Shown piece by piece: positions 1 to 64,000 of a DNA stretch of 64,000 bases. Under the pieces are notes generated by a model. It did no database searches, had not been told where the DNA came from, and was given only the letters and a program-made list of their open reading frames with translations. The number at the start of each line of letters is the position of its first letter. Position 1 is the stretch's first letter. A program made the position numbers and the translations under genes. The DNA is from Desulfosporosinus acidiphilus SJ4. Its GTDB lineage: Bacteria; Bacillota; Desulfitobacteriia; Desulfitobacteriales; Desulfitobacteriaceae. The stretch covers positions 2,699,977 to 2,763,976 of the forward strand of contig NC_018068.1 of assembly GCF_000255115.2 (NCBI RefSeq), in the 5' to 3' direction.

Positions 1-549
1 ATATTTTAAGCCTTCGACCCCTGCCTGTAAAGTTTCATCCAAAATATTTAATTGGATTTGCGCCATCTCCCAGTCAAAAGTATCTACGATTTCTTTAAAT
101 GCCGATAAAGTTCCATGAAAGGAAAAAGCCTTATGCCTTATTTTCCCTTTTTGAACCATCTTGTCTAGGAAACTAAAGCCGTCAAATTTTCTAACCTTCT
201 CCCAATTATCATGACTTAAGTTATGCAGCAGATAAACATCAATGTATTCTGTTCCAAGACGTTTTAGTTCTTCATCCAAATATTTTTCAAAATCCTCATG
301 CTTACTTATGTGCCAGATAGGGTTTTTCGTTGCTATGAAAGTTTTATTTCTGTAACCATCTTTGAGAGCTTTTCCAGTTATTATTTCGCTATCCTTATAC
401 ATGTAAGCGGTATCAATGTAGTTCACCCCATGATCTAGTGCATACCTAACCATTTCAATTGCATCTTTCTCGCTCGATGGGAATCGCATACAACCCAGCC
501 CAAACCTAGAAACGTTAAGTCCCGTTTTTCCAAATTGCGTATACTGCAT
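1..549 (-). CDS. Aldo/keto reductase, COG1453-like (3' end cut off by window)
   Basis: Reading the minus strand from the ATG at 549 gives 183 codons that stay open to the window edge, so the C-terminus is missing. The N-terminus (MQYTQFGKTGLNVSRFGLG) is typical of the NAD(P)H-dependent aldo/keto reductase barrel. The expected catalytic residues are visible: Asp and Tyr in DTAYMYKDSE, Lys in FIATKNP and His in VYLLHNL. The FHG and AQIQLNILDE segments resemble the COG1453 branch, whose members usually carry a C-terminal 4Fe-4S region; that part would lie beyond position 1. A GGAG lies 7 bases before the ATG. The substrate is not predictable. Confidence 0.9.
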   Translation of the reverse strand, partial: MQYTQFGKTGLNVSRFGLGCMRFPSSEKDAIEMVRYALDHGVNYIDTAYMYKDSEIITGKALKDGYRNKTFIATKNPIWHISKHEDFEKYLDEELKRLGTEYIDVYLLHNLSHDNWEKVRKFDGFSFLDKMVQKGKIRHKAFSFHGTLSAFKEIVDTFDWEMAQIQLNILDETLQAGVEGLKY

Positions 550-701
550 TTGACACACTCCATTTCCAATATTGTCTTTCAAATGAAGGTAATATCTGCG
601 AAAACATGCCCAGAATATACACTACTAACCTACTACTGGCCTTTTGTTACTTTCCTTAAAGCGAGACCTTTGGCAATCACCGATTGCACAACAGAAGAAC
701 A

Positions 702-1103
702 TCAGGCACCTGCCGGATTTTTAGTAAGACATTCGTGCCCAGTATTTGCCCCAGTATGCTTTTTAATATCGTCCAGAGAAGAGCAACATTTTGCGATCGC
801 CACATGATATAAAATTTCATCCTCCGTAACGTTTGCACAATAACAAATTGAAACGGGAGGAGGAACTTCCTTAAGCCAGATCTTATTAATCAATTGTTCT
901 TGGGGGATTGTCTTCTTATTTTGAGTATAATAGGCAACATCGCATTCGGGAGTTGTACAGAGGAAAAACTGTTCGCCTTCAACTTTAAAACCCTGTTTTA
1001 CCTGATGCTGAACTGTAATTTTGCGAACCTTCTGTCCTATACCATGACAAAGAGGACAAGTCGGAGCCATTTCTTTATCTTTATTCGTGTTAAGTTGAAT
1101 CAT
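702..1103 (-). CDS. CopZ-like zinc/[2Fe-2S] protein
   Basis: A 133-residue cysteine-rich protein. The N-terminal part has a CPLCHGIG zinc-ribbon-type motif and a later Cys in LCTTPECDVAYY. The C-terminal part (VSICYCANVTEDEIL, then CCSSLDDIKKHTGANTGHEC) has the C-x-C and C-x(n)-C layout of a BFD-like [2Fe-2S] domain. This is the arrangement of the extra N-terminal domain of Archaeoglobus CopZ, which binds one zinc and one [2Fe-2S] cluster. No heavy-metal-associated (MXCXXC) copper domain follows, so this is the stand-alone form. A role in copper handling or electron transfer is inferred from the family only. It lies between the aldo/keto reductase and yfiT on the same strand. Confidence 0.75.
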   Translation of the reverse strand: MIQLNTNKDKEMAPTCPLCHGIGQKVRKITVQHQVKQGFKVEGEQFFLCTTPECDVAYYTQNKKTIPQEQLINKIWLKEVPPPVSICYCANVTEDEILYHVAIAKCCSSLDDIKKHTGANTGHECLTKNPAGA

Positions 1104-1158
1104 AGTTTATCATTTCCTTCTTTAGATCTAAAAATCTAAGTATAGGGGGTGTGGAAAG

Positions 1159-1674
1159 CTAAAGGCCAATATAGTTAGTAATGTGTGCTAAATGATGATT
1201 ACCATGCCAGGCATATAACCCAATTCCCTTTCTAAGGCTTACGTCTCCGGCCTCTGGATGGCGAAATTGACAATTAAGTTCGGTGCCTGATAACGACCTC
1301 ATTAAAAAAGCCCATCTTTCATGTAGAGTTTCGATAAGCTTCAGAGAAACCTCGACTGGTAATGTTCGTGCGTCTTCAAGCTCTGCCCATAACGCTTCGT
1401 TATACGGCATTATTGTAGGGTTATTCTCAGTCAGTGCGAGTTTGAATCTTATGTAACCATTCATATGACTATCTGCTATATGATGAACAACTTGCCGGAT
1501 CGTCCATCCCCCTGGCCTGTAGGATGAATTTAATTGTTCCTTACTCAAATCTTTAACCGAATCAGCAAGCAAACGTGGCAAAACCTCGATTTGAGCAATC
1601 AAATTCTCAACTTGATCCAGACTAACATCTTCTGACATATTAAATTGACCGATGGGATACCTAAGTTTATCCAT
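1159..1674 (-). CDS. yfiT: YfiT/DinB-family metal-dependent thiol transferase or hydrolase
   Basis: 171 residues, close to Bacillus subtilis YfiT in length and sequence: N-terminal RYPIGQF, then WTIRQVVHHIADSHMN and the C-terminal WHGNHHLAHI. The three histidines expected to bind the metal (in VVHHIADSH and HGNHHLAH) are present. DinB/YfiT proteins form a four-helix bundle; some relatives transfer low-molecular-weight thiols such as bacillithiol, so a role in electrophile detoxification is plausible. The specific substrate cannot be read from sequence. An AAGGAGG precedes the ATG with rather long spacing. It is the first gene of the minus-strand run that continues to CopZ-like and the aldo/keto reductase. 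Confidence 0.88.
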   Translation of the reverse strand: MDKLRYPIGQFNMSEDVSLDQVENLIAQIEVLPRLLADSVKDLSKEQLNSSYRPGGWTIRQVVHHIADSHMNGYIRFKLALTENNPTIMPYNEALWAELEDARTLPVEVSLKLIETLHERWAFLMRSLSGTELNCQFRHPEAGDVSLRKGIGLYAWHGNHHLAHITNYIGL

Positions 1675-2140
1675 AACTGAACATGACCTCCTTTTGGTTA
1701 ATCAATGGATTGCCTCCTTCAGTTCCTCAACATCGTAAAATATCCTGGTTGATGTTCCACAAAAACTTGATAAGAGCCATTTTATAATGCCAAGTCAGCA
1801 TATTTTAAAAAGTAATCAAAGCTTACATTTGTTACCTTATTGATACCTACTACTCCTATACATGCTGTGGCTTTTATACATTTCCCTTCATAATAATATG
1901 ATTTGTAAATACTCCATTTCTAACCCCTATATAGTTCATTTATTAACATTTTATCATATAATTTATTTTTATGGGGTATCAGACTACTCGCCCCCCTGGC
2001 TTGGAAAGCAGAAAAAAAATTAATCAATGGGGTTTGAATATGTGTTTATCCACTTCTTCTTATTCTGAGGTTCGGAAGGACAACAATATGGGGAAGGCAG
2101 TTAATATCTACCCTCCCCCTGTTAACTCCTAATTATCTCC
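1675..2140. other. Intergenic, no gene recognised
   Basis: About 465 AT-rich bases between yfiT and the MaoC relic. I see no convincing reading frame with a ribosome site, no clear hairpin-plus-T terminator and no repeat. The yfiT promoter should lie at its left end. Confidence 0.5.
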
Positions 2141-2260
2141 TCAAGAGCATTTCTTGAAAACCGCCGTACCATTCACAACAATTTCTCCATGTTGGTTAGT
2201 TACTGTAGTTTGCTGCACTTTCCGCAAATTAGTGGTGCGATCTTCCAAAATTCCGAGACG
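2141..2260 (-). pseudogene. Relic of a MaoC/PhaJ-type enoyl-CoA hydratase (C-terminal fragment)
   Basis: The minus strand encodes about 39 codons ending in a TGA at 2143-2141, with an in-frame TAG at 2263-2261 that prevents extension upstream. The fragment reads TTVTNQHGEIVVNGTAVF near its end, the signature of the C-terminal beta strand of MaoC-type (R)-specific enoyl-CoA hydratases (pattern T-x-x-x-N-Q-x-G-x-x-V-x-x-G-x-A). No start codon or ribosome site serves it, and the bases further upstream do not continue the domain convincingly. It follows gntP on the same strand, so it is probably the remains of a last gene in this acyl-CoA operon. Confidence 0.6.
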
Positions 2261-2311
2261 CTAAGACTTCACTTACGTCTAGGAAAAAGCTATTTAAATT
2301 TACTTCATTTC

Positions 2312-3706
2312 TTAAGCAAAACGGAATATAGTGGTGATTCCAATCAAAACAAATACTGTGCTTGCCTTTATTAAGGTAATTGCAAAGATGTCTTTATAGG
2401 ACTGCTTATGGGTTAAGCCGCTGATCGCCAGGAGGGTAATTACCGCACCATTATGCGGCAGGGTATCCATCCCGCCGGAAGCCATGGAGGCAACACGGTG
2501 CAAGAGTTCCGGGCTCACATTAGCTTTATGGGCCCAAGCCAGATAGTCTTTGCCAAAGGTATCAAGTGCTATACTCATTCCACCAGAGGCTGAACCGGTT
2601 ACCCCTGCTAAAGTATTCACCGTAACGGCTTCAGATAATAACGGACTGCCGCCGTGATTGATGTTCATGAGAGCATGGGCAATGGAGTTGAAACCAGGAA
2701 GTGTTTTAATAACATTACCATATCCTACTTCGGATGCTGTATTCATAACCGCGAGTAAAGAACCGATAGCGCCGGCATTAATTGCTTTAGCGACATTGCC
2801 ATTAATTCGCTTTGGATTAAGCACTAAAGCAATAAATGTGCCCGCCGCTAAACCAATGATTAAGGCCCAGTTGTTCATAGTTCCGACCACGCCATCTTTA
2901 GGAATACTATAGGGAGCCTTTGTAACCCATGAAGCAATATCCCATTGGGGAAAAACAACTTTTTGTAATAATAATGTAACAACAAGTACGGAAATTAGAG
3001 GTATTGTTGCCAATAAGGCATTGGGCAGATTTTGGTCTTCAACCAGTTCCGGTTCATTCGCATGAAGGCCATATCCTTCACCGGCCGCCTGGGCTTTCCT
3101 TTTACGCCATTCAAGATAAAGAATGCCAACCACAAATATGATAATCGCTCCTGCTGTTCCAAACACCGGGGCAGCATATAAATCCGTATTAAAAAATTTC
3201 ATGGGGATAGTATTTTGAATCTGCGGTGTACCCGGCAGAGCATCCATCGTGAAGGTAAAGGCACCTAAGGCAATCGTTGCCGGGATTAAGCGTTTGGGAA
3301 TATCCGCTTCTTTAAAAATCGAAGCAGCAAAGGGGTAAACGGCAAAGGCAACCACAAAAAGACTGACCCCGCCATAGGTGAGAATTGCACATGATAAAAC
3401 CACCGAGAGCATCGCTTGTTTTTTACCTAACTTCTGAACAATAGCTTTAGCAATGGCTTTCGCTGCACCGGATTCCTCCATCGCTTTACCGAACACAGCT
3501 CCAAGGAGAAAGAATGGAAAGTAAACTTTTACATAACTGGCCAAATTGGGGAGAAACACTTCAGTGTAAGTCGGCATAATGGCCATTCCCGATAGTACTG
3601 CTGCTAGGAGGGCAAACACCGGAGCGAAGAAGATAACGGAATATCCTTTATAAGCCATGAACATCAGAAGTCCCAAGCTTAGCAAAATCCCAAGTACTGC
3701 TAACAT
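2312..3706 (-). CDS. GntP-family permease (hydroxy-acid:H+ symporter)
   Basis: 464 residues, almost entirely hydrophobic segments, beginning MLAVLGILLSLGLLMF with GGGGG five bases upstream. The GntP family imports gluconate and related small acids, including 3-hydroxybutyrate, across the cytoplasmic membrane. Family features seen are the PTYTEVFLPNLASYVKVYFPFFLLGAVFGK-type segment (residues about 45-75) and the conserved C-terminal ASGGMDTLPHNGAVITLL loop. It is the last intact gene of a four-gene unit with thiolase, SDR and CoA-transferase, which argues for import of a C4 acid rather than gluconate. The substrate is inferred from context. Confidence 0.88.
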   Translation of the reverse strand: MLAVLGILLSLGLLMFMAYKGYSVIFFAPVFALLAAVLSGMAIMPTYTEVFLPNLASYVKVYFPFFLLGAVFGKAMEESGAAKAIAKAIVQKLGKKQAMLSVVLSCAILTYGGVSLFVVAFAVYPFAASIFKEADIPKRLIPATIALGAFTFTMDALPGTPQIQNTIPMKFFNTDLYAAPVFGTAGAIIIFVVGILYLEWRKRKAQAAGEGYGLHANEPELVEDQNLPNALLATIPLISVLVVTLLLQKVVFPQWDIASWVTKAPYSIPKDGVVGTMNNWALIIGLAAGTFIALVLNPKRINGNVAKAINAGAIGSLLAVMNTASEVGYGNVIKTLPGFNSIAHALMNINHGGSPLLSEAVTVNTLAGVTGSASGGMSIALDTFGKDYLAWAHKANVSPELLHRVASMASGGMDTLPHNGAVITLLAISGLTHKQSYKDIFAITLIKASTVFVLIGITTIFRFA

Positions 3707-3725
3707 ATAAATCCCCCTTTATTTA

Positions 3726-4904
3726 TTACCTTTCTACAATCATGGCTATACCTTGACCGCCGCCAATGCACAACGTTGCTAGGCCACGTTTGACTTGCTG
3801 CTTTTTCATTTCATGAAGCAATGTGACCAAGACTCTTGTTCCCGAGGCACCAATAGGATGCCCTAACGCTATAGCTCCACCATTGATATTCGTTTTGTCA
3901 GCATCGAGTAGAAGTTCCCTGGCCACGCTTAAAGTTTGAGATGCAAAAGCCTCGTTGGCCTCAATAAGGTCGATGTCTTCAATCTTCAGGTTAGCTTTTG
4001 CCAAAGCTTTGCGCGAGGCCGGAATTGGACCGGTTCCCATGATCAGCGGATCCACGCCGGCAGAAGCCCACGAAGTAATCGTTGCCAGTGGAGTCAAACC
4101 AAGCTCCTCTGCTTTTTCCATAGACATGACTACGACTGCGGCCGCACCGTCATTGATTCCGGAAGCATTTCCCGCTGTAACGGTGCCATCTTTTTTAAAT
4201 GCCGGTCTTAATTTTGCTAACCCGTCATAGGTAGCACCGAAACGCGGGAATTCATCTTGATTAACCAAGATTGTTTCACCCTTCCGTTGCGGGACAGGGA
4301 CAGCGATGATTTCATCTTTGAATTTTCCCGACTTAATTGCGGCTTCGGCACGGTTTTGGCTGGATACCGCATACTTGTCTTGTTCCTCCCGGGAAATGTC
4401 ATAGTGTTCAGCAATATTTTCTGCCGTAACTCCCATATGGATGTTATGGAAGGCATCGGTCAAACCATCATTAATCATGGTATCGATCACTGCATGATTC
4501 CCCATGCGATAGCCATTCCGGGCTTTGGGCAAAGCATAGCTTGCCTGAGACATGCTTTCCATTCCACCGGCAACAACAATATCCGCATCATTGCTTAGAA
4601 TTGCCTGTGCCGCACAGATCACGGCCTTTAAGCCTGATCCGCATACTTTGCTTACAGTCCAGGCAGGAACTTCTTGGGGAACACCTGCTTTCATTGCGGC
4701 TTGACGAGCAGGATTTTGTCCTTGGGCTGCCGATAACACATTCCCCATAATCACTTCTTCGACTTGGTCAAGCTTTAGACCGGCACGTTTAATTGCTTCC
4801 TTTATGACAACAGCTCCAAGTTCGGCTGCGGGAATTTGAGATAAAGCTCCTTCAAAACTGCCAATGGGTGTCCTTACTGCACTTACGATTACGACTTGTC
4901 TCAT
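3726..4904 (-). CDS. Acetyl-CoA C-acetyltransferase (thiolase)
   Basis: 392 residues, full length for a biosynthetic/degradative type II thiolase. The acyl-accepting Cys lies in [12 protein letters not shown] (about residue 88), the catalytic His in [15 protein letters not shown], and the second Cys in CIGGGQG near the C-terminus. It interconverts two acetyl-CoA and acetoacetyl-CoA in the cytosol. GCAGGAGG precedes the ATG. Together with the upstream SDR and CoA-transferase it completes a route from 3-hydroxybutyrate or acetoacetate to acetyl-CoA; the reverse direction (C4 synthesis) is also possible. Confidence 0.95.
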
Positions 4905-4981
4905 AATTTACCTCCTGCATAAATAAACGAACACAAAACCATAATGATTTCCAGTCACCAGTGCTTGTAGGCATCCCGTGC

Positions 4982-5728
4982 TTAAAAGTGGAAGCCGCCG
5001 TTGATATCTAAGACAGAGCCAGTTACATAACCGGAAGTGTCCTCTGCCAGAAAAAGTACAGCTTCGGCTATCTCTTGAGGTTCGGCAAAACGCCCCACCG
5101 GAATTTTAGCAATAATTCCGTTAAGGACATCTTCCGGATAAGTCATCATCATTGAGGTTTTGATATAGCCGGGAGCAACTGCATTGACTGTAATGCCCTT
5201 TTTGGCATTTTCCGCAGCAGTTATTTTCGTTAACCCAATCAGTCCCGTCTTAGCCGTTGCGTAATACCCCGTTCCGGCAACTCCTGTTCTGGCGGTTACT
5301 GAAGAAATATTTACAATCCGGCCGTAATTTTGCTGGCCCATGGAAGGTAAGACTGCTTTAGTACAGAGAAAAGGGCCGGTGAGATTGACCGCTATGACTG
5401 CGTCCCACTTTGATTTCTCTGCTTTATGGATTAAACCGTCTCGATTAATTCCTGCATTATTAACTAAAATATCAATACGGCCGAAGCGTTCCAAAACGTT
5501 CCTCGTCATCTCTTCAACTTCAGCCTCATTACTTACATCTGCAAGAAAAAGTTCTGCTTCAGCTCCCAGCTCTCTCAATTCTGTAATCGTCTCAAGGGCT
5601 TGTTTTTCATTGAAGCGAACATCATTGATTGCCAGTTTTGCCCCTTCACGGGCAAACGTTATTGCTATGGCTTTTCCCAAGCCTTGACCAGCACCGGTTA
5701 TTAAAGTTACGCGATCTTTGGTTCTCAT
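4982..5728 (-). CDS. Short-chain dehydrogenase (3-hydroxyacyl-CoA/3-oxoacyl reductase type)
   Basis: 248 residues from the ATG at 5728, which overlaps the CoA-transferase stop as ATGA; a GTG four codons upstream is an alternative. The Rossmann motif TGAGQGLG, the NNAG motif (LVNNAG) and the active-site YxxxK (YYATAKTG) are all present, with the preceding Ser in NISSV. The protein resembles FabG/PhaB reductases. In this operon it most likely converts 3-hydroxybutyryl-CoA to acetoacetyl-CoA, or free 3-hydroxybutyrate to acetoacetate. Which thioester or free acid is used cannot be decided from sequence. Confidence 0.93.
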
Positions 5729-7299
5729 TTTGCCACACACTCCATATACGTTTTTTCATACTTCATCAAACCAAGATTAAAGATCCGGTGATCCATTTCT
5801 TTCAGTTCAGACGATATTCTGGGACGGGGACTCATCAGGGATAATACATCTTTTTCCACATCAATCCCCGGTGCAATTTCCTTAAGGATCAGACCTTCTT
5901 CACTCAGGGAGAATACGGCTCGTTCAGTGATATATATTACTTTCTTGCCATTCTTCCTCGCATAATGACCACTAAAGGTAATCTGTTCTACCTCTTCTAT
6001 GAATTTAGGAATTTTCCCCTCGTTAATAATGTTTAGACTGCCCTCTGTAACCGCTACCTCGAGTCCACCGGCTGTAAAGGTTCCGCAAAATACTACTTTT
6101 TTGGCATTCTGAGTGATGTTGATAAAACCACCGGCACCGGCAATCCTCGGTCCAAACTTGCTGACATTCACATTTCCCTGGGCGTCCGCTTGAGCCATTC
6201 CCAAAAACGCTATATCCAGCCCTCCACCATCGTAAAAATCAAATTGGTACGGCTGATCGATAATACAATCCGGATTAAAGCTGGCCCCGAAACTCAATCC
6301 GCCTGCGGGAACCCCTCCGATTCCTCCGGATTCTAAAGTCAGGTTCATTTCATCTAACGTTCCCTCTTCTGTTGCAACGGCTGCTATCCCTTCAGGCATT
6401 CCAATCCCCAGGTTTACGACAGCTCCGAGGCTAAGTTCCATATAAGCTCTGCGAGCAATAACTTTTCGTTCATCAAGAGGCATAGTTTCAAGTTGAGAGA
6501 GTGGTAAGCGAAGTTCTCCGCTGTAAGCAGGGTTATATTGTTCTGCAAACGACTGCATATGCCTGTCAGGATTGGCTTTGACAATCACATCAACCAAAAT
6601 TCCTGGAATGATCACTTCCCGAGGGTTTAAAGTTCCGCGTCGAACAACCCTTTCAACCTGAACAATGACAAGGCCCCCATTATTTTTTACAGCTTGAGCA
6701 ATAGACAGCACCTCTAAGGTTAATGCTTCTTTCTCAAGAGATATATTTCCATCCTCATCAGATGTCGTACCTCGTAAAAGTGCAATTTCGATTGGAAAAC
6801 TATGATAAAGCAAATATTCTTTACCTTGGACAGATAAAAGTTCAACTAAATTTTCTTGGGTTACTTTGTTTAATCTTCCACCGCCCAGACGGGGATCGAC
6901 AAAGGTATCCAACCCCACATGGGTCAAGGTTCCAGGTTTGCCTGCGGCAATATCTCGAAACAAGTGCGTTATAACACCTTGAGGAAAATTGTAGGCTTCG
7001 ATTTTTTCTTCAACTGCCATTTTCCCCAACTTAGGAGCCAGATTCCAATGCCCGCCGACGACACGTTTTAGCAATCCCTCGTGGGCGAGGTGGTTCAAAC
7101 CTTTATCTCGTCCATCTCCTTGTCCGGCTGCATATACCAACGTTAAATTTCGCGGTTCACCCGTTTCAAGGAACCTCTTTTCCAGCGCTTCGGTGAGTTC
7201 TTCCGGATGACCAATCCCGACAAAACCATCAATGGCTATGGTACTGCCGTGTGGAATTAACTCTACCGCTTCATTCGCTGACATAAATCGTTTTCGCAC
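5725..7299 (-). CDS. Acyl-CoA:carboxylate CoA-transferase, fused alpha-beta (Pct/YdiF type)
   Basis: The protein joins two CoA-transferase family I domains in one chain, like propionate CoA-transferase and YdiF. The N-terminal domain has [21 protein letters not shown]; the second domain has [16 protein letters not shown] and the catalytic Glu in [15 protein letters not shown]. The most likely start is the GTG at 7299, 11 bases after GGAGGA; the open frame extends to 7350 with a basic, unlikely N-terminus, and an ATG at 7284 is a second choice. It would activate an imported carboxylate by taking CoA from acetyl-CoA or a similar donor. It is the first gene of the operon behind the sigma-54 promoter at 7442-7459. 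Confidence 0.92.
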
Positions 7300-7441
7300 G
7301 TTCTTTACTCTCCTCCGTTTCTGCTTTCTGTTGGATAGAGTCAACATCAAGAAGTCTTTCTGAAGCCCAAATTAAAATACTCCTCCCTCTCTTCATGTAA
7401 TTCGACATATTTCTTGGTTATTTGATTTCAAATATTCTAAA

Positions 7442-7459
7442 TAGCAAAAACCGTGCCAA
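7442..7459 (-). promoter_or_regulatory. Sigma-54 (-24/-12) promoter of the CoA-transferase operon
   Basis: The minus strand reads TTGGCACGGTTTTTGCTA, matching the RpoN consensus TGGCACG-N4-TTGCW at every fixed position, with 12 bases from the first G of GG to the G of GC. Transcription should begin near 7432, about 130 bases before the GTG start. The adjacent gene encodes a sigma-54 activator, which fits. Confidence 0.93.
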
Positions 7460-7467
7460 AAAAATAA

Positions 7468-7497
7468 AAACCCGCAGGCTGATAAATCTGCAGGTTT
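7468..7497 (-). terminator. Terminator of the sigma-54 regulator gene
   Basis: The arms AAACC-x-GCAG and CTGC-x-GGTTT (one mismatch, 10-base loop) are followed on the minus strand by TTTTTATTTTTTT. The T tract runs directly into the -24 element of the downstream promoter, so regulator transcription is ended just before the operon's own start. Confidence 0.8.
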
Positions 7498-7508
7498 CTT
7501 TGTTACTA

Positions 7509-7605
7509 TTCCGGAAATCCGGAAAACAATGAAAGATTCTGTTGTTTGGAAACACATAAACTATTGAATATATAGGTTCTCAGCCTATATTCCGGAAACC
7601 CGGAC
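7509..7605. promoter_or_regulatory. Candidate enhancer sites (UAS) for the sigma-54 activator
   Basis: A 16-base palindrome TTCCGGAAATCCGGAA lies at 7509-7524. A second copy with one good half, TTCCGGAAACCCGGAC, lies at 7590-7605, and a third half-site ATCCGGAAAAG at 7619-7629. They sit about 50 to 170 bases upstream of the -24 element, the usual range for bacterial enhancers, and immediately after the activator gene. Binding by the adjacent Fis-type protein is inferred. Confidence 0.75.
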
Positions 7606-7629
7606 TCCGTTTCCATGTATCCGGAAAAG

Positions 7630-9324
7630 TTAAATACCGTAACGTGACATTTTTTCATAAAAACTGGATTTGCTTAAACCTAAGCGCCTTGCGGCTTCAA
7701 TAACATTTCCATGGGTAGTTTCGAGAGCCTTTTTTAACATCTCGCACTCTTTTTTGGCAAGAGCTTCTTTTAACGTTACAATGGCTGCCCCATTAGTAGT
7801 CTCAATAAGGTAATCCGGTAAATGTTCCGCTAATATTTCGTCGCCATCGACGATATTTAAAGCTCGTTCCAGTACATTTTCTAATTCACGGATATTCCCC
7901 GGCCAACTATGGTTTAAGAGGATTTCTAAAGCATCTGAACTGATTTTTTTATGTCCGCAGCCAAGAACTTTCCCGAGTTTATCAAGAAAATGCTCAATTA
8001 ATACGGGGATATCTTCAGTCCGTTGGCGAAGAGCCGGTATTGGTAAACTAACAACGTTCAGCCTATAAAAGAGATCTTGCCGAAACTTTCCATCAAGAAC
8101 CAGTTCTTCTAGTTCACAATTAGTAGCAGCAATGACACGGGTGTTAATTTTAATCGTTTGCGTCCCACCAACCCGTTCCAACTCTCTCTCTTGTAAAACA
8201 CGTAAAAGCTTAACCTGCATACTTAAGGGCATATCGCCTATCTCATCAAGAAAGATACTTCCGCCCTCTGCCTGTTCGAATTTGCCTATTTTGCCGCCTT
8301 TTTTGGCCCCAGTGAACGCTCCTTCCTCATAACCGAACAATTCGGATTCCAACAAGTTTTCTGGTATAGCAGCACAATTTACTTTAATAAACGCCTTGGC
8401 ATAGAAAGGCGACGAATTATGTATAGCGTGAGCGAATAGTTCTTTACCCGTTCCGCTTTCCCCCCTAAGAAGCACCGTAGAACGGCTTGTTGCAGCTTTG
8501 CTAACCATTTCTTTCAGATCAGAAATTACTTTGCTCTTGCCTATAATATTTTCTACAGAGTAACGAGCCTGCTGTTGTTGACGCCGCAGCCTGCCTTTAT
8601 AATACTCCAGTTCTTGCTTTAAACGGCGAGTTTGTTCCTGTAACTGATCAATTTCTGAAACATCTCTAAAAAGCACTTTACCAACTGCGCCGATAATTTT
8701 ATTCCCCTCGCGGATGGGGATCCGGTCACAAATCATATCATGCCCCTTGATCCGTTGAATCTGCCGAATTTCAGGTTTTCCAGTTTTGACGACGATATGC
8801 AGCCGTGTATTTTCCACAACTTCTTCTACCGGACGACCAATCATCTTTTCCCGCTTAACTCCTATAAAGTTTTCATAGGCTTGGTTAAACGTTGTGACAT
8901 AACCGTTCTCATCGACAATTACAATTCCCTCATAGGCAGTATCTAAGACGGTTGTTAGGATATTTTTCCATTTCTCCGTATCTTCCAGTTTTTTTCGGAC
9001 CTCTTTCAATTCGGTAACATCATTAAGAAGGAGTAATATGCCCGTTTGTTTCTCAGTTATGGTTACCGGAAAAGTGCATACATTTAATGTTTTTGCTTTG
9101 ACAGACACTGTTTCCTCAGTAATGACTTGCTCCATTTCACCGCTTTTAGCGGGTTTTATGGTTGGTAAATACATGGCTAATGGTTTACCTGCCAGGCAAT
9201 TTGCAGAACTGACCAACATCCGTTCAGCAGAAGGGTTTGCCGCCTCAATTATTAACTCAGAATTACATAAAATCATGCCTTGAACGCATGTCTGCCAAAT
9301 TAATGATAATTTGGAAAAATACAC
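7630..9324 (-). CDS. Sigma-54-dependent transcriptional activator (PAS-PAS-AAA+-Fis)
   Basis: 564 residues starting at a GTG with AAGGAGG eight bases upstream. Two PAS-like sensory domains occupy about residues 10-110 and 120-230, followed by a short coiled coil. The AAA+ core has Walker A GESGTGKE, the sigma-54 contact loop GAFTGA, a Walker B segment (GGSIFLDEIGDM) and the arginine-finger region FRQDLFYRLNVV. The C-terminal Fis-type helix-turn-helix reads EAARRLGLSKSSFYEKM. There is no receiver domain, so control is by ligand or redox state at the PAS domains. Position and promoter type make the 2.3-7.3 kb CoA operon its likely target. Confidence 0.96.
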   Translation of the reverse strand: MYFSKLSLIWQTCVQGMILCNSELIIEAANPSAERMLVSSANCLAGKPLAMYLPTIKPAKSGEMEQVITEETVSVKAKTLNVCTFPVTITEKQTGILLLLNDVTELKEVRKKLEDTEKWKNILTTVLDTAYEGIVIVDENGYVTTFNQAYENFIGVKREKMIGRPVEEVVENTRLHIVVKTGKPEIRQIQRIKGHDMICDRIPIREGNKIIGAVGKVLFRDVSEIDQLQEQTRRLKQELEYYKGRLRRQQQQARYSVENIIGKSKVISDLKEMVSKAATSRSTVLLRGESGTGKELFAHAIHNSSPFYAKAFIKVNCAAIPENLLESELFGYEEGAFTGAKKGGKIGKFEQAEGGSIFLDEIGDMPLSMQVKLLRVLQERELERVGGTQTIKINTRVIAATNCELEELVLDGKFRQDLFYRLNVVSLPIPALRQRTEDIPVLIEHFLDKLGKVLGCGHKKISSDALEILLNHSWPGNIRELENVLERALNIVDGDEILAEHLPDYLIETTNGAAIVTLKEALAKKECEMLKKALETTHGNVIEAARRLGLSKSSFYEKMSRYGI

Positions 9325-9513
9325 AGATTAGTCCTCCTTGAAGAAATTATGGAACAAGCGAGAAATATCTTAAAACTCTTCATACGTCATTATACGACAT
9401 GTTTTTACATATACAAGCTTCAAAGTCGCTTGTTCTAGTTTTTGGCATAGTTGGCTAAGGTGTTTGTTCGTCGAATATGAAAATTACCCGTTCCATGGTT
9501 AGAATAGAAAGAA

Positions 9514-9560
9514 AAGAGCAATAGAGTGAGAGTGAAAATCGTCTCATCTCTATTGCTCTT
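9514..9560 (-). terminator. Terminator after the 219-residue hypothetical gene
   Basis: Thirteen-base arms AAGAGCAATAGAG and CTCTATTGCTCTT, with an inner GAGA/TCTC, form a strong hairpin followed on the minus strand by TTTTCTTTCTATT. It lies ten bases beyond the stop at 9571. Confidence 0.85.
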
Positions 9561-9570
9561 CTTGATTATT

Positions 9571-10230
9571 TTACCCGTTATAATGCCTGAGACTTTCTAA
9601 CCCTTCTAACACCTCATCGAAAGGTAGATTCCCTTTTTCAAGTTCATCATGATCTTTATCCTTTAATCTTTCGTAAAATGAGATACCTTTTTTTAAAATA
9701 TCTTTATTATTTTCATCCGATTTAAGTAAATGAAAGAGCACATCTTCGGCTTTGGCATAGCTTTGAGTTGATTCATAATACTGGAATAACAAAAGCTCGC
9801 TTTCATTAGGCAAGTTATACCAACCAAGTTTATCAACGACTTCATTTACCTTAACAACATTCGATTCTGAGATTGGATTATTATCATTGAGTAGAATATT
9901 GAGCATTATATTTAAGCTTTTTGCCAATAAATTGTTTGCTCTTGACTTCTCTCCCCTAATTTCATAAATTTCAGCTTGTTGAACTAATAGTTCGCTAAGC
10001 ATTAAATATTTTTCTGAATTTACCGTATTGCCGCCGATTTTGTGGATTAGAATATCATAAGGAAGTGCTTCTATTACTTTCATATCGAGGTCAGTAAAGT
10101 GCTTTAGTGTTTCACTAAGTACCTCTTGACTTTCTTCAATTTTATTTTCCGCCTTTAACCCAGCAATTTTTGCTATAGCATTTGTGAACTCTTTTATCAT
10201 TTTCATTAAATAATCTTTTTCTTCAAACAT
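9571..10230 (-). CDS. Hypothetical helical protein (possibly DUF6483-like)
   Basis: 219 residues, predicted to be entirely helical and soluble, with no signal peptide or membrane segment. The start MFEEKDYLMKMIKEFTNAIAK and the repeated pattern of paired helices (for example AEIYEIRGEKSRANNLLAKS and TQSYAKAEDVLFHLL) resemble TPR-like repeats; similar N-termini occur in an uncharacterised Firmicute family I recall as DUF6483. GGAG precedes the ATG and a strong terminator follows, so it is a single-gene unit. No function can be assigned. Confidence 0.75.
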   Translation of the reverse strand: MFEEKDYLMKMIKEFTNAIAKIAGLKAENKIEESQEVLSETLKHFTDLDMKVIEALPYDILIHKIGGNTVNSEKYLMLSELLVQQAEIYEIRGEKSRANNLLAKSLNIMLNILLNDNNPISESNVVKVNEVVDKLGWYNLPNESELLLFQYYESTQSYAKAEDVLFHLLKSDENNKDILKKGISFYERLKDKDHDELEKGNLPFDEVLEGLESLRHYNG

Positions 10231-10315
10231 TTCTATGCTCCTATCCGATCATTGATGTTAATATTATATCCCCAATTTACGAGTTTCCATAGCGATTTTC
10301 CCATGAGTTCCCTGC

Positions 10316-10552
10316 AAACGGAATGAAAAATTAATTCAAATTCCAGATAAACTAGAAGGTACGAGGTAAACTAAAACCGGTAGATGCTAAGAACCTACAC
10401 GAGGATCTGGACAAAACTCTAAATTTTTATATGCTCGAAATATAGTTTATTTCAAAAGGGCGTATGCTGAGTTAGAAAAAGCTAAAAATATGTATACTCG
10501 GCAATTAGGTAATTTGGAATTAGGTAATTTTGAACTTAAAATCAGATCATGA
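10316..10552 (+). pseudogene. Possible decayed coding sequence, frame-shifted
   Basis: Three short protein-like stretches follow one another on the plus strand in different frames: one ending IPDKLEGTR, one reading KPVDAKNLHEDLDKTLNFYML and one reading FKRAYAELEKAKNMYTRQLGN before a stop at 10550. Each has normal amino-acid composition but none has a start and ribosome site. This suggests a gene broken by frameshifts; I do not recognise the family, and chance is a real alternative. Confidence 0.3.
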
Positions 10553-10580
10553 TTTCGTGATTAAGGAGGGAATTAATTAT

Positions 10581-10781
10581 ATGAACCTCAAGACCATTGA
10601 GCTCACAAGAGGAATACTTGAAGTTGATCTTAGTAATATTTCTGGTGAAGAAATTGCAACAATTAACGCGAATTTACACAGAGGTGCCAGCCTGGTTAAT
10701 TTAGAATCAAAAGGGGGAAAATTGATATTTACTATTGAAAAAGAACATAGAAGTAATAACGGTAAAAAGTCACCAGATTAA
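10581..10781 (+). CDS. Small hypothetical protein, 66 residues
   Basis: The ATG at 10581 has AAGGAGGG ten bases upstream, so it is preferred over the earlier in-frame ATG at 10530. The protein begins MNLKTIELTRGILEVDLSNI, is mixed alpha/beta and soluble, and ends in a charged tail. No cysteine pair, signal or membrane segment is seen, and I recognise no family. It is isolated between a possible gene relic and a block of non-coding repeats. Confidence 0.6.
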   Translation: MNLKTIELTRGILEVDLSNISGEEIATINANLHRGASLVNLESKGGKLIFTIEKEHRSNNGKKSPD

Positions 10782-10795
10782 TAATCTGTCTCCAA

Positions 10796-10897
10796 GGCAC
10801 AGGCGCAAGAGACTGTCAGATACAATACAATTATGCTATAAGATAAAGACAATGTCTCGCACGTATTAACTTTCTTGCAGAATACAACCAAAAGCAT
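10796..10897 (+). repeat. Non-coding repeat element, copy A
   Basis: The conserved core starts TTATGCTA at 10831 and continues through AGACAATGTCT, CGCACGTATTAAC and TTCTTGCAG. It matches copy B (121 bases downstream) and copy C at 24.28 kb over about 65 bases. The segment before the core (GGCGCAAG) also resembles the one before copy B. The strand shown is the one matching the other copies. Confidence 0.75.
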
Positions 10898-10912
10898 AAA
10901 GAAAACTTAGCT

Positions 10913-11024
10913 GGCGCTAAGCCTCTGGCGAAAGCGGCAGGTTAGTTGCACTTATGCTAGAGGACGAAGACACTGTCTTCGCACGTATAAACTCTTCTTG
11001 CAGTATTTAACCGAAGGTTATACT
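10913..11024 (+). repeat. Non-coding repeat element, copy B
   Basis: The core begins TTATGCTA at 10952 and contains a perfect 7-base hairpin CGAAGACACTGTCTTCG, then CACGTATAAACTCTTCTTG and CAGTAT, ending GAAGGTTATAC. The preceding segment can fold as CTAA-CCT ... AGG-TTAG with a GCGAAAGC tetraloop-type tip. Another small hairpin, CTTAGCTGGCGCTAAG, lies at its left edge. The structure suggests an RNA or a mobile-element remnant rather than protein. Confidence 0.75.
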
Positions 11025-11036
11025 TTCCGATAGTAT

Positions 11037-11074
11037 AAAAAATAAACCAGGTGAATTGCCCCGGTTTATTTTTT
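11037..11074. terminator. Bidirectional terminator
   Basis: AAAAAATAAACC pairs with GGTTTATTTTTT around a short inner GG/CC stem. T tracts occur on both strands, so it can serve both the plus-strand repeat region and the minus-strand Trp-rich micro-gene. Confidence 0.8.
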
Positions 11075-11109
11075 ATTGAAGAAGAAATTAAAGAGATATT
11101 TCAAAGGAT

Positions 11110-11193
11110 TTACCACCAAAAGCCTCCCCAGAAAGGACGCCAAAAAGGCCTATACCATCCAAAACCCCAACCCCATGGTCCAAAACCAAACAT
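11110..11193 (-). CDS. Trp/Gly/Phe-rich micro-protein, 27 residues
   Basis: A very short frame with a near-perfect ribosome site: GGAGGTGA ends four bases before the ATG at 11193. The peptide begins MFGFGPWGWGFGWYRPF and ends GGFWW; tryptophan, phenylalanine and glycine make up most of it, with three arginines. It resembles in composition and order the 21-residue peptide encoded at 52841. No homologue is known to me. A surface, spore-coat or membrane-interface role is a guess. The bidirectional terminator at 11037-11074 lies just downstream. Confidence 0.65.
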   Translation of the reverse strand: MFGFGPWGWGFGWYRPFWRPFWGGFWW

Positions 11194-11349
11194 GCTATCA
11201 CCTCCATTGCTTTCTCACTTCTAATATATGGAGATGTATAATAATGGTTCCTCAAAAGGATTAATGTGCCAATCCAGATAGCCTTGGTAACTCTGGGGGG
11301 CAATCAATCTGACTCTAATTTGGGTTATTGGCTGATATTCCCTTATGCT

Positions 11350-11568
11350 CTAATTTTCATGGTAAAATCTATCTCCTGTTAGCGGATTATAATATACTCT
11401 AAGCCTTTTATTAGTTACAGGATCATGGAAAACCTCATTTGTGGCAATATATCCTTTAGGGATGTTTTCTCCATGATTTTTTCGATATCGTTTATCCCAA
11501 ATTAGCCATGAGAGAACTGCAATAATAATGAGGCCTACCAAAAATAACAAATTAATTCTTCCAAGCAT
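11350..11568 (-). CDS. Small membrane protein, 72 residues
   Basis: The ATG at 11568 lies four bases after the ybjQ-like stop. One transmembrane helix follows at once (INLLFLVGLIIIAVLSWLIW), then a basic stretch and a soluble tail with a VFHDPVTNKRLRVYYNPLTGDRFYHEN-like pattern, suggesting a cytoplasmic beta hairpin. An upstream in-frame ATG at 11607 lies inside the previous gene and is less likely. Probably co-transcribed with the YbjQ-like gene. Function unknown. Confidence 0.65.
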   Translation of the reverse strand: MLGRINLLFLVGLIIIAVLSWLIWDKRYRKNHGENIPKGYIATNEVFHDPVTNKRLRVYYNPLTGDRFYHEN

Positions 11569-11572
11569 TATA

Positions 11573-11896
11573 TTAAGCTTCTTTCTCCACAACAACAGCA
11601 GTCCCATAGGCTACAATTTCACTCATCGTTTGACCGATTTCACTAGAATCGAATCTCATCATAACTACCGCGTTTGCCCCCATAGCCTGGGCGTTTTTAA
11701 CCAATCTGTCAATTGCTTGTTTACGTGTATCTTCAAGTAACGCTGTATATTCATGAATTTCTCCACCGACAATGCTTCGCAATCCGGCTACAAGGTTCCC
11801 CCCTAATCCTCTACTACGAACCACAACTCCGAAAACTTGCCCTTTTATTTCATTGACTTTGTATCCTTGGATATTTTCAGTGGTAACGACCAACAT
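11573..11896 (-). CDS. YbjQ/UPF0145 family protein
   Basis: 107 residues from the ATG at 11896, eight bases after GAGGAG; two earlier in-frame starts crowd the ribosome site. The sequence has the family hallmarks: MLVVTTENIQGYKV at the start, RSRGLGGNLVAGLRSIVGGEI in the middle, and AQAMGANAVVMMRFDSS followed by AYGTAVVV. YbjQ proteins form pentamers and are annotated as putative heavy-metal-binding proteins, without a firm biochemical role. Followed closely by a small membrane protein. Confidence 0.9.
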   Translation of the reverse strand: MLVVTTENIQGYKVNEIKGQVFGVVVRSRGLGGNLVAGLRSIVGGEIHEYTALLEDTRKQAIDRLVKNAQAMGANAVVMMRFDSSEIGQTMSEIVAYGTAVVVEKEA

Positions 11897-11960
11897 TGCC
11901 ATCACTCCTCAATCATTTTATCCTTATTTTACGCAAATCATTGTGCAAATAGTCAAACAT

Positions 11961-12956
11961 TCAAAGCGTGCTTTTTAGCTCCTCACCTTGTGCTGTCGCC
12001 GGAGAAATTTCGTTACCACAAGGTTCTTTCAATAGTTGTTCAGGTTTTGCTAGAGATAGAACAATTCCGGAAATAACAAGCAGAAATCCAACCCAATGGT
12101 AAATTGCTAAAGATTCTCCGAGAATTAATGCGCTCAAGACTATTGAAAGCACTGGCTGAAGGTTACTAAAAATTGCAGCACGTCCGCTGCCGATGAGATT
12201 AATGCCTTTGAGGTTAAGAAAAAAAGCAAATCCTGTGACGAAGCATCCCATGTAGATGATAATTAAAAGTTTATAAAAATTAATATGCCAAGGGGCGGAG
12301 ACAAGTTGCCAAACACCCATAGGAATAAGTAAAAAGGTGCCAAAAGCCAAAGCGTAAACCGATGTCACAATTGAGGACAACTTTTTCATAATTCTTTGAC
12401 TCAGGACATAGAAAAATGCCATAAACAAAACATTAGCAAGAAGAATTATATCCCCAAGCCCCAAATTTAATGTGAGCAGATGATGTATCGATCCCTTAGT
12501 AAACACAATCAGAAGTCCTAAAAAGGAAGTTGCTATGCCCCAAAATTGCAGCTTATTCAATTTTGTTTTAAATCCAATGACTAACAGCGAATTCGTTAAG
12601 GCGGGCAAAGTTGCCGCAATAATCGAAGCATTTGTCCCTGACGAATATTTCATTCCTACAATAAACGTCAAATAAGCAAGAGTAATACCGAAAAATCCCA
12701 AAACTAGAAGTTGCAACATCTCTTTTCTATTAGGTCTAGTTGAGATTTTGAGTCGTGACCAAGTAAGAGGAACTATAATCATAAGCCCCAGTATTCCTCG
12801 TACGGCAGATAAGCCTGCAGAAGGAACATCGTTGGCTATTAATTTTCCTGCAATGACGTTACCTGCATACAGCGTTGAAGAAATAAGCAGAATTAAATAT
12901 GCTTCAATTCTTTCTTTTTGTGCGGCTTGCCCAATGTTTTGTCTTGTGAATTGCAT
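11961..12956 (-). CDS. EamA/DMT superfamily transporter
   Basis: 331 residues with about ten hydrophobic helices in two homologous halves, the classic EamA (DUF6) duplication. The first half contains LYAGNVIAGKLIANDVPSAGLSAVRG and the second PVLSIVLSALILGESLAIYHWVGF, both at the usual family positions. These proteins export or exchange amino acids and other metabolites. GAGGG precedes the ATG. The last about 25 residues are a hydrophilic tail. The substrate is unknown. Confidence 0.9.
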   Translation of the reverse strand: MQFTRQNIGQAAQKERIEAYLILLISSTLYAGNVIAGKLIANDVPSAGLSAVRGILGLMIIVPLTWSRLKISTRPNRKEMLQLLVLGFFGITLAYLTFIVGMKYSSGTNASIIAATLPALTNSLLVIGFKTKLNKLQFWGIATSFLGLLIVFTKGSIHHLLTLNLGLGDIILLANVLFMAFFYVLSQRIMKKLSSIVTSVYALAFGTFLLIPMGVWQLVSAPWHINFYKLLIIIYMGCFVTGFAFFLNLKGINLIGSGRAAIFSNLQPVLSIVLSALILGESLAIYHWVGFLLVISGIVLSLAKPEQLLKEPCGNEISPATAQGEELKSTL

Positions 12957-13138
12957 TGTTATTCCCTCTTAATTTCCGAAAGATTATGTTTAAATCAATT
13001 AGTATTAATCCTATTGATTTTACCCCATATGTACCTATGATAAAAGACATAAATTATTAGTCGCAATACATTAAATTTTTTACTGTTTAGTATCCGCGAA
13101 AAACTCTGAACTGTTCGCTTTAACCGGTAAATGAATTC

Positions 13139-13158
13139 AGGCCACCTAATGGCGGCCT
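13139..13158 (-). terminator. Weak hairpin, possible terminator of the EFR1 gene
   Basis: AGGCCACC-TAAT-GGCGGCCT forms an 8-base stem with one mismatch, about 50 bases after the EFR1 stop. No T run follows, so termination is uncertain. Confidence 0.35.
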
Positions 13159-13206
13159 ATAACTATCCTGTAAAATTGCTGAAAGTTTCCTAAAGATTTG
13201 CAAAGG

Positions 13207-14019
13207 CTATAGAAAGAGTTCCGGCTCATTTCGAGAGGAAAACTCTAACTCTAACTCTTGTTTATGTCTTAAATAATCTTGATCGTCATAATACTTCGCT
13301 TCTGAAGGGCATTTTTTGATACAGGCACCGCATTTAATACAAATCCCCTTTAATTTAGTCACATCTTCGGGATCAATTGATCCCATGGGGCAAACAGTAA
13401 CACAAAGCTTACAGTCTAGGCAACGGTCATTTGTTTTGGGGGTAACCTTACGAATGTCTACGGGAATACCTTCTTTATTTATGGGCTTGTAATAGTTTCG
13501 GTAGGGTTGATTACCCTTGACGTTTACAGTTTGAAGTTCATTGCTGGTTCTCATTTTATTAATGATTTGGTTTGCGAAATCCTCAACTATGTTCATATCT
13601 TTTTCATCAGGTCTATTTTGAGCAAGTGTTTTTGAAAACGAATGTTCTCCGATAAATGCTCCTCCTGCAATGACCTTAAATCCGTTATTATTTAGAATAT
13701 CTCTTAATTCAATTAAGGCATCATCGTAATTTCTATTACCATATAAAACAACAGCAATTGCTAAAGCATCGTTACCCATAATGCTCGTTAAGTATTTCAA
13801 CAATACATTGGGAACTCTTCCTGCATAGACTGGGACACCGATAATTACTATATCATCTCTAGAAAAGGAGATGGGTTTCATCCTTTCCTCGGGTAAGGTG
13901 AAATCAATGGTATGTGTTTCCTGCGCAAAATGTTTTGAGATAGTTCCAGCTATTCCCGTAATTATTTTTTGGGTCGTACCTGTTGGACTAAAATACATGG
14001 CTCTGATCGATCTAGTCAT
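13207..14019 (-). CDS. EFR1-type flavodoxin/ferredoxin fusion
   Basis: 270 residues. The N-terminal flavodoxin-like domain (about 1-160) has the FMN phosphate loop FSPTGTTQKI and a VPVYAGRVP loop. The C-terminal part carries two [4Fe-4S] motifs, CLDCKLCVTVCP and CIKCGACIKKCP. This EFR1 domain order is common in anaerobes and implies electron transfer between FMN and ferredoxin-like clusters in the cytosol. GAGGAGG precedes the ATG. It stands alone between two minus-strand units; the partner enzyme is unknown. Confidence 0.92.
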   Translation of the reverse strand: MTRSIRAMYFSPTGTTQKIITGIAGTISKHFAQETHTIDFTLPEERMKPISFSRDDIVIIGVPVYAGRVPNVLLKYLTSIMGNDALAIAVVLYGNRNYDDALIELRDILNNNGFKVIAGGAFIGEHSFSKTLAQNRPDEKDMNIVEDFANQIINKMRTSNELQTVNVKGNQPYRNYYKPINKEGIPVDIRKVTPKTNDRCLDCKLCVTVCPMGSIDPEDVTKLKGICIKCGACIKKCPSEAKYYDDQDYLRHKQELELEFSSRNEPELFL

Positions 14020-14208
14020 AGGAAACCTCCTCTAATTTAATAGCTCTATTTCTATTCAACTTATTTCAGAGAAAAACAATTTCTTAGAGACAACTATAAT
14101 CCAAGTTGGCGGCGAAATATGGCGAAAAAGCATATTAGAGCCAAAAAAAACTCCCCTGATTTTAGTGACGGTAAGAACTCAACCCATAAAAACATAGTGG
14201 TTGCAAAG

Positions 14209-14253
14209 AAAGACGTTGTCATAACACTTCTGTAATGGAGTGCCAACGTCTTT
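14209..14253 (-). terminator. Terminator after the SbcC-like gene
   Basis: The arms AAAGACGTTG and CAACGTCTTT (10 base pairs) enclose an inner CACTTC/GGAGTG stem. Read on the minus strand the hairpin ends in CTTTCTTTG. It lies about 30 bases beyond the stop of the 809-residue gene. Confidence 0.7.
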
Positions 14254-14282
14254 CTATAAATTGAGGAATTACGAAATCAGAA

Positions 14283-16712
14283 TTAGACTATAATTGAAGG
14301 CCAGCCGATGTTTTTGAGCTTTTCCGCGAGTTTAAGATTAGTGGTGGAAAGGATTATTTGTCTCGCAGGAGATAGTTGTGATAAATACTCTGTAATATTT
14401 GTCAGGAAACTTTCGTCCTCAGATAGTTTTTCAATTGAGAGATAAAGAGGTAACTCGATGTTATTGCCCAGAGCTAATTCTGCAATAGCCATGCGATAAG
14501 CAAAATATTCTCTTTTCGTCTTAAGAAGTTCCTTTTGAGACATTTCTATGTCTGACAAGGAAGAGAATTGTTTTAGAATTCTTGTTGCTTCAAAATAGAG
14601 GGCATTTCCGTAAGTTGCTTGCCAAGAGTCTGTTGACATCTCAAAAAGTCTTAGAGTGTCATTAATGGCCATAAGTAAGTTCTCATAGGTCATCCATTCC
14701 TTCCTAGACGCTTCCATTTTTTCTTCTAAGACGGGTAGCGACAGATATTTTTTCATCGATTTGAGACGCTTTTCTGTATCCTGACGAAGTCGACTAATTT
14801 CTAAGCGCTCTATCTCCCATGAAGCAATTGCAGACTGACGATCAGTACTGGAAATAAGAGCTTCCTTGTCCAACTCAGCTAAAGGTTCAATTTTTTTAGC
14901 CAAAGTGTCTAAGTCACGATCACCGATCATCTCCATAAATTTCGATCTGCATTCGGCCATTCTTTTTTCCGCCCTATCTTTTTCCCTTAATTGATGGGCA
15001 ACATTAAAGACCATGGCCAAGACTTCTTCTCGATCTGTAACTGGTGTGTTCCAGTCATTGAGCTTTTCCTTTAATTCTGCTGTAAAGTCGCGCAGGATAG
15101 TATCTTCTGCATCATAACGATCAGATAATGACTGTAGTTTTTTTTGCAGATGGGATAATTGAAATATTTTTCTGTTACAATCCTTCCAACCTTCTAACCA
15201 TAATGAAAAATTGTCAACATTAGCAGCGAAAAAAGCTTCATTTAATGAGTCATTTCGTGAATCAACCGTCTCACGGAGAATTTCTTCCTGGTCGATAACA
15301 TTTTTCAATTGAATAATCTTTTCTTGTAGTCTTTCCGCGTAATTTTTTAGCTCATGGAATTTGGTAAGCCGATTTTGAAAGCCTTCATAGTCTTTGACGC
15401 GGAGGGTTTCGTAGTATTGCTTAATACGAGTTCGGAGCTTTTTTTCGATACTGAATCTACTAAAATGTTCTTGTGAAATGCGCTCAAAGGTTCCGCCGAT
15501 TATCGAATTATGCCACTTCCTTAATTGCCATTCCCATCGAGCAACCCTTGCTGCATCTTTCTGTGTAACAGAGGTCATTTCACTTAATTCCTGGAGCTCA
15601 GCAGCGGCCTGGGATAAGCTTAGATGAGTGTCCGCCAGATCTTTTTTAAAATTAGCTAGACTATTAAGTTTATCTTGTGCTGTATTTTTTTCTTCTAAAA
15701 GTCTGTACATGCGTTGCTTTTCGTTATTAGATCCCTCATACCCGCTGGTTTGAATTGAAACCTTTAGATTTGCAATTCTGTCCCCTAACGTTTGAATAAT
15801 ATGATCAATGCGTTTAATTTGTTCTTGTAGATCAGCCCATCTTATACATTCTTCACGCAGGCTTTCGACTAAAGTCCAATCAATTACTGACTCATTAGTT
15901 AAGGCTGCTAGATTAGCTTCAGCTCTTCGTAGGCGCTCCTCCGAACTGATGATATCCGTCTGAAGTCGTCGTAGCTCACGATAATCTTGATTTTGATTTA
16001 GCAAGGTTAAACGTTCTTTGATTTTATGAGCTGCTGTAATTTTTTCAGCTATAATTGCATCATTTTCTTCAAATTCTTTAAGTTCTATTAAAAGAAGTCG
16101 TTCTTCTTCTTGCTGCCGGTGAGAATTTTCCCAATCCTTTCGTAACTCATCATACTCAGCTTTAACCAGAGCTATTTTCCCCTTTTGTTCAAGGACCTTA
16201 TTCTGGGCTCCGATTAACGAAGCTTTTACTTTTTGTGGGGATAGCTTTTCATCTCCACTCTGACAAATGTTTTCTATTCTTTGGTAAAGTTGATTGACAT
16301 CACTAATTTCCGACCAGTCAATAGTTACCCCCTGTTGAACTACTTGGAGATTGACTCCGAATATGTATTCTCCTAAGGACATTGAATCTGCAAGAGAAAC
16401 ATTCTCCCCGGTTATCTCGTCCTTGATAAAATCGGAAGTTGGCAAAAGATCATTGTCACAGAGCTGGTACTCCTGACGAATATGGAAGCGGTGGTTTTCT
16501 CTGCTCACCCACATTTCGAACACGCTGGAACTACCCAATGGATGGACAGTGTCCAGCGTTTTTTGTTTGCAAAATAATTCCCATAACAACTCAGCTAAAA
16601 CTTTTTGCTGACTTTCTTCTTTAAAAAGAAGAAAGACTGGACCTGCCGGGAATGTCCACTTAATATTCCCAAGTCCCTTCAAATGAAGACCATTAATTCG
16701 TTCAATTTTCAT
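14283..16712 (-). CDS. SbcC/YhaN-like coiled-coil protein with degenerate ATPase motifs
   Basis: 809 residues with the layout of an SbcC/YhaN-type Rad50 relative: a globular N-terminus (about 1-160), very long coiled coils (about 165-690) and a globular C-terminus. The ATPase motifs are not intact. Where Walker A should be, after FPAGPVFLLF, it reads KEESQQKV instead of GxxGxGKS. The signature region lacks the SGGT motif (MSQKELLKTKREYFAYRMAI). The Walker B position reads LPLYLSIEKLSED, not LPLILDDPFxxxDD. No CxxC zinc hook is seen. The frame is open and overlaps the upstream partner by 11 bases. It may act structurally, as a DNA clamp or scaffold; this is inference. Confidence 0.8.
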   Translation of the reverse strand: MKIERINGLHLKGLGNIKWTFPAGPVFLLFKEESQQKVLAELLWELFCKQKTLDTVHPLGSSSVFEMWVSRENHRFHIRQEYQLCDNDLLPTSDFIKDEITGENVSLADSMSLGEYIFGVNLQVVQQGVTIDWSEISDVNQLYQRIENICQSGDEKLSPQKVKASLIGAQNKVLEQKGKIALVKAEYDELRKDWENSHRQQEEERLLLIELKEFEENDAIIAEKITAAHKIKERLTLLNQNQDYRELRRLQTDIISSEERLRRAEANLAALTNESVIDWTLVESLREECIRWADLQEQIKRIDHIIQTLGDRIANLKVSIQTSGYEGSNNEKQRMYRLLEEKNTAQDKLNSLANFKKDLADTHLSLSQAAAELQELSEMTSVTQKDAARVARWEWQLRKWHNSIIGGTFERISQEHFSRFSIEKKLRTRIKQYYETLRVKDYEGFQNRLTKFHELKNYAERLQEKIIQLKNVIDQEEILRETVDSRNDSLNEAFFAANVDNFSLWLEGWKDCNRKIFQLSHLQKKLQSLSDRYDAEDTILRDFTAELKEKLNDWNTPVTDREEVLAMVFNVAHQLREKDRAEKRMAECRSKFMEMIGDRDLDTLAKKIEPLAELDKEALISSTDRQSAIASWEIERLEISRLRQDTEKRLKSMKKYLSLPVLEEKMEASRKEWMTYENLLMAINDTLRLFEMSTDSWQATYGNALYFEATRILKQFSSLSDIEMSQKELLKTKREYFAYRMAIAELALGNNIELPLYLSIEKLSEDESFLTNITEYLSQLSPARQIILSTTNLKLAEKLKNIGWPSIIV

Positions 16713-17853
16713 CGTCTATCCGCCCCTGCTCCAGTGCTGCCAGACCGATTTTTTTCACCAGTTCCCATTGTTTCTGATCCTCTGAGCTCGTCGCTGCTAA
16801 TTGATAGTCACTAATTTTCTGGAGATAGACTTGCGATAATGTCATAAAATCGCATTCTTCATGTATCGCCCGAACCGGCCTACTATGATCCAGTTCTAAT
16901 GGAGAATGTGTTTCCTCTTGAGGATCAATCACTTGGATATAACGGAATTTCTCCGAGAGAATTTTTTGCAAGGAATTAAAGTCTAAGTCTTCCTCGGGCA
17001 AGGACTTAGAAAAGGTGACTCTATACAAATTCCGTTGACGTTCTTCGGAACTCGTTTCCGCCAACAGTTTTGTCTCAAGAGATTGAATGTCGGATGGAAG
17101 GTCAAAACTCTTTGAAATATATTGTCGCTGCCCCAGTTCTCGGAATTCAAGACGAATCGAGCCTTCTTCTATCTCGCCGATGATCACGCCGTGAGGACCG
17201 CTTGAGGTAAAACTTCTGGTTTCTATAACGCCGCTGTCTGCCCAGAAAGTTCTTCCGGTCTTCTGAATTCCGCTATAGTTCTCCTGATGGCCTAAGGCTA
17301 AATATGTTAACTCACTGGCTCCTATTTGTTCAAGCGTGAGAAAATTACTTTTTTCATCATTGCCCACTTCGGAATGAAGAAGCATAATTGAGGTTGTATC
17401 AACATCGGCTCGAAAGCCTTTGCTAAGGAAAGACTTGTTTTGTTGAAACGCGGTCCATCCTGAACCGTATACTGTCACCTTGTTTTGAAGATTTATATTG
17501 TTTATTCCGCTGGAAAATATATGGACATTGTTCGGCCATACAGTAAGCCGGTAAGGTGAGGAAATCACAAGAGGATCTTTTTCACCAGGTACAATAAAAA
17601 CACGGGTTTTAGTTAATGATCCTAAGGAATTCGCTACCCTCTCAACAGTTGGTTTACGAGTATATTCTTGCTCAAATAAATTGCCCATTAGAAAAAGCAG
17701 ATCAATATTTTCCGACTGACATAAAGAAAGTACTGCTTCAAATGTCTTCCACAAGTCTTGATTGCGATAGGGAATCCATGTATCTGGCCCATCCCAAAAC
17801 GGACTGTCAAAACGACAGCCGGAACATTGTAAAAAACGGACTTTCGAAGCCAT
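16702..17853 (-). CDS. SbcD/YhaO-like phosphoesterase-fold protein with lost metal ligands
   Basis: 383 residues that follow the SbcD/YhaO fold: the segments align in order with FLHxADLHLDSPF, LLAGDLFD, GNHD, the LLH strand and the ALGHxH loop. Here they read FLQCSGCRFDSPF, FLMGNLFEQE, VPGEKDPL, IMLLHSEVG and LALGHQENY. Of the usual metal ligands only the LLH histidine and the first His of the GH motif survive; DxH is GxR, GD is GN and GNHD is GEKD. Nuclease activity is therefore unlikely. GAGGTGAAGGT precedes the ATG. It is the first gene of a two-gene unit with the equally degenerate SbcC-like protein. Confidence 0.82.
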   Translation of the reverse strand: MASKVRFLQCSGCRFDSPFWDGPDTWIPYRNQDLWKTFEAVLSLCQSENIDLLFLMGNLFEQEYTRKPTVERVANSLGSLTKTRVFIVPGEKDPLVISSPYRLTVWPNNVHIFSSGINNINLQNKVTVYGSGWTAFQQNKSFLSKGFRADVDTTSIMLLHSEVGNDEKSNFLTLEQIGASELTYLALGHQENYSGIQKTGRTFWADSGVIETRSFTSSGPHGVIIGEIEEGSIRLEFRELGQRQYISKSFDLPSDIQSLETKLLAETSSEERQRNLYRVTFSKSLPEEDLDFNSLQKILSEKFRYIQVIDPQEETHSPLELDHSRPVRAIHEECDFMTLSQVYLQKISDYQLAATSSEDQKQWELVKKIGLAALEQGRIDDEN

Positions 17854-18116
17854 ACCTTCACCTCATTTTGACAATAAATGATAGTCTTGTCTTATTTATC
17901 CTGAATTCATTCCCAAAGGTTAACATAATTTCATTTTACAACACATCAAAGGCAATAAACTATAGGTCGTTTAGCACAGAAACATATCTATAAGGATCAA
18001 ACTACAATTAATATGATAAACGGTTATGTATCAATTATTTTACATTGGGAAAAGATTAATAGATTAACCCTTCCAAAAAGCATATCTCTTTGGATTACTA
18101 AATAAAAATGCTTAGA
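17854..18116. other. Divergent intergenic region, nothing else recognised
   Basis: This AT-rich stretch separates the SbcD-like gene (minus) from the recombinase (plus). It must hold the minus-strand promoter, but I cannot place it with confidence. No terminator or repeat is seen. Confidence 0.4.
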
Positions 18117-18146
18117 TTGAAAAGATTACTAATTCCAAGTTATAAT
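18117..18146 (+). promoter_or_regulatory. Sigma-A type promoter of the recombinase gene
   Basis: TTGAAA at 18117-18122 and a perfect TATAAT at 18141-18146 are separated by 18 bases. Transcription would begin near 18153, about 60 bases before the ATG at 18212. Confidence 0.75.
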
Positions 18147-18211
18147 GAAAGAGTTAAAATCTGGCATATCATCTTACGTAGAGTAAGTTTAATAGAAACG
18201 GAGGCCAGCCC

Positions 18212-19183
18212 ATGGAAGATCGATTCGACTCCTCTCCCCTCCCCTATTTTGCAAGGAATTATATTAATCACCTAGCGGTGACCAATAAATCAAAATCAAC
18301 GCAAATGGCTTACGCTCTGGAACTTCGTTTATTTTTTAATTATTTATGTCATTCCCTACCTGAGCTTCCAAACGCTTCAGCCGATATTTCTTTGGCTTCA
18401 ATGGAAAAGATTAGTCATCATCATGTAGAATCATACCTTAGTTGGGCTAGTGCCCAGCGAAATAATGGTGCACGTGCTCTGGCACGTAAACAGGCGGTCA
18501 TAAAGTCCTTCTTTCATTACCTGGTTCGGGAAGACTTGCTTGTCAAAGATGTGACTGTAAAATTGGACCCCATCAAAATTCATCAGAAGCTCCCTAAAGC
18601 ATTAGAACCAAACCAGATTGCCGATTTAACAGATGTCATGGAAACCGGAATGGGATTATCCCCTGGTCAACTTAAATATTATGCTTATACAGAAAAAAGG
18701 GATTACGCACTAATACTTACTCTTCTTGGTACCGGGCTGCGTTTATCTGAGCTTTGCAATCTGAATCTCAGTACCACTAATTTCAATAAAGGGTGCTTCG
18801 AAGTGCGGCGCAAAGGCAATAAGGAAACGGTGGTTTACTTCAATCGTGAAATTGCTAATGCTTTGATGGACTATATTTCGCACGAACGTCCCCGTTATAG
18901 CGCAAAAAAATCAGATGCATTATTTCTTTCTATGCAAGGAAAACGTGTTAGTAAGAGAGCAGTGCAAAATTTAATATCAAAGTATATGAATATCTTAAAA
19001 AATCTTGGTCACAATACGGAGGGTTTCAGCGCCCATAAGATGCGTTCAACATTTGCAACATTGCTTCTCAGGGAGACTGACAATCTTGCTATTGTTCAGG
19101 ATGCTTTAGGTCACTCAGACCCCCGAACGACAAGAATTTATGCTAAAGTTCTTGATAAACACTCAAACAAGCAGCGGATCTAA
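18212..19183 (+). CDS. Tyrosine recombinase (XerC/XerD-like)
   Basis: 323 residues. The N-terminal SAM-like DNA-binding domain (about 10-125) has the NHLAVTNKSKSTQMAYALELRLFFNYL-type core. The catalytic domain has all expected residues: Arg in LLGTGLRLSEL, a Lys in RRKGNKE, HxxR in SAHKMRST, His in LGHSDPRTT and the nucleophile Tyr in RIYAKV. Length and order match XerC/D, including strand breakage and rejoining at dif-like sites. GGAGG lies seven bases before the ATG. MsrAB follows 44 bases downstream. It could be the housekeeping chromosome-dimer recombinase or a lone Xer-type integrase; no attachment site is seen nearby. Confidence 0.92.
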   Translation: MEDRFDSSPLPYFARNYINHLAVTNKSKSTQMAYALELRLFFNYLCHSLPELPNASADISLASMEKISHHHVESYLSWASAQRNNGARALARKQAVIKSFFHYLVREDLLVKDVTVKLDPIKIHQKLPKALEPNQIADLTDVMETGMGLSPGQLKYYAYTEKRDYALILTLLGTGLRLSELCNLNLSTTNFNKGCFEVRRKGNKETVVYFNREIANALMDYISHERPRYSAKKSDALFLSMQGKRVSKRAVQNLISKYMNILKNLGHNTEGFSAHKMRSTFATLLLRETDNLAIVQDALGHSDPRTTRIYAKVLDKHSNKQRI

Positions 19184-19227
19184 TAAAATTTAAGTAAAAA
19201 GATTGCTAAATGGAGGAAAACTTGTCA

Positions 19228-20187
19228 ATGGGAGATCAAAACTATCAGCTTGCTACCTTTGCCGGTGGGTGCTTTTGGTGCATGGTAAAACCATTTGAAG
19301 CATTATCGGGTGTTCGTGAAGTAATAGCGGGTTATACAGGCGGGAACTTTGAAAATCCCACCTATGAAGATGTTTGTTATAAGAACACCGGTCATTTTGA
19401 GGCAGTGCAAGTTACTTACAATACTCAAATTATCCCCTATCAAAAACTTTTGGATGTTTATTGGCAACAGATTGATCCCACTAATTCAGAGGGGCAGTTC
19501 TCAGATCGGGGCACATCTTACCGAACGGCTATTTTTTATCATAACCATGAACAACAACTTGAAGCTCAGCGTTCTAAACACGAGCTAGAGAAAAGCGGCA
19601 GGTTTGAAAACCCAATCGTTACCTTGATTCTTCCCGCTACAGAATTCTACAGAGCCGAGGAGTATCATCAATATTATTATCGAAAAAATCCATTAAAATA
19701 TGAAGCCTATCGTCGTGGATCTGGACGAGATGGTTTTATTGAACAACATTGGAATACAACAAATAATGAACTTTTAAAGACGAAATTGACAAAGCTGCAA
19801 TACGAGGTGACTCAAAATAAAGGGACTGAACCTCCCTTTGACAATGAATATTGGGATAATAAATCTGAAGGCATCTATGTTGATATTATTACCGGCGAAC
19901 CTCTTTTTAGCTCTGCAGATAAATTTGATTCAGGATGTGGTTGGCCGAGTTTTACAAAGCCCCTTAAACCTGATGCGGTACAAGAAAAGCCTGATTACAG
20001 TCATTTTATGCAGAGAACTGAGGTTACCAGTACTCAAGGAGCTGCTCATCTTGGACATGTTTTTACAGACGGCCCACAACCGACGGGATTACGGTACTGT
20101 ATCAATTCTGCGGCCTTGCGTTTTATTCCTAAGGAACGACTGGCAGAGGAAGGCTATGATGAATATCTAAGCTTGTTTTCACATTGA
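19228..20187 (+). CDS. msrAB: Peptide methionine sulfoxide reductase, MsrA-MsrB fusion
   Basis: About 319 residues from the ATG at 19228; GGAGG lies 11 bases upstream, and the earlier ATG at 19210 overlaps that ribosome site. The MsrA domain (about 1-160) has the catalytic GGCFWC motif and the conserved GYTGG and EYHQYYY motifs. The MsrB domain (about 185-315) has SGCGWPSF and the catalytic [11 protein letters not shown]. Together they reduce both S and R forms of methionine sulfoxide. There is no signal peptide, so the enzyme is cytosolic. A role in oxidative stress survival of an anaerobe is inferred. Confidence 0.96.
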
Positions 20188-20212
20188 TAAAATTAATCAA
20201 TTAATAAGAGAA

Positions 20213-20236
20213 ACCTCCACTTCTACAAGTGGAGGT
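20213..20236 (+). terminator. Hairpin after msrAB, probable terminator
   Basis: ACCTCCACTT-CTAC-AAGTGGAGGT is a perfect 10-base stem with a four-base loop, 26 bases after the msrAB stop. The following bases (CTTAACTG) are only weakly T-rich. Confidence 0.6.
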
Positions 20237-20255
20237 CTTAACTGAGTATTAAAGC

Positions 20256-20290
20256 ATCCCTAAAACCCGATCCAGAAGGTTTCTAGGGAT
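20256..20290 (-). terminator. Hairpin after the small minus-strand gene
   Basis: ATCCCTAAAACC pairs with GGTTTCTAGGGAT with one bulged base, 18 bases beyond the stop at 20309. Together with the preceding hairpin it separates two converging genes. The T run is poor. Confidence 0.5.
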
Positions 20291-20308
20291 TATGAAAGGC
20301 TTGATTAA

Positions 20309-20512
20309 TTATTTCATATAGTGAAACCCAGTTTCGCAATCGTAGCAGAGGTCGTGTGCTTCAATCGCACGTGCTTGTCTGGGATGTAAACTCTTACCAT
20401 GTTCGGAATAGATACCCCGTGTTCCCTTTTCCCAATCACCGGAATTTTCACTTGTTCCTTGAGATTCTGCCCATTTAGAGACTTCTTTTTCTTCATCTCC
20501 ACCATGAGTCAT
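20309..20512 (-). CDS. Small hypothetical protein with CxxC, 67 residues
   Basis: A strong ribosome site (TTAAGGAGGTGATTAACA) precedes the ATG at 20512. The peptide starts MTHGGDEEKEVSKWAESQGT, is highly charged and probably disordered in its first half, and ends with CYDCETGFHYMK, where the two cysteines could bind a metal or be redox active. No family is recognised. Hydrophilic small proteins with such tails occur among sporulation genes, but nothing here proves that. It converges on msrAB. Confidence 0.65.
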   Translation of the reverse strand: MTHGGDEEKEVSKWAESQGTSENSGDWEKGTRGIYSEHGKSLHPRQARAIEAHDLCYDCETGFHYMK

Positions 20513-20883
20513 TGTTAATCACCTCCTTAAAGTATAAGAACACAAATGTTTCATATAATAAAACCACGTTTCATTATATATGTTATATTTGTATCTTATC
20601 ATAACCATCTATCTCTCGCAAGTAGGCCTTGAAATATTGAGAATTGAAATGTTGTATCTTATGAATGAGGCAAATTAAATTTTTAGGATACTTCAATTTT
20701 AATCCAATTAGTCTGAAGAGTCAATATATTTAGTGAAGTCTGAAGATAATTATTTTTGTAAAAATATATCTATTTCTGGTATTATATTCATCTATCTTCA
20801 TAAAAATGGGGCTTTCACAAAATGTATTTGCAATAGCAATTCGCCCAAGTATTTTTTAATGAGGGAAAGAAAAAGGCCAAAGG
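20513..20883. other. Intergenic region upstream of the 67-residue gene
   Basis: AT-rich bases holding the promoter of the small minus-strand gene. The sequences GTTTCATATAATAAAAC and GTTTCATTATATATG occur next to each other near 20550-20580 and may be promoter or regulatory elements. A 70-codon plus-strand frame here has no ribosome site and runs through the next terminator, so it is not accepted. Confidence 0.4.
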
Positions 20884-20919
20884 GCCACAAAATACACCCT
20901 TTTGCCTGTATTTTGTGGC
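20884..20919 (-). terminator. Terminator after the methyltransferase gene
   Basis: GCCACAAAATACA and TGTATTTTGTGGC form a perfect 13-base stem with a ten-base loop. On the minus strand CCTTTGGCCTTTTTCTTT follows. It lies 18 bases beyond the methyltransferase stop. Confidence 0.85.
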
Positions 20920-20937
20920 TAGTATCTTTATTTTACT

Positions 20938-21792
20938 CTACTTGATTTCTCTTCGGAAAAGTTTCGCCAGCCATCCTCTAAAACCCCTATTAATAGATGG
21001 TTTGGGTTTGGGTTTGGGTTCGGGTTTCCGACCGATGATCAGACCAAAGCAAAAGTAACTCAGGTTTCTCTTCATGAAATTTGCATTGCGCTGAAGTCGC
21101 TTATATAGACCGGGCTGATTCTTAATTTTCATGGGAAGATCTTTTATTAACAGCCAATCTTTTTTTAGTTCACTTATAACCAAGTTACTGCTATTGCTCA
21201 TGGGTTGAGGATTTATGATAGTGACTTCTTCAAATTCGGCATCTGCTAATGATTGCAGCCATTGATCGAAAGGCAGCGGATTTGTGCCAGGGCCAAAACA
21301 GGATTCTAGTTGTTGTTTTATATCCTGAGGCAAATCCTTTATGAGAGCCATTTCTAAATCGGCCACCCTACCCTGAGGTTTAAGGACACGATAAAATTCT
21401 TTGTATACTTTCACTTTATCTAAAAAGACTGTAATAGACTCAGCTATGACAACATCAAATTGATTGTCTTTATATGGCAGTTGATAAACATCCGCTGCCT
21501 CAAAGGAAACCAAATGGGAAACGCCTTCCTTTTTTGCTCTATTTATGGCCTTTTCAACCATTAATGGATTGATATCAATCCCCAATATTTTGCATCCAAT
21601 TGTTTTTGCAACATGGCAAGCTGTAAGTCCGCTGCCACACCCAGCATCAAGCACATAGTCTTCCGGCTTTAATTGTAAGGCAGCTAAATTCTGTCTCGTA
21701 GCGGGAAAACCTCCTGGATGGGAACTGCCTATGCCTAACCAAGCAATAAGTTCGAAATAATTCATATCTTCTACGCGTTTACTATTACCCAC
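20938..21792 (-). CDS. Class I SAM-dependent methyltransferase (UbiE-like)
   Basis: 284 residues starting at a GTG five to six bases after AAGGAGGTGAG. Motif I (VLDAGCGSGLTACHVA), the acidic end of strand 2 (KILGIDIN), VSFEAADVYQLPY and FDVVIAES show a complete S-adenosylmethionine-binding Rossmann fold in residues about 40-170. The C-terminal part is poorly conserved and ends in a KPEPKPKPKPSI proline/lysine repeat and a basic tail, which may bind membrane or nucleic acid. The methyl acceptor is unknown. It stands alone between two terminators. Confidence 0.9.
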   Translation of the reverse strand: MGNSKRVEDMNYFELIAWLGIGSSHPGGFPATRQNLAALQLKPEDYVLDAGCGSGLTACHVAKTIGCKILGIDINPLMVEKAINRAKKEGVSHLVSFEAADVYQLPYKDNQFDVVIAESITVFLDKVKVYKEFYRVLKPQGRVADLEMALIKDLPQDIKQQLESCFGPGTNPLPFDQWLQSLADAEFEEVTIINPQPMSNSSNLVISELKKDWLLIKDLPMKIKNQPGLYKRLQRNANFMKRNLSYFCFGLIIGRKPEPKPKPKPSINRGFRGWLAKLFRREIK

Positions 21793-21903
21793 CGGCTCAC
21801 CTCCTTAACCCATGAGTCTGTGGTATTATATTCCAGAAATAATCCAGGTGATAGTTGTATCAAAAGAAAAGCTGTATCCACTATCCATAGCAGGGACAGT
21901 AAA

Positions 21904-21935
21904 AAGCAACCCAAGCCGAAAGCCGTGGGCTGCTT
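21904..21935 (-). terminator. Terminator after the LutB-like gene
   Basis: AAGCA-x-CCCA pairs with TGGG-x-TGCTT and is followed on the minus strand by TTTTTACTG. It lies about 45 bases after the LutB-like stop. Confidence 0.7.
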
Positions 21936-21979
21936 CTAATCGGTTTTAAAGATTATAATTCACAGGTAATAAAGATAAC

Positions 21980-23179
21980 TTAACCGTTTACTATTTTTTC
22001 GCGTAATTTCTGAACCATTGCAGGTACATTGATTTGCATGGGACAGCGTTCAACGCAGCGTCCGCAGCGCAGACAGGTAAAGGCAAGAGGTGCGGCTTTA
22101 TCCATGCCTCCAGCTACAAAAGCTGTCCAGACTGTCCCGATCCCACTCATATAGATGTGGCCAAAATGACCGGCTGTGATTTGAAAGACTGGGCATTCAT
22201 ACATACAGCCGCCGCAACGCAGGCAATGAAGAGCAGCTTTGAATTCGTTTTCCCTTGCCATTTCACTTCGTCCATTATCCACAAAAATCACATTAAATTC
22301 TTTTGGCCCATGGGCCCCATATGTAGTGACCTTTTCGATATCCCCGGTTTTACTCGGTCCGCTGATTATATTAACATAACCTGGGACGCCATATTGGGCG
22401 TATCGCCAGGTAACCTCTGTCACTTTCATCGCATCTTGAAACGTGGGAACTATCTTTTCAATACCTACTAAGACGATATGAACCGGAGGTGCTCCTGTGG
22501 CCAGCCTTACGTTCCCTTCGTTTTCAATAATCACCATGGCCCCTGTATCCGCCGCCACAACATTGGCTCCGCTTATCCCTACATCTGCTTTAAAATACTT
22601 TTCTCTCATGAAGTCACGTACTTCAGCCACTTCTTGAGCTATGTCCGGGGGGACTTCTTTAGCGAAGAACTTTGAAAATATCTCGGCAACTCGTTCTCTG
22701 GGTACATGTACAGAAGGAGATAAAATATGCATGGGGCGTTCTTTGTTGAGCTGTAAGATAAATTCTCCCAAATCCGTTTCCCAAACTTCATTTCCTTTCT
22801 CCTCCAGATATTCGCGGAGAGACAATTCTTCTCCCAACATACTTTTCCCTTTTACGATAGTTTTTCCTGTGCCGATGATCTTTGCCGCTAATTCGAGAGC
22901 TTCTTGTTTATCTTTGGCATAAAAAGCTCTGCCTTTGTTGCGTTCCACGGATTCCATGGCTTGTTTAAGCAATGTTTGTTGATTGGCTATAGAGATTTTC
23001 TTAATCTCTCGAACTTCCGCAGCTAATTCAGGAGTATGAGGGTAACGTTCTAAGGTTTCTGCGGTGGTTTGGCGATATGACTTAACTGCACGAGTAATAG
23101 CCCTTTCAATATTTTCATCCCTGCTTGCTGTTATAATATCTTTGGTATATATATTAAATTCTTTTTGCAAATCAGACAT
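21980..23179 (-). CDS. LutB/LldF-like Fe-S oxidoreductase subunit
   Basis: 399 residues. The N-terminal and central part is a LUD (lactate utilisation) domain, seen in GKTIVKGKSMLGEELSLREYLEE, GISGANVVAADTGAMVI and EGNVRLATGAPPVHIVL. Two ferredoxin-type clusters follow near the C-terminus, CLRCGGCMYECPVF and CLRCGRCVERCPMQ. LutB works with LutA and LutC to oxidise lactate to pyruvate through Fe-S centres. Its ATG overlaps the LutA-like stop by one base (TAATG), so the two are translationally coupled. No LutC gene is nearby; the flavin or D-lactate dehydrogenase partner, if any, is elsewhere. Confidence 0.92.
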   Translation of the reverse strand: MSDLQKEFNIYTKDIITASRDENIERAITRAVKSYRQTTAETLERYPHTPELAAEVREIKKISIANQQTLLKQAMESVERNKGRAFYAKDKQEALELAAKIIGTGKTIVKGKSMLGEELSLREYLEEKGNEVWETDLGEFILQLNKERPMHILSPSVHVPRERVAEIFSKFFAKEVPPDIAQEVAEVRDFMREKYFKADVGISGANVVAADTGAMVIIENEGNVRLATGAPPVHIVLVGIEKIVPTFQDAMKVTEVTWRYAQYGVPGYVNIISGPSKTGDIEKVTTYGAHGPKEFNVIFVDNGRSEMARENEFKAALHCLRCGGCMYECPVFQITAGHFGHIYMSGIGTVWTAFVAGGMDKAAPLAFTCLRCGRCVERCPMQINVPAMVQKLREKIVNG

Positions 23180-24165
23180 TACGCTCCAACCCCCCGATAA
23201 AGATATTCAATAAAATCTTCAACAATCGTCTTATCATCCTTTGTTTGTCCGCCTAGCAAGGCCGCAAGACAATAAGGGCAAGAGGTTAGGATAATATCTG
23301 CACCGGTTTCTTCTAGTTCATTAATCCGTCGGGAAGCGATGGTATGAGATATTTCAGGATATAGAAGCTTGTTAGGCCCGCCGCAGCATGTCGTCCATTT
23401 ACGATTGCTGCTGGCTTCTCGGAATGAAACTCCCATGCTAGTTAAAATATCTCTAAGTTCCTCAGTTATATCCATTTCGCGAGCTAAGCGACATGAGTCG
23501 TGAAGGACAACCGATTTGTTGAGACTAATTTTCGGTAATTTATCTCTTTTTTCCCAGACCAATTCCACAAAGGTTTTAATCTCATAGTTAAAATCTGAAA
23601 TTAGTTTTGGATAAACAAACTTAAGGACTTCAGCGGCATGGGGTGATAAACAGACGATAGTTTTAGCCTTGCTTTCCCTAATTACCTTTGCGACTTTTAG
23701 AGCATAGGTTTGCATATCAATATTGAAGCCCAATTCTGTCAGTAATGCTCCGCTGTACAATTCTTTTTCACCTGAATAGCAAAGCTCGTATCCTAACTTT
23801 TGGAGAATAATGGCGGCTTTATAGGAAATTGAGTTAAATCGTTCACGATCTTTAGCCAGCACTGAGGCATAGATTTTTTCAGCATTGATGCCTGTTTTGT
23901 TAATAAGATTACGGGCCCCCATCATAAGAGAGAAAACTTTGCTCCCTTGGTCCATTACGGTCATCGTACTTACTAACGAATCTATAAAAGGCAGCAACTG
24001 GTACTCCCCTCCGGTGTATAAAAGCAAATCTCCCTGATCAGGAAGCTTTAGCTCTTTAGCCCAGGCGGCTACTTCAGAACCTTTCAAAGCTAAAGGATTG
24101 CCGTTTTTAATAATATTGCCTCGAATAATATCTAGTACAGGAGGTAGTTTTATTTCAACAGCCAT
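23179..24165 (-). CDS. LutA/HdrD-like CCG-domain protein
   Basis: 328 residues. The second CCG domain is intact: HDSCRLARE, CCGGPNKL and TSCPYCLAAL provide the cysteines that bind a [4Fe-4S] cluster in LutA, GlpC and heterodisulfide reductase subunits. The first CCG domain is not: the expected cysteine motif is replaced by LLYTGGEYQL and no paired cysteines follow. It probably passes electrons from the LutB-like partner to a membrane or thiol acceptor. GGATGGGA is a weak ribosome site. First gene of the two-gene unit. Confidence 0.85.
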   Translation of the reverse strand: MAVEIKLPPVLDIIRGNIIKNGNPLALKGSEVAAWAKELKLPDQGDLLLYTGGEYQLLPFIDSLVSTMTVMDQGSKVFSLMMGARNLINKTGINAEKIYASVLAKDRERFNSISYKAAIILQKLGYELCYSGEKELYSGALLTELGFNIDMQTYALKVAKVIRESKAKTIVCLSPHAAEVLKFVYPKLISDFNYEIKTFVELVWEKRDKLPKISLNKSVVLHDSCRLAREMDITEELRDILTSMGVSFREASSNRKWTTCCGGPNKLLYPEISHTIASRRINELEETGADIILTSCPYCLAALLGGQTKDDKTIVEDFIEYLYRGVGA

Positions 24166-24279
24166 ACTATCCCATCCAATCTGTAATTAGAGTAAACCAT
24201 ATTATTATCATTAAATTAAAAAAGGAGTTAAATGTAAATAGATTACAGCGCATGTATTATGTATTATTCGAGAGTGACA

Positions 24280-24350
24280 TATGCTGGGGAGTAAAAACAC
24301 TATCTTCGCACGTATTAGCTCTTCTTGCAGTATGCACAAGAAGGTTATAC
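24280..24350 (+). repeat. Non-coding repeat element, copy C
   Basis: This stretch shares with copy B the segments ATATGCT, ACACTATCTTCGCACGTATT, AGCTCTTCTTGCAGTAT and AAGAAGGTTATAC, over about 70 bases. It lies between the LutA-like start and the aminotransferase terminator. The hairpin present in copies A and B is weakened here by base changes. Confidence 0.75.
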
Positions 24351-24368
24351 ATTCTAAAAATAAAAAAA

Positions 24369-24403
24369 GGATTGTACTTCCTGATATTTCAGTCGTACAA
24401 TCC
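24369..24403 (-). terminator. Terminator after the aminotransferase gene
   Basis: GGATTGTAC and GTACAATCC form a nine-base stem, followed on the minus strand by TTTTTTTATTTTT. It lies about 85 bases after the aminotransferase stop. Confidence 0.85.
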
Positions 24404-24486
24404 CAATTAATCCAAGATAATTTTATTATCACCTAACTATTAAAACGATTAACATAAAGGAATAAATAATTACAAAACTGGCGTTT

Positions 24487-25650
24487 TTAGCGAGTATGGT
24501 AAACCTTTGTAAACTCAGCTACTGCCTCTTCAACATTCGCTTCATGTCCCATTTCTTTTAGGGTTTCTCCAATGAGTTCTAAGGCTTTTTTAAACATACT
24601 TTCGGTAGCGTTGCCCATGTGACCAATCCGAAATGCTTTACCAGATAAGGAAGCTAAAGCCCCGGCAATAACCATACCTTTTTCCGCCAGACGTGACCGA
24701 AATTTTGCATCGTTTACACCTTCAGGATAAAGAACACAACTCAGGGTCGGAGCAGCAATTGCTTCAGGAGCTAAAGGTTTCATGCCATATACTTTTAAGC
24801 CGGCTCTTACAGCTTTACCTAAGGCGGCATGGCGTTGATAGCGTTCAGATAATCCTTCGGCCATGACAATTTCCATCCCTTTGTTAAAGGCATAGATCAT
24901 GTTGACAGGTGGAGTCGCATAATATTTTCCGGGATCTTGCATAATAGGAAGCCAATTTTTAATATCAGTGTAATAGCCAGGGACCGAGGGTATAGCTTCG
25001 CGAGCTGCTAAGGCTTTTGATCCAAACGCAACAATTGCCAGACCCGGTGGTACCCCGATCGCTTTTTGTGATCCAGTTAAGACAACATCGATAGTGTAAG
25101 ATGGATCTCCGTAAGTTTTCTGCATATCTTCATCAATTGCTGCTGCTGCACAGACTCCATCAAGAATAAAGAGAGCTCCTGATTTCTTAACAACGGGAAC
25201 TAACTCTTCAAGATTTGCCATAATTCCTGTCGAGGTGTCAACATGAGTAACGGTTACGGCTTTAAAATCTCCGGAAGCCAATTTATCTTCTATAACTTCT
25301 TTGCGAACATGCTCTCCCCATTCTGCTTGGATAGTCTCAACTTGAATCCCAAAGGCTTTAGCTAACGGAATGAAACGGTCTCCAAAATAACCGTGGCTAA
25401 TAACCAGCAGTTTTTCCCCTGGAGCAACAGTATTAATAATCGCTATTTCCATCGCAAGTGTGCCGGAACCGGCAATCACAAATACTTCACCGTCAGTGTT
25501 AAATAATTTTTTAGTTTGTTCTAAACTATTCTTGAAAATCTTAACGAAGCGCGGATCAGTGTGTGCATAGGTTTCACTGGACAAGGCATCGTAAATTTCA
25601 TCCACAACGGGTGTAGGCCCGGGGATAAGAAGCATTTCCTTATTTGGCAT
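24487..25650 (-). CDS. Class V aminotransferase (alanine/serine-glyoxylate type)
   Basis: 387 residues, full length for PLP-dependent class V enzymes of the alanine-glyoxylate or serine-pyruvate group. The start LLIPGPTPVVDEIYDAL is characteristic, THVDTSTGIMANLEEL and LFILDGVCAAAA hold the PLP-ring contacts, and the Schiff-base Lys is in LTGSQKAIGVPPGL. It would move amino groups between alanine or serine and a keto acid. It has its own terminator and lies just downstream of the Hdr-Flx operon, with which it need not be functionally linked. Confidence 0.92.
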   Translation of the reverse strand: MPNKEMLLIPGPTPVVDEIYDALSSETYAHTDPRFVKIFKNSLEQTKKLFNTDGEVFVIAGSGTLAMEIAIINTVAPGEKLLVISHGYFGDRFIPLAKAFGIQVETIQAEWGEHVRKEVIEDKLASGDFKAVTVTHVDTSTGIMANLEELVPVVKKSGALFILDGVCAAAAIDEDMQKTYGDPSYTIDVVLTGSQKAIGVPPGLAIVAFGSKALAAREAIPSVPGYYTDIKNWLPIMQDPGKYYATPPVNMIYAFNKGMEIVMAEGLSERYQRHAALGKAVRAGLKVYGMKPLAPEAIAAPTLSCVLYPEGVNDAKFRSRLAEKGMVIAGALASLSGKAFRIGHMGNATESMFKKALELIGETLKEMGHEANVEEAVAEFTKVYHTR

Positions 25651-25821
25651 GATTAGACCCCTTCTTTCTTAGTATCCAATTATTTTTAGTGTTTCCTGCT
25701 ACCATTAATATATAATTACATATTATTATATTTTCTCCTTAAATCTAATATTTCCTGCAAGTGTTTCATTTTTTGTTCAAAGACAGATTATTATGTAAAT
25801 ACTGTATTATGCAATAGAACA

Positions 25822-25854
25822 AAGTCCCGTTGGGCGGCAGCCCTAACGGGACTT
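25822..25854 (-). terminator. Terminator of the Hdr-Flx operon
   Basis: AAGTCCCGTT and AACGGGACTT with an inner GGGC-GGCA-GCCC make a very stable hairpin about 50 bases after the operon's last stop. The minus strand continues TGTTCTATTG. Confidence 0.75.
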
Positions 25855-25902
25855 CATAAGGGTTTTTAATACAATATTATTATTTTATAAAAATTATTTT
25901 TC

Positions 25903-27144
25903 CTACTGTGATTTATCTCCAGTTTCTGCCTCTTGTTCCTCATCAGTCACTAAGGCATTCTCTATGAGATGGCTAAGGTGATACATTTTCATTCCAAGTT
26001 TATAGAACTTATTCATGTCATTAAATTGGTCAATGCAATTATGACATGGAATGCAACCTATTTTTGCTCCGGAATCTATCAGTTGTTTAACTTTAGGTTT
26101 TGCCTTTTCCATACGTTGTGCTCTGGTCGAGGCAACAGCAAGAGCACCACCGCCGGCTCCGCAACAAATATTGTATTTACCATCAGGATTCATTTCGCGA
26201 TAATCCATGACGACATTCTTGATTACATAACGTTGAGGTTCATAAACTCCTTCTTTACGTACAGTGTTACAAGGGTCGTGCATAGTTACCGGAAGAGGAT
26301 TCTTAGTCTTATCGAGTTTAAGTCGCCCTTCCTTAATTAAATCCGCATAAAGTTCAACAATGTGGCGGACAGGAAAATCTTTGCCTTTCCAAAAAGAACG
26401 CTTAAACATCCTGCAGGAACGGAAGGCGTGACCGCATTCTGTGACAATGAGTTCTTTAGCATTCAAGCGCTCAACTTCTTCAAAGAGGGGACGGGAAATT
26501 TCCTGGAATTCATCGTTCTTTCCGGTGAAAAGACAAATATTTGTAGCATCCCAGCGCTTGCTGCTAAGAGTATAATTAACTTTGGCAACCGCAAAGATAT
26601 GCAAGATCGTTTGGAGTTCATTTGGATAGTGTTTTACCTCACGCGCATTAAATCCAAACATAAAATCTGCATTAGGTACATCAATAGGAATTTTATAGCT
26701 GGGATCTTTCAGTTCGTTTTGAAGCTCTTCTTCAAGCCATTCTAAAGTCTCATCGTAGTCAATTTGCTCAACAGCCATTTGATTTCCTGTTCTGATATGG
26801 TCATCAGCAATAATTTGCAGATGACCTGGAGGAACAGGAGTTTTTCCGCGGAAAGCCCGGGTAATCGCAGCTATATTCACACCCATAGGGCATTCAACGG
26901 TGCAGCGTTCACACATATTGCAATTCCAGACAAAGGGGTCGTTTTCGACCTCTTCCCGAAGACCTAGGGCTACTTTACGTATGAATTTACGAGGATCGTT
27001 ATCCTCCCAAATATCACTATACTTGCATCCAGCAGTACACATTCCGCAGGTGAGACAATTCGAGAAATCATAGCCTTTTAACATTTCAGCGACTTCATCG
27101 CGCAGGGTCGGATCTAAACTTTTAACTCTAATGGGTTCTGCCAT
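25903..27144 (-). CDS. HdrD/DsrK-like Fe-S protein (fused HdrC-HdrB type)
   Basis: 413 residues. The N-terminal HdrC-like part has two [4Fe-4S] motifs, CLTCGMCTAGCK and CNMCERCTVECP. The C-terminal CCG part has TECGHAFRSC, HDPCNTVRKEG, CCGAGGGALAV and CIPCHNCIDQF, the cysteine groups that hold the catalytic cluster in HdrB, HdrD and DsrK. Such proteins reduce a disulfide or another thiol substrate. It follows flxA by 24 bases and ends the operon, supplying in one chain what HdrB and HdrC do in other organisms. CGGAGGTGA precedes the ATG. Confidence 0.9.
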   Translation of the reverse strand: MAEPIRVKSLDPTLRDEVAEMLKGYDFSNCLTCGMCTAGCKYSDIWEDNDPRKFIRKVALGLREEVENDPFVWNCNMCERCTVECPMGVNIAAITRAFRGKTPVPPGHLQIIADDHIRTGNQMAVEQIDYDETLEWLEEELQNELKDPSYKIPIDVPNADFMFGFNAREVKHYPNELQTILHIFAVAKVNYTLSSKRWDATNICLFTGKNDEFQEISRPLFEEVERLNAKELIVTECGHAFRSCRMFKRSFWKGKDFPVRHIVELYADLIKEGRLKLDKTKNPLPVTMHDPCNTVRKEGVYEPQRYVIKNVVMDYREMNPDGKYNICCGAGGGALAVASTRAQRMEKAKPKVKQLIDSGAKIGCIPCHNCIDQFNDMNKFYKLGMKMYHLSHLIENALVTDEEQEAETGDKSQ

Positions 27145-27168
27145 CTTACTATCACCTCCGATTTTGAA

Positions 27169-28011
27169 TTAATATTCGCTAGGCAGTTCTTTTAATTGAG
27201 CCATCGAAAAAACCGGACCGTCTTTACAAACGTATTCAGTACCAATATTGCAGCGGCCGCAGATTCCCAGCCCGCATTTCATCCGCATTTCTAATGAGGT
27301 ATAGATGCGTTCAGGAGGGAAATTCAGTTTTTCCAAAACAGGCAGCGTAAATTTAATCATTGCCGGCGGTCCACATACAACTGCATAGGTATTTACAGAG
27401 GATGGTGCAATTTGTTCTGTGATCGACGGAATAAAGCCGACGTGCTTAGTCCAGCCCTCTGCCGGACGGTCGATGGTGGTGACAAGATTGATATTGGGAT
27501 TTTTGTCCCACTCGGCTAATTCATCTTTATAAAGCAATAAGCCAGGATTTCTCGCTCCGTAAATTACTGTGATGTCTCCATAGTCGCCGCGGTGCTTTTC
27601 ATCCAACATATAGACTGCCAACGAGCGAAGCGTCGTAAAGGCAAATCCTCCACCGATGATGACAAGGTTTTTTCCCTTAAATTCTTCCACGGGATAATAG
27701 TTGCCCATGGGACCCCGGACTCCCACCATGGTGCCCTCTTCCATCAGATGGAGGGCATTGGATACGCAGCCTACTTTAGCTACAGAAAACTTGAGAACAC
27801 CGGGTTCCGTAGGTGATGTGGCGATTCCAAAGGGAGCTTCGCCGTAACCAAAAGCACTAAGTTCGGCAAATTGTCCCGGCATATATTTGAAGTTTTCTTC
27901 ATCTTGTTTATTGAGGTATTCCAGAGTAAAGGTATTAATATTTCGATCTTCGGTCTCAACTAAATTTTTAGCGAGCCTCATTGTTATCGGGAGATAAGGA
28001 TTCTGTTGCAT
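27169..28011 (-). CDS. flxA: FlxA-like NAD(P)H/FAD oxidoreductase subunit
   Basis: 280 residues with a ferredoxin-NADP reductase fold: FAD-binding YMPGQFAELSAFGYGEAPFGI (about 45-65), NAD-binding VIIGGGFAFTTLRSLAVYML and VVCGPPAMIKF. A C-terminal [2Fe-2S] motif KCGLGICGRCNIG ends the protein. It resembles anaerobic sulfite reductase subunit B and FlxA, the NADH-oxidising part of the FlxABCD-HdrABC complex described in Desulfovibrio. Its ATG overlaps the flxB stop (TAATG), indicating coupled translation. Confidence 0.92.
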   Translation of the reverse strand: MQQNPYLPITMRLAKNLVETEDRNINTFTLEYLNKQDEENFKYMPGQFAELSAFGYGEAPFGIATSPTEPGVLKFSVAKVGCVSNALHLMEEGTMVGVRGPMGNYYPVEEFKGKNLVIIGGGFAFTTLRSLAVYMLDEKHRGDYGDITVIYGARNPGLLLYKDELAEWDKNPNINLVTTIDRPAEGWTKHVGFIPSITEQIAPSSVNTYAVVCGPPAMIKFTLPVLEKLNFPPERIYTSLEMRMKCGLGICGRCNIGTEYVCKDGPVFSMAQLKELPSEY

Positions 28012-29024
28012 TATTCCACCACCAATTCTGCTTTGTTGACGCCATCAATGACCTGGCGCATATCCATATTTACAGGGCAGCTGCGAATACAGCGGCCGCA
28101 GCCAACACAGGCTATGTCCCCATTGTTATGCACAAAATAATTAAATTTGTGCATCATTCGCTGGCGCCAGCGAGCTTTTTGCTCGTTGCGAGGATTATGA
28201 CCAGAACCGTGCAGAGTAAAGAGCGGGGCCATGCAAGCATCCCAGGTTCTTACGCGACTCCCTGAGTTTTGGCGTACTTCTTCGGAAATATCGAAACAAT
28301 GGCAGGTTGGGCAGGAGAAGGAGCAGGTATTGCAACCTAAGCATTTCTCTTGCAACGTATCCCAATAGGAGTTGTTGAACATTTTGTCCAGTTTTTCAGT
28401 AATGGTCGATACATCCACTTTACTTGTTGTCTCAGCACCTTTAATGGCATCAACAATTGCTTGTTCCTGTGCGGTTAATTCACTAAGACCAAGGTTACTG
28501 AACAGTGCTTTGCCCTTTTCGGTAATCACTTCTACTTCGTAGGAATCACCTAAATCAATAAGGAAAATGTCGGCCCCTTCGCTGCTGGCCGGAGATAAAC
28601 CCATTGATGAGCAGAAACAGGTTGGAGCAATGTTTTTACAAGCCAGGCCGATAATTACGGTATTATCGCGGCGATCATAATAATAGGGATCTCGATACTG
28701 GTCGTTCTTAAAAACTTTATCAATCAGGAGCAATCCTTTGGCGTCACAGGGTCTTACTCCGAAAAGAATTGTTTTTTCCGCGTTCAGCTCGTTTTTAACG
28801 GTGACTTCTTTGCCGTTTTTGACATAGGACAACAGCTTTTCATGTTGGGGGAAGAAGAAAGATTTTGGAGGAAGTTTGGAATTCAGATAATCTTGCTTAA
28901 TGTCCGAAAAGCTCTTAACGGCTTTAAAGTTCACTCCACCAGCTTCACTGACCGGAGCAATGATTTTATAGTCTGAGGACAAAGCCTCTAAGGATTGGCC
29001 GAATTTTTCTTTACTTATCTTCAT
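28011..29024 (-). CDS. flxB: FlxB-like 4Fe-4S electron-transfer subunit
   Basis: 337 residues. The N-terminal part resembles AsrA/hydrogenase beta-type proteins (ILFGVRPCDAKGLLLIDKVF and ACKNIAPTCFCSSMG), followed by two ferredoxin-like clusters, CLGCNTCSFSCPTCHC and CVGCGRCIRSCPVN. These should relay electrons between FlxA and the Hdr side. GAGGTGAAG precedes the ATG, nine bases after the flxC stop. The cysteine-rich ACKNxxPTCFC segment probably holds an additional cluster. Confidence 0.9.
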   Translation of the reverse strand: MKISKEKFGQSLEALSSDYKIIAPVSEAGGVNFKAVKSFSDIKQDYLNSKLPPKSFFFPQHEKLLSYVKNGKEVTVKNELNAEKTILFGVRPCDAKGLLLIDKVFKNDQYRDPYYYDRRDNTVIIGLACKNIAPTCFCSSMGLSPASSEGADIFLIDLGDSYEVEVITEKGKALFSNLGLSELTAQEQAIVDAIKGAETTSKVDVSTITEKLDKMFNNSYWDTLQEKCLGCNTCSFSCPTCHCFDISEEVRQNSGSRVRTWDACMAPLFTLHGSGHNPRNEQKARWRQRMMHKFNYFVHNNGDIACVGCGRCIRSCPVNMDMRQVIDGVNKAELVVE

Positions 29025-29033
29025 GTCTTCACC

Positions 29034-29984
29034 TCACTCCTTTACCAAAAATGCTTCTGGGTCATCCCCGCTGTATTCATTAAGAGCTGGCTTAACATCT
29101 AGGCTGATTCCGGATTCATGATTGTACATTTCTAATACGTCACGGCTCATCTTGCGATTTAAGGCCCGAATATCTACTCCTTGGGGACAAGCTCTGCTGC
29201 AGGCGCCGCAATCAACACAACGTCCGGCCAGATGGAGAACACGTCCGGCTTGGAAGAAAAGATTTTCGGCCCGGTTTACTCCGCCTGTTAACCAGCGCGG
29301 GGTATTGCAATCAACAAAACATTCCTGGCAGTAACACAGCGGGCAAGCGTTGCGGCAAGAATAGCAGCGAATACATTTGTCCATCTGCTCTCCGAAATAA
29401 GCTTCACGTTCTTTATCCGATTTTGCCTCCATCTCCAGAACGTCGGCAAAAAGGACAGCCTCTTTGGGTACTTCCACAGTTCCGCCAAGGTGAATATCTT
29501 CGATCACTGGATTGGGATAACGGCAGGTTTGGCAGGTTGCATCCTTAACATCTGCAAAAGTAAATTCTCCGCTGCCTGACATACCTTTTACTGAAATCTT
29601 GCCATCAGCTACCGTTGCTTCGATTATTTCCCCGAGTTCGTTTTCAATCTTCCGCTTGTCGATAACCCCTTGGCAGGAAACTCCGATGATGTAGACATCG
29701 TCTTTAGTTAATTGGTTTTCCTGCAGGAGCACGACTAAAGCACGGCTGTCGCATCCTTTAGTGATAATAGCCTTCTTCCCCTTAATCTTATAAGAAAAGG
29801 CTGCTAAATTATTTTCGCAGGTTTCATCCCAAATGAGTTTATCTGTATCTTCTACTGTACGGACAAAGCAAGGTGTAGCTTTCAGCGGCAAGGAACCTTT
29901 TTCATATCCAATGACAACATCGACTTTTCCGTCGGCCAGTAATTGGCGGGCTGTTTTTCGGATATCTTCCACGACACTACTCAT
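29034..29984 (-). CDS. flxC: FlxC-like 4Fe-4S protein
   Basis: 316 residues from the ATG at 29984, which overlaps the flxD stop by eight bases; an earlier in-frame GTG sits on the ribosome site. The C-terminal half has two ferredoxin motifs, CIRCYSCRNACPLCYCQEC and CVDCGACSRACPQG, and a further CQTCRYPNP pair lies near residue 170. The N-terminal half has an AFSYKIKGKKAIITKGCDSRAL segment resembling the coenzyme F420 hydrogenase beta family. Position and motifs match FlxC of the Flx-Hdr complex. Confidence 0.88.
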   Translation of the reverse strand: MSSVVEDIRKTARQLLADGKVDVVIGYEKGSLPLKATPCFVRTVEDTDKLIWDETCENNLAAFSYKIKGKKAIITKGCDSRALVVLLQENQLTKDDVYIIGVSCQGVIDKRKIENELGEIIEATVADGKISVKGMSGSGEFTFADVKDATCQTCRYPNPVIEDIHLGGTVEVPKEAVLFADVLEMEAKSDKEREAYFGEQMDKCIRCYSCRNACPLCYCQECFVDCNTPRWLTGGVNRAENLFFQAGRVLHLAGRCVDCGACSRACPQGVDIRALNRKMSRDVLEMYNHESGISLDVKPALNEYSGDDPEAFLVKE

Positions 29985-30453
29985 CCGTTCCACCCCCGTC
30001 CTTTACTTTAAATACACCGTTATTAGGTCCCAGGGCTGCGACACGTTCCGTAACCCCTTTCACCACTTCGGAGAATCGAACACCCTCTGCGGCAGATACC
30101 CAAGAGAAACTGACCCGGTCTTCTTCTAAGCCAACATGTTTTAAAAGGGACTTGATCAGAGCAAATTTCCGGCGAGCGACGAAATTACCGCTGATATAGT
30201 GGCAGTCACCAGGGTGGCATCCGGAAACAAGGACTCCATCGGCTCCGTTAGCCATAGCTTTTAAGAGATATAAGGGATTGATTCTTCCTGAACATGGGAC
30301 TCGAATAGTTCTGATTGTCGCTGGATATTGAAAGCGGCTGACACCGGCAAGATCAGCGCCGGCATAACTGCACCAGTTGCATAAAAAGGCGGCAATCTTA
30401 GGTTGGTAAGCTTTATTGTCCGTATCAGATACGTTTACTTGACGTTCTTCCAT
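29977..30453 (-). CDS. flxD: FlxD/MvhD-like hydrogenase iron-sulfur subunit
   Basis: 158 residues from the ATG at 30453; the ATG two codons earlier is too near the AAAGG ribosome site. The MvhD signature is visible: FLCNWCSYAGADLAGVSR, RVPCSGRI and VSGCHPGDCHY, whose five conserved cysteines bind a [2Fe-2S] cluster. MvhD/FlxD proteins dock on HdrA and feed it electrons. It lies 41 bases after hdrA, which fits that role. Confidence 0.94.
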   Translation of the reverse strand: MEERQVNVSDTDNKAYQPKIAAFLCNWCSYAGADLAGVSRFQYPATIRTIRVPCSGRINPLYLLKAMANGADGVLVSGCHPGDCHYISGNFVARRKFALIKSLLKHVGLEEDRVSFSWVSAAEGVRFSEVVKGVTERVAALGPNNGVFKVKDGGGTDE

Positions 30454-30494
30454 AAACATCTACCTTTCCTTAGCCTTATTAAAGCAGTTCAATT

Positions 30495-33400
30495 TTAGAA
30501 GAAGTTTAACATTTCCACGATTTGTTCGTTTGTACATCCTCTAAGATTGATGGCACCGCAGCGGCAACTGGAAGCACATGCTCCACAACCTTTACACAGT
30601 GCATCGTTCACGACGGCTACCCGGTTTTCTAAATCCACGGCAACAGCCTTAGCCGAACATATAGCTTCGCAGGTTCCGCAGGCCGTACACTTGCGTTTGT
30701 TAACAAAGGCAGTTAAACCGGCGGATTCAACTTGTTCCTTAGATAAAGCCACGCCGGCACGACCGGCCGCTGCTTTAGCCTGGGCGATAACCTCTTCCAT
30801 ATTTTTAGGGCTATGAGCAATACCTGCCATATAGACACCGTCAGTACTGAAATCAACAGGTCTTAATTTCATATGAGCTTCTAAGAAGAATCCTTCATTA
30901 TTAAGGGGTACTTTGAACCACTTGGAGAGTTTTTTGCCGTCTTCCGGTGCTTTAATAGCAGCCGCAAGGCAGATGACGTCAGCTTCAATTTCAATAGGAC
31001 GATCTAAGACGTGATCCCTGACAGTGACCACAAGAGTTTCTCCTTCTTTAGTAACTACAGGTTTTTCATTTTCACTGTAGCGAACGAAAAGAATTCCGCT
31101 TCTGCGAGCCAGCTCATAGTCCTCTTCGAAATAGCTGTAAGTTCTCATATCGCGATACAGAACAAAGACATTAGCTTTAGGATTCTTAGCTTTAACTTTT
31201 AAGGCCAGTTTAACGGATTTAGTACAACACGTGCGGCTGCAATAAGGGTTTTCTTCGCAACGGGAACCGACACATTGAATGAATACAAAATTTTGAGCTT
31301 TAGACACTAGGTCATCGTGCCGTACTAAGGCTTCATCCATTTGGATCTGAGTCATGACACGGGGATCTTGACCGTAGAAATATTCTTTAGGCTGATATTC
31401 TTGGCCGCCGATAGCAATGACGGCAACCCCATGGCGGATTTGTTCTCCATCCTTCAGGGTCGTTGTAAAGTTTCCTAAGAAACCACCAACCTCTTGAATT
31501 TCCTTACCTAGATGCAGGGTGATTTTGGGATGACTGCTGACGCGGTCGATTAATCCTGCCAGGAAAGCCTTGATATCTTCTCCTCGGAAACCGGTGGAGA
31601 AGCGTTTGGCAATACCTCCAAGTTCCGGAGCTTTTTCAACTAAATGAACAACATATCCTTGATCGGCTAAGGATAAAGCACTAGTCATACCGGCAACTCC
31701 GCCGCCAACTACTAAAGCGTCATGGTTCATCTCCATAAATACCGGCTGAACAGGTTGCTGCATTGTGGCTCGAACAATAGCCAGGCGGGTTAGGTCTTTA
31801 GCCTTTTCAGTGGCTTTTTCCGGCTCGTTCATGTGTACCCAGGAACATTGGTCGCGGATATTGGCCATATCAAATAAATGAGCATTCAAACCGGCTTCTT
31901 TTAGTGTTTCTTGGAAGAGTGGTTCGTGAGTTCGGGGGCTGCAGGAAGAAACTACAACTCTGTTAAGTTTATATTCTTCGATCATTTCCTTCATAGAAGC
32001 TTGAGCATCCTGGGAACAAGCATAGATTTTTTCTGTGGCTACGACAACGGTAGGCAGAGTTTTAGCATATTCCACGACTTCCGGTACATTAACGACACTG
32101 CCAATGTTAACGCCGCAATGACAGATGAAAACTCCTGTACGAATAACATCTCCGGCGACTTCTTTTTCCGGCGGATATTCTTTCTCGCTGACCAGAGTTC
32201 CCCGCTCTTGGGATAATAAAGCGGAAGCTGCACCGGCGGCGGCACTGGCCTGCATGACTGTTTCCGGGATATCACGAGGGCCGCTGAAAGCACCCGCGGC
32301 AAAAATACCTTCTCGGGAAGTGTTAACACCGCTGAGAGGTTCCAACTCGGCAAAGCCAAATTTATTGACTTTTAAATCTAAGGTCTCGGCTAAAGCTTTG
32401 GAACTTTCCCCAGGCTCTAAGCCAACGGAAAGAACGACAAGATCGAATTGCTCGGTGGAGATTTGGCCATCCTCATTGGAATAGCGAATGACGGAATCTC
32501 CTGAGCCGTCTTCAGCCTCTGTAACCTCATAGATACGAGAACGGATAAAGCGGACTCCTTGATTATCCTTAGCATTGTTGTAATATTTCTCAAAATCTTT
32601 GCCCGGAGTTCTCATATCCATAAAGAAAATCGTAGTATCCACGGGAATATGACTATGCTCTTTGGCAATGACTGCTTCTTTAATAGCGTACATACAGCAA
32701 ACGCCGGAGCAATAATTTTTGTTGATTTTTGCATTTCTGGAGCCAACGCACTGAATCCAAGCAATTCTTTGCGGCTCTTTCTTATCGAAGGGACGAACTA
32801 AATGACCATCGAAGGGGCCGGAAGCACTTAAGAGACGCTCGAATTCCAAGCTGGTAACAACGCTTTTGATTTTGCCATACCCATAATACTCCAAGGCAGA
32901 CGCATCAAATACTTTGAAACCAGGGTTCAAGATCATCGAACCAACTTCAATTTCGATATCTTCGCCTTCCATATCATGATTAATAGCACCGGCTTGGCAG
33001 GCTTTCAGACACTTTTTGCAAATGTCCTTGCCTTTGGCCTTTCCGGTGGTTTGGAAGAGGCATTTTTTAGGATCAATTGCATAGGCGTTAGGAAACGCCT
33101 GTGAATACTGTTTAAAGATCGCTTTACGTTTACCGATTCCTTGATTGAACTCATCATCAACTTTAACCGGGCATACTTCTGCGCATGATCCACAGCCTGT
33201 GCATTTATCAACATCGACAAAGCGCGGCTGCTGTCGAATAGTAACTTTAAAATTCCCAGCTTCCCCTTCGGTTTTTATAACCTGGGAATTTGTATAAATG
33301 CGAATGTTAAGATGGCGTCCGCACTCTACCAGCTTTGGAGACAAAATACACATAGAGCAATCATTAGTAGGGAATGTCTTATCTAACATTGGCATGGTTC

Positions 33401-33527
33401 CGCCAATGGCTGACGATTCTTCTACCAAATGGACCAAGTACCCCGACTCTGCCAAATCAAGTGCAGATTGAATACCGGCAATTCCTGCGCCTACAATCAT
33501 TACAGCACCGATTTTATTTTGACTCAT
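30495..33527 (-). CDS. hdrA: HdrA-like flavoprotein with two FAD modules
   Basis: 1010 residues, longer than single-module HdrA. Two FAD/NAD-fold modules begin VMIVGAGIAGIQSAL (residue about 9) and DALVVGGGVAGMTSAL (about 608). An inserted ferredoxin region, CTGCGSCAEVCPV plus CKKCLKAC, follows the first. The HdrA-type cysteine region CHCGVNIG and VVSSCSPRTHEPLF lies between the modules. Two C-terminal clusters are CTACGTCEAICSAKA and CKGCGACASSCRCGA. HdrA holds the flavin where electron bifurcation occurs; with FlxABCD the input is NADH and the outputs are ferredoxin and a disulfide. AAAGAGGTG precedes the ATG. First gene of the operon. Confidence 0.95.
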   Translation of the reverse strand: MSQNKIGAVMIVGAGIAGIQSALDLAESGYLVHLVEESSAIGGTMPMLDKTFPTNDCSMCILSPKLVECGRHLNIRIYTNSQVIKTEGEAGNFKVTIRQQPRFVDVDKCTGCGSCAEVCPVKVDDEFNQGIGKRKAIFKQYSQAFPNAYAIDPKKCLFQTTGKAKGKDICKKCLKACQAGAINHDMEGEDIEIEVGSMILNPGFKVFDASALEYYGYGKIKSVVTSLEFERLLSASGPFDGHLVRPFDKKEPQRIAWIQCVGSRNAKINKNYCSGVCCMYAIKEAVIAKEHSHIPVDTTIFFMDMRTPGKDFEKYYNNAKDNQGVRFIRSRIYEVTEAEDGSGDSVIRYSNEDGQISTEQFDLVVLSVGLEPGESSKALAETLDLKVNKFGFAELEPLSGVNTSREGIFAAGAFSGPRDIPETVMQASAAAGAASALLSQERGTLVSEKEYPPEKEVAGDVIRTGVFICHCGVNIGSVVNVPEVVEYAKTLPTVVVATEKIYACSQDAQASMKEMIEEYKLNRVVVSSCSPRTHEPLFQETLKEAGLNAHLFDMANIRDQCSWVHMNEPEKATEKAKDLTRLAIVRATMQQPVQPVFMEMNHDALVVGGGVAGMTSALSLADQGYVVHLVEKAPELGGIAKRFSTGFRGEDIKAFLAGLIDRVSSHPKITLHLGKEIQEVGGFLGNFTTTLKDGEQIRHGVAVIAIGGQEYQPKEYFYGQDPRVMTQIQMDEALVRHDDLVSKAQNFVFIQCVGSRCEENPYCSRTCCTKSVKLALKVKAKNPKANVFVLYRDMRTYSYFEEDYELARRSGILFVRYSENEKPVVTKEGETLVVTVRDHVLDRPIEIEADVICLAAAIKAPEDGKKLSKWFKVPLNNEGFFLEAHMKLRPVDFSTDGVYMAGIAHSPKNMEEVIAQAKAAAGRAGVALSKEQVESAGLTAFVNKRKCTACGTCEAICSAKAVAVDLENRVAVVNDALCKGCGACASSCRCGAINLRGCTNEQIVEMLNFF

Positions 33528-33553
33528 TATAACACCTCTTTCATGCTAACTCT

Positions 33554-33577
33554 TTGCAATAGTTACAACTATCACAA
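33554..33577. promoter_or_regulatory. Candidate operator upstream of hdrA
   Basis: On the minus strand an imperfect 24-base inverted repeat, TTGTGATAGTT-GT-AACTATTGCAA, has nine of eleven matching positions per half. It lies 27 to 50 bases before the hdrA ATG. The outer TTGTGA recalls redox regulators of the Rex or CRP/FNR type, but the spacing does not fit Rex exactly, so the binding protein is not assigned. Confidence 0.4.
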
Positions 33578-33679
33578 GGGCAATGATTATTAAATTCGCC
33601 AAATAAATTAAAAATCCTTTCGCAAAATGCCAAAATATTATAGAAGAATGTAATTATTCAATAAGATTTTTGGCTAGTA

Positions 33680-36600
33680 TCATAGGAATAGTTGATTTTC
33701 CATCGTTTGCCGTATTTCCAGACAAAGTGAATTTGGAATGATAACTTCTCTCCCTAAGGAAAACGAATAGAGTGAACATTGAGTAACTCCAATGCCCATA
33801 AGCTTTTCAATGGCCAAAGCATAAAGGGTCAGTTGCAGGGCGTACCGATCGATGAGAAGTTGTTCAGGGGGCTTTTCGTTTCTTCCCACCAAAGCGTCTG
33901 TTTTGTAATCAAGAATTTCAGCAGAAAATTCTTGACCGTTCTTCCGGATCATAACTACATCTATGACACCTTGAACTAAGATATTCGTTTGAGCTTGTTT
34001 TTGGGGAGTAAACGTTAACGTGAAAGGCAGTTCTCTAAGAACCCGTTCCGAACAGAACAGCCGTAATCCGAGAGGCGTATTCAGCAGTTGAACAATTTTA
34101 GGCGGTTCGATACTGTTCTTTTGTTCATCGTTTAGAATATCTCTGTCTTGCAAAAGGTTTAGTAATTCAACAATTTTTATCGTCTGCTCGGCTGAGTTTA
34201 AAACTGCCCAATCGGTACTCCATTCTCTAAAGGGCAAATGCTGCATCACTGTATGCAAGGCAGTCCCACGTTCTGCTGCCGTCAAGGAATGTGACGTCTG
34301 GAGAAACTTCGGTCGCAGAATTTGATCCCCTCTCGTAGAGATACTCTCATGTTGAGAAGTTTCATCATCAACATACCAATTATACTGGCGCTTTAATTCT
34401 GAAACACTTGTTTTGGCAACCAGACTAACCGGGTGAGGATATTTCCAACGTAAACGGCGGTCGATTTCATAAAACCATTGTTCAGGGGTTAAATTTTCTG
34501 TGGATTCATCAACAACTTCTTCTTTAGCCAATTCTTTTGTTGGTTCTTTAACTTCCTCAATACCACGCTTTTCGCAGCCAGTTTCCTCCCCTTCCGTTTC
34601 AGAGACCGGTTTAGGACTGTCTTGATGATTCATCTCTTGTTCGGATTCCAAATTATGATGAAAGAAGATTTCCCACGCAGAATTGGACTCAGGAAGAGTT
34701 ATGATCGTATGGTCTTGCCCCTGGCCTAAGTCAACTAAAGGATGACGAGCCAATGCGGGGATAATCCAATCAAGAAAGGACTTGGCATTTCGGAGCAATT
34801 CCTCGGGCAGTGAAACATCTTGCCAGTCACAAATTCGCCGCCACTTGAGAAGAGCGCTGTCCAAGTTTTCCACATTGCCGTAGAGGAACAATCGTTCTTT
34901 GGCACGGGTCAGAGCAACATAAAGGATACGCAGCTCTTCGGCTAACGACTCTTGAGCCAGACGCTGCTGTACAGCATATTGGATTAACGACGGATAACGC
35001 ACATTGTTCTCAACATCAATGATAGGCATGCCCAAACCTAACTCGGAGTGAAGAAGCAGCTTTCCATTCAGGCTTCTTGAATTAAAGCTTCGCCCCAGAC
35101 CGACTACGAAGACAACAGGAAATTCCAGTCCTTTACTGGCATGGACTGTGATTAAGCGGACAACATTTTCATTTTCTCCCAGCGCACGGGCGCTGCCCAT
35201 ATCCTTCCCCTGGCCCTGAAATCGTTCTAAAAATCTAAGGAAGCGGAATAACCCCCGGTATCTTGTGGCTTCAAAACCTTTAGCCCTGTCATAAAGCACT
35301 CGAAGATTGGCCTGACGCTGAACCCCAGCAGGCAGCGTTCCCACATAAGTAAAATACCCGGTTTCTTCATAGAGGGCCCAGAGAAGTTCAGACAGTGACA
35401 AACGGCGTGACTGAGTCCGCCAGCTTTGCAGCTTTGTCCAGAAGTCAACAATTTTCTCACTTAAACCGGGAGCTGAAGCTAATAAGTCTTGGGCTTTTTT
35501 AATTCGAGACAATATATGATGGTTATAAAGATTTAGAACCTGTGAAAAAATCTCTTGGTTATCTTCGGAAAGATGATCCTCATCTAAACCGGCCCAAACA
35601 GAAAGTGTCAAGGCCTCGTAAAAATCTCCTTCCGGAAGTACCATGCGCAGTTTACCAAGTTCAAGTCCGTTAAGGCCCACCAGAGGAGAACGCAGAACTG
35701 CTGCCAGAGGAATATCCTGATGCGGATTATCAATGACTTTAAGAAGAGAAAGGATTATTTCTACTTCACTTGCCCCGAAGTAACCCGTTGATGTTTCTGC
35801 ATACACGGGAATGTTTGCTTTCTGAAATTCCTCTACGTAGACTGGAGCCACTGCTGAATAGGAGCGCATTAAGACTACGATGTCGGAATATTGTACCGGA
35901 CGGAAATTTCCCAATTTCTTATCATAGATATGAAACTCGGAGCCTTCTACAAGGGTTTGAATCCGTTCGCTGACAAAGCGTGCTTCAATTCTAGCTTTGT
36001 CGAATTCTTCCTGAGAAGATTCTTGATTGGAGAATTCTTGATTCGAGACTTCGTCAGAACTTTGACTTATTCCCTGAGACACGTTTTCTTTATTCCAAGA
36101 GGCTTTCACACTCTTTAGATTTATAAGATGGACTTCTATTGGGCCCTCAGCTGTAGAAATTGAATCTTGTCCTTTGACAAAAGAAGCTCCATACTGCAAA
36201 GCTGCTTGATCATCATAGGATATTTCTCCGGAACCTTGAGTCATGATCTGGCGGAACAGAAAATTAACACCGTCTACAATTTCTTGGCGGCTGCGAAAAT
36301 TTCGGTTCAAATCGATAACCATTTTGACAGGCACAGACGCATCAACCTGAGATTCTGGATTCCAATGAGGCAAGTTTTGATACTTATTCAGAAACAGACC
36401 GGGATCTGCCATGCGAAAACGATAGATGCTCTGTTTAACGTCCCCAACCATAAAAAGGTTCGGGGACACTTCCTGACGAGACACCAACTGCAAAATCCGT
36501 TCTTGTACTGGATTGATATCTTGGTATTCATCAACGAGAACTTCTGTAAAAAAGTCTTTAATTCCTTGAGCTGCTAAAGTAGGTTTGTCCTCTTCTTCGA

Positions 36601-37732
36601 GTAGGCGCAGGGCAAAATGTTCAAGATCCGAAAAATCCAGAATGTTACGTTGTCTTTTAGCCCCAGCATAGTTCCGAGAGAAATCCAAGACCAATTGGCC
36701 CATCGATTGAGCTATTCTTGCCATAGGTTTAAAATCTTGCAATTGGCGCTCATGAGGATATGAGAAAAGTTCGTTTTTAAGGGCATTCATTTTTTTCTTG
36801 GCCTCATCACGAAGCTTTTTGCATTCTTCTTGTAATTCTTTATCCCCTTTGGAGCGAGCAGATGACAGTTTGGGAAACATAGCGGTTTCTTGAACTTGAG
36901 ATTCTATCCTAGTCCAGGAACTTGAGTTCATTAGCTGTTTCAAGAGGCCAACACGATTAAGGTCATCTTGCAAGGTTTCTGCATATTGAACAGGTCCCTC
37001 CGGCTTTTGGGTAATTTGTTCAGCATTTTTCAGAAGACTATAGACTTCCTCAATGGAATCCAGGAGTCCCTGTCGAATGGATTGTCCCCACTCACTCTGC
37101 ATCATGGTTTCCAAATCATCCCAGAGATAGGCTTGGTCAAGGGTCTTTAGCCATTCCAAGGGGTTTGTTTGACTTTGGGCAAAATCGAAAATACGGAGTG
37201 TGTGTTCCATTACTGCCAGATCATCCCGGTCTGAGCCGAAGGCATCAATGAGCGCTATAAAGTCCGGGTCTTCACAATCATAACGTTCTTCAAAGAGAGC
37301 TTCCACCACATCCTGACGCAGGAGTGTGATCTCTGCTTCATCAGCGACTCGAAATGCCGGGTCCAGATCCAGCACGTAAAAATACTTTCTAATTAATTCT
37401 AAACAGAATGAGTGCAGGGTGGTTATATTGGCTCTCTGGAGTAAAGCTCGCTGCTGGAGGAGATGTTCAACTTGCTTAAAGTCTTGCTCTTGGAACAGGG
37501 CCTCATCAAGGGCTTTGCCAATCCTCTCTTTCATCTCATTTGCGGCAGCTTTGGTGAAGGTAACCACAAGAAACCCATCCACATTAACGTGATTATCTAT
37601 CTCTGTAATTTGTTTTATAATCCGTTCAACTAACACAGCGGTTTTTCCGGAACCGGCAGCGGCAGCCACTAAAAGTTGGCCGCGTAGATTAATTGCCGTA
37701 CGTTGTTCTGCTGTCCAAGATGGCTTACTCAT
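33680..37732 (-). CDS. addA: ATP-dependent helicase/nuclease AddA
   Basis: 1350 residues from the ATG at 37732, which overlaps the addB stop; AAGGAGAAG lies upstream. UvrD-type helicase motifs include Walker A LVAAAAGSGKTAVL, EVLVDEYQDINPVQE and LITVHASKGLEFPVVFVVG with ALTRAKERL. The RecB-type nuclease domain has AEILDYKTDAL near the C-terminus. With AddB it resects double-strand breaks for recombination. An acidic, Glu-rich insertion of about 50 residues (about 1065-1115), between helicase and nuclease parts, makes it longer than usual for the family. Confidence 0.97.
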   Translation of the reverse strand: MSKPSWTAEQRTAINLRGQLLVAAAAGSGKTAVLVERIIKQITEIDNHVNVDGFLVVTFTKAAANEMKERIGKALDEALFQEQDFKQVEHLLQQRALLQRANITTLHSFCLELIRKYFYVLDLDPAFRVADEAEITLLRQDVVEALFEERYDCEDPDFIALIDAFGSDRDDLAVMEHTLRIFDFAQSQTNPLEWLKTLDQAYLWDDLETMMQSEWGQSIRQGLLDSIEEVYSLLKNAEQITQKPEGPVQYAETLQDDLNRVGLLKQLMNSSSWTRIESQVQETAMFPKLSSARSKGDKELQEECKKLRDEAKKKMNALKNELFSYPHERQLQDFKPMARIAQSMGQLVLDFSRNYAGAKRQRNILDFSDLEHFALRLLEEEDKPTLAAQGIKDFFTEVLVDEYQDINPVQERILQLVSRQEVSPNLFMVGDVKQSIYRFRMADPGLFLNKYQNLPHWNPESQVDASVPVKMVIDLNRNFRSRQEIVDGVNFLFRQIMTQGSGEISYDDQAALQYGASFVKGQDSISTAEGPIEVHLINLKSVKASWNKENVSQGISQSSDEVSNQEFSNQESSQEEFDKARIEARFVSERIQTLVEGSEFHIYDKKLGNFRPVQYSDIVVLMRSYSAVAPVYVEEFQKANIPVYAETSTGYFGASEVEIILSLLKVIDNPHQDIPLAAVLRSPLVGLNGLELGKLRMVLPEGDFYEALTLSVWAGLDEDHLSEDNQEIFSQVLNLYNHHILSRIKKAQDLLASAPGLSEKIVDFWTKLQSWRTQSRRLSLSELLWALYEETGYFTYVGTLPAGVQRQANLRVLYDRAKGFEATRYRGLFRFLRFLERFQGQGKDMGSARALGENENVVRLITVHASKGLEFPVVFVVGLGRSFNSRSLNGKLLLHSELGLGMPIIDVENNVRYPSLIQYAVQQRLAQESLAEELRILYVALTRAKERLFLYGNVENLDSALLKWRRICDWQDVSLPEELLRNAKSFLDWIIPALARHPLVDLGQGQDHTIITLPESNSAWEIFFHHNLESEQEMNHQDSPKPVSETEGEETGCEKRGIEEVKEPTKELAKEEVVDESTENLTPEQWFYEIDRRLRWKYPHPVSLVAKTSVSELKRQYNWYVDDETSQHESISTRGDQILRPKFLQTSHSLTAAERGTALHTVMQHLPFREWSTDWAVLNSAEQTIKIVELLNLLQDRDILNDEQKNSIEPPKIVQLLNTPLGLRLFCSERVLRELPFTLTFTPQKQAQTNILVQGVIDVVMIRKNGQEFSAEILDYKTDALVGRNEKPPEQLLIDRYALQLTLYALAIEKLMGIGVTQCSLYSFSLGREVIIPNSLCLEIRQTMENQLFL

Positions 37733-40700
37733 CAAAGTCTTCTCCTTCCAGCCAATTTAAAACTCCTTTTGCCGGTCTGTCTGCAACCGAGGCAGGAGAA
37801 CTAATGCTTTCTAAACGGTCCCAAAGTTCTTCTTGGTTTAATGGCCGCAAATCTCGATATTGATTTTCCGGAAGATAGGGGTCAAAGTGACATACTGGGC
37901 GATAGGAGCAATACTGGCAGCCTGTACTCTTACCCCGTCGGTAGGGATATAAGGAAATTTCCCCTCCAAGAATATCCTCACCTGTCTGACGGAGAGTATG
38001 AAAAAGATAGTTCTGCAGCATTGAAAACTGTTCTTCTGTCAGAACATTGGCGCCTTTTCTGAACGAACCATCTTTATTTAATTTCAAGCCTAGTATATCG
38101 GATTGTCCGGCAGCAAAGGAAGCGTCCATTGCTTCTAAAACATGGGGGTCCGCTAATAAATAGCCGCTGATTTTAATTGCTTTAAGACGCCGTTCTTCCG
38201 CTTCTTCCGCACTAAGAGGGGCTTTTTCATCAAGCTGAGGTTCAAGGACAGGAAAATAAAGAAAACCGGCAGGCAAGGTTGGCGGTAAAGTCTTGGGACT
38301 TTCTTGATCTTTAAGAGCTGAAAGGTCAACGGTATTCAACAAGACCTCCGCACCTTGGAGGGCAACACTTAAATAAGTAAGTAATTGAAGATTAAGACCG
38401 TAGTAAATTGTATCCAGAGCTAACGTTTGTTCTCTGGATTTATAATCAAGGATTCGCAAATATACTTGCCCGTTTAAAAAGGCAGCGTCGACACGATCAA
38501 TTTGTCCGGATAAAACTAATGAATCTCCTCCTGATAGAGGAACCTCAACCCCGGGAAGTGTCCCATTCGGACCGAATTTAACTTCCAACTGGATTGGGAG
38601 GAATACTCCTCGCCGGGCATGTTCCGCCAGTACACGCACTGCATGATGGACAGTGCGCTTAAGTTTATGGGTGATGTAGCGATAGCGGGCATTGCTTAGA
38701 AGAATTTCATGCTGCAGCTTAGGCGCTAACTGATCCGCTAATTCACTAATAAGGCCCCAAGACTCTTCTTTCGTTAATTTGCCCCAATCTAAGTTTCTCT
38801 CTTGCAGCTGAAGAGCGAAATCATGTAAAAGAGTGTGAAAGAATTCTCCCATATTTGGACGGGTAAGCTGATATGTGGGACGTTCATGGAGCTTCAGACC
38901 GTAATGGGCAAAATGTCCGAAAGGGCACTTGGAGAATTGTTCTAAACGGGAGACACTTGCCTTTAATTGCTTACCATAGAGACGGCGAGCTATTGGACGC
39001 GGAATCCGTTGTTCTTGATTTTTCGCAGTGAGGCTCGACTGAATATAGGTCAGTTTCCGCCGATGTTGAGGATCTTGGCTCAACCATAATTCGGCTGCTT
39101 TCCAAATGGGCGATGTATGCTCACTCCGTTCTGGATTGCGCAGCTGACCTGCATAGTATTGAAGAGCGGAATCCGCATGAGAGATAAGTTCTAAAGCCTC
39201 CTGATTGCCCAGAAAGTTCTCGGAAATTAAGAAAAGCTGTTTTAAACGCGGAATTACTGGGGATTCCGTAAGAGCCTTTCCCTCTTCATCTGTCAAAGGA
39301 TAGGAGATCACTAACTTCTCTCTTGCTCTGGTTAAAGCCATATAGATAAAAAATTGTTCCTCATACATCTGTGCTTTCCCTTTCGGAGCGAGAGAAACAC
39401 CTTCTTTCTCCAATTCCTCCCGTTCTTCAGCATCAAAAACGCCTTCAAAACCTGGTCTTGCCGGCAGAATTCCTTCATTAGCACCGAGAATAAATTGAAT
39501 ACGCACTTCAGGATTTCGTGAGCGATCTAAAGATCCCACGAGGACCTGATCAATTCCGGGTGGAATTTGCCCGATTTCCAGCGCCTCAATTCCGGAAGCA
39601 AGAATTAAATTATAATCCTCAAGTTCTAAAATTTCGTCACCTAAGCCGGTAACGATTTCATCGAATACCTGGATCACTGCGGCCCAAAGCTGATCGTGCA
39701 GTCTGGCTTCGCTCAGCTTCCCTTCAGTTTGAGAATGATCAGCCCAGCGTTTCAAGGTTGCGGGCACTTCGAGTTTCTCTAAAAAAGAAAACAGGGTTTC
39801 CGTAATCTCGCGAACCGTTATAGCTTCCTTATTATCCCTATTCGTCAGCGCTTCATAAAGAGGAAAAATATGTTGGTAAATAATTAACCTAGAGCTATTT
39901 AACTGAGCTTCGATTTTTAACTCACGATCACGCTGTTCCTCATTTTGACCAAGTGACCATTGTCGATGGTAGCGCCAGGGCGCCTTACTGCTCCAGCTTC
40001 CGCCATTGATGCCATGTTCAAGACTATAGTTTTCCAAACGATCAATATCATCCCTTTGCAACGGGAAAAAATCGGTCTTTAAGCAGCGAAAAAGAGGTTC
40101 ATAAGCCCAATTACCTGAAACTACTTCCAGAATTGAGAGCACCAATTCTATGAAAGGATGGTGAAGTATGGTGTGTTTATGATCAATATAAAAAGGAATT
40201 TCGTAGGAAGTAAACACTTGAGATATTAAATCCTGATACCCCGAAAGATCACGTGTCATGACAGACATGTCCTTCCAACATAATCCTTCATCCCGGGCAT
40301 AGTTACGTAATTCTCGGGCAATTCCCTCGATTTCCGCCCGCCGGTTGACGGCGGATATTATCTCAATTCCAGGACCTGGTATAAGGGTAGACTCATTAAA
40401 CGTGGGAGACTCTGTAGGTAGATTCGAAGTATAAGTTTCAGAAAAAGGGGTTGTTGGATAAGAAAAATAATACTTTTCTAAATGGTAAAGCCAAGGATGC
40501 TGAAAGCGTTTTGTGGCCGCCAGAATTGACGGAGGTTGAACTTGAACTCCCGTTTCAATAGCCAATCGCTGCAGAGCTTGATAGGTTTGCCATGGACCTG
40601 TAAAAAACTCTTCCCCTATTTTTAAAGTTCCTTCGGTATCTCGCACTTCACTCAAAAGGTCAGGGTCAAGAGGAATTGTTACCACAACATTGGCGGCAGT

Positions 40701-41354
40701 TGTTATAAGTTGTTTTAAAACCTCCAGTTCCTGAGGCGTAAAACCAATGAAACCATCAATCCAAACTTTAGCTGCCTGAATAAGCGGGGCTTGCGGTATC
40801 TTTGCTGCCAAAAGGGAAAGCTCATCGTCGGGATCCCTTACGGCTTGTCCGAGGGATACTTGAAATTCCTCATAAATCAGGGCTAAGTCAAAAAGTTTAT
40901 TCTCCAATAGTTCATGGGGGTTTTTAACGTCACGTAAGTCATGAGGAGCGATGCGATAGGTTTTAAATTCCCCAATAGTTTTGGCAAGAAGATCGGCCAT
41001 TCCGGGGCGAGTTGCCGAACGGGCAAAGGCCTTCAGCTCCAGACGATGTTTGAGGAGAATCCGCCGCAGAAGCATTCGTTTGCCCGTAGCTCCGATCATT
41101 ATCTTATTTCCGCCCCCGGTTTCGGCAAAAACCCGCCAGCCCATCCTGCGGAAGCTCAAAACTTGTGCTCGCAAACTTCCTGCCAATTCAGGCGAATTGG
41201 CCAGAGCCACTTCCATCTGATAGCTTGCCTGTTCGGGAACAAGAAAGATTATGGGGTCCCCCCACGACTGCTCCCGAAGTTCACTGCGTATTTCCTCCAG
41301 ACAGAGTGAGCTTTTACCGCTGCCTGCCCGGCCAATAATCAATCGGAGACTCAA
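37725..41354 (-). CDS. addB: ATP-dependent helicase/nuclease AddB
   Basis: 1209 residues starting at a TTG (MSLRLIIG) with AAAGGAG ten bases upstream; no better ATG fits the N-terminal Walker motif GRAGSGKSSLCLEEI. Helicase-like motifs are degenerate in the middle, as in AddB generally. The nuclease motif LRILDYKSREQTL and the cysteines of the Fe-S staple (FSKCPFGHF and GCQYCSYRPVC) are present. AddB recognises Chi and is the second nuclease of the AddAB complex. It overlaps addA by eight bases. Confidence 0.96.
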   Translation of the reverse strand: MSLRLIIGRAGSGKSSLCLEEIRSELREQSWGDPIIFLVPEQASYQMEVALANSPELAGSLRAQVLSFRRMGWRVFAETGGGNKIMIGATGKRMLLRRILLKHRLELKAFARSATRPGMADLLAKTIGEFKTYRIAPHDLRDVKNPHELLENKLFDLALIYEEFQVSLGQAVRDPDDELSLLAAKIPQAPLIQAAKVWIDGFIGFTPQELEVLKQLITTAANVVVTIPLDPDLLSEVRDTEGTLKIGEEFFTGPWQTYQALQRLAIETGVQVQPPSILAATKRFQHPWLYHLEKYYFSYPTTPFSETYTSNLPTESPTFNESTLIPGPGIEIISAVNRRAEIEGIARELRNYARDEGLCWKDMSVMTRDLSGYQDLISQVFTSYEIPFYIDHKHTILHHPFIELVLSILEVVSGNWAYEPLFRCLKTDFFPLQRDDIDRLENYSLEHGINGGSWSSKAPWRYHRQWSLGQNEEQRDRELKIEAQLNSSRLIIYQHIFPLYEALTNRDNKEAITVREITETLFSFLEKLEVPATLKRWADHSQTEGKLSEARLHDQLWAAVIQVFDEIVTGLGDEILELEDYNLILASGIEALEIGQIPPGIDQVLVGSLDRSRNPEVRIQFILGANEGILPARPGFEGVFDAEEREELEKEGVSLAPKGKAQMYEEQFFIYMALTRAREKLVISYPLTDEEGKALTESPVIPRLKQLFLISENFLGNQEALELISHADSALQYYAGQLRNPERSEHTSPIWKAAELWLSQDPQHRRKLTYIQSSLTAKNQEQRIPRPIARRLYGKQLKASVSRLEQFSKCPFGHFAHYGLKLHERPTYQLTRPNMGEFFHTLLHDFALQLQERNLDWGKLTKEESWGLISELADQLAPKLQHEILLSNARYRYITHKLKRTVHHAVRVLAEHARRGVFLPIQLEVKFGPNGTLPGVEVPLSGGDSLVLSGQIDRVDAAFLNGQVYLRILDYKSREQTLALDTIYYGLNLQLLTYLSVALQGAEVLLNTVDLSALKDQESPKTLPPTLPAGFLYFPVLEPQLDEKAPLSAEEAEERRLKAIKISGYLLADPHVLEAMDASFAAGQSDILGLKLNKDGSFRKGANVLTEEQFSMLQNYLFHTLRQTGEDILGGEISLYPYRRGKSTGCQYCSYRPVCHFDPYLPENQYRDLRPLNQEELWDRLESISSPASVADRPAKGVLNWLEGEDFDE

Positions 41355-41616
41355 CTCAATTCTCCTTTCTCAGGACACAGTTTATGTGTCAATCCCGCCA
41401 ACACCCTCTAATATCTCTTTCTTCAGGACGTCTTAATAATATAGAGGTTATGATTTGTATATCTTGTAACTAGCCAACGACATGATTCACTCAAATTCTT
41501 CGCAAAATCGAAATAGTTGCTTTAGTAATTTTCGCAGGCCCAGAAGCTGACTAAAAAAACTCACTTTGATTATAGCACGTATAAAGGACACATTAGAATG
41601 CCATAAAATTGTTTTC

Positions 41617-41654
41617 AGGCAGCAGACCACCGGTTAACCGTTGGTCTGCTGCCT
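41617..41654. repeat. Strong inverted repeat between divergent genes
   Basis: AGGCAGCAGACCA and TGGTCTGCTGCCT are perfect 13-base arms around the self-complementary centre CGGTTAACCG. It lies between addB and the polysaccharide deacetylase gene, which point away from each other, so ordinary termination has no obvious purpose here. Both sides lack a true T run. Confidence 0.6.
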
Positions 41655-41723
41655 TCATTAAAATTCCAGGCATGCCCTGAGATATTTGAAATAGGATAAT
41701 AAAGTAATTGGGGGGTGTAGTAG

Positions 41724-42449
41724 ATGATTTTTTGTGTACTAACTCGACGGAAAATAATCATTTCCTGTTTTTTTATGATCATTTTCGGAATCATTGCCTT
41801 TAGCTCTGCCCATTCATTAACGGCTCCCTCCATAGTACGTGCACCGGGTACCTATTATATGGCTCATACACAAGAAAAAGTTGTAGCGCTAACCTTCGAT
41901 GATGGGCCTAATCCTATTGACACACCGAAAATCATGGAAATTCTCAAAGAAAAAAAAGTACGGGCAACGTTTTTTGTTTTGGGTCAGGCTGTTAAGGAAT
42001 ATCCTGATTTAGTAAAACGCTTAGTAAGTGAAGGCCATGAAATCGGAAATCACAGCTACGATCATGATTATAAGCAAAGGCAGCTTTTGCGAGAAATAGG
42101 TCAAACAGACGCTGCAGTTTATGCAGCATGCGGAACTCACACTTATTTCTATCGACCACCGGGAGGCTGTATAACAAAAGAACAACTGGACAGCATCAAG
42201 AAGAACGGACAGGTAGTGGTTCTTTGGAGTGTTGATAGTAAAGATTGGCGCGATCCTGGAGTAAATCAAATTGTTAAAAATGTTATGGATCATGTTTTCC
42301 CAGGAGCGATTATTCTCATGCACGACGGCGGATACCGTCGCACTCAAACAGTTAAGGCCTTAGCAACTGTTATTGATTCCCTTAAAAGCGAAGGCTATCG
42401 AATTGTTACTCTAAGTGAATTAAAAGCGCTCGATAATGAGTTGAAATAA
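41724..42449 (+). CDS. Polysaccharide deacetylase (NodB domain)
   Basis: 241 residues with an N-terminal membrane anchor or signal (IIISCFFMIIFGIIAFSSAHS, about 10-30). The NodB domain has all five motifs: TFDDGP, HSYDH, RPPGG, a DSKDW strand and ILMHDG. These enzymes remove acetyl groups from peptidoglycan or chitin-like glycans outside the membrane; similar proteins act in spore cortex formation (PdaA/PdaB). GGGGGTG precedes the ATG. Its stop directly abuts the stop of the converging GGDEF gene, with no intergenic base. Confidence 0.94.
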   Translation: MIFCVLTRRKIIISCFFMIIFGIIAFSSAHSLTAPSIVRAPGTYYMAHTQEKVVALTFDDGPNPIDTPKIMEILKEKKVRATFFVLGQAVKEYPDLVKRLVSEGHEIGNHSYDHDYKQRQLLREIGQTDAAVYAACGTHTYFYRPPGGCITKEQLDSIKKNGQVVVLWSVDSKDWRDPGVNQIVKNVMDHVFPGAIILMHDGGYRRTQTVKALATVIDSLKSEGYRIVTLSELKALDNELK

Positions 42450-43865
42450 TCAGGAGTTTTGCTGAGACATAGTTTTAGTTTTAGTGTCTGAATTGTAGAC
42501 GGTTAACTGATTTTTGCCGTTACGCTTTGAAACGTAAAGGGCATCATCAGCATGTTTAATGAGGTCTTCAGCCACTAAGGCGTGTTGCGGATAAGAAGCA
42601 AGTCCCACTGAAATCGTGGTATGAAGCAAAGGATTATTCTCCATACTTTTGGCACGTGTATTCTCAATTAAGCGTTCTGCGATGCTGATCGCAGCATCTA
42701 GATTGGTATTAGGCAAGAGAATAACAAATTCATCTCCCGCGTAGCGTACTACAGCATCCCCTTCTCTTACCCCTTCAAGCAAGAGTGTTGCAAAAAAACG
42801 CAAGAATTGATCCCCCACGGGATGACCAAACTGATCGTTAATTCCCTTAAAGTTATCGCAATCAATAAAAAGAAGCGAAACATTCCCCTGGGTAGCTTTT
42901 GCATGGCTTATGGCCCGCTCTGTTAAATCCGAAAGCGAACGAGAATTTAAAAGGCCGGTTAGGCTGTCCGTTTCTGATAGGCAGCGTACATGTTCGTATA
43001 AGCGGGCGTTTGCCAATGCCACACTCACCTGGTTGGCAAATATCTGGGCTAATTGCAGATCCTCTTTGTTAAAGGCATTTAAACTAAGGGTATAAATCCA
43101 GAGAACCCCAAAGGTTTCCCCTTCCAGTTGAAGCGGAATTCCCATCACCGATTCATCATCATAGGGAGTACCAGGAATGTGGATAGCCCTAGGATCGTGT
43201 TCGGCATCGCCGGAAAGAATGGATTCCCCGGTAGCCGCTACCCAGCCTACCATGCCAAAACCTACTCGAGGTTGGCTATGCAAAATGCTGGTTAGAATTA
43301 CAGGATCGTTTCGACTTTCACGTGCGCTAATGACTCGTAACGATTTTTTTTCTTCTTCCATTAGGAAAATAGTGCAGCCATCGGCTTGAAATAATGAAAA
43401 TATCTCGTCTACGACTTGATTCGTTAATTCACATAAATCCAGCGTTTTCGTCAGCGAAGCAGAGATGTTCGATAACGCCGACATTTCTGTTTCATGGCGC
43501 TGAAATTGACGGATGGAATAAATTTCCCTGTTCACTGCAATCCCAATTAAAAGATAAACAAACGTATAGAGAAACCATTGAAGAAGGGTGAGGCGTAGTG
43601 AATTTTCATAAAAAATGAGAAATGTTAAGCCGGAGGCAAATAGAACTTGTATTAGCATATATTCCCAAGGAGAATAGAGTGCCACTAAAGCCGTAATCAG
43701 GAAAAAAAGCGAAATTAAAAAGATGCTTTTATCACCTAGGATAATAATAATACTCGCCAGACAAAACATTAAGCAAATCATGCTAAAAGTCCAAATCAAA
43801 TTATGCGGAGAGCCGGAAGCCCATAACGTTTGAATTCTCCAGTGATTCTTGTTCTTGCCCGTCAT
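42450..43865 (-). CDS. Membrane GAF-GGDEF diguanylate cyclase
   Basis: 471 residues. The N-terminus has about four to five hydrophobic helices (about 20-125), then a GAF domain (about 140-290), then a GGDEF domain whose signature reads RYAGDEFVILLP. The AGDEF variant keeps the residues needed for catalysis. A REGD I-site five residues before the signature predicts product inhibition by cyclic di-GMP. It synthesises c-di-GMP at the membrane in response to a signal bound by GAF. GAGGGG lies before the ATG. Confidence 0.93.
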   Translation of the reverse strand: MTGKNKNHWRIQTLWASGSPHNLIWTFSMICLMFCLASIIIILGDKSIFLISLFFLITALVALYSPWEYMLIQVLFASGLTFLIFYENSLRLTLLQWFLYTFVYLLIGIAVNREIYSIRQFQRHETEMSALSNISASLTKTLDLCELTNQVVDEIFSLFQADGCTIFLMEEEKKSLRVISARESRNDPVILTSILHSQPRVGFGMVGWVAATGESILSGDAEHDPRAIHIPGTPYDDESVMGIPLQLEGETFGVLWIYTLSLNAFNKEDLQLAQIFANQVSVALANARLYEHVRCLSETDSLTGLLNSRSLSDLTERAISHAKATQGNVSLLFIDCDNFKGINDQFGHPVGDQFLRFFATLLLEGVREGDAVVRYAGDEFVILLPNTNLDAAISIAERLIENTRAKSMENNPLLHTTISVGLASYPQHALVAEDLIKHADDALYVSKRNGKNQLTVYNSDTKTKTMSQQNS

Positions 43866-43977
43866 CAGTTCGACCCCTCTGTTCTATAACTGATAGTCAA
43901 GATATCCTTCTACTACCAAAGATTATAATTCTCTTTGCTTCAGACCAAATCCTGCAACAAATTTATTAACTCTAAAA

Positions 43978-44823
43978 TTATTCATTTTTAAACCCTCTGC
44001 CAAGGACTTCTCCTGCGTTAGTCACAATCATAAAGGCGTCCGGGTCTACCTCACGTACTGCTTGTTTTAAGCGGCCAATCTCAGGTAAACTTACCACACA
44101 GATAACAACATTTTTAGGCTCGTTGGAGTAAGCCCCCCGACCACTTAGAAAGGTAGCTCCTCTGCCTAAGTCTGCCATGATTCGACCAACTAAGGCTTCC
44201 GATTGATCTGAAATAATGGTTATGGATTTTGAAGGAACGCCGCTTTGAATCAGATCAAGGACTCGTCCGTAGACGAAGAGGTTGACTAAGGTATAAAGAG
44301 CCCTATTAGAGCCCAATATGGCCCATGAAACGAGAATGATCACGCTGTTAATTGCTAAGGCTGAAGTTCCTATGGGCACACCGAATCTACGCTGGATAAC
44401 CTTGGAAACAATATCGGTTCCCCCAAGACTTCCGCCAAAGCGAAAAACGATACTTGAGGAAATACCTGAAAACACTCCGCCATAAAGTGCTCCTAAGAAG
44501 ATATCGTTAATAGGAACAGGCTGTATACCTTTAAATAAATCTAAAAAAATAGAAAAGATAACCAGGCCCAAAATCGTTTTGAAAATAAAATCTTTATTAA
44601 TTTCGCGCCAGCCTAATATGAATAAGGGAATGTTTAATAGGAAGGTCATCAAACCAATAGGCAGTTTAAAGGTATAATATAGCAAAAGCGCAATACCCCC
44701 TACCCCGCCTCCTCCAAGTCCGGAAGGGACGACAAAGGCTTGAACTCCATAGGCTGCAATAATTGCTCCCGCAGCAATTGCCAGTATACCCGCAATTGAT
44801 TTAGTACGTTTCGTTATTTTCAT
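43978..44823 (-). CDS. YitT family membrane protein
   Basis: 281 residues. The first about 200 are the DUF161 membrane domain with five or six helices (GAIIAAYGVQAFVVPSGLGGGGVGGIALLLYY), and the C-terminal about 80 form a DUF2179 cytoplasmic domain (KSITIISDQSEALVGRIMADLGRG). YitT proteins are common in Firmicutes, and their transport role is unsettled. GGAGGGTAAGGT precedes the ATG. It lies between the GGDEF gene and cls, possibly in one transcription unit with neither. Confidence 0.93.
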   Translation of the reverse strand: MKITKRTKSIAGILAIAAGAIIAAYGVQAFVVPSGLGGGGVGGIALLLYYTFKLPIGLMTFLLNIPLFILGWREINKDFIFKTILGLVIFSIFLDLFKGIQPVPINDIFLGALYGGVFSGISSSIVFRFGGSLGGTDIVSKVIQRRFGVPIGTSALAINSVIILVSWAILGSNRALYTLVNLFVYGRVLDLIQSGVPSKSITIISDQSEALVGRIMADLGRGATFLSGRGAYSNEPKNVVICVVSLPEIGRLKQAVREVDPDAFMIVTNAGEVLGRGFKNE

Positions 44824-44875
44824 ACCTTACCCTCCAAGTATGCAACGTCTCTCTGGATGTACTTACTTTATAAAT

Positions 44876-44915
44876 CAAACCTCCCCAGTCTCCAAAAGAG
44901 TTACGGGGAGGTTTG
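44876..44915 (-). terminator. Terminator after cls
   Basis: CAAACCTCCCC and GGGGAGGTTTG make an eleven-base stem about 75 bases beyond the cls stop. The minus strand continues ATTTATAAAG. Confidence 0.65.
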
Positions 44916-44991
44916 AGGTTGATAATATTATACAGATATTTATAGCCGAGGTAAAGTTAATGCATTCGTATTCGGTGAAAAAGCCAGGATT

Positions 44992-46416
44992 CTATAACAA
45001 GGGGGAAAATAGTCGAGCTAAAGACTCTTTAAGACGTTCATAATAAGGACGGGTTTGAAATGTTTCAAGATTAATACTCCGAGATTCCTTTAAGTCCTGT
45101 TCGAAGTTTTCTTTCAGTATCATCGTTATATTACTGTCATAAATAAAAGCAGAAATCTCAAAATCAAGGACAAAACTTCGCACGTCCATATTGGCCGACC
45201 CTACAGATGCCAAATTATCATCAATGAGCAAGATTTTGGCATGGAGAATCCCTTTCATATATTGATAGATTTGAACGCCCGCCTTAAGCAGTTCTTCCAG
45301 ATAGGAGTTCATAGCCCAGTAAGTCACTTTATGCTCAGGGACTCCCTGAATGATTATCTGAACATCGATTCCTGAAAGAGCGGCAGTTTTGAGCGCCATC
45401 ATTAAACTTTCATCGGGGATAAAATAGGGCGTTTCGATTTTTATATTCTTTTTAGCCATTGTCAGTGCGACGAAAAATCCCTGCAAAATAGATGAGCGGG
45501 TAGTATCTGGGCCACCGACACCAATCTGAATCGGAAGAATGTCGGGAATATCAACTTTTGGGAAGTAAATTTCCCCCTTTATCTCTTGCTCTGATACTGA
45601 ATACCAATCATTTAAAAAAATTGTTTGCAGAGTATGTACGGATTCACCTAAAAGTTTTATATGGGTATCTCTCCAAAATCCCAGCTTCGGGTTGCGGGAA
45701 AGGTATTCATCTCCTATGTTTAATCCTCCCATAAAACCTACAGATCCATCCACAATCACGATTTTGCGGTGGTAACGCAAATTGAGCCTGGGAGTTAAAA
45801 AAGGAAAACGTACAGGAAAATACCAATGGGCTTGTATTCCCATCTTTCGCATAGTGCCCATAAAATTTCCCGCAATCGAGAGGCTTCCGACTCCATCCAA
45901 TAGGACTCGAACCTCCACTCCCTCCGAGGATTTACGTGATAAAATCTTTAAAATATCGGCACCAATTTCATCATCCTTAAAGATATAGTAACTCAGATGG
46001 ATATGATGAGAGGCATTTTCTAATGCTTGAAGTAAAGCCTTAAATTTCTCTCCGCCATTGACAAGTACAACAACACGATTATGGACACTTGGAGGAGCAT
46101 AACCACTGTTATAAAGGAGTTTTAATATTTTAGGGTCAATAGAACGTTCCTGATATAACATCGGACATTCCTGCTCTAAAAGGGTTTCTTGTTGATCGCT
46201 ATTATAAGGCAGTCTTTTGGAAATAAGAGTTTTTTTCTTAAACAATTGATTGCGTTGCCTTTGAGCAAACAAGACGTAAAGAAGAAAACCAAGGACAGGC
46301 AGAAGGCTGAGAATAAACAGCCAAGTTACCGTTTTCCCCGGATCTTTATTTTCAAGTAGAATAACGGATCCAAAAAGAACTATTTGAACAAATAGCAGTA
46401 AAATTAACCAATACAC
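44992..46416 (-). CDS. cls: Cardiolipin synthase
   Basis: 474 residues starting at a GTG with GGTGGAGAT upstream. Two N-terminal transmembrane helices (about 1-22 and 33-52) are followed by two phospholipase D HKD motifs, HRKIVIVDGSVGFMGG and HAKILLIDDNLASVGS. The enzyme joins two phosphatidylglycerols into cardiolipin and glycerol at the inner membrane. Length and layout are standard for bacterial Cls. Confidence 0.96.
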   Translation of the reverse strand: MYWLILLLFVQIVLFGSVILLENKDPGKTVTWLFILSLLPVLGFLLYVLFAQRQRNQLFKKKTLISKRLPYNSDQQETLLEQECPMLYQERSIDPKILKLLYNSGYAPPSVHNRVVVLVNGGEKFKALLQALENASHHIHLSYYIFKDDEIGADILKILSRKSSEGVEVRVLLDGVGSLSIAGNFMGTMRKMGIQAHWYFPVRFPFLTPRLNLRYHRKIVIVDGSVGFMGGLNIGDEYLSRNPKLGFWRDTHIKLLGESVHTLQTIFLNDWYSVSEQEIKGEIYFPKVDIPDILPIQIGVGGPDTTRSSILQGFFVALTMAKKNIKIETPYFIPDESLMMALKTAALSGIDVQIIIQGVPEHKVTYWAMNSYLEELLKAGVQIYQYMKGILHAKILLIDDNLASVGSANMDVRSFVLDFEISAFIYDSNITMILKENFEQDLKESRSINLETFQTRPYYERLKESLARLFSPLL

Positions 46417-46675
46417 ATCTCCACCGCCCAGTTATAATTCCGGCAAGTATTTAACAAATGCTCTAGGTATTATGTGCACATGTAGTTGATTTTAATGCTT
46501 TTGTACTAATTCAAATGCTGCAAATACATCAAAGAGTACTTGCATCCGAGGTGATGGCGAACACTATTGCATTGGCAAGCGGTGATAATTCAAGGAAACT
46601 TCTCCCACAATTTAGGCAAGTTCTCATACTTAACTGGATTAGTTTTAGGTGTGAGTGGAAAGCCTTTTGATGAAT

Positions 46676-47593
46676 TCACAAGGATTCTGTTTCCCTTATG
46701 CCAATATTTAATTTTTTATTATGTGGCCAAGCTGCCAAAATAGCTCCTAATAAGACACAGGCGGCACCGATACCTTGAGTAGTATTTAAATACTCACCTA
46801 AGAGAATATAAGCTAAACCTACTGTTAACACCGGCTCCAAAGTACTGACAATAGAGGCTGTCGTTGGTCCAACTCTCCGAAGCCCCCCAAAAAAAGTTAA
46901 GATAGCTATGATGGTAGATAAAATTGCAATCCCCAAAATATCCAGCCAGGTTAAAACTGAGATATTCCAAGTGAATCCCTGAATCACACCGGTTAACCCA
47001 TAGGTTACACAGGCTGCACTTGAAATCACTGCAGAACTAAGCAACGGGCTAACAGAATTTATGACGCGATTGCTCGTTAAAATATAGACTGAATAAATTG
47101 CTGAAGCACCCAAAGCGCATAATATACCAAGAACATTCAATCCTCCAAAGTTTAATCCTAAAACAAAGATTAATCCTATAATGGAAAACAACAAACCGCC
47201 GACTTTTATAACAGAAAGTCTTTCTTGTTTAGTTGCCAAAGCTAAGATTGTAACTAGAATCGGGTATACATAAAAAATAAGAGAAGCCATGGATGCCGGA
47301 ATAAATTTTACAGCTGAAATATATAACCCGGCTTGCCCTGCATAAATTATTCCGCCAAGCAACCAAAGTCGCAAAAAGTCTCGTTTGGCTAAATGGATAG
47401 TACTTTTTCTCACGATAATTAGACCCCAAAAAACCGCGGCGGCAATCAGAAAACGTATAAACAAAACCGTTGCCAAACTTGCTCCGCCCGCAAAAACAAA
47501 TTTCCCAAAGATGGGATAGAAGGCAAAACCTAAGGCGGATATAAGAATTGCCACTATTCCACGACCGTGTCCATTGCTCCTCACGTTATTCAT
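46676..47593 (-). CDS. EamA/DMT superfamily transporter
   Basis: 305 residues with ten predicted helices in two EamA halves: FAFYPIFGKFVFAGGASLATVLFIRFLIA near the start and VGPTTASIVSTLEPVLTVGLAYILLGEYL in the second half. GGAGATGAC precedes the ATG. It differs clearly in sequence from the other EamA protein at about 12 kb, so the two are not recent duplicates. The substrate is unknown. Confidence 0.9.
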   Translation of the reverse strand: MNNVRSNGHGRGIVAILISALGFAFYPIFGKFVFAGGASLATVLFIRFLIAAAVFWGLIIVRKSTIHLAKRDFLRLWLLGGIIYAGQAGLYISAVKFIPASMASLIFYVYPILVTILALATKQERLSVIKVGGLLFSIIGLIFVLGLNFGGLNVLGILCALGASAIYSVYILTSNRVINSVSPLLSSAVISSAACVTYGLTGVIQGFTWNISVLTWLDILGIAILSTIIAILTFFGGLRRVGPTTASIVSTLEPVLTVGLAYILLGEYLNTTQGIGAACVLLGAILAAWPHNKKLNIGIRETESL

Positions 47594-47765
47594 TTTGTCA
47601 TCTCCAGAATTATTTTCAACAATTTATATTACCATGTTTAATTGTGCGATGACAATTTATTCTCAACCGATGTTTTTCTTTCCCTATAGAGATCCCTTCA
47701 ACTATCGTAATAACTAGACCACCAGGAAAGTAGACCAGCGCATCCTTTCTGATAGTACAAAAAAA

Positions 47766-47802
47766 GTCAATCAGCAAGAGCCTTAATCTCTGGCTGATTG
47801 AC
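47766..47802 (-). terminator. Terminator after amt
   Basis: GTCAATCAGC and GCTGATTGAC pair, with an inner AGAG/CTCT, and TTTTTTTG follows on the minus strand. It ends transcription directly after amt, showing that no glnK gene is co-transcribed downstream. Confidence 0.88.
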
Positions 47803-47821
47803 CTATATTCCATTTTTAAAA

Positions 47822-49036
47822 TTACAAATAGGCTGTTTCACCGTGCAGAATTGCATCCAGTCCCTTTATTTCCACTTCCTTAGGCACACGCACAGATTCA
47901 AAAACATTTATAATTTTTAAGATAAGATACGTTACACCAAAAGCATAAAGAGCCGTGAAAGCAACCCCTAGTATTTGAATTAAAAATTGATGCAGATTTC
48001 CTTGAACCAGACCGCTCGTATGATTAACGCTCGATATTGCAAATACACCCACCAAAATTGATCCTAGAATACCTCCGACTCCATGCACTCCCCAAACGTC
48101 AAGAGCATCATCCCAATCGAGTTTTATGCGTAATTGAACCGCTGCATAACAAACAACCCCAGCCAGTAAACCGATGATAGCAGCTCCCCAAGGCCGGACA
48201 TAGCCTGCAGCAGGCGTAATAGTTGCTAAGCCAGCAACTGCACCAGTAAGAACACCTAACATGGTCGGTTTTTTCTCATGAATCCAAGATATAATAAGCC
48301 AGGCAATCATGGCCAGGGAACCTGCAATATCGGTATTGACGCAAGCGGTTGCCGCAACACCATTAGCAGCTAACGCACTGCCGCCATTAAATCCAAACCA
48401 GCCAAACCATAAGAGTCCTGTCCCCAAAGCAACAAAGGCAATGTTATGCGGCGCAGTGCTCTCTCCTGGTTGCAAAACTCGTTTTCCAACGAAAAACACT
48501 GAGGCCAAAGCGGCAATTCCGGCAGTAACATGAACAACAATACCGCCTGCAAAATCAACAAGCCCCATTTGGGCCAGAAAGCCTCCACCCCAGACCCAAT
48601 GAGCCACAGGTATATAGACAAAAATACTCCATAATACTAAAAACTTAAGATAACTTTTAAAACTTATCCTATCGGCAAAGGCCCCGGTAATCAAAGCAGG
48701 CGTAATTACGGCAAACATCTCTTGATAAAAGAAAAATACTAGGAAAGGTATGGTTGGCCCATAAGCCGGATTTGGGGTCATGCCCACTCCGCTTAAACCA
48801 AAATATTGTAAACTTCCTATAATACCATGAAAATCTTTACCAAAGGCTAGACTAAATCCTCCCAGGACCCAAATGGCCGTCACGATTCCCATTGAAACAA
48901 AGTTCTGAATCATGATTGTCAATACGTTCTTCTTTCTTACCAGGCCACCGTAAAAAAATGCTAAACCCGGGGTCATAAGACAGACCAAAGCGGCACTTAT
49001 TAAAACAAACGCCGTATCTCCTGTATTAATCATCAT
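47822..49036 (-). CDS. amt: Ammonium transporter
   Basis: 404 residues with the eleven-helix Amt pattern. The pore twin histidines are in GGIVVHVTAG and WGVHGVGG, and the Phe gate region and binding site are in LLWFGWFGFNGGSAL and FYQEMFAVITPALI. It conducts ammonium across the cytoplasmic membrane. GGGAGG precedes the ATG. Usually a PII gene (glnK) follows amt; here a terminator follows instead. The next genes upstream encode a response regulator and an Amt-histidine kinase, which probably control it. Confidence 0.96.
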   Translation of the reverse strand: MMINTGDTAFVLISAALVCLMTPGLAFFYGGLVRKKNVLTIMIQNFVSMGIVTAIWVLGGFSLAFGKDFHGIIGSLQYFGLSGVGMTPNPAYGPTIPFLVFFFYQEMFAVITPALITGAFADRISFKSYLKFLVLWSIFVYIPVAHWVWGGGFLAQMGLVDFAGGIVVHVTAGIAALASVFFVGKRVLQPGESTAPHNIAFVALGTGLLWFGWFGFNGGSALAANGVAATACVNTDIAGSLAMIAWLIISWIHEKKPTMLGVLTGAVAGLATITPAAGYVRPWGAAIIGLLAGVVCYAAVQLRIKLDWDDALDVWGVHGVGGILGSILVGVFAISSVNHTSGLVQGNLHQFLIQILGVAFTALYAFGVTYLILKIINVFESVRVPKEVEIKGLDAILHGETAYL

Positions 49037-49099
49037 AATCCTCCCATTTATTAATTTTTAAAGTCAAATAAATCTTAAACTAAAACGAAGGATTAATTA

Positions 49100-49139
49100 A
49101 TACGGGATTTACTGTATTATACGGCAATTTTCACTGTAT
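49100..49139 (-). promoter_or_regulatory. Tandem direct repeats upstream of amt, candidate regulator sites
   Basis: Two neighbouring units, ATACGGGATTTACTGTAT (49100-49117) and ATACGGCAATTTTCACTGTAT (49119-49139) on the plus strand, share ATACGG and ACTGTAT. They lie 65 to 105 bases upstream of the amt start, between amt and the response regulator gene. Binding by the adjacent LuxR-type regulator is inferred. Confidence 0.5.
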
Positions 49140-49158
49140 TTAATTTTCGCCCTATTAA

Positions 49159-49806
49159 TTATACCTCGATGATATGATTTCGAACTGCATATAAAACTAA
49201 ATCGGCTAGGCTTTTAAATTCCATTTTATGCATGATATTAGACCTATGAGTTTCCACGGTTTTTAAACTCAAATTCAGCATGTTGGCTATTTGTTTGTTA
49301 CTATTTCCTTCAGCAAGAAGCTGGATTATTTCTCTTTCTCTTGAAGAAATAAGTTCATCGGGCTCTCCCTTCTTAAGATTAAAATTCTTCACAAAGCCGG
49401 CTACGACCGTGGAAGTAATATCTGTTGAAAGATATATTCCACCTAATTGTACTATTCTAATTGCCTTTAATAATTCTTCGAGTGCATTATCCTTTAATAC
49501 ATAGCCACTAACCTGCGACTGATAGGCCCGGGCCACAAATTCTTCATTCTTATGCATTGTTAAGATTATTACTTTTATTTCTGGGCAATCTCTTTTAATT
49601 CGTTCTGCCACTTCCAAACCATTAAGCCGGGGAAGAGAAATATCTAGTATAGCGATATCCGGTTTTAAGCGCAGAATTTCCTGCAATGCCATCTGCCCAT
49701 CAGGGGCCTCACCAATTATTTCTATATCATTTTCTTGTTGGAGTAAAATAAGTAATGATTCTCGGAGTATTTTATGATCATCTGCTAAAAATACTTTAAT
49801 CTTCAA
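49159..49806 (-). CDS. NarL/FixJ-type response regulator
   Basis: 215 residues starting at a TTG, six bases after GGAGGTG inside the end of the kinase gene. The receiver domain has FLADDHK, the phosphorylation Asp in IAILDISLPRLNG and the Lys in YVLKDNA. The C-terminal LuxR-type helix-turn-helix reads LLAEGNSNKQIANMLNLSLKTVETHRSNIMHK. An 11-base overlap with the kinase gene indicates coupled translation. It is the obvious partner of the Amt-kinase, and amt next door is the likely target. Confidence 0.95.
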   Translation of the reverse strand: MKIKVFLADDHKILRESLLILLQQENDIEIIGEAPDGQMALQEILRLKPDIAILDISLPRLNGLEVAERIKRDCPEIKVIILTMHKNEEFVARAYQSQVSGYVLKDNALEELLKAIRIVQLGGIYLSTDITSTVVAGFVKNFNLKKGEPDELISSREREIIQLLAEGNSNKQIANMLNLSLKTVETHRSNIMHKMEFKSLADLVLYAVRNHIIEV

Positions 49807-51727
49807 AAGGCACCTCCATCATCAATGAAGTTCCTTGGCCTTCTGCCGTTATAATCTGAAGTCTCCCGCCCAGCATTTGCAATCTTTCCTGAATCGAATT
49901 CAACCCCAATCCCGTATGTACTCCATCGGCCTCAAAACCTACTCCATTATCGCTGACCTGAAACAAATACAAATTCCTTTTAAGCCTTACAAAATTAACG
50001 TTTACCATTGTTGCCCGAGCATGTTTTAAGATATTTGTCAAACATTCCTGAATTACTCGATATATATTCAAGACCGCAGCATCCTCCCAAGCAGGCATTT
50101 CCGTTAATAAATTAAATTCCGATTTGATGCCTGTAGTCTTTTCAAAGTTCTTTATTAAAACTTCAATTGCAGTACTAAGACCCTTTTCCCGTAAAAAGGC
50201 TGGTTTCAAATTAAATAGCACAGCCCTAATATCCTCTATAGTTTGGGTTGCAAGGTTAACAGTTCCTTCAACTTGATTGCCCAATTTATTATCTTTGTAC
50301 TCTGTTTTAACCTTATTTGCAATCATACCCAATTGTAATTTTAAAGCCGCCAAGGATTGTCCAACGCCATCATGGATATCTCTTGCCAATTTAAGCCGTT
50401 CATGCTCCTGCGTTTCTACCAAAAGTTTAGCCTGTTTCTGCAATAATTGATTTTGAGCATGAATTTTCAGATTGAGATCTTGTGTTAAATTTTCATAATG
50501 TGTCATTTTCAAATAGTCTTGCCATGAATAAATATCAGCAAATTCAACAATGTTTAACCCTTTGTCCTCTTCTTCTTCGGTTACCCGTAAGCCGAGTGTT
50601 TTTTTGATTGTATAAAACATTAACAGACCCAAACCAAAGGCCCAGACAAAATTAAGTATTACCCCCGATAACTGAACTAGAATCTTAACTATACGTGTTT
50701 GGCCTCCAAGAAATTCTACGGGAGTAAATAAAGCTAATAATATGGTCCCTGCAGCACCTCCAAAACCGTGTATAGGTACTGCACCCACAGCATCATCTAA
50801 TCCTAGTTTTTCTAGCAATAAGCTAGCTAAAACAACGACCACCCCTGCGATAAACCCTACCATAACCGCTTGAAAAGGATAAAGATAATTAGACCCAGCC
50901 GTTATTGCCACTAATCCACCCAAGGCGCCTGAAAAAACAGCTTCCATATAACTATGATTTTTAATAAAGACACTGGTTGTCAGTACAGCACCAACAACCC
51001 CTGCTGCTGCTGAAAAATTTGTATTTAAGAGGATTAGCCCAACACGATCATTGAATTCCAAAAGGCTTCCTCCATTAAACCCGAACCAACTAAACCATAA
51101 AATAAATGTTCCCAATACAGCAAACGGTATATTCGATCTCCCTAATTTCTTAATTCTCCCATGATCGTCCCACTTATCCTTACGCGGCCCCACAATGATA
51201 ATTCCTGCTAAAGAGACCCAGCCCGCAGTGCAATGGACGACTGTGGCTCCTGCAAAATCCATAAATCCCAACTGTTTTAGCCAGGCCGACTGATTGGTAA
51301 ACATATCTGCCCACACCCAGTGCCCATATAAAGGATAGATAAATCCTGCCAGAAAAACGTCAGCAATTAATAAGGGCAAAAGTCTGGTTCTCTCCGTCAT
51401 ACTCCCAGATACAATTGTTACTGCTGTTCCGGCAAACATTAATTCAAAAAATACAAAAACAAAGCCCAGGGAATTGTGTGCTTGAGATAGGTTATTAAGA
51501 AACCAGAAATTGCCGCCAAAAAGCCCCCAATGACTCTTTCCGAACATAAGTGCAAATCCTATAAAACAATAAACTAAAGTTGTAATGACAAATGTAATGA
51601 TATTTTCAATGGCAACACTAATGACATTTTTGGATTGAATGAAACCAACTTCATAACAAACAAAACCCGCTTGCATAAAGAATACAAAACATGCACTGAC
51701 AATGATCCATAAATGATTAATACTCAT
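49796..51727 (-). CDS. Amt-type ammonium sensor fused to histidine kinase
   Basis: 643 residues from the ATG at 51727; an earlier GTG lies on the ribosome site. Residues about 1-405 form an eleven-helix Amt domain with both pore histidines (ATVVHCTAGW and VPIHGFGGAAG) and an ILWFSWFGFNGGSLLEF segment. A linker and coiled coil lead to a HisKA_3 kinase: phosphorylated His in RDIHDGVGQSLAALK, N box ECLTNILKHA, and DNGVGFEADG with GLGLNSIQERL. The domain order matches the Amt-kinase sensors described from Kuenenia, where ammonium binding signals rather than being transported. Conserved pore residues leave transport possible. Confidence 0.95.
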   Translation of the reverse strand: MSINHLWIIVSACFVFFMQAGFVCYEVGFIQSKNVISVAIENIITFVITTLVYCFIGFALMFGKSHWGLFGGNFWFLNNLSQAHNSLGFVFVFFELMFAGTAVTIVSGSMTERTRLLPLLIADVFLAGFIYPLYGHWVWADMFTNQSAWLKQLGFMDFAGATVVHCTAGWVSLAGIIIVGPRKDKWDDHGRIKKLGRSNIPFAVLGTFILWFSWFGFNGGSLLEFNDRVGLILLNTNFSAAAGVVGAVLTTSVFIKNHSYMEAVFSGALGGLVAITAGSNYLYPFQAVMVGFIAGVVVVLASLLLEKLGLDDAVGAVPIHGFGGAAGTILLALFTPVEFLGGQTRIVKILVQLSGVILNFVWAFGLGLLMFYTIKKTLGLRVTEEEEDKGLNIVEFADIYSWQDYLKMTHYENLTQDLNLKIHAQNQLLQKQAKLLVETQEHERLKLARDIHDGVGQSLAALKLQLGMIANKVKTEYKDNKLGNQVEGTVNLATQTIEDIRAVLFNLKPAFLREKGLSTAIEVLIKNFEKTTGIKSEFNLLTEMPAWEDAAVLNIYRVIQECLTNILKHARATMVNVNFVRLKRNLYLFQVSDNGVGFEADGVHTGLGLNSIQERLQMLGGRLQIITAEGQGTSLMMEVPFED

Positions 51728-52163
51728 GCAGTATTTCACTCCACATAAACCATAAAAATAATCCTGTACGAAAATTCTAAACTTTTATGTGCTGAATTAA
51801 TTATAAATTTTATTTCGCTGCAGTTATCTTACCAAGAAAACGTTTCCATTTATACGTATGTTACAAATAATTTACTCGCCAGAATAAGGAGTTAGGTTCT
51901 ACCCATTTGGGTAAAGTGCCCTCGATTTGTGAAAAAATATCAACTCATCATTTCCTGACCTTTGGGGAACAGTACTCATGGGTACAACGAGAGGCTGCTC
52001 CATTTTAGTTAGAGAAATTTCGGTCGTTGACGATTATCTGATATTTCCGTTTACGTCTGTTTGGATTTTGCACTTTGAGTAGTCGCGCGTTTCAAAAAAG
52101 TTCACCCTTAATCCTAGAGTATCTTAAAATTATATTTGCTGCTTATCCCTACAGAGTTAGAAT
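51728..52163. other. Intergenic, nothing recognised
   Basis: About 430 AT-rich bases between the start of the Amt-kinase gene and the end of the deaminase gene, both on the minus strand. I find no frame with a ribosome site, no clear terminator and no repeat. The Amt-kinase promoter must lie at the left end. Confidence 0.4.
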
Positions 52164-52634
52164 TTAACCTTTTATATTGTGAGAAAAATAGCTTGCCAAT
52201 ACTTGAAGACTTTCATCCCGCAATATTCCTGCTGTCACCTCTGGTTTAAATGGTGAGTTATTAAATACAATTTGACAGCACTGACTGCCGTTTTCACCCA
52301 ATATGTTACATAAGTCAATATCACTGGCTCCATAAACCAGTCTGCCAAGCTTGGTCCAAACCATTGCTCCACAACACATGAAACATGGCTCACAACTTGA
52401 ATATAGCGTATATTCTCGTAAATCAACAATATGTGTCTCATAACAGAACTTCCGAATTAATCCGGCTTCGGCGTGAAATGTCGGGTCAGTTGCAGTATAT
52501 ATCTGATTTTCATTGGTATAAACTATTTCATTATCTTTCACAAGAACCGCCCCAAAAGGTTCATTGCCATGTTCTACCGCTGAAATAGCCAATTCAATTG
52601 CTATCTTCATGAAAAATTCATCTGTTTTAGCCAT
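52164..52634 (-). CDS. Nucleoside/guanine deaminase-like protein
   Basis: 156 residues from the ATG at 52634, seven bases after GGAGG; earlier in-frame ATG codons lie in or before that ribosome site. The zinc-binding cytidine-deaminase-fold motifs are HAE (TFHAEAGLIRKF) and PCxxC (SSCEPCFMCCGAMVW). Length is close to Bacillus guanine deaminase GuaD and longer than free cytidine deaminase. It may deaminate guanine or a modified nucleoside; tRNA editing (TadA) is less likely from the C-terminal sequence. It stands alone. Confidence 0.85.
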   Translation of the reverse strand: MAKTDEFFMKIAIELAISAVEHGNEPFGAVLVKDNEIVYTNENQIYTATDPTFHAEAGLIRKFCYETHIVDLREYTLYSSCEPCFMCCGAMVWTKLGRLVYGASDIDLCNILGENGSQCCQIVFNNSPFKPEVTAGILRDESLQVLASYFSHNIKG

Positions 52635-52735
52635 TTTTAGACCTCCAACCATTCTTTACTACTAATGAGCAAATTATGTTGCAGAAATTTTGCAAGGGCC
52701 ACTCTCTATTTGCATTCGTTCCCTATTTTCCCATA

Positions 52736-52765
52736 TTTACAATATCCTTACTATATATACATAAT
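52736..52765 (+). promoter_or_regulatory. Possible promoter of the micro-protein genes
   Basis: TTTACA and CATAAT are separated by 18 bases, about 75 bases before the first micro-protein ATG at 52841. The match is moderate; a sporulation sigma factor could be used instead. Confidence 0.4.
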
Positions 52766-52840
52766 ATGGAACTAAACCTCCTATGTTTTCATAAAGTGTA
52801 CTAGGTTAATAATCTATTTCAAATATAAGGAGGGGGTATT

Positions 52841-52906
52841 ATGTGGTGGGGTCCTCGCTGGTGGGGGATTGGTTTCGGTTGGCCGTTCTTTGGTCCTTGG
52901 TGGTAG
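52841..52906 (+). CDS. Trp/Gly-rich micro-protein, 21 residues
   Basis: The ATG follows AAGGAGGGGGTATT. The peptide MWWGPRWWGIGFGWPFFGP ends in two more tryptophans: seven of 21 residues are Trp and five are Gly. It closely resembles in composition and motif order (GFGW-P-F) the 27-residue peptide at 11110-11193. It opens a run of three tiny plus-strand genes, each with its own ribosome site. Function unknown; location at the membrane or in a spore layer is a guess. Confidence 0.65.
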   Translation: MWWGPRWWGIGFGWPFFGPWW

Positions 52907-52987
52907 TAATTAACTAATGTTAATTAATAATTTTACTTTAAAAGTTTGTTTCTTCCTAACTATTTTTTATTAAGGGAGGATTTTAAA

Positions 52988-53092
52988 ATGGCATATGGTG
53001 TTGACGGTGTTTGTACCCCTAATTTTCTTCCCGGTATTGGTATAGTTGTTGTTATTATTCTTCTGCTTATCGCTATGGGAATAGTATTTTAA
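52988..53092 (+). CDS. Micro membrane protein, 34 residues (YjcZ-like)
   Basis: The ATG follows AAGGGAGGATTTTAAA. The peptide starts MAYGVDGVCTPNFLPG and ends with a single hydrophobic helix of about 18 residues (IVVVIILLLIAMGIVF). A glycine-rich start and a C-terminal helix recall the YjcZ family of small Bacillus sporulation proteins, but similarity is too short to be certain. It is 81 bases after the Trp-rich micro-gene. Confidence 0.65.
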   Translation: MAYGVDGVCTPNFLPGIGIVVVIILLLIAMGIVF

Positions 53093-53108
53093 TTTAAAGG
53101 AGAGTGTA

Positions 53109-53282
53109 ATGATGTACGGATATCTTGGTCATTATCCTAACATTTCACCAGTAGGGGCTCCTCCCCACATCGGTCCTATCACAACCTGTCGGCCAGTCTG
53201 TTTTCCTGTTACTGGATGCGTTGGTGTAAGTATTATTTTCATCGCTGTATTAATTCTTATCGCTTTAGGAGTAATTTTTTAG
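53109..53282 (+). CDS. Small membrane protein, 57 residues (paralogue of the previous)
   Basis: AAAGGAG lies six bases before the first of two adjacent ATG codons; either may be used. The N-terminus MYGYLGHYPNISPVGAPPHI is Gly/Pro/Tyr-rich, followed by CRPVCFPVTGC and a C-terminal helix ending LILIALGVIF. The tail closely matches that of the preceding 34-residue protein (LLLIAMGIVF), so the two are related. A hairpin terminator follows. Spore or membrane location is inferred. Confidence 0.7.
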   Translation: MMYGYLGHYPNISPVGAPPHIGPITTCRPVCFPVTGCVGVSIIFIAVLILIALGVIF

Positions 53283-53339
53283 ATCAATTCCTTCCAGTGT
53301 TCCGAAAGAATTATTTATTCGTTTGCTAATATCAGACTT

Positions 53340-53372
53340 CCCCCGCTGTTTTAGGCGGGGGATTTCTAGTTT
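53340..53372 (+). terminator. Terminator after the micro-protein genes
   Basis: CCCCCGC and GCGGGGG pair around TGTTTTAG, followed by ATTTCTAGTTT. It ends the three-gene run about 60 bases after the last stop. Confidence 0.75.
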
Positions 53373-53461
53373 GGGCCTTTAAAATGGCGGTTGTATTTTG
53401 GGTTTAAAAAACACAGAATTAACTTCTATGGAATAATATGGTGGCATAAGGAGGAGATGGA

Positions 53462-54169
53462 ATGGTTCAGCGGGATGAATTAAAGGGGCAATGCCCTCCG
53501 CATATTTGGTATCCGCCACACACTTGCCCTGCGAATTCACCGTTTGTCGAGTGGGGGAAGGGCGCTATCAATTCTTCAGAGACTTTCCCAAAACCTGAGC
53601 ATGAGTCTGTCGGACCTTCGGAACGAGATATTGCAGTTGCTGATATTTGGCCTTTACTGCCTGCGACTATTGGGGCTGGAGCAACGATCCTATTGTTGCT
53701 TATGGCAAACCATAAGCAATGGAATAATGAGCGAGACGACGAGGATTTTGAAGGATTTCCAGAACCTCAAGATACTCCGGTCGGCTCAGCCGTGGTCGTC
53801 ATATATTCGATAATCGCAACTGCGGGTGTCTCGTACTATGTGTTTAGGGTGTTAACATCTACCGATGGGCATATGCTTACGACATTTATTCCTGTGGCCT
53901 CAGCCATTTCTCTTCTATTGATTTATTTTGCTGCTGCTTATGATCTTGAATATCACATGGTTCCGGGAAGTTTTTCAGGAAAACGTTTCGGAAATGACAT
54001 CGTCTCCGAATTATTTACATTTGTCTATTTTAGTGTTACAACCTTTGCTACTGCAAGCATGGGAGACTTCTCACCGATAAGTGATGCCTCAAGAATTCTA
54101 GTAACCCTTGAAGTCCTATTCTTTATATATATCTTTACCATGGGGATTGTATTTTTTGCTGATCCCTAA
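53462..54169 (+). CDS. Channel-like membrane protein with altered selectivity filter
   Basis: 235 residues; AAGGAGGAG precedes the ATG. A soluble N-terminus (about 1-58) rich in Pro and His is followed by helices at about 60-82, 107-128 and 137-158, then a pore-loop-like segment and a last helix (about 210-232). The segment FVYFSVTTFATASMGDFSP strongly recalls the two-helix potassium channel pore (TxxTVGYGDxxP), but the filter GYG reads SMG. It may be a pore of different selectivity or a non-conducting relative. I do not recognise a named family. Confidence 0.7.
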   Translation: MVQRDELKGQCPPHIWYPPHTCPANSPFVEWGKGAINSSETFPKPEHESVGPSERDIAVADIWPLLPATIGAGATILLLLMANHKQWNNERDDEDFEGFPEPQDTPVGSAVVVIYSIIATAGVSYYVFRVLTSTDGHMLTTFIPVASAISLLLIYFAAAYDLEYHMVPGSFSGKRFGNDIVSELFTFVYFSVTTFATASMGDFSPISDASRILVTLEVLFFIYIFTMGIVFFADP

Positions 54170-54227
54170 ATTTTAAGTGTACTCATCGGTTTGATTGAAA
54201 ACAGCCGCTCCCATCATGCCTTGATGC

Positions 54228-56486
54228 TTAATAATTTATTGCCGGATCAACGAGTAGTCTTTCGATGAAAATTGAAGCAATTCCCGGATTAAATTGAGTC
54301 CCTGAACTTCTTTGGATTTCATAGATGGCTTGTTCCTTCGTAAGAGCATTTTTGTAGGGGCGCATACTTATCATGGCATCATAGCTGTCAGCAAGAGCAA
54401 TAATTCTTGAAATCTTTGGAATAGATTCTCCTTTTAATCCTTTTGGATAACCATTTCCATCCCAACGTTCATGATGAGCTAGTATATACCCCGCTAATTC
54501 TAACATTTCGTGGGATGTATTCATGATCCTATAGCCAATATCCGGGTGGCTTTTTACTTGTTCCCACTCACCTTCAGTAAGTTTTTCTGGTTTGTTAAGA
54601 ATCCCTTCTTCGATGGCAATTTTTCCTATGTCATGAAGCAGACCGGCAACTCTAAGTCTGCTAATATCAATTTCGGACAACCCCATTGCTCTGCCTATTA
54701 GCTGGCATAATTCACTCACTCTTTTAGAGTGCTGTTCTTCCCTTGGGTTTTTTTCATGCAAGGTGTTAATAATCGTTTTGATTAAATTATTTGTTGTACC
54801 TTCGTTTTCAATGATTTTAACTTTATACATGAAATCCTCAGCACATTTTAGAACTTTGAGCAGATCTTCATCTGTACTTGTCTTCGTTTCCCACCCAAAT
54901 GAAATGCTAACTTGTATGGAATTAACACTTAGGGATAAACATCGATGCTTTATTCTTCGGACAACGTTTTCTGCTTCTTCTTTATTAGTCTTAGGCAAAA
55001 GAATGATAAATTCATCGCCTCCCCATCGGGCAATTATATCATCCGTTCTGCAGGCACTTTGTATTGCTGCCGCAGCCTTTCGTAAAAGCTCATCCCCTTT
55101 ATTATGACCAAAGGCATCATTTATGAGCTTCAGATCATTGACATCTCCCATGATGATAGAGATCGGAAGGTTTCTTTTGGTATCTAAGCGTTTAATTTCC
55201 TCTTCGTAAAACCGCCTGTTATAAAGACCTGTCAAGGCATCATGATAACTTAAATATCGATTTTCATCATCTCGTTTCTTTCGGTCAGAGATATCTCTTA
55301 TGACACTGAGAAGAACTCTTTTATTGGCCAAATTAGCTCCTTGTGAGCTTACCTCAACATCAATCGGCGAACCATCCTTTCGATAATGAATCGTTTCAAA
55401 AATAATACCCTCTTTATCAGCGGCTTCCATTTGGGCAATAATCACTGAAGTATTATGAAAATGCCTCAAATCCGAAACATTTAAGGAGGAAAATTCTTCA
55501 AATGTATACCCATATACTCTTGTTGCAGCGTAATTAACTTCCAGAATATTTCCTTCCCTATCAAGAAACATCATGACATCGTTGGCTTTTTCCACAAGAA
55601 TTTGATATTTTTTCAGTTCATTTTCGGCAAGTATCTTCTCAGCGATTTCTTCTTCCAATATGGCGTTCAATTCTTGAAGTTGATTGGTACGTTCTGCTAC
55701 TTTAGTCTCTAATTCCTTATTCAATGTGTTAATTTCATCTTCAGCCTTTTGCCGTTTGCCAATTTCCTCTTCAAGCATGGCATTGATCTCTTCTAACTCT
55801 GCATTAAACTCTTCGAGCATTCCGTTTGTCATGACTAATTCAGATGTTCTTTTCCTTATTCCTTCTTCAAGTTCAGTATTAAGTTTTTTAATTTTTTCTT
55901 CACTTTTAATCCGACTCTTGATTTGCTGTACTAAAGAAATATTTTGTACTGCATACTTTGAGAGCAGCAGTGCATTTAAATATAGATAATTACATATAGC
56001 TTCAAATTGTTGTTTGGGCATGCGTTTGACCTTAGCTAATTTTCGGCAATAAATAGCCTGATTCATACCGATTTCATCTGCAAATTCCAGCAAATCCACA
56101 ATTTTAGAATCTTCATCAAGAACTTGTCCAATCAACCAGTTGGCGATATGTATTCCATTAACAATGATACATGCTTCGCCATGCAAAAGACCGGCACTTA
56201 AACACTTTCGAATGTTAGGTCCATCTTCTTTAGGAACACCAAGGATGGAATCTGATTTTTTGCAACTTGTGAAACCCTTTTCGGTGCTCCTTATTTCATT
56301 GCATAAATCACAAAAACCACTTGGTTCAGTGATAGGAGTTCCATCGGGCTCAGTTATGATAGAAGCCACACCTGTAGCCGCAGAAAATGAATTTTGTAGT
56401 TTTTGTATTTCGCCAATATCAAAGAGCTCTTTAAATTTAGATACTTTAATTTCTGTTAATCTTTCAGACAAGAACAACTTGCCCAT
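54228..56486 (-). CDS. PocR-PAS-GGDEF-HD-GYP cyclic di-GMP enzyme
   Basis: 752 residues; GGGAGGTG precedes the ATG. A PocR-type sensory domain (about 20-200) has the Cys-rich GFCDLCNEIR, FTSCKKSD and IRKCLSAGLLHGEACIIVNG. A long coiled coil (about 195-290), a PAS domain (about 295-405), a GGDEF domain with intact RWGGDEFIILLP, and an HD-GYP domain follow. The HD-GYP part has HDIGK and HHERWDGNGYP. Thus both synthesis and hydrolysis of c-di-GMP are possible in one soluble protein, with PocR probably sensing a small hydrocarbon-like ligand. Confidence 0.94.
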   Translation of the reverse strand: MGKLFLSERLTEIKVSKFKELFDIGEIQKLQNSFSAATGVASIITEPDGTPITEPSGFCDLCNEIRSTEKGFTSCKKSDSILGVPKEDGPNIRKCLSAGLLHGEACIIVNGIHIANWLIGQVLDEDSKIVDLLEFADEIGMNQAIYCRKLAKVKRMPKQQFEAICNYLYLNALLLSKYAVQNISLVQQIKSRIKSEEKIKKLNTELEEGIRKRTSELVMTNGMLEEFNAELEEINAMLEEEIGKRQKAEDEINTLNKELETKVAERTNQLQELNAILEEEIAEKILAENELKKYQILVEKANDVMMFLDREGNILEVNYAATRVYGYTFEEFSSLNVSDLRHFHNTSVIIAQMEAADKEGIIFETIHYRKDGSPIDVEVSSQGANLANKRVLLSVIRDISDRKKRDDENRYLSYHDALTGLYNRRFYEEEIKRLDTKRNLPISIIMGDVNDLKLINDAFGHNKGDELLRKAAAAIQSACRTDDIIARWGGDEFIILLPKTNKEEAENVVRRIKHRCLSLSVNSIQVSISFGWETKTSTDEDLLKVLKCAEDFMYKVKIIENEGTTNNLIKTIINTLHEKNPREEQHSKRVSELCQLIGRAMGLSEIDISRLRVAGLLHDIGKIAIEEGILNKPEKLTEGEWEQVKSHPDIGYRIMNTSHEMLELAGYILAHHERWDGNGYPKGLKGESIPKISRIIALADSYDAMISMRPYKNALTKEQAIYEIQRSSGTQFNPGIASIFIERLLVDPAINY

Positions 56487-56550
56487 ACATTACACCTCCC
56501 TAATCTTTTTGATGGCGAAACTCTCGTCTACTTGTAAAAAACATGTCCCA

Positions 56551-57684
56551 TTATTTTGATTTACTTTGGAACGTTACATTGACCGTTGTCCCTAAACCAT
56601 TGCTTTCAATATTCATAATTGCCTCATGACGGATAACAATTCGATTACATATCGCTAAACCCAAGCCAACCCCTATATCTTTTGTTGTAAAAAATGAAGT
56701 GCCCAGTTTGTCTCGAATTTCGTGAGGTATTCCTTTGCCGTTATCGCGAATAGATAAAACAGGGCTATCATCAATCATCTGAGTGCGAATTATTACTTTA
56801 CCGCCAGATGACATGGATTCGAGCGCATTATTGGTTAATTGAGTAACCAGTAATTTAATTTCTTTAGCGTCCAAATAGATGGCTTGAGTATCTTCAAGGG
56901 AAAGTTCAATAGTTTTCCCCTGTAATTTCGCTTGTGTTTGAAGTAATGGGAACATTGATTCTATAAGTTGATTCAGATTACGAACTTGCAAATCCAAAAA
57001 CTTATCACCGGCAACTAAAATCAGTCCGGTAATCACAAGTTCAGCATAATCAAGCTCTTCAAGCATTAGATTGCAGTGATGAGCAAACTGGTTTTGCTCC
57101 ATCTTCTGATGAGCTGCAAGTTGAAGAAATCCATGGACGCTGGTTATTGAGTTCCTAATTTCATGAGCAAGTCCGGAGGCAACTTTTTCGATAATCTTAA
57201 TAATTTCTGTCTCCGCAAACACTTGCTCTGTCCTTTTACGTTTCGTTACATCTCGGATAATGCTCAATAATAATTTTTCATGGTTATACATTAGCTGATG
57301 CGCACTTACTTCAACAGGAAACTCTTCACCATTTTTCCTGACATGCCGCGTTTCAAAGGAAATTCCTATATCAAAAGCTTCCTGCAGTTGTTGATATACA
57401 GAATCCTTGGTTTTGGGAGCTCGAAGACTGTAAATCTTCATATTGTATAGTTCCTGAAGATTATAACCATAAGCCTTTGCGGCTGCGATATTAGCTTTAA
57501 TTATGTTTCCATTGGAATTAATCAAAAGGACAATATCTCTAGAATGCTTAAAAATAGATTCAAAAAAGTTCATCTTTCTGCACCTCAGAAGATTAACTTG
57601 AACTTCTAAAGCCTTACATACATTGTCACTATAGTACTTGTTCTCTTTAGACTCAAACCTGAGTATCTTAGAATTCAATTGCAT
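56551..57684 (-). CDS. PAS-domain histidine kinase (soluble, orphan)
   Basis: 377 residues from the ATG at 57684, nine bases after AAAGGA. One PAS domain (about 45-155) precedes a HisKA domain with the phosphorylated His in ASGLAHEIRNSITSVHGFLQLAA, as in sporulation kinases of the KinA/KinE group. The ATPase domain has QLTNNALES, DNGKGIP and VGLGLAICNRI. No response regulator lies directly next to it, so phosphotransfer to Spo0F or Spo0A-type proteins is plausible. No membrane segment is seen. Confidence 0.93.
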   Translation of the reverse strand: MQLNSKILRFESKENKYYSDNVCKALEVQVNLLRCRKMNFFESIFKHSRDIVLLINSNGNIIKANIAAAKAYGYNLQELYNMKIYSLRAPKTKDSVYQQLQEAFDIGISFETRHVRKNGEEFPVEVSAHQLMYNHEKLLLSIIRDVTKRKRTEQVFAETEIIKIIEKVASGLAHEIRNSITSVHGFLQLAAHQKMEQNQFAHHCNLMLEELDYAELVITGLILVAGDKFLDLQVRNLNQLIESMFPLLQTQAKLQGKTIELSLEDTQAIYLDAKEIKLLVTQLTNNALESMSSGGKVIIRTQMIDDSPVLSIRDNGKGIPHEIRDKLGTSFFTTKDIGVGLGLAICNRIVIRHEAIMNIESNGLGTTVNVTFQSKSK

Positions 57685-57780
57685 TGAAATCATTCCTTTC
57701 TAAAGATTTTCAACGTACCAAAATGTGAGTAATATTATTCTTCTGTAATTATTATAAATTGAAATGCTCAACAAATTCTC

Positions 57781-57830
57781 AACAAAAGCCAAAAAGATAG
57801 CGAATAATCGCCATCTTTTTGGCTTTTGTT
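57781..57830 (-). terminator. Terminator of the hybrid kinase/regulator operon
   Basis: AACAAAAGCCAAAAAGAT and ATCTTTTTGGCTTTTGTT form an 18-base stem with an inner GCG/CGC. It lies about 60 bases after the regulator stop at 57893. Confidence 0.85.
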
Positions 57831-57892
57831 CAAAATTATGTATGTCCCTTTAAGGGTATAGTATGCCTAAATCATTTTAATGGTTCCACAAC

Positions 57893-58759
57893 TTAGTATA
57901 ATCTTTGTTTTAAATTTCTATATTTTTGAGCATAACTTTCTCTGATCAGATCGGCCCATAGCCAATCTTCACCGTTTAAATACTCTCCGGTATATAATAA
58001 TTCAGCTTCCTTGCCTCTTTCTGCTAACCCCGTTCTTAGAAAAATATCATAGGCATCATCAAACTGCTGTAAGTCCCATTCGGTTTCCGGCAAATTCAGC
58101 TGATACGAATCATGAGCGTAATTGATTTTCGCCATACATCCCGACTGACTCAAAGTCTTTCTGATAGCCCAAACGGCCGTCTGGAGGCTGGCTAAAGCCT
58201 TCTCTGGCTTAAGTGTCCTCCATAAATCATCACATATTTTATATTTGTCCACCCATTTTCCATCATTTTGCAACAGATAGGCAAGAAGTTCTCTCGGTTT
58301 CGTTCGAGTCCAACGAATCGGTTTGTGCCCTACAAAAACCTCGAAATTTCCAAAACTTCGTATTTTAAGAGATACGTGGGCCAAAGACTTTCTATACTTA
58401 ATTTTCTGAGAAATTTTTGTTATGGCTTTAGCTAATCTTTCCGGCCTGACAGGTTTCAATATATATTCAATGGCATTAACCTCAAAGGCCTGGGTTGCAT
58501 AATGGTTATAAGCCGTAATGAACATCACCTCTATGTCGGGGTACTTTTCCGAGAGCTTTGCTGCCAGTTCGATACCGTTCAGGTCACTCATCTCAATGTC
58601 CAAAAAAGCACAATCAGGCCTTAAAATAGAAAGCTCTTGAAGAACCTCTTGAGGATCAGTGTAAGCTCCTACGACCTCTATATTTTTAAAGTCTTTAATC
58701 ATCAATTTCAAATCTTCTAGTATTACCGGCTCATCATCAACTAGAATTGTCCTTATCAC
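57893..58759 (-). CDS. Response regulator with OmpR-type and short BTAD domains (SARP-like)
   Basis: 288 residues starting at a GTG seven bases after GAGGTGA. The receiver domain (1-120) has TILVDDEPVIL, the phosphorylation Asp in CAFLDIEMSDLNG and the Lys in YILKPVRPE. A winged helix (about 130-210) contains RTKPRELLAYLLQNDGKWV and ASLQTAVWAIRKTL. A bacterial transcriptional activator domain follows but stops after about 65 residues (ending YAQKYRNLKQRLY), shorter than usual. It lies 11 bases downstream of the hybrid kinase and is its likely partner. Confidence 0.92.
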   Translation of the reverse strand: MIRTILVDDEPVILEDLKLMIKDFKNIEVVGAYTDPQEVLQELSILRPDCAFLDIEMSDLNGIELAAKLSEKYPDIEVMFITAYNHYATQAFEVNAIEYILKPVRPERLAKAITKISQKIKYRKSLAHVSLKIRSFGNFEVFVGHKPIRWTRTKPRELLAYLLQNDGKWVDKYKICDDLWRTLKPEKALASLQTAVWAIRKTLSQSGCMAKINYAHDSYQLNLPETEWDLQQFDDAYDIFLRTGLAERGKEAELLYTGEYLNGEDWLWADLIRESYAQKYRNLKQRLY

Positions 58760-58770
58760 AACACATCACC

Positions 58771-61476
58771 TCAGTTTATTGTTGAATTAGGGATTTTCAT
58801 AGTGATAATTGTACCCTGATTTTCTTCGCTTTGAATATCAAGCCCTTCTCCATAGCTGAGCATCAGCCTGCGCTGAATATTCTTTAAGCCAACTCCTACT
58901 TGCGAAATTTTGCTGTTCAATAGATCGGCAAGTTTATCTGGTGGGATTCCGATTCCATCATCCTGAACTTTGATAATTACATACTTGTCGCGATTTTTAA
59001 TACTTAATTTCAACGTTCCGCCCTTGGCCTTTTTTAGTATTCCATGTCGAATTGCGTTTTCCACCAAGGGTTGTATTGTCAGCAGGGGAACCGAGATATC
59101 AAGGGTTTCATCTATGTCATATTCTACCCTTAACTTATTTTCAAAACGTTCCATTTCAATCGATAGATAGGCCTGTATCGTTGATAGCTCCGTCGATAAC
59201 GGTGTCATCCCATTAAGGTTTTCGAAGTCAAAACTGCCTCTTAAATAATCTGAAAAGTCATAAAGAAGCTCTTTAGCACGCAAAGGTGCTTTATTACAGA
59301 GAGCTGTAATTACATTAAGCGTATTATACAGAAAATGCGGTTTAATCTGGGCTTGTAAAAATGAAAGTTCCTTTGCTACCAGTTCACTGACCGACTCTTT
59401 TAACTGTACAAGGGTTTTAACCCTTGCCTTTAGTTCCAAGGCTTCAAAAGGTTTTGTCAGGTAATCGTTGGCCCCGGCATCAAAACCAGCCTGCAGATCA
59501 TCGGGCCTTGCTTTAGCTGTCAATAAGAGCACCGGCATATCTATGGCATGAAAACGTTTTCGTATTCGTTTAAGGACTTCATAGCCAGATAATTTGGGCA
59601 TCATGATATCTAGAATTACAAGGTTATATTCAGGGCATTTTTGAAGTTCCTGCAAAACATCTTCCCCACTATTGAGAGCTTTGACGTAGTAACCTTCATT
59701 GTCAAGAATATTAAAAAGAGCGGTTAAACTAGCCACGTCGTCATCCGCAGCCAGGATAGAATACTTCCTTTTGTTATCAGAGATTAATGACCTATAAACC
59801 GGCTTCATTGCAGCATCTTCCGCAGCCGCCTTATTATGGACATCATTGCTGCTTTCCAGATGTATCGTTTCGTTGGATTCAAAACAAATTGGTAATGTAA
59901 AAGTAAATCGGCTCCCTTTGCCAATTGTTGAATTAACCCAGATAGTGCCTTCATGTAGTTCTATTAAAATCTTAGTTATAGATAGACCTAACCCAGTGCC
60001 GTAAATCTCCTTCGATTCCGACGCGTTTACCTGATAAAAGGACTTAAAGATTTCTTCTAGCTTGTCCTCCGGGACCCCGCAGCCAGTGTCCTCAACCCAG
60101 ATTTCTAGGCTATCATTTCGTTTAACCGCACCAACCACAATTTGTCCCTTTGTCGTAAACTTCAAGGCATTTCCTAAAAGATTGAATAATACTTGACGCA
60201 GCCTTTCAACATCAGCATAAACCGGAGATAATTCCCTCGGGATGCTATTAATAAATTCTATTTTCTTATTGCCGCGAAGGTGTTTCAATACGAATATAAC
60301 AGTTTCAGTCATAGTACGTATATCCACAGGTCTTCGTGCCAACTTAATAGCACTTTGTTGAAGGCTTGACATATCTAAAATATCATTAATGAGATTATGT
60401 AAATGCTGTGCCGAAGCAACAACGATTTGTAGATTTTGCTGCTGAATTTGATTAAGCTGGCCGCTTTCTATTGCGGCCTTTGTAATATTAATAATTCCAT
60501 GGAGTGGTGTCCGAAGTTCATGTGACGTATTGGCCAGAAATTCATCTTTTAGTCGATCCAGTTCTAAGAGCTTAACGTTCATCCTAGAGGCCAGTTCACC
60601 GGCTGATCTGAGACGATTTAGGCGCAGCATCTCTTTTTCCATTTCTATACGCCGTGAAATATCCTCAACGATTGATGAGATTCCGATAATCTCGCCCTTT
60701 TCATTCTTAATCGGCGATTTTGAAATTGAAACATAAATAATTGAGCCATCTTTTCTGACGTGCGGAATCTCTGGTCGAATTATACACTCCCCATAATTGA
60801 TTTTTTTCAAAAACATATCATATTGAGATAACATATCTGGAGGATAAAGAATTGATGCCGATTGTCCTTCTATTTCAAGAAAAGAATAGCCAAAAATTCT
60901 TTGCGCGCTCGGATTCCAGCTCTTAATTAAACCCTTTAAATCCGTGCTATAAATAGCATTAGTAGAATTTTCTACAATGGCAGCCAAATATTGCAGTGCG
61001 TTTTCCATTTGTTTACGATTGGTTATGTCATTGCAGTAAACAGAAATCCCATCTGCAGAAGGGTAAACATGGACTTCAAACCATCTGTCCTCCAAGACAC
61101 CTTTAGCCTCAAAATGCCTTGGCGCTTTTTGGGTCATAGCTTCTCTGAAGTACTCATCATAGATTGACCCTTTAATTTCCGGCTTAAGACATCTAAAATC
61201 TTGTCCGATGCATTCCTGTTCAGATTTATTAAAGTATTGCAAGGCAGTTTTATTAACATATATAATTTTCCATTGGTCATTAAGAGCAAAAAACGCCGCT
61301 GTTATGCTATCAAGAATGTCCGTTACTTTTTGTTTTTCAAGCTGTAATTCCTCTCGTAATTTCTTCTGTTCAGCTGCATAACTCGTCTGATCTGTAATGT
61401 CTCTCAGACAAAGAATAGCTTCCTTGACTTTACTATTATTTCTATAGATAGGACTTGTTTTGTTCTCGTCTCTCAT
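58771..61476 (-). CDS. Hybrid sensor protein with two kinase modules (PAS-HisKA-REC-LytS type)
   Basis: 901 residues. The first 30 look like the tail of a PAS domain (EAILCLRDITDQT); two complete PAS domains follow (about 44-155 and 160-275). A classic HisKA has NTSHELRTPLHGI with ATPase motifs NLLGNALKFT, DTGCGVP and GTGLGLSI. A receiver follows (ILAADDDVAS; Asp in LVILDIMMPKLSG). A second, LytS-type kinase module ends the protein: QAQIKPHFLYNTLNVI, QPLVENAIRHGI and QDDGIGIPP. No strong ribosome site precedes the ATG at 61476 and an in-frame stop lies upstream. Both modules look active. Confidence 0.93.
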   Translation of the reverse strand: MRDENKTSPIYRNNSKVKEAILCLRDITDQTSYAAEQKKLREELQLEKQKVTDILDSITAAFFALNDQWKIIYVNKTALQYFNKSEQECIGQDFRCLKPEIKGSIYDEYFREAMTQKAPRHFEAKGVLEDRWFEVHVYPSADGISVYCNDITNRKQMENALQYLAAIVENSTNAIYSTDLKGLIKSWNPSAQRIFGYSFLEIEGQSASILYPPDMLSQYDMFLKKINYGECIIRPEIPHVRKDGSIIYVSISKSPIKNEKGEIIGISSIVEDISRRIEMEKEMLRLNRLRSAGELASRMNVKLLELDRLKDEFLANTSHELRTPLHGIINITKAAIESGQLNQIQQQNLQIVVASAQHLHNLINDILDMSSLQQSAIKLARRPVDIRTMTETVIFVLKHLRGNKKIEFINSIPRELSPVYADVERLRQVLFNLLGNALKFTTKGQIVVGAVKRNDSLEIWVEDTGCGVPEDKLEEIFKSFYQVNASESKEIYGTGLGLSITKILIELHEGTIWVNSTIGKGSRFTFTLPICFESNETIHLESSNDVHNKAAAEDAAMKPVYRSLISDNKRKYSILAADDDVASLTALFNILDNEGYYVKALNSGEDVLQELQKCPEYNLVILDIMMPKLSGYEVLKRIRKRFHAIDMPVLLLTAKARPDDLQAGFDAGANDYLTKPFEALELKARVKTLVQLKESVSELVAKELSFLQAQIKPHFLYNTLNVITALCNKAPLRAKELLYDFSDYLRGSFDFENLNGMTPLSTELSTIQAYLSIEMERFENKLRVEYDIDETLDISVPLLTIQPLVENAIRHGILKKAKGGTLKLSIKNRDKYVIIKVQDDGIGIPPDKLADLLNSKISQVGVGLKNIQRRLMLSYGEGLDIQSEENQGTIITMKIPNSTIN

Positions 61477-61651
61477 TGTAAAGCCCCATTTACAAAGGTT
61501 TAAGTGAGTTAATTAAGATTACTGATAGTTAGACGTTTTATTCGACATATCAAGCTAATCTCCTTCAATACTATAAAAGGAGCATTCCTTGTTAATTATT
61601 CATATCAAGTAATTCACTATCACCAAAACCCCAAGTTTCTTATGCTTAAGC

Positions 61652-62116
61652 TCACAACATTCTTTCAATCATTTCAATTTGCTTGGCCTTACTTAGAATA
61701 ATATCAGATAATATTTCATAGGTTCGTGTATGAACGTCATCGGTATTTTTCACAAACCTACCTTGTATATCTACTAACAATGAATATACAGCCCGTTCTA
61801 AACTCAGTGAAAACTCTAAAAACTCCCGGCCACTAGTAATATTGATTTCATTTAATCTCATATTAAAATTACTGATTAATGATGACATTTTATCGTACGT
61901 TGAAAAATCAATTTCCTCAAACGTTACTTTCCTTATTTCATTTAAAAGCGATTCGTAATATTTAACAGTTTTATCCATTTGTTTAATTAAAACATTTGAA
62001 AATATCTTTACATATAAAATGTCACTCTTGTGCTGTCCAATACTTTCATATATAGCTCTTCTTCTAACTGCAATTTTGAGAGCTTTCTCAATTATATCAG
62101 CAACGTTGTATCCCAT
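61652..62116 (-). CDS. Hypothetical helical protein, 154 residues
   Basis: All-helical, soluble, without cysteines or signal peptide, starting MGYNVADIIEKALKIAVRR. Four long amphipathic helices are likely, as in ferritin-like or chemotaxis-related bundles, but metal-binding Glu/His pairs of rubrerythrins are not evident. GAGG and AGGAG lie close before the ATG. It lies upstream of the hybrid kinase on the same strand, 175 bases away, and could be its accessory. The family is not recognised. Confidence 0.65.
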   Translation of the reverse strand: MGYNVADIIEKALKIAVRRRAIYESIGQHKSDILYVKIFSNVLIKQMDKTVKYYESLLNEIRKVTFEEIDFSTYDKMSSLISNFNMRLNEINITSGREFLEFSLSLERAVYSLLVDIQGRFVKNTDDVHTRTYEILSDIILSKAKQIEMIERML

Positions 62117-62248
62117 AGACTCCTACCTCAATTATAAATAAATGCTGCTTGAATTATCACCGATAGTCAAAGACGCTATACAGCTTCAATTAAGTAATTA
62201 TAACCATTCGGGACCTGCCCATTCTCAATTTATTATATAGAATCATCA

Positions 62249-62299
62249 TATCGAACACAAAGGAGCTACACCTTGGAGCAGCACTTTTTGTGTTCGATA
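62249..62299. repeat. Inverted repeat, 13-base perfect arms
   Basis: TATCGAACACAAA and TTTGTGTTCGATA enclose 25 bases rich in GGAGC/GAGCAGC. It lies between the divergent genes starting at 62116 and 62552. It could form a hairpin in RNA of either strand or be an operator; no T run follows. Confidence 0.6.
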
Positions 62300-62434
62300 A
62301 CCTTCTCTCTTCTGCCAATGAGTTTTAGTGAAGATCATGTTGATCAATGCCTAACTCTCACGGTTCCAGTGCGCAAACAGAGCTGCCCTATTTATAAAAT
62401 TGACAAACTATATATGATTAAATAAAATACCATT

Positions 62435-62470
62435 ATTAATACTACTACATATAATAGTAGTAGTATTAAT
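62435..62470. repeat. AT-rich inverted repeat, 14-base perfect arms
   Basis: ATTAATACTACTAC and GTAGTAGTATTAAT pair around ATATAATA, with ACC/GGT continuing the stem outside a bulge. It lies about 80 bases before the plus-strand gene at 62552 and may be its operator or a transcript hairpin. Confidence 0.6.
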
Positions 62471-62551
62471 GGTATCTAGGATTGCAATTGTGCTTACCAA
62501 TATTGAACTTATAACTTATTTTTCTTAAATTTATCCAACTAAAACCCTCAT

Positions 62552-62746
62552 ATGCATAACGAAATTGAACGCATGTTTCTTTCTCTCAGTAGAGGAATTT
62601 TATCTAACTATTCGGCAACGGTTAGATCAAATACGTTTATCAAAAATTTTAATGAAGAAGTTGAAAAGGCAAAAGAACTTTACCCCGATAAAAAACTAAT
62701 GGTTCGACGCTATCTCTTATCGCACTGCAAGCTTGAACAAAAGTAA
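62552..62746 (+). CDS. Small hypothetical protein, 64 residues
   Basis: A charged, helical sequence, MHNEIERMFLSLSRGILSNY at the start and KKLMVRRYLLSHCKLEQK near the end, with amino-acid use like a real protein. No good ribosome site precedes the ATG, so either the start differs or translation is weak. It ends 24 bases before the MFS gene and is probably co-transcribed. A DNA- or protein-binding role is a guess. Confidence 0.45.
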   Translation: MHNEIERMFLSLSRGILSNYSATVRSNTFIKNFNEEVEKAKELYPDKKLMVRRYLLSHCKLEQK

Positions 62747-62770
62747 TTGCATGAAATGGGTGGTTAAACA

Positions 62771-63997
62771 ATGTTAGCAAAACTCAAGGAAACATACCCT
62801 GCATTAACTCAACGAAATTTTCGTTATTTTTGGCTTGGTCAATGTATTTCTTTAATAGGCACTTGGATAGATACGACTGGCCAACAATGGCTGGCATATA
62901 CTTTGACTAAATCCGCATTATTATTGGGGCTGCTCGGAGTAGCACAATTTGGACCGGTCATGTGTTTTTCACTTTTTGCCGGAGTAATTATTGACCGTTA
63001 CCCTAAAAAACGAATACTCCTATTCACACAAACATGCATGATGATCCTTGCGTTCATTCTTGCCATTCTAGTCTTGTCCGGACAGATAACTTATTGGCAT
63101 ATCTTTACTTTAGCTATCTTCCTTGGGTTGGTAAACACCCTCGATCAACCTACACGCCAATCCTTCATGCCGGAATTAGTAGAAAAAAAAGATTTGAGAA
63201 GTGCAATTGGGCTAAACTCATCCATTTTTAATGTCGCCAGAATGATTGGGCCGGCCATAGCCGCCGTATTAATGGCCAAATATGGAGCGGGTCCGTTGTT
63301 TATCCTTAATGGAATCAGTTTTATTCCCGTCATAATTGCAATCAACTTGATAAAAACTAAACCCTTTGAAGCTAAAAAGGTATCCAAGAAAGTACTGACT
63401 GAAATATATGAAGGGTTAATGTATATCAGACATTCAGTCTTTCTGCGCAGCGCTGTCCTATGTACGCTCTCTGTTGGTACTTTTGTCATGAACTATAACG
63501 TGATTATTCCTCTATTTGCCGGAGAAGTACTTAAACAAGGTGTTGGGGGATATGGTTTTCTATTGTCTTCCAGTGGTGCAGGTTCACTCATTGGAGCACT
63601 AATGGTAGCCTCTTGGGCTAAAGGTAAGCCTAGGTTAAGACTGCTATTTGGCAGCGCTTTTTCCGTATCCGCCTTTCTTACGCTGCTATATTTAGTCCAC
63701 TTTTTACCCTTGGCTTCCGTCATGTTAGCGATTATTGGGTTTTCTAACATTCTATTTATGACGACTGCAAACTCAACAATGCAGTTCAATTCCGCCGACG
63801 AATTCCGGGGCAGAGTCATGAGTGTTTACTCGTTTGCATTTTTAGGGACTACACCCATTGGAAACCTTTTTGTCGGGAGCATTGCGCAAAGATGGGGAGC
63901 TGGTATTGGAGTTTTGGTTTGTGGATCAATTTCAGTTTTGCTAATTCTGCTAATTGTTATTAATACAGTGATAAAGAAACATGCGGTTCAGCACTGA
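62771..63997 (+). CDS. MFS exporter (EntS/MFS_3-like)
   Basis: 408 residues, complete within the window; GGGTGG precedes the ATG. Twelve hydrophobic helices, the motif-A-like loop GVIIDRYPKKRILL between helices 2 and 3, and the RNFRYFWLGQCISLIGTWIDTTGQQWLAY start are typical of the MFS_3 group that includes the enterobactin exporter EntS. FRGRVMSVYSFAFLGTTPIGNLFVG is the family's conserved late segment. It would pump out a drug or siderophore-like compound using the proton gradient. The substrate is unknown. Confidence 0.94.
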   Translation: MLAKLKETYPALTQRNFRYFWLGQCISLIGTWIDTTGQQWLAYTLTKSALLLGLLGVAQFGPVMCFSLFAGVIIDRYPKKRILLFTQTCMMILAFILAILVLSGQITYWHIFTLAIFLGLVNTLDQPTRQSFMPELVEKKDLRSAIGLNSSIFNVARMIGPAIAAVLMAKYGAGPLFILNGISFIPVIIAINLIKTKPFEAKKVSKKVLTEIYEGLMYIRHSVFLRSAVLCTLSVGTFVMNYNVIIPLFAGEVLKQGVGGYGFLLSSSGAGSLIGALMVASWAKGKPRLRLLFGSAFSVSAFLTLLYLVHFLPLASVMLAIIGFSNILFMTTANSTMQFNSADEFRGRVMSVYSFAFLGTTPIGNLFVGSIAQRWGAGIGVLVCGSISVLLILLIVINTVIKKHAVQH

Positions 63998-64000
63998 CCA

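Follow-up and report, generated by a model that had tools for sequence, protein, structure and literature searches.

The window analysed here, a stretch of 64,000 nucleotides from the genome of Desulfosporosinus acidiphilus SJ4, carries on its minus strand two genes resembling those of a nuclease and its ATPase partner. Both start with ATG, the nuclease-like gene lies upstream in the pair, and the two overlapping frames are intact, as had been described from the sequence alone. The features are as follows:

16702..17853, minus strand: pseudo-nuclease gene, YhaO/SbcD/Mre11-like, 383 aa, first of the pair, two-metal site largely lost (sequence, motif and profile comparison)
14283..16712, minus strand: pseudo-ATPase gene, YhaN/SbcC/Rad50-like, 809 aa, devoid of Walker A, signature and Walker B (sequence, profile comparison and model)
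16702..16712, minus strand: overlap of both genes, 11 nt, from the ATG of the ATPase-like gene to the stop of the nuclease-like gene
16602..16625, minus strand: site of the lost Walker A, codons 30-37 of the ATPase-like gene counted from the ATG
16248..16271, minus strand: NICQSGDE, residues 148-155 of the ATPase-like protein counted from the ATG, at the root of the coiled coil

The length of the overlap was identical in all 19 unfused named loci measured. Furthermore, the two genes occurred together in every named locus that could be evaluated: they are adjacent in 20 of these 28, fused in 6 and present as a short fusion in 2. The 28 are the 31 named loci minus three ended by contig edges (L087, L089 and L093). 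A partnership of the pseudo-nuclease and the pseudo-ATPase is supported by this co-location and by the gene fusions.

Catalytic motifs and structural model

In the nuclease-like protein, the replacements listed in the sequence-only reading were all found: DxH became G12-C-R14, GD became GN, GNHD became GEKD and GHxH became GHQE. The broader statement that the nuclease centre is lost holds for most ligands, but the His of motif IV (LLH), the first His of GHxH and the Asp of GNHD remain. The full two-metal motif set of a YhaO (SbcF)-type nuclease (DxH, GD, GNHD, H, GHxH) is thus not present. The Asp of DxH and the Asn and His of GNHD were absent from all 37 pseudo-nuclease copies read, partial rows included (two short fusions truncated at 290 aa and three copies at contig edges), and the last His of GHxH from all 36 copies scored, denominators of 36 arising because gaps were omitted. 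The Asp of GD was retained in 24 of the 37 copies, so that GN in the window represents a variable extra loss; the motif-IV His persisted in 30/36 and the first GHxH His in 26/36.

Conservation has shifted elsewhere. Seventy-seven pseudo-nuclease positions are at least 95% conserved, and 23 near-invariant ones are common to at most one of nine intact proteins. W20, W26, W35, W133, W204, D206, C10 and C45 are near-invariant and occur in few intact relatives; D206 was found in 32/32 pseudo-nuclease copies, at a position where 9/9 intact proteins have Tyr. The three partially retained ligands, together with the new D206, might be taken as signs of a rebuilt enzyme with a partial metal site and one-metal or different chemistry. 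None of these three ligands is invariant, however, the window protein itself is devoid of GD, and the universal loss of the DxH Asp and of the GNHD Asn and His also speaks against such an enzyme, which we regard as quite improbable.

The ATPase partner had been reported to have Walker A, signature and Walker B all replaced, and this proved correct. The Walker A position reads FKEESQQKV, compared with GKNEAGKST or GPNESGKST in intact relatives. Walker A and signature were present in none of 30 pseudo-ATPase halves vs 10/10 intact YhaN-type relatives, with a signature pattern that finds the signature in all ten of the latter; the 30 rows include six fusions from residue 371 on and exclude a split copy (G046), a contig-cut copy (L092) and the short fusions. 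A P-loop placed at these sites by structure models had been named as a refuting result; at the sequence level, no P-loop is left in any of these 30 halves. The Walker B Asp was lost in all 23 unfused rows aligned; a Walker-B-like string in L080 was discounted, being located at residue 216 inside the coiled coil. No Pfam AAA family was matched in 24/24 pseudo-ATPase rows at E 0.01, and PF13514 (AAA_27) was not matched by the ATPase-like protein of the window, whereas three YhaN-type proteins used for comparison do match it.

The pseudo-ATPase consists of an N-lobe (residues ~1-130), a coiled coil (~130-690) and a C-lobe (~690-809). Its predicted structure is a Rad50-like head plus coiled coil (pLDDT 83.5, pTM 0.43), and its best structural matches are heads of Rad50 and SMC proteins (3auy, Z 18.3, rmsd 4.9 over 317; 4nch, Z 18.1, rmsd 3.5 over 249). 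The Rad50 fold match rests mainly on the head, since high scores against coiled-coil proteins are common for models with long helices. A loose form of the NICQSGDE motif was present in 30/30 pseudo-ATPase halves, fusions included, and in 2/10 intact YhaN-type proteins; owing to the latter count the motif on its own is no proof of a retained docking site. The claim that the family lengths are retained was borne out for the nuclease (383 vs 375 aa in the intact relative L047), but not in direct comparison for the ATPase, with 809 aa vs 921-927 aa in the first four aligned pairs. The latter nevertheless falls within the family range, because intact YhaN-type proteins elsewhere span 808 to 1036 aa.

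Family placement and distribution

The pair had been called SbcCD/YhaNO-like; the second half of this label stands, whereas membership of SbcDC was ruled out by the missing TIGR00619 match and by the trees. The nuclease-like protein matches Mre11 in sequence; TIGR00619 (sbcd, NCBIfam) was not among its matches above cut-off, and PF04042 was reached sub-threshold, far below the Pfam cut-off. Against four pairs from other families, hhalign aligned the nuclease profile (E 2.1e-63, 369 columns) and the ATPase profile (E 5.5e-26, 764 columns) near full-length, indicating homology to the YhaO/SbcF and YhaN/SbcE types, respectively. One of the four pairs, L048, has a degenerate nuclease; the other three nuclease rows have intact motifs. 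Judged by these sequence profiles, the resemblance of both proteins to intact pairs is beyond chance. The comparison pairs, none of them a named B. subtilis sequence, are taken to be of YhaO/YhaN type from their PF13514 and Metallophos matches and from the general features of the family.

In trees, from which partial copies were excluded (and from one also duplicates and L143), the dead copies formed a single clade (100/100 or 100/99) beside intact YhaO/YhaN-type pairs. A second clade has lost the nuclease residues and retained the ATPase P-loop, which suggests that nuclease loss can precede ATPase loss.

Copies of the pair were present in 26 of 29 Desulfosporosinus genomes, own included. The reading from sequence had asked whether relatives keep intact motifs: none did, in 37/37 nuclease copies and 30/30 ATPase halves, and strain-specific decay is ruled out by the same losses being genus-wide. 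Sister lineages have the two genes joined into one, with an N-terminal ATP-binding lobe that is shortened or missing; five fusions start their ATPase half at about residue 120-130, without that lobe. Two genomes have short fusions of 563 and 571 aa comprising the pseudo-nuclease and coiled coil only, without an ATPase head. The genus of these two genomes does not have the short form throughout: its member G070 has a longer copy, spread over two contigs, that reaches ATPase residue ~744 with the nuclease C-terminus present. L044 and L107-L109, all unfused, fall within the fused rows in the ATPase tree (96/96) and likewise in the nuclease trees (93/95 in one, weakly in the other). The model of fusion L094 is poor in the nuclease domain (pLDDT <50 at residues 130-142 and 144-250).

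Selection and genomic context

The dN/dS ratio, also proposed as a check, was well below 1 in all pairs measured. NG86 values were 0.14-0.28 for the pseudo-nuclease and 0.14-0.27 for the pseudo-ATPase (eight pairs each), vs 0.09-0.15 for SbcD and 0.13-0.20 for SbcC as intact controls in five of the same genome pairs. YN00 values reached 0.49 for the pseudo-ATPase, and comparison of the two short fusions gave 0.27 (NG86) and 0.40 (YN00). Within the genus, full-length pseudo-nucleases are 48-59% identical to that of the window, vs 76-86% for SbcD. Constraint on the dead pair is somewhat weaker than on intact SbcCD.

This weaker constraint would also fit a redundant pair that is slowly losing its function and has been kept by chance, as would the graded shortening of the N-lobe, the short fusions and the ATPase-like gene of G046, split into two frames where three close relatives have one. 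Slow decay is nonetheless hard to reconcile with dN/dS <0.5 in all measured pairs under NG86 and YN00 alike, short fusions included, with the constant overlap and with the number of conserved nuclease positions, and we hold it to be highly improbable.

An intact SbcCD, for which a search elsewhere in the genome had been advised, is encoded there by separate genes: one at C3:213198 reaches TIGR00619, and SbcC has 1204 aa. A third SbcD-like match, at C3:787060, was set aside, since its sequence looks like that of a membrane phosphoesterase and not of YhaO. No YhaN-type (PF13514) match was found in the own genome. The G017 genome contains a 675-aa frame with a weak PF13514 match (E 1.2e-6). Strong SbcD matches occur in 24/28 other genomes of the genus, and AddAB is encoded within the same window. 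The dead pair could accordingly be imagined as a regulator or decoy of SbcCD, or of AddAB, occupying DNA ends or partner proteins and restraining cutting. We consider this unlikely: descent from the YhaO/YhaN branch, and not from SbcDC, makes subunit exchange with SbcCD less likely, and the draft assemblies G004 and G020 have the pair but no strong SbcD match.

Known yhaONM genes are given as LexA/SOS-regulated in B. pumilus in the available text of PMC3896406, and SbcEF as dispensable in a nick-repair test in B. subtilis in that of PMC12748557. No LexA-type box was found upstream of the pair in the window. Of the 31 named loci, only L073, L074 and L079 have an exact GAACN4GTTC core, at 217-218 bases upstream; L068, L077 and L080 have one-mismatch forms at 200-215 bases. 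These cores look like shared upstream sequence. A mobile-element or defence origin was rejected: one scan found no relatives on viral contigs, searches of phage and plasmid collections yielded three remote matches (25-27% identity), and PADLOC (anti-phage defence) found no match for the ATPase-like protein or one fusion and for the nuclease-like protein a single weak one (PDC-S10, E 0.006), not counted as a family match.

A putative tether and its known counterparts

The sequence-only reading favoured selection for a non-enzymatic complex over decay, and the genus-wide losses, dN/dS below 1, intact SbcCD elsewhere and the pairing or fusion of the genes support it; the clamp, tether or regulator role it named stays conditional. 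We consider it probable (about 0.6) that the pair is a dead descendant of YhaO/YhaN (SbcEF), kept in Desulfosporosinus and part of the order, and now an ATP- and nuclease-independent tether or scaffold. With similar probability, a complex of the Mre11-Rad50 superfamily deprived of nuclease and ATP motor has been kept across much of the order as a passive, ATP-independent tether that is built on its coiled coil and has gained a new face for binding, and sister lineages have shed the ATP-binding lobe and fused the rest into one chain.

The nuclease and ATPase residues have been lost clade-wide from this relative of the intact YhaO/YhaN pairs of the Mre11-Rad50 superfamily. Both proteins presumably still form one complex, in which, by analogy with Mre11-Rad50, the pseudo-nuclease would dock through its C-terminal helices to the root of the coiled coil. 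This complex would act as an ATP-independent tether or scaffold. The remodelled part of the dead nuclease domain, bearing the Trp, Asp and Cys residues listed above, may bind a partner such as DNA or a repair protein, and the coiled coil would bridge or space these remodelled parts. A role in DNA-break repair is putative, by inheritance from the family.

No description of a dead YhaO/YhaN pair was found in the available portions of an incompletely covered literature (PMC6452273, PMC12748557, PMC3896406, PMC7031210, PMC4205851, PMC3175470 and PMC7317962 among it). A clade with both activities gone and the pair still selected for amounts to a separation-of-function experiment made by nature: it asks what purpose a phosphoesterase fold and a coiled coil serve where ATP and cleavage play no part. 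Which parts can be spared is seen from the gradation between the full pair and a fused protein without a head.

Mre11-Rad50/SbcCD complexes are regarded as nucleases gated by ATP. The dead pair shares with them a phosphoesterase and an ABC-type head with coiled coil, by Mre11 sequence match and Rad50 fold match, but differs in the absence of both catalytic motif sets, the SbcD and SbcC of its own genome being separate and intact. With YhaO/YhaN (SbcF/SbcE) of Bacillota, for which Krishnamurthy et al. 2010 is said to be the key paper on SbcE, it has in common gene order, adjacency and near full-length homology of both proteins; unlike them it has no Walker A, signature, Walker B or most nuclease ligands, and the dead clade has Trp-rich conserved positions that are rare in intact proteins, with gene fusion and loss of the N-lobe in the sister lineages. 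Eukaryotic DNA polymerase B subunits are inactive phosphoesterases and likewise illustrate the turning of this fold into a non-catalytic subunit, although with another partner, in another lineage and with the PF04042 match so far below cut-off. Finally, the Mre11/Rad50 fusion proteins of Yoshida et al. 2011 (PMC3175470) resemble the fusions found here in that the Mre11-like part is N-terminal to the Rad50-like part, an order that, in the available text of that paper, is argued to be compatible with docking of the HLH to the root of the coiled coil. Walker A and B are both present in the Mimivirus fusion of that paper, whereas five fusions of the dead clade have dispensed with the N-terminal ATP-binding lobe.

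Gene pair in the window and loss of its catalytic motifs

The dead pair, so called because catalytic motifs are lost in both products, comprises a YhaO/SbcD/Mre11-like pseudo-nuclease and a YhaN/SbcC/Rad50-like pseudo-ATPase:

16702-17853, minus strand: pseudo-nuclease gene, first of the pair, 383 aa, intact frame
14283-16712, minus strand: pseudo-ATPase gene, second of the pair, 809 aa, intact frame

The two minus-strand frames share 11 nt, and the intact, overlapping organisation described in the sequence-only reading was thus borne out. In Pfam and NCBIfam searches, the pseudo-ATPase gave no match of note and the pseudo-nuclease matched Metallophos and mre11 models, all under cut-off. A nuclease-like profile built from 20 relatives matched solved Mre11 structures (best E 6.3e-6). 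A divergent tyrosine recombinase gene (18212-19183) lies upstream of the pair, its place being taken by a Germane-domain protein gene in two relatives (L035, L036). It should be added that AddA and AddB, a break-processing system with both proteins over NCBIfam cut-offs, are encoded ~16 kb away (33680-41354), and that 30495-33527 encodes an HdrA2-like protein of 1010 aa with FAD/NAD-binding and 4Fe-4S matches, under the HdrA2 cut-off.

The motif losses claimed for both proteins were confirmed and are shared by relatives across the clade. Among 37 pseudo-nuclease copies in which motifs were read directly, the DxH Asp and the GNHD Asn and His were absent from all and the DxH His from 36; the last His of GHxH was absent from all 36 copies scored. 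Since the GD Asp is retained in 24/37 copies, the motif-IV His in 30/36 and the first GHxH His in 26/36, a remnant of one metal site, without fixed form, survives in many pseudo-nucleases. Walker A and signature patterns were found in 0/30 pseudo-ATPase halves vs 10/10 intact relatives, and the Walker B Asp was missing from all 23 aligned unfused pseudo-ATPases, with the YFA/SYR segment after it retained. Three intact YhaO/YhaN-type pairs (L047, L049, L050) possess all motifs; together with L048, the nuclease of which is degenerate, they align with the dead pair almost end to end in both proteins. The 32 full pseudo-nuclease copies formed a single clade (100/100), and these data thus point to a single origin of the clade-wide loss.

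Distribution and intact relatives

Of 100 genomes searched, 49 (the own genome among them) encoded a pseudo-nuclease homologue, and within the order 43 of 73 genomes did so; two of the latter (G047, G049) encode an intact YhaO-type protein and the remaining 41 were assigned to the dead group by score. Within Desulfosporosinus, 25 of 28 other genomes were positive, and no pseudo-nuclease was found in G012, G022 and G024 (67, 85 and 98% complete). The pseudo-ATPase was detected in 39/100 genomes and in 24/28 of the other genus genomes. The 31 named loci belong to Desulfosporosinus, Gracilibacter, Ca. Dichloromethanomonas, unplaced Peptococcaceae and one unplaced Bacillota MAG. One scan of viral contigs revealed no relative of the pair. 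A Vescimonas fastidiosa plasmid carries a distant YhaO-type gene (L159:4010-5089) annotated as DNA repair exonuclease, with no annotated YhaN neighbour.

An intact SbcCD is present elsewhere in the genome (SbcD, 432 aa; SbcC, 1204 aa; C3:213198-218107 in the own genome), and 24 of 28 other genus genomes gave a strong SbcD match. PF13514 had no match in the own genome or in 27 of these 28, among the best 27 first-look candidates scored per genome; so intact YhaN seems to be absent from the genomes lacking a match, and the dead pair appears in its place.

In a phylum survey, 105 of 398 genomes had matches, and the best 24 loci outside the dead group were read, three of them known beforehand. All eight scored nuclease positions were present in 15, eight were degenerate and one more was incomplete at the start. 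A same-strand P-loop occurred in 21/24 stretches, including seven of the eight degenerate-nuclease loci, and was not found within the stretch read in L143, L149 and L154. Among the loci sampled, combined loss of both centres was observed in the Desulfosporosinus group alone. A separate clade (100/99) was formed by seven of the eight degenerate loci, so the nuclease was lost on at least two occasions. This second YhaO-type clade (L144, L145, L147-L151), from other Bacillota families, displays graded loss of nuclease residues, with a same-strand P-loop beside all members except L149, which lies near a contig end.

Constraint, fusion and predicted fold

Across eight genome pairs, the nuclease had NG86 dN/dS values of 0.14-0.28 and the ATPase values of 0.14-0.27; YN00, solvable for seven pairs, gave 0.16-0.33 and 0.27-0.49, respectively, and three pairs of fusion proteins 0.15-0.20 (NG86). 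None of these values is near 1, in keeping with the selection that the sequence-only reading had proposed. Intact SbcD (0.09-0.15) and SbcC (0.13-0.20), for which five of these genome pairs were compared, had lower values, and the dead pair is under constraint weaker than that on SbcCD. All parts of the pseudo-ATPase were constrained within Desulfosporosinus (four pairs): 0.13-0.24 for the N-terminal ATP-binding lobe, 0.19-0.29 for the coiled coil and 0.14-0.41 for the C-terminal lobe.

Furthermore, conservation within the dead clade reaches at least 95% at 77 nuclease positions; at 23 of these, the residue occurs in no more than one of nine intact proteins. These clade-specific positions include G12, standing where the DxH Asp was, W20, W26, W35, C10, C45, W133, W204 and D206, the last being Tyr in 9/9 intact proteins; the set W20/W26/W35/W133/W204/D206 and others could form a remodelled binding face. 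At the root of the coiled coil, 30/30 pseudo-ATPase halves, fusions included, carry a loose NxxQxGDE motif, which only 2/10 intact proteins share.

Both genes occurred together in all 28 evaluable named loci (20 adjacent, 6 fused, 2 short fused), overlapping by 11 nt in 19/19 measured unfused loci with the start codon set at the ATG aligned to that of the window. In five fusions of 1061-1079 aa the ATPase half begins at about residue 120-130, and the N-terminal ATP-binding lobe is thus missing; this lobe is shortened in the unfused relatives L107-L109 and L044. A separate fusion within Desulfosporosinus (D. metallidurans OL, L071:6001-9489, listed frame 1165 aa) has its ATPase match beginning at residue 32-39. 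L090 (563 aa) and L091 (571 aa) consist of pseudo-nuclease and coiled coil only, with dN/dS of 0.27 between them (NG86); a third genome of their genus, G070, has a longer form spread over two contigs. In G046 (L043:7650-9915) the pseudo-ATPase is split into adjacent frames of 413 and 340 aa, a single frame in three close relatives, which could be local decay.

The window pseudo-ATPase model (24 sequences, pLDDT 83.5, pTM 0.43) matched the Rad50 heads 3auy (Z 18.3, rmsd 4.9 Å, 317 residues) and 4nch (Z 18.1, rmsd 3.5 Å, 249 residues), and because of these matches the head fold is predicted to be retained despite loss of the nucleotide motifs. Cohesin and Smc5/6 heads scored almost equally with Rad50. 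The nuclease domain was poorly predicted in a model of a natural fusion.

Proposed role and known systems

The dead pair may best be read as a tether or scaffold independent of ATP and nuclease activity. DNA repair would be its likeliest arena, by analogy, because SbcE (YhaN) is cited in the literature as a double-strand-break repair protein and as an SsbA partner; counting against this, SbcEF was dispensable in a B. subtilis nick-repair test (PMC12748557). The pair is not counted as a member of the nuclease and ATPase enzyme families, since their defining catalytic motifs were absent when tested for. No description of a dead YhaO/YhaN pair was found in the literature searched; Mre11-Rad50 fusions are already published (PMC3175470). 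The C-terminal helices of the pseudo-nuclease would dock on the coiled-coil root as in Mre11-Rad50. In the T. maritima complex, the C-terminal HLH of Mre11 is described as docking on the Rad50 coiled-coil root (PMC3175470), and the dead-pair fusions fit such docking in both their order and their junction.
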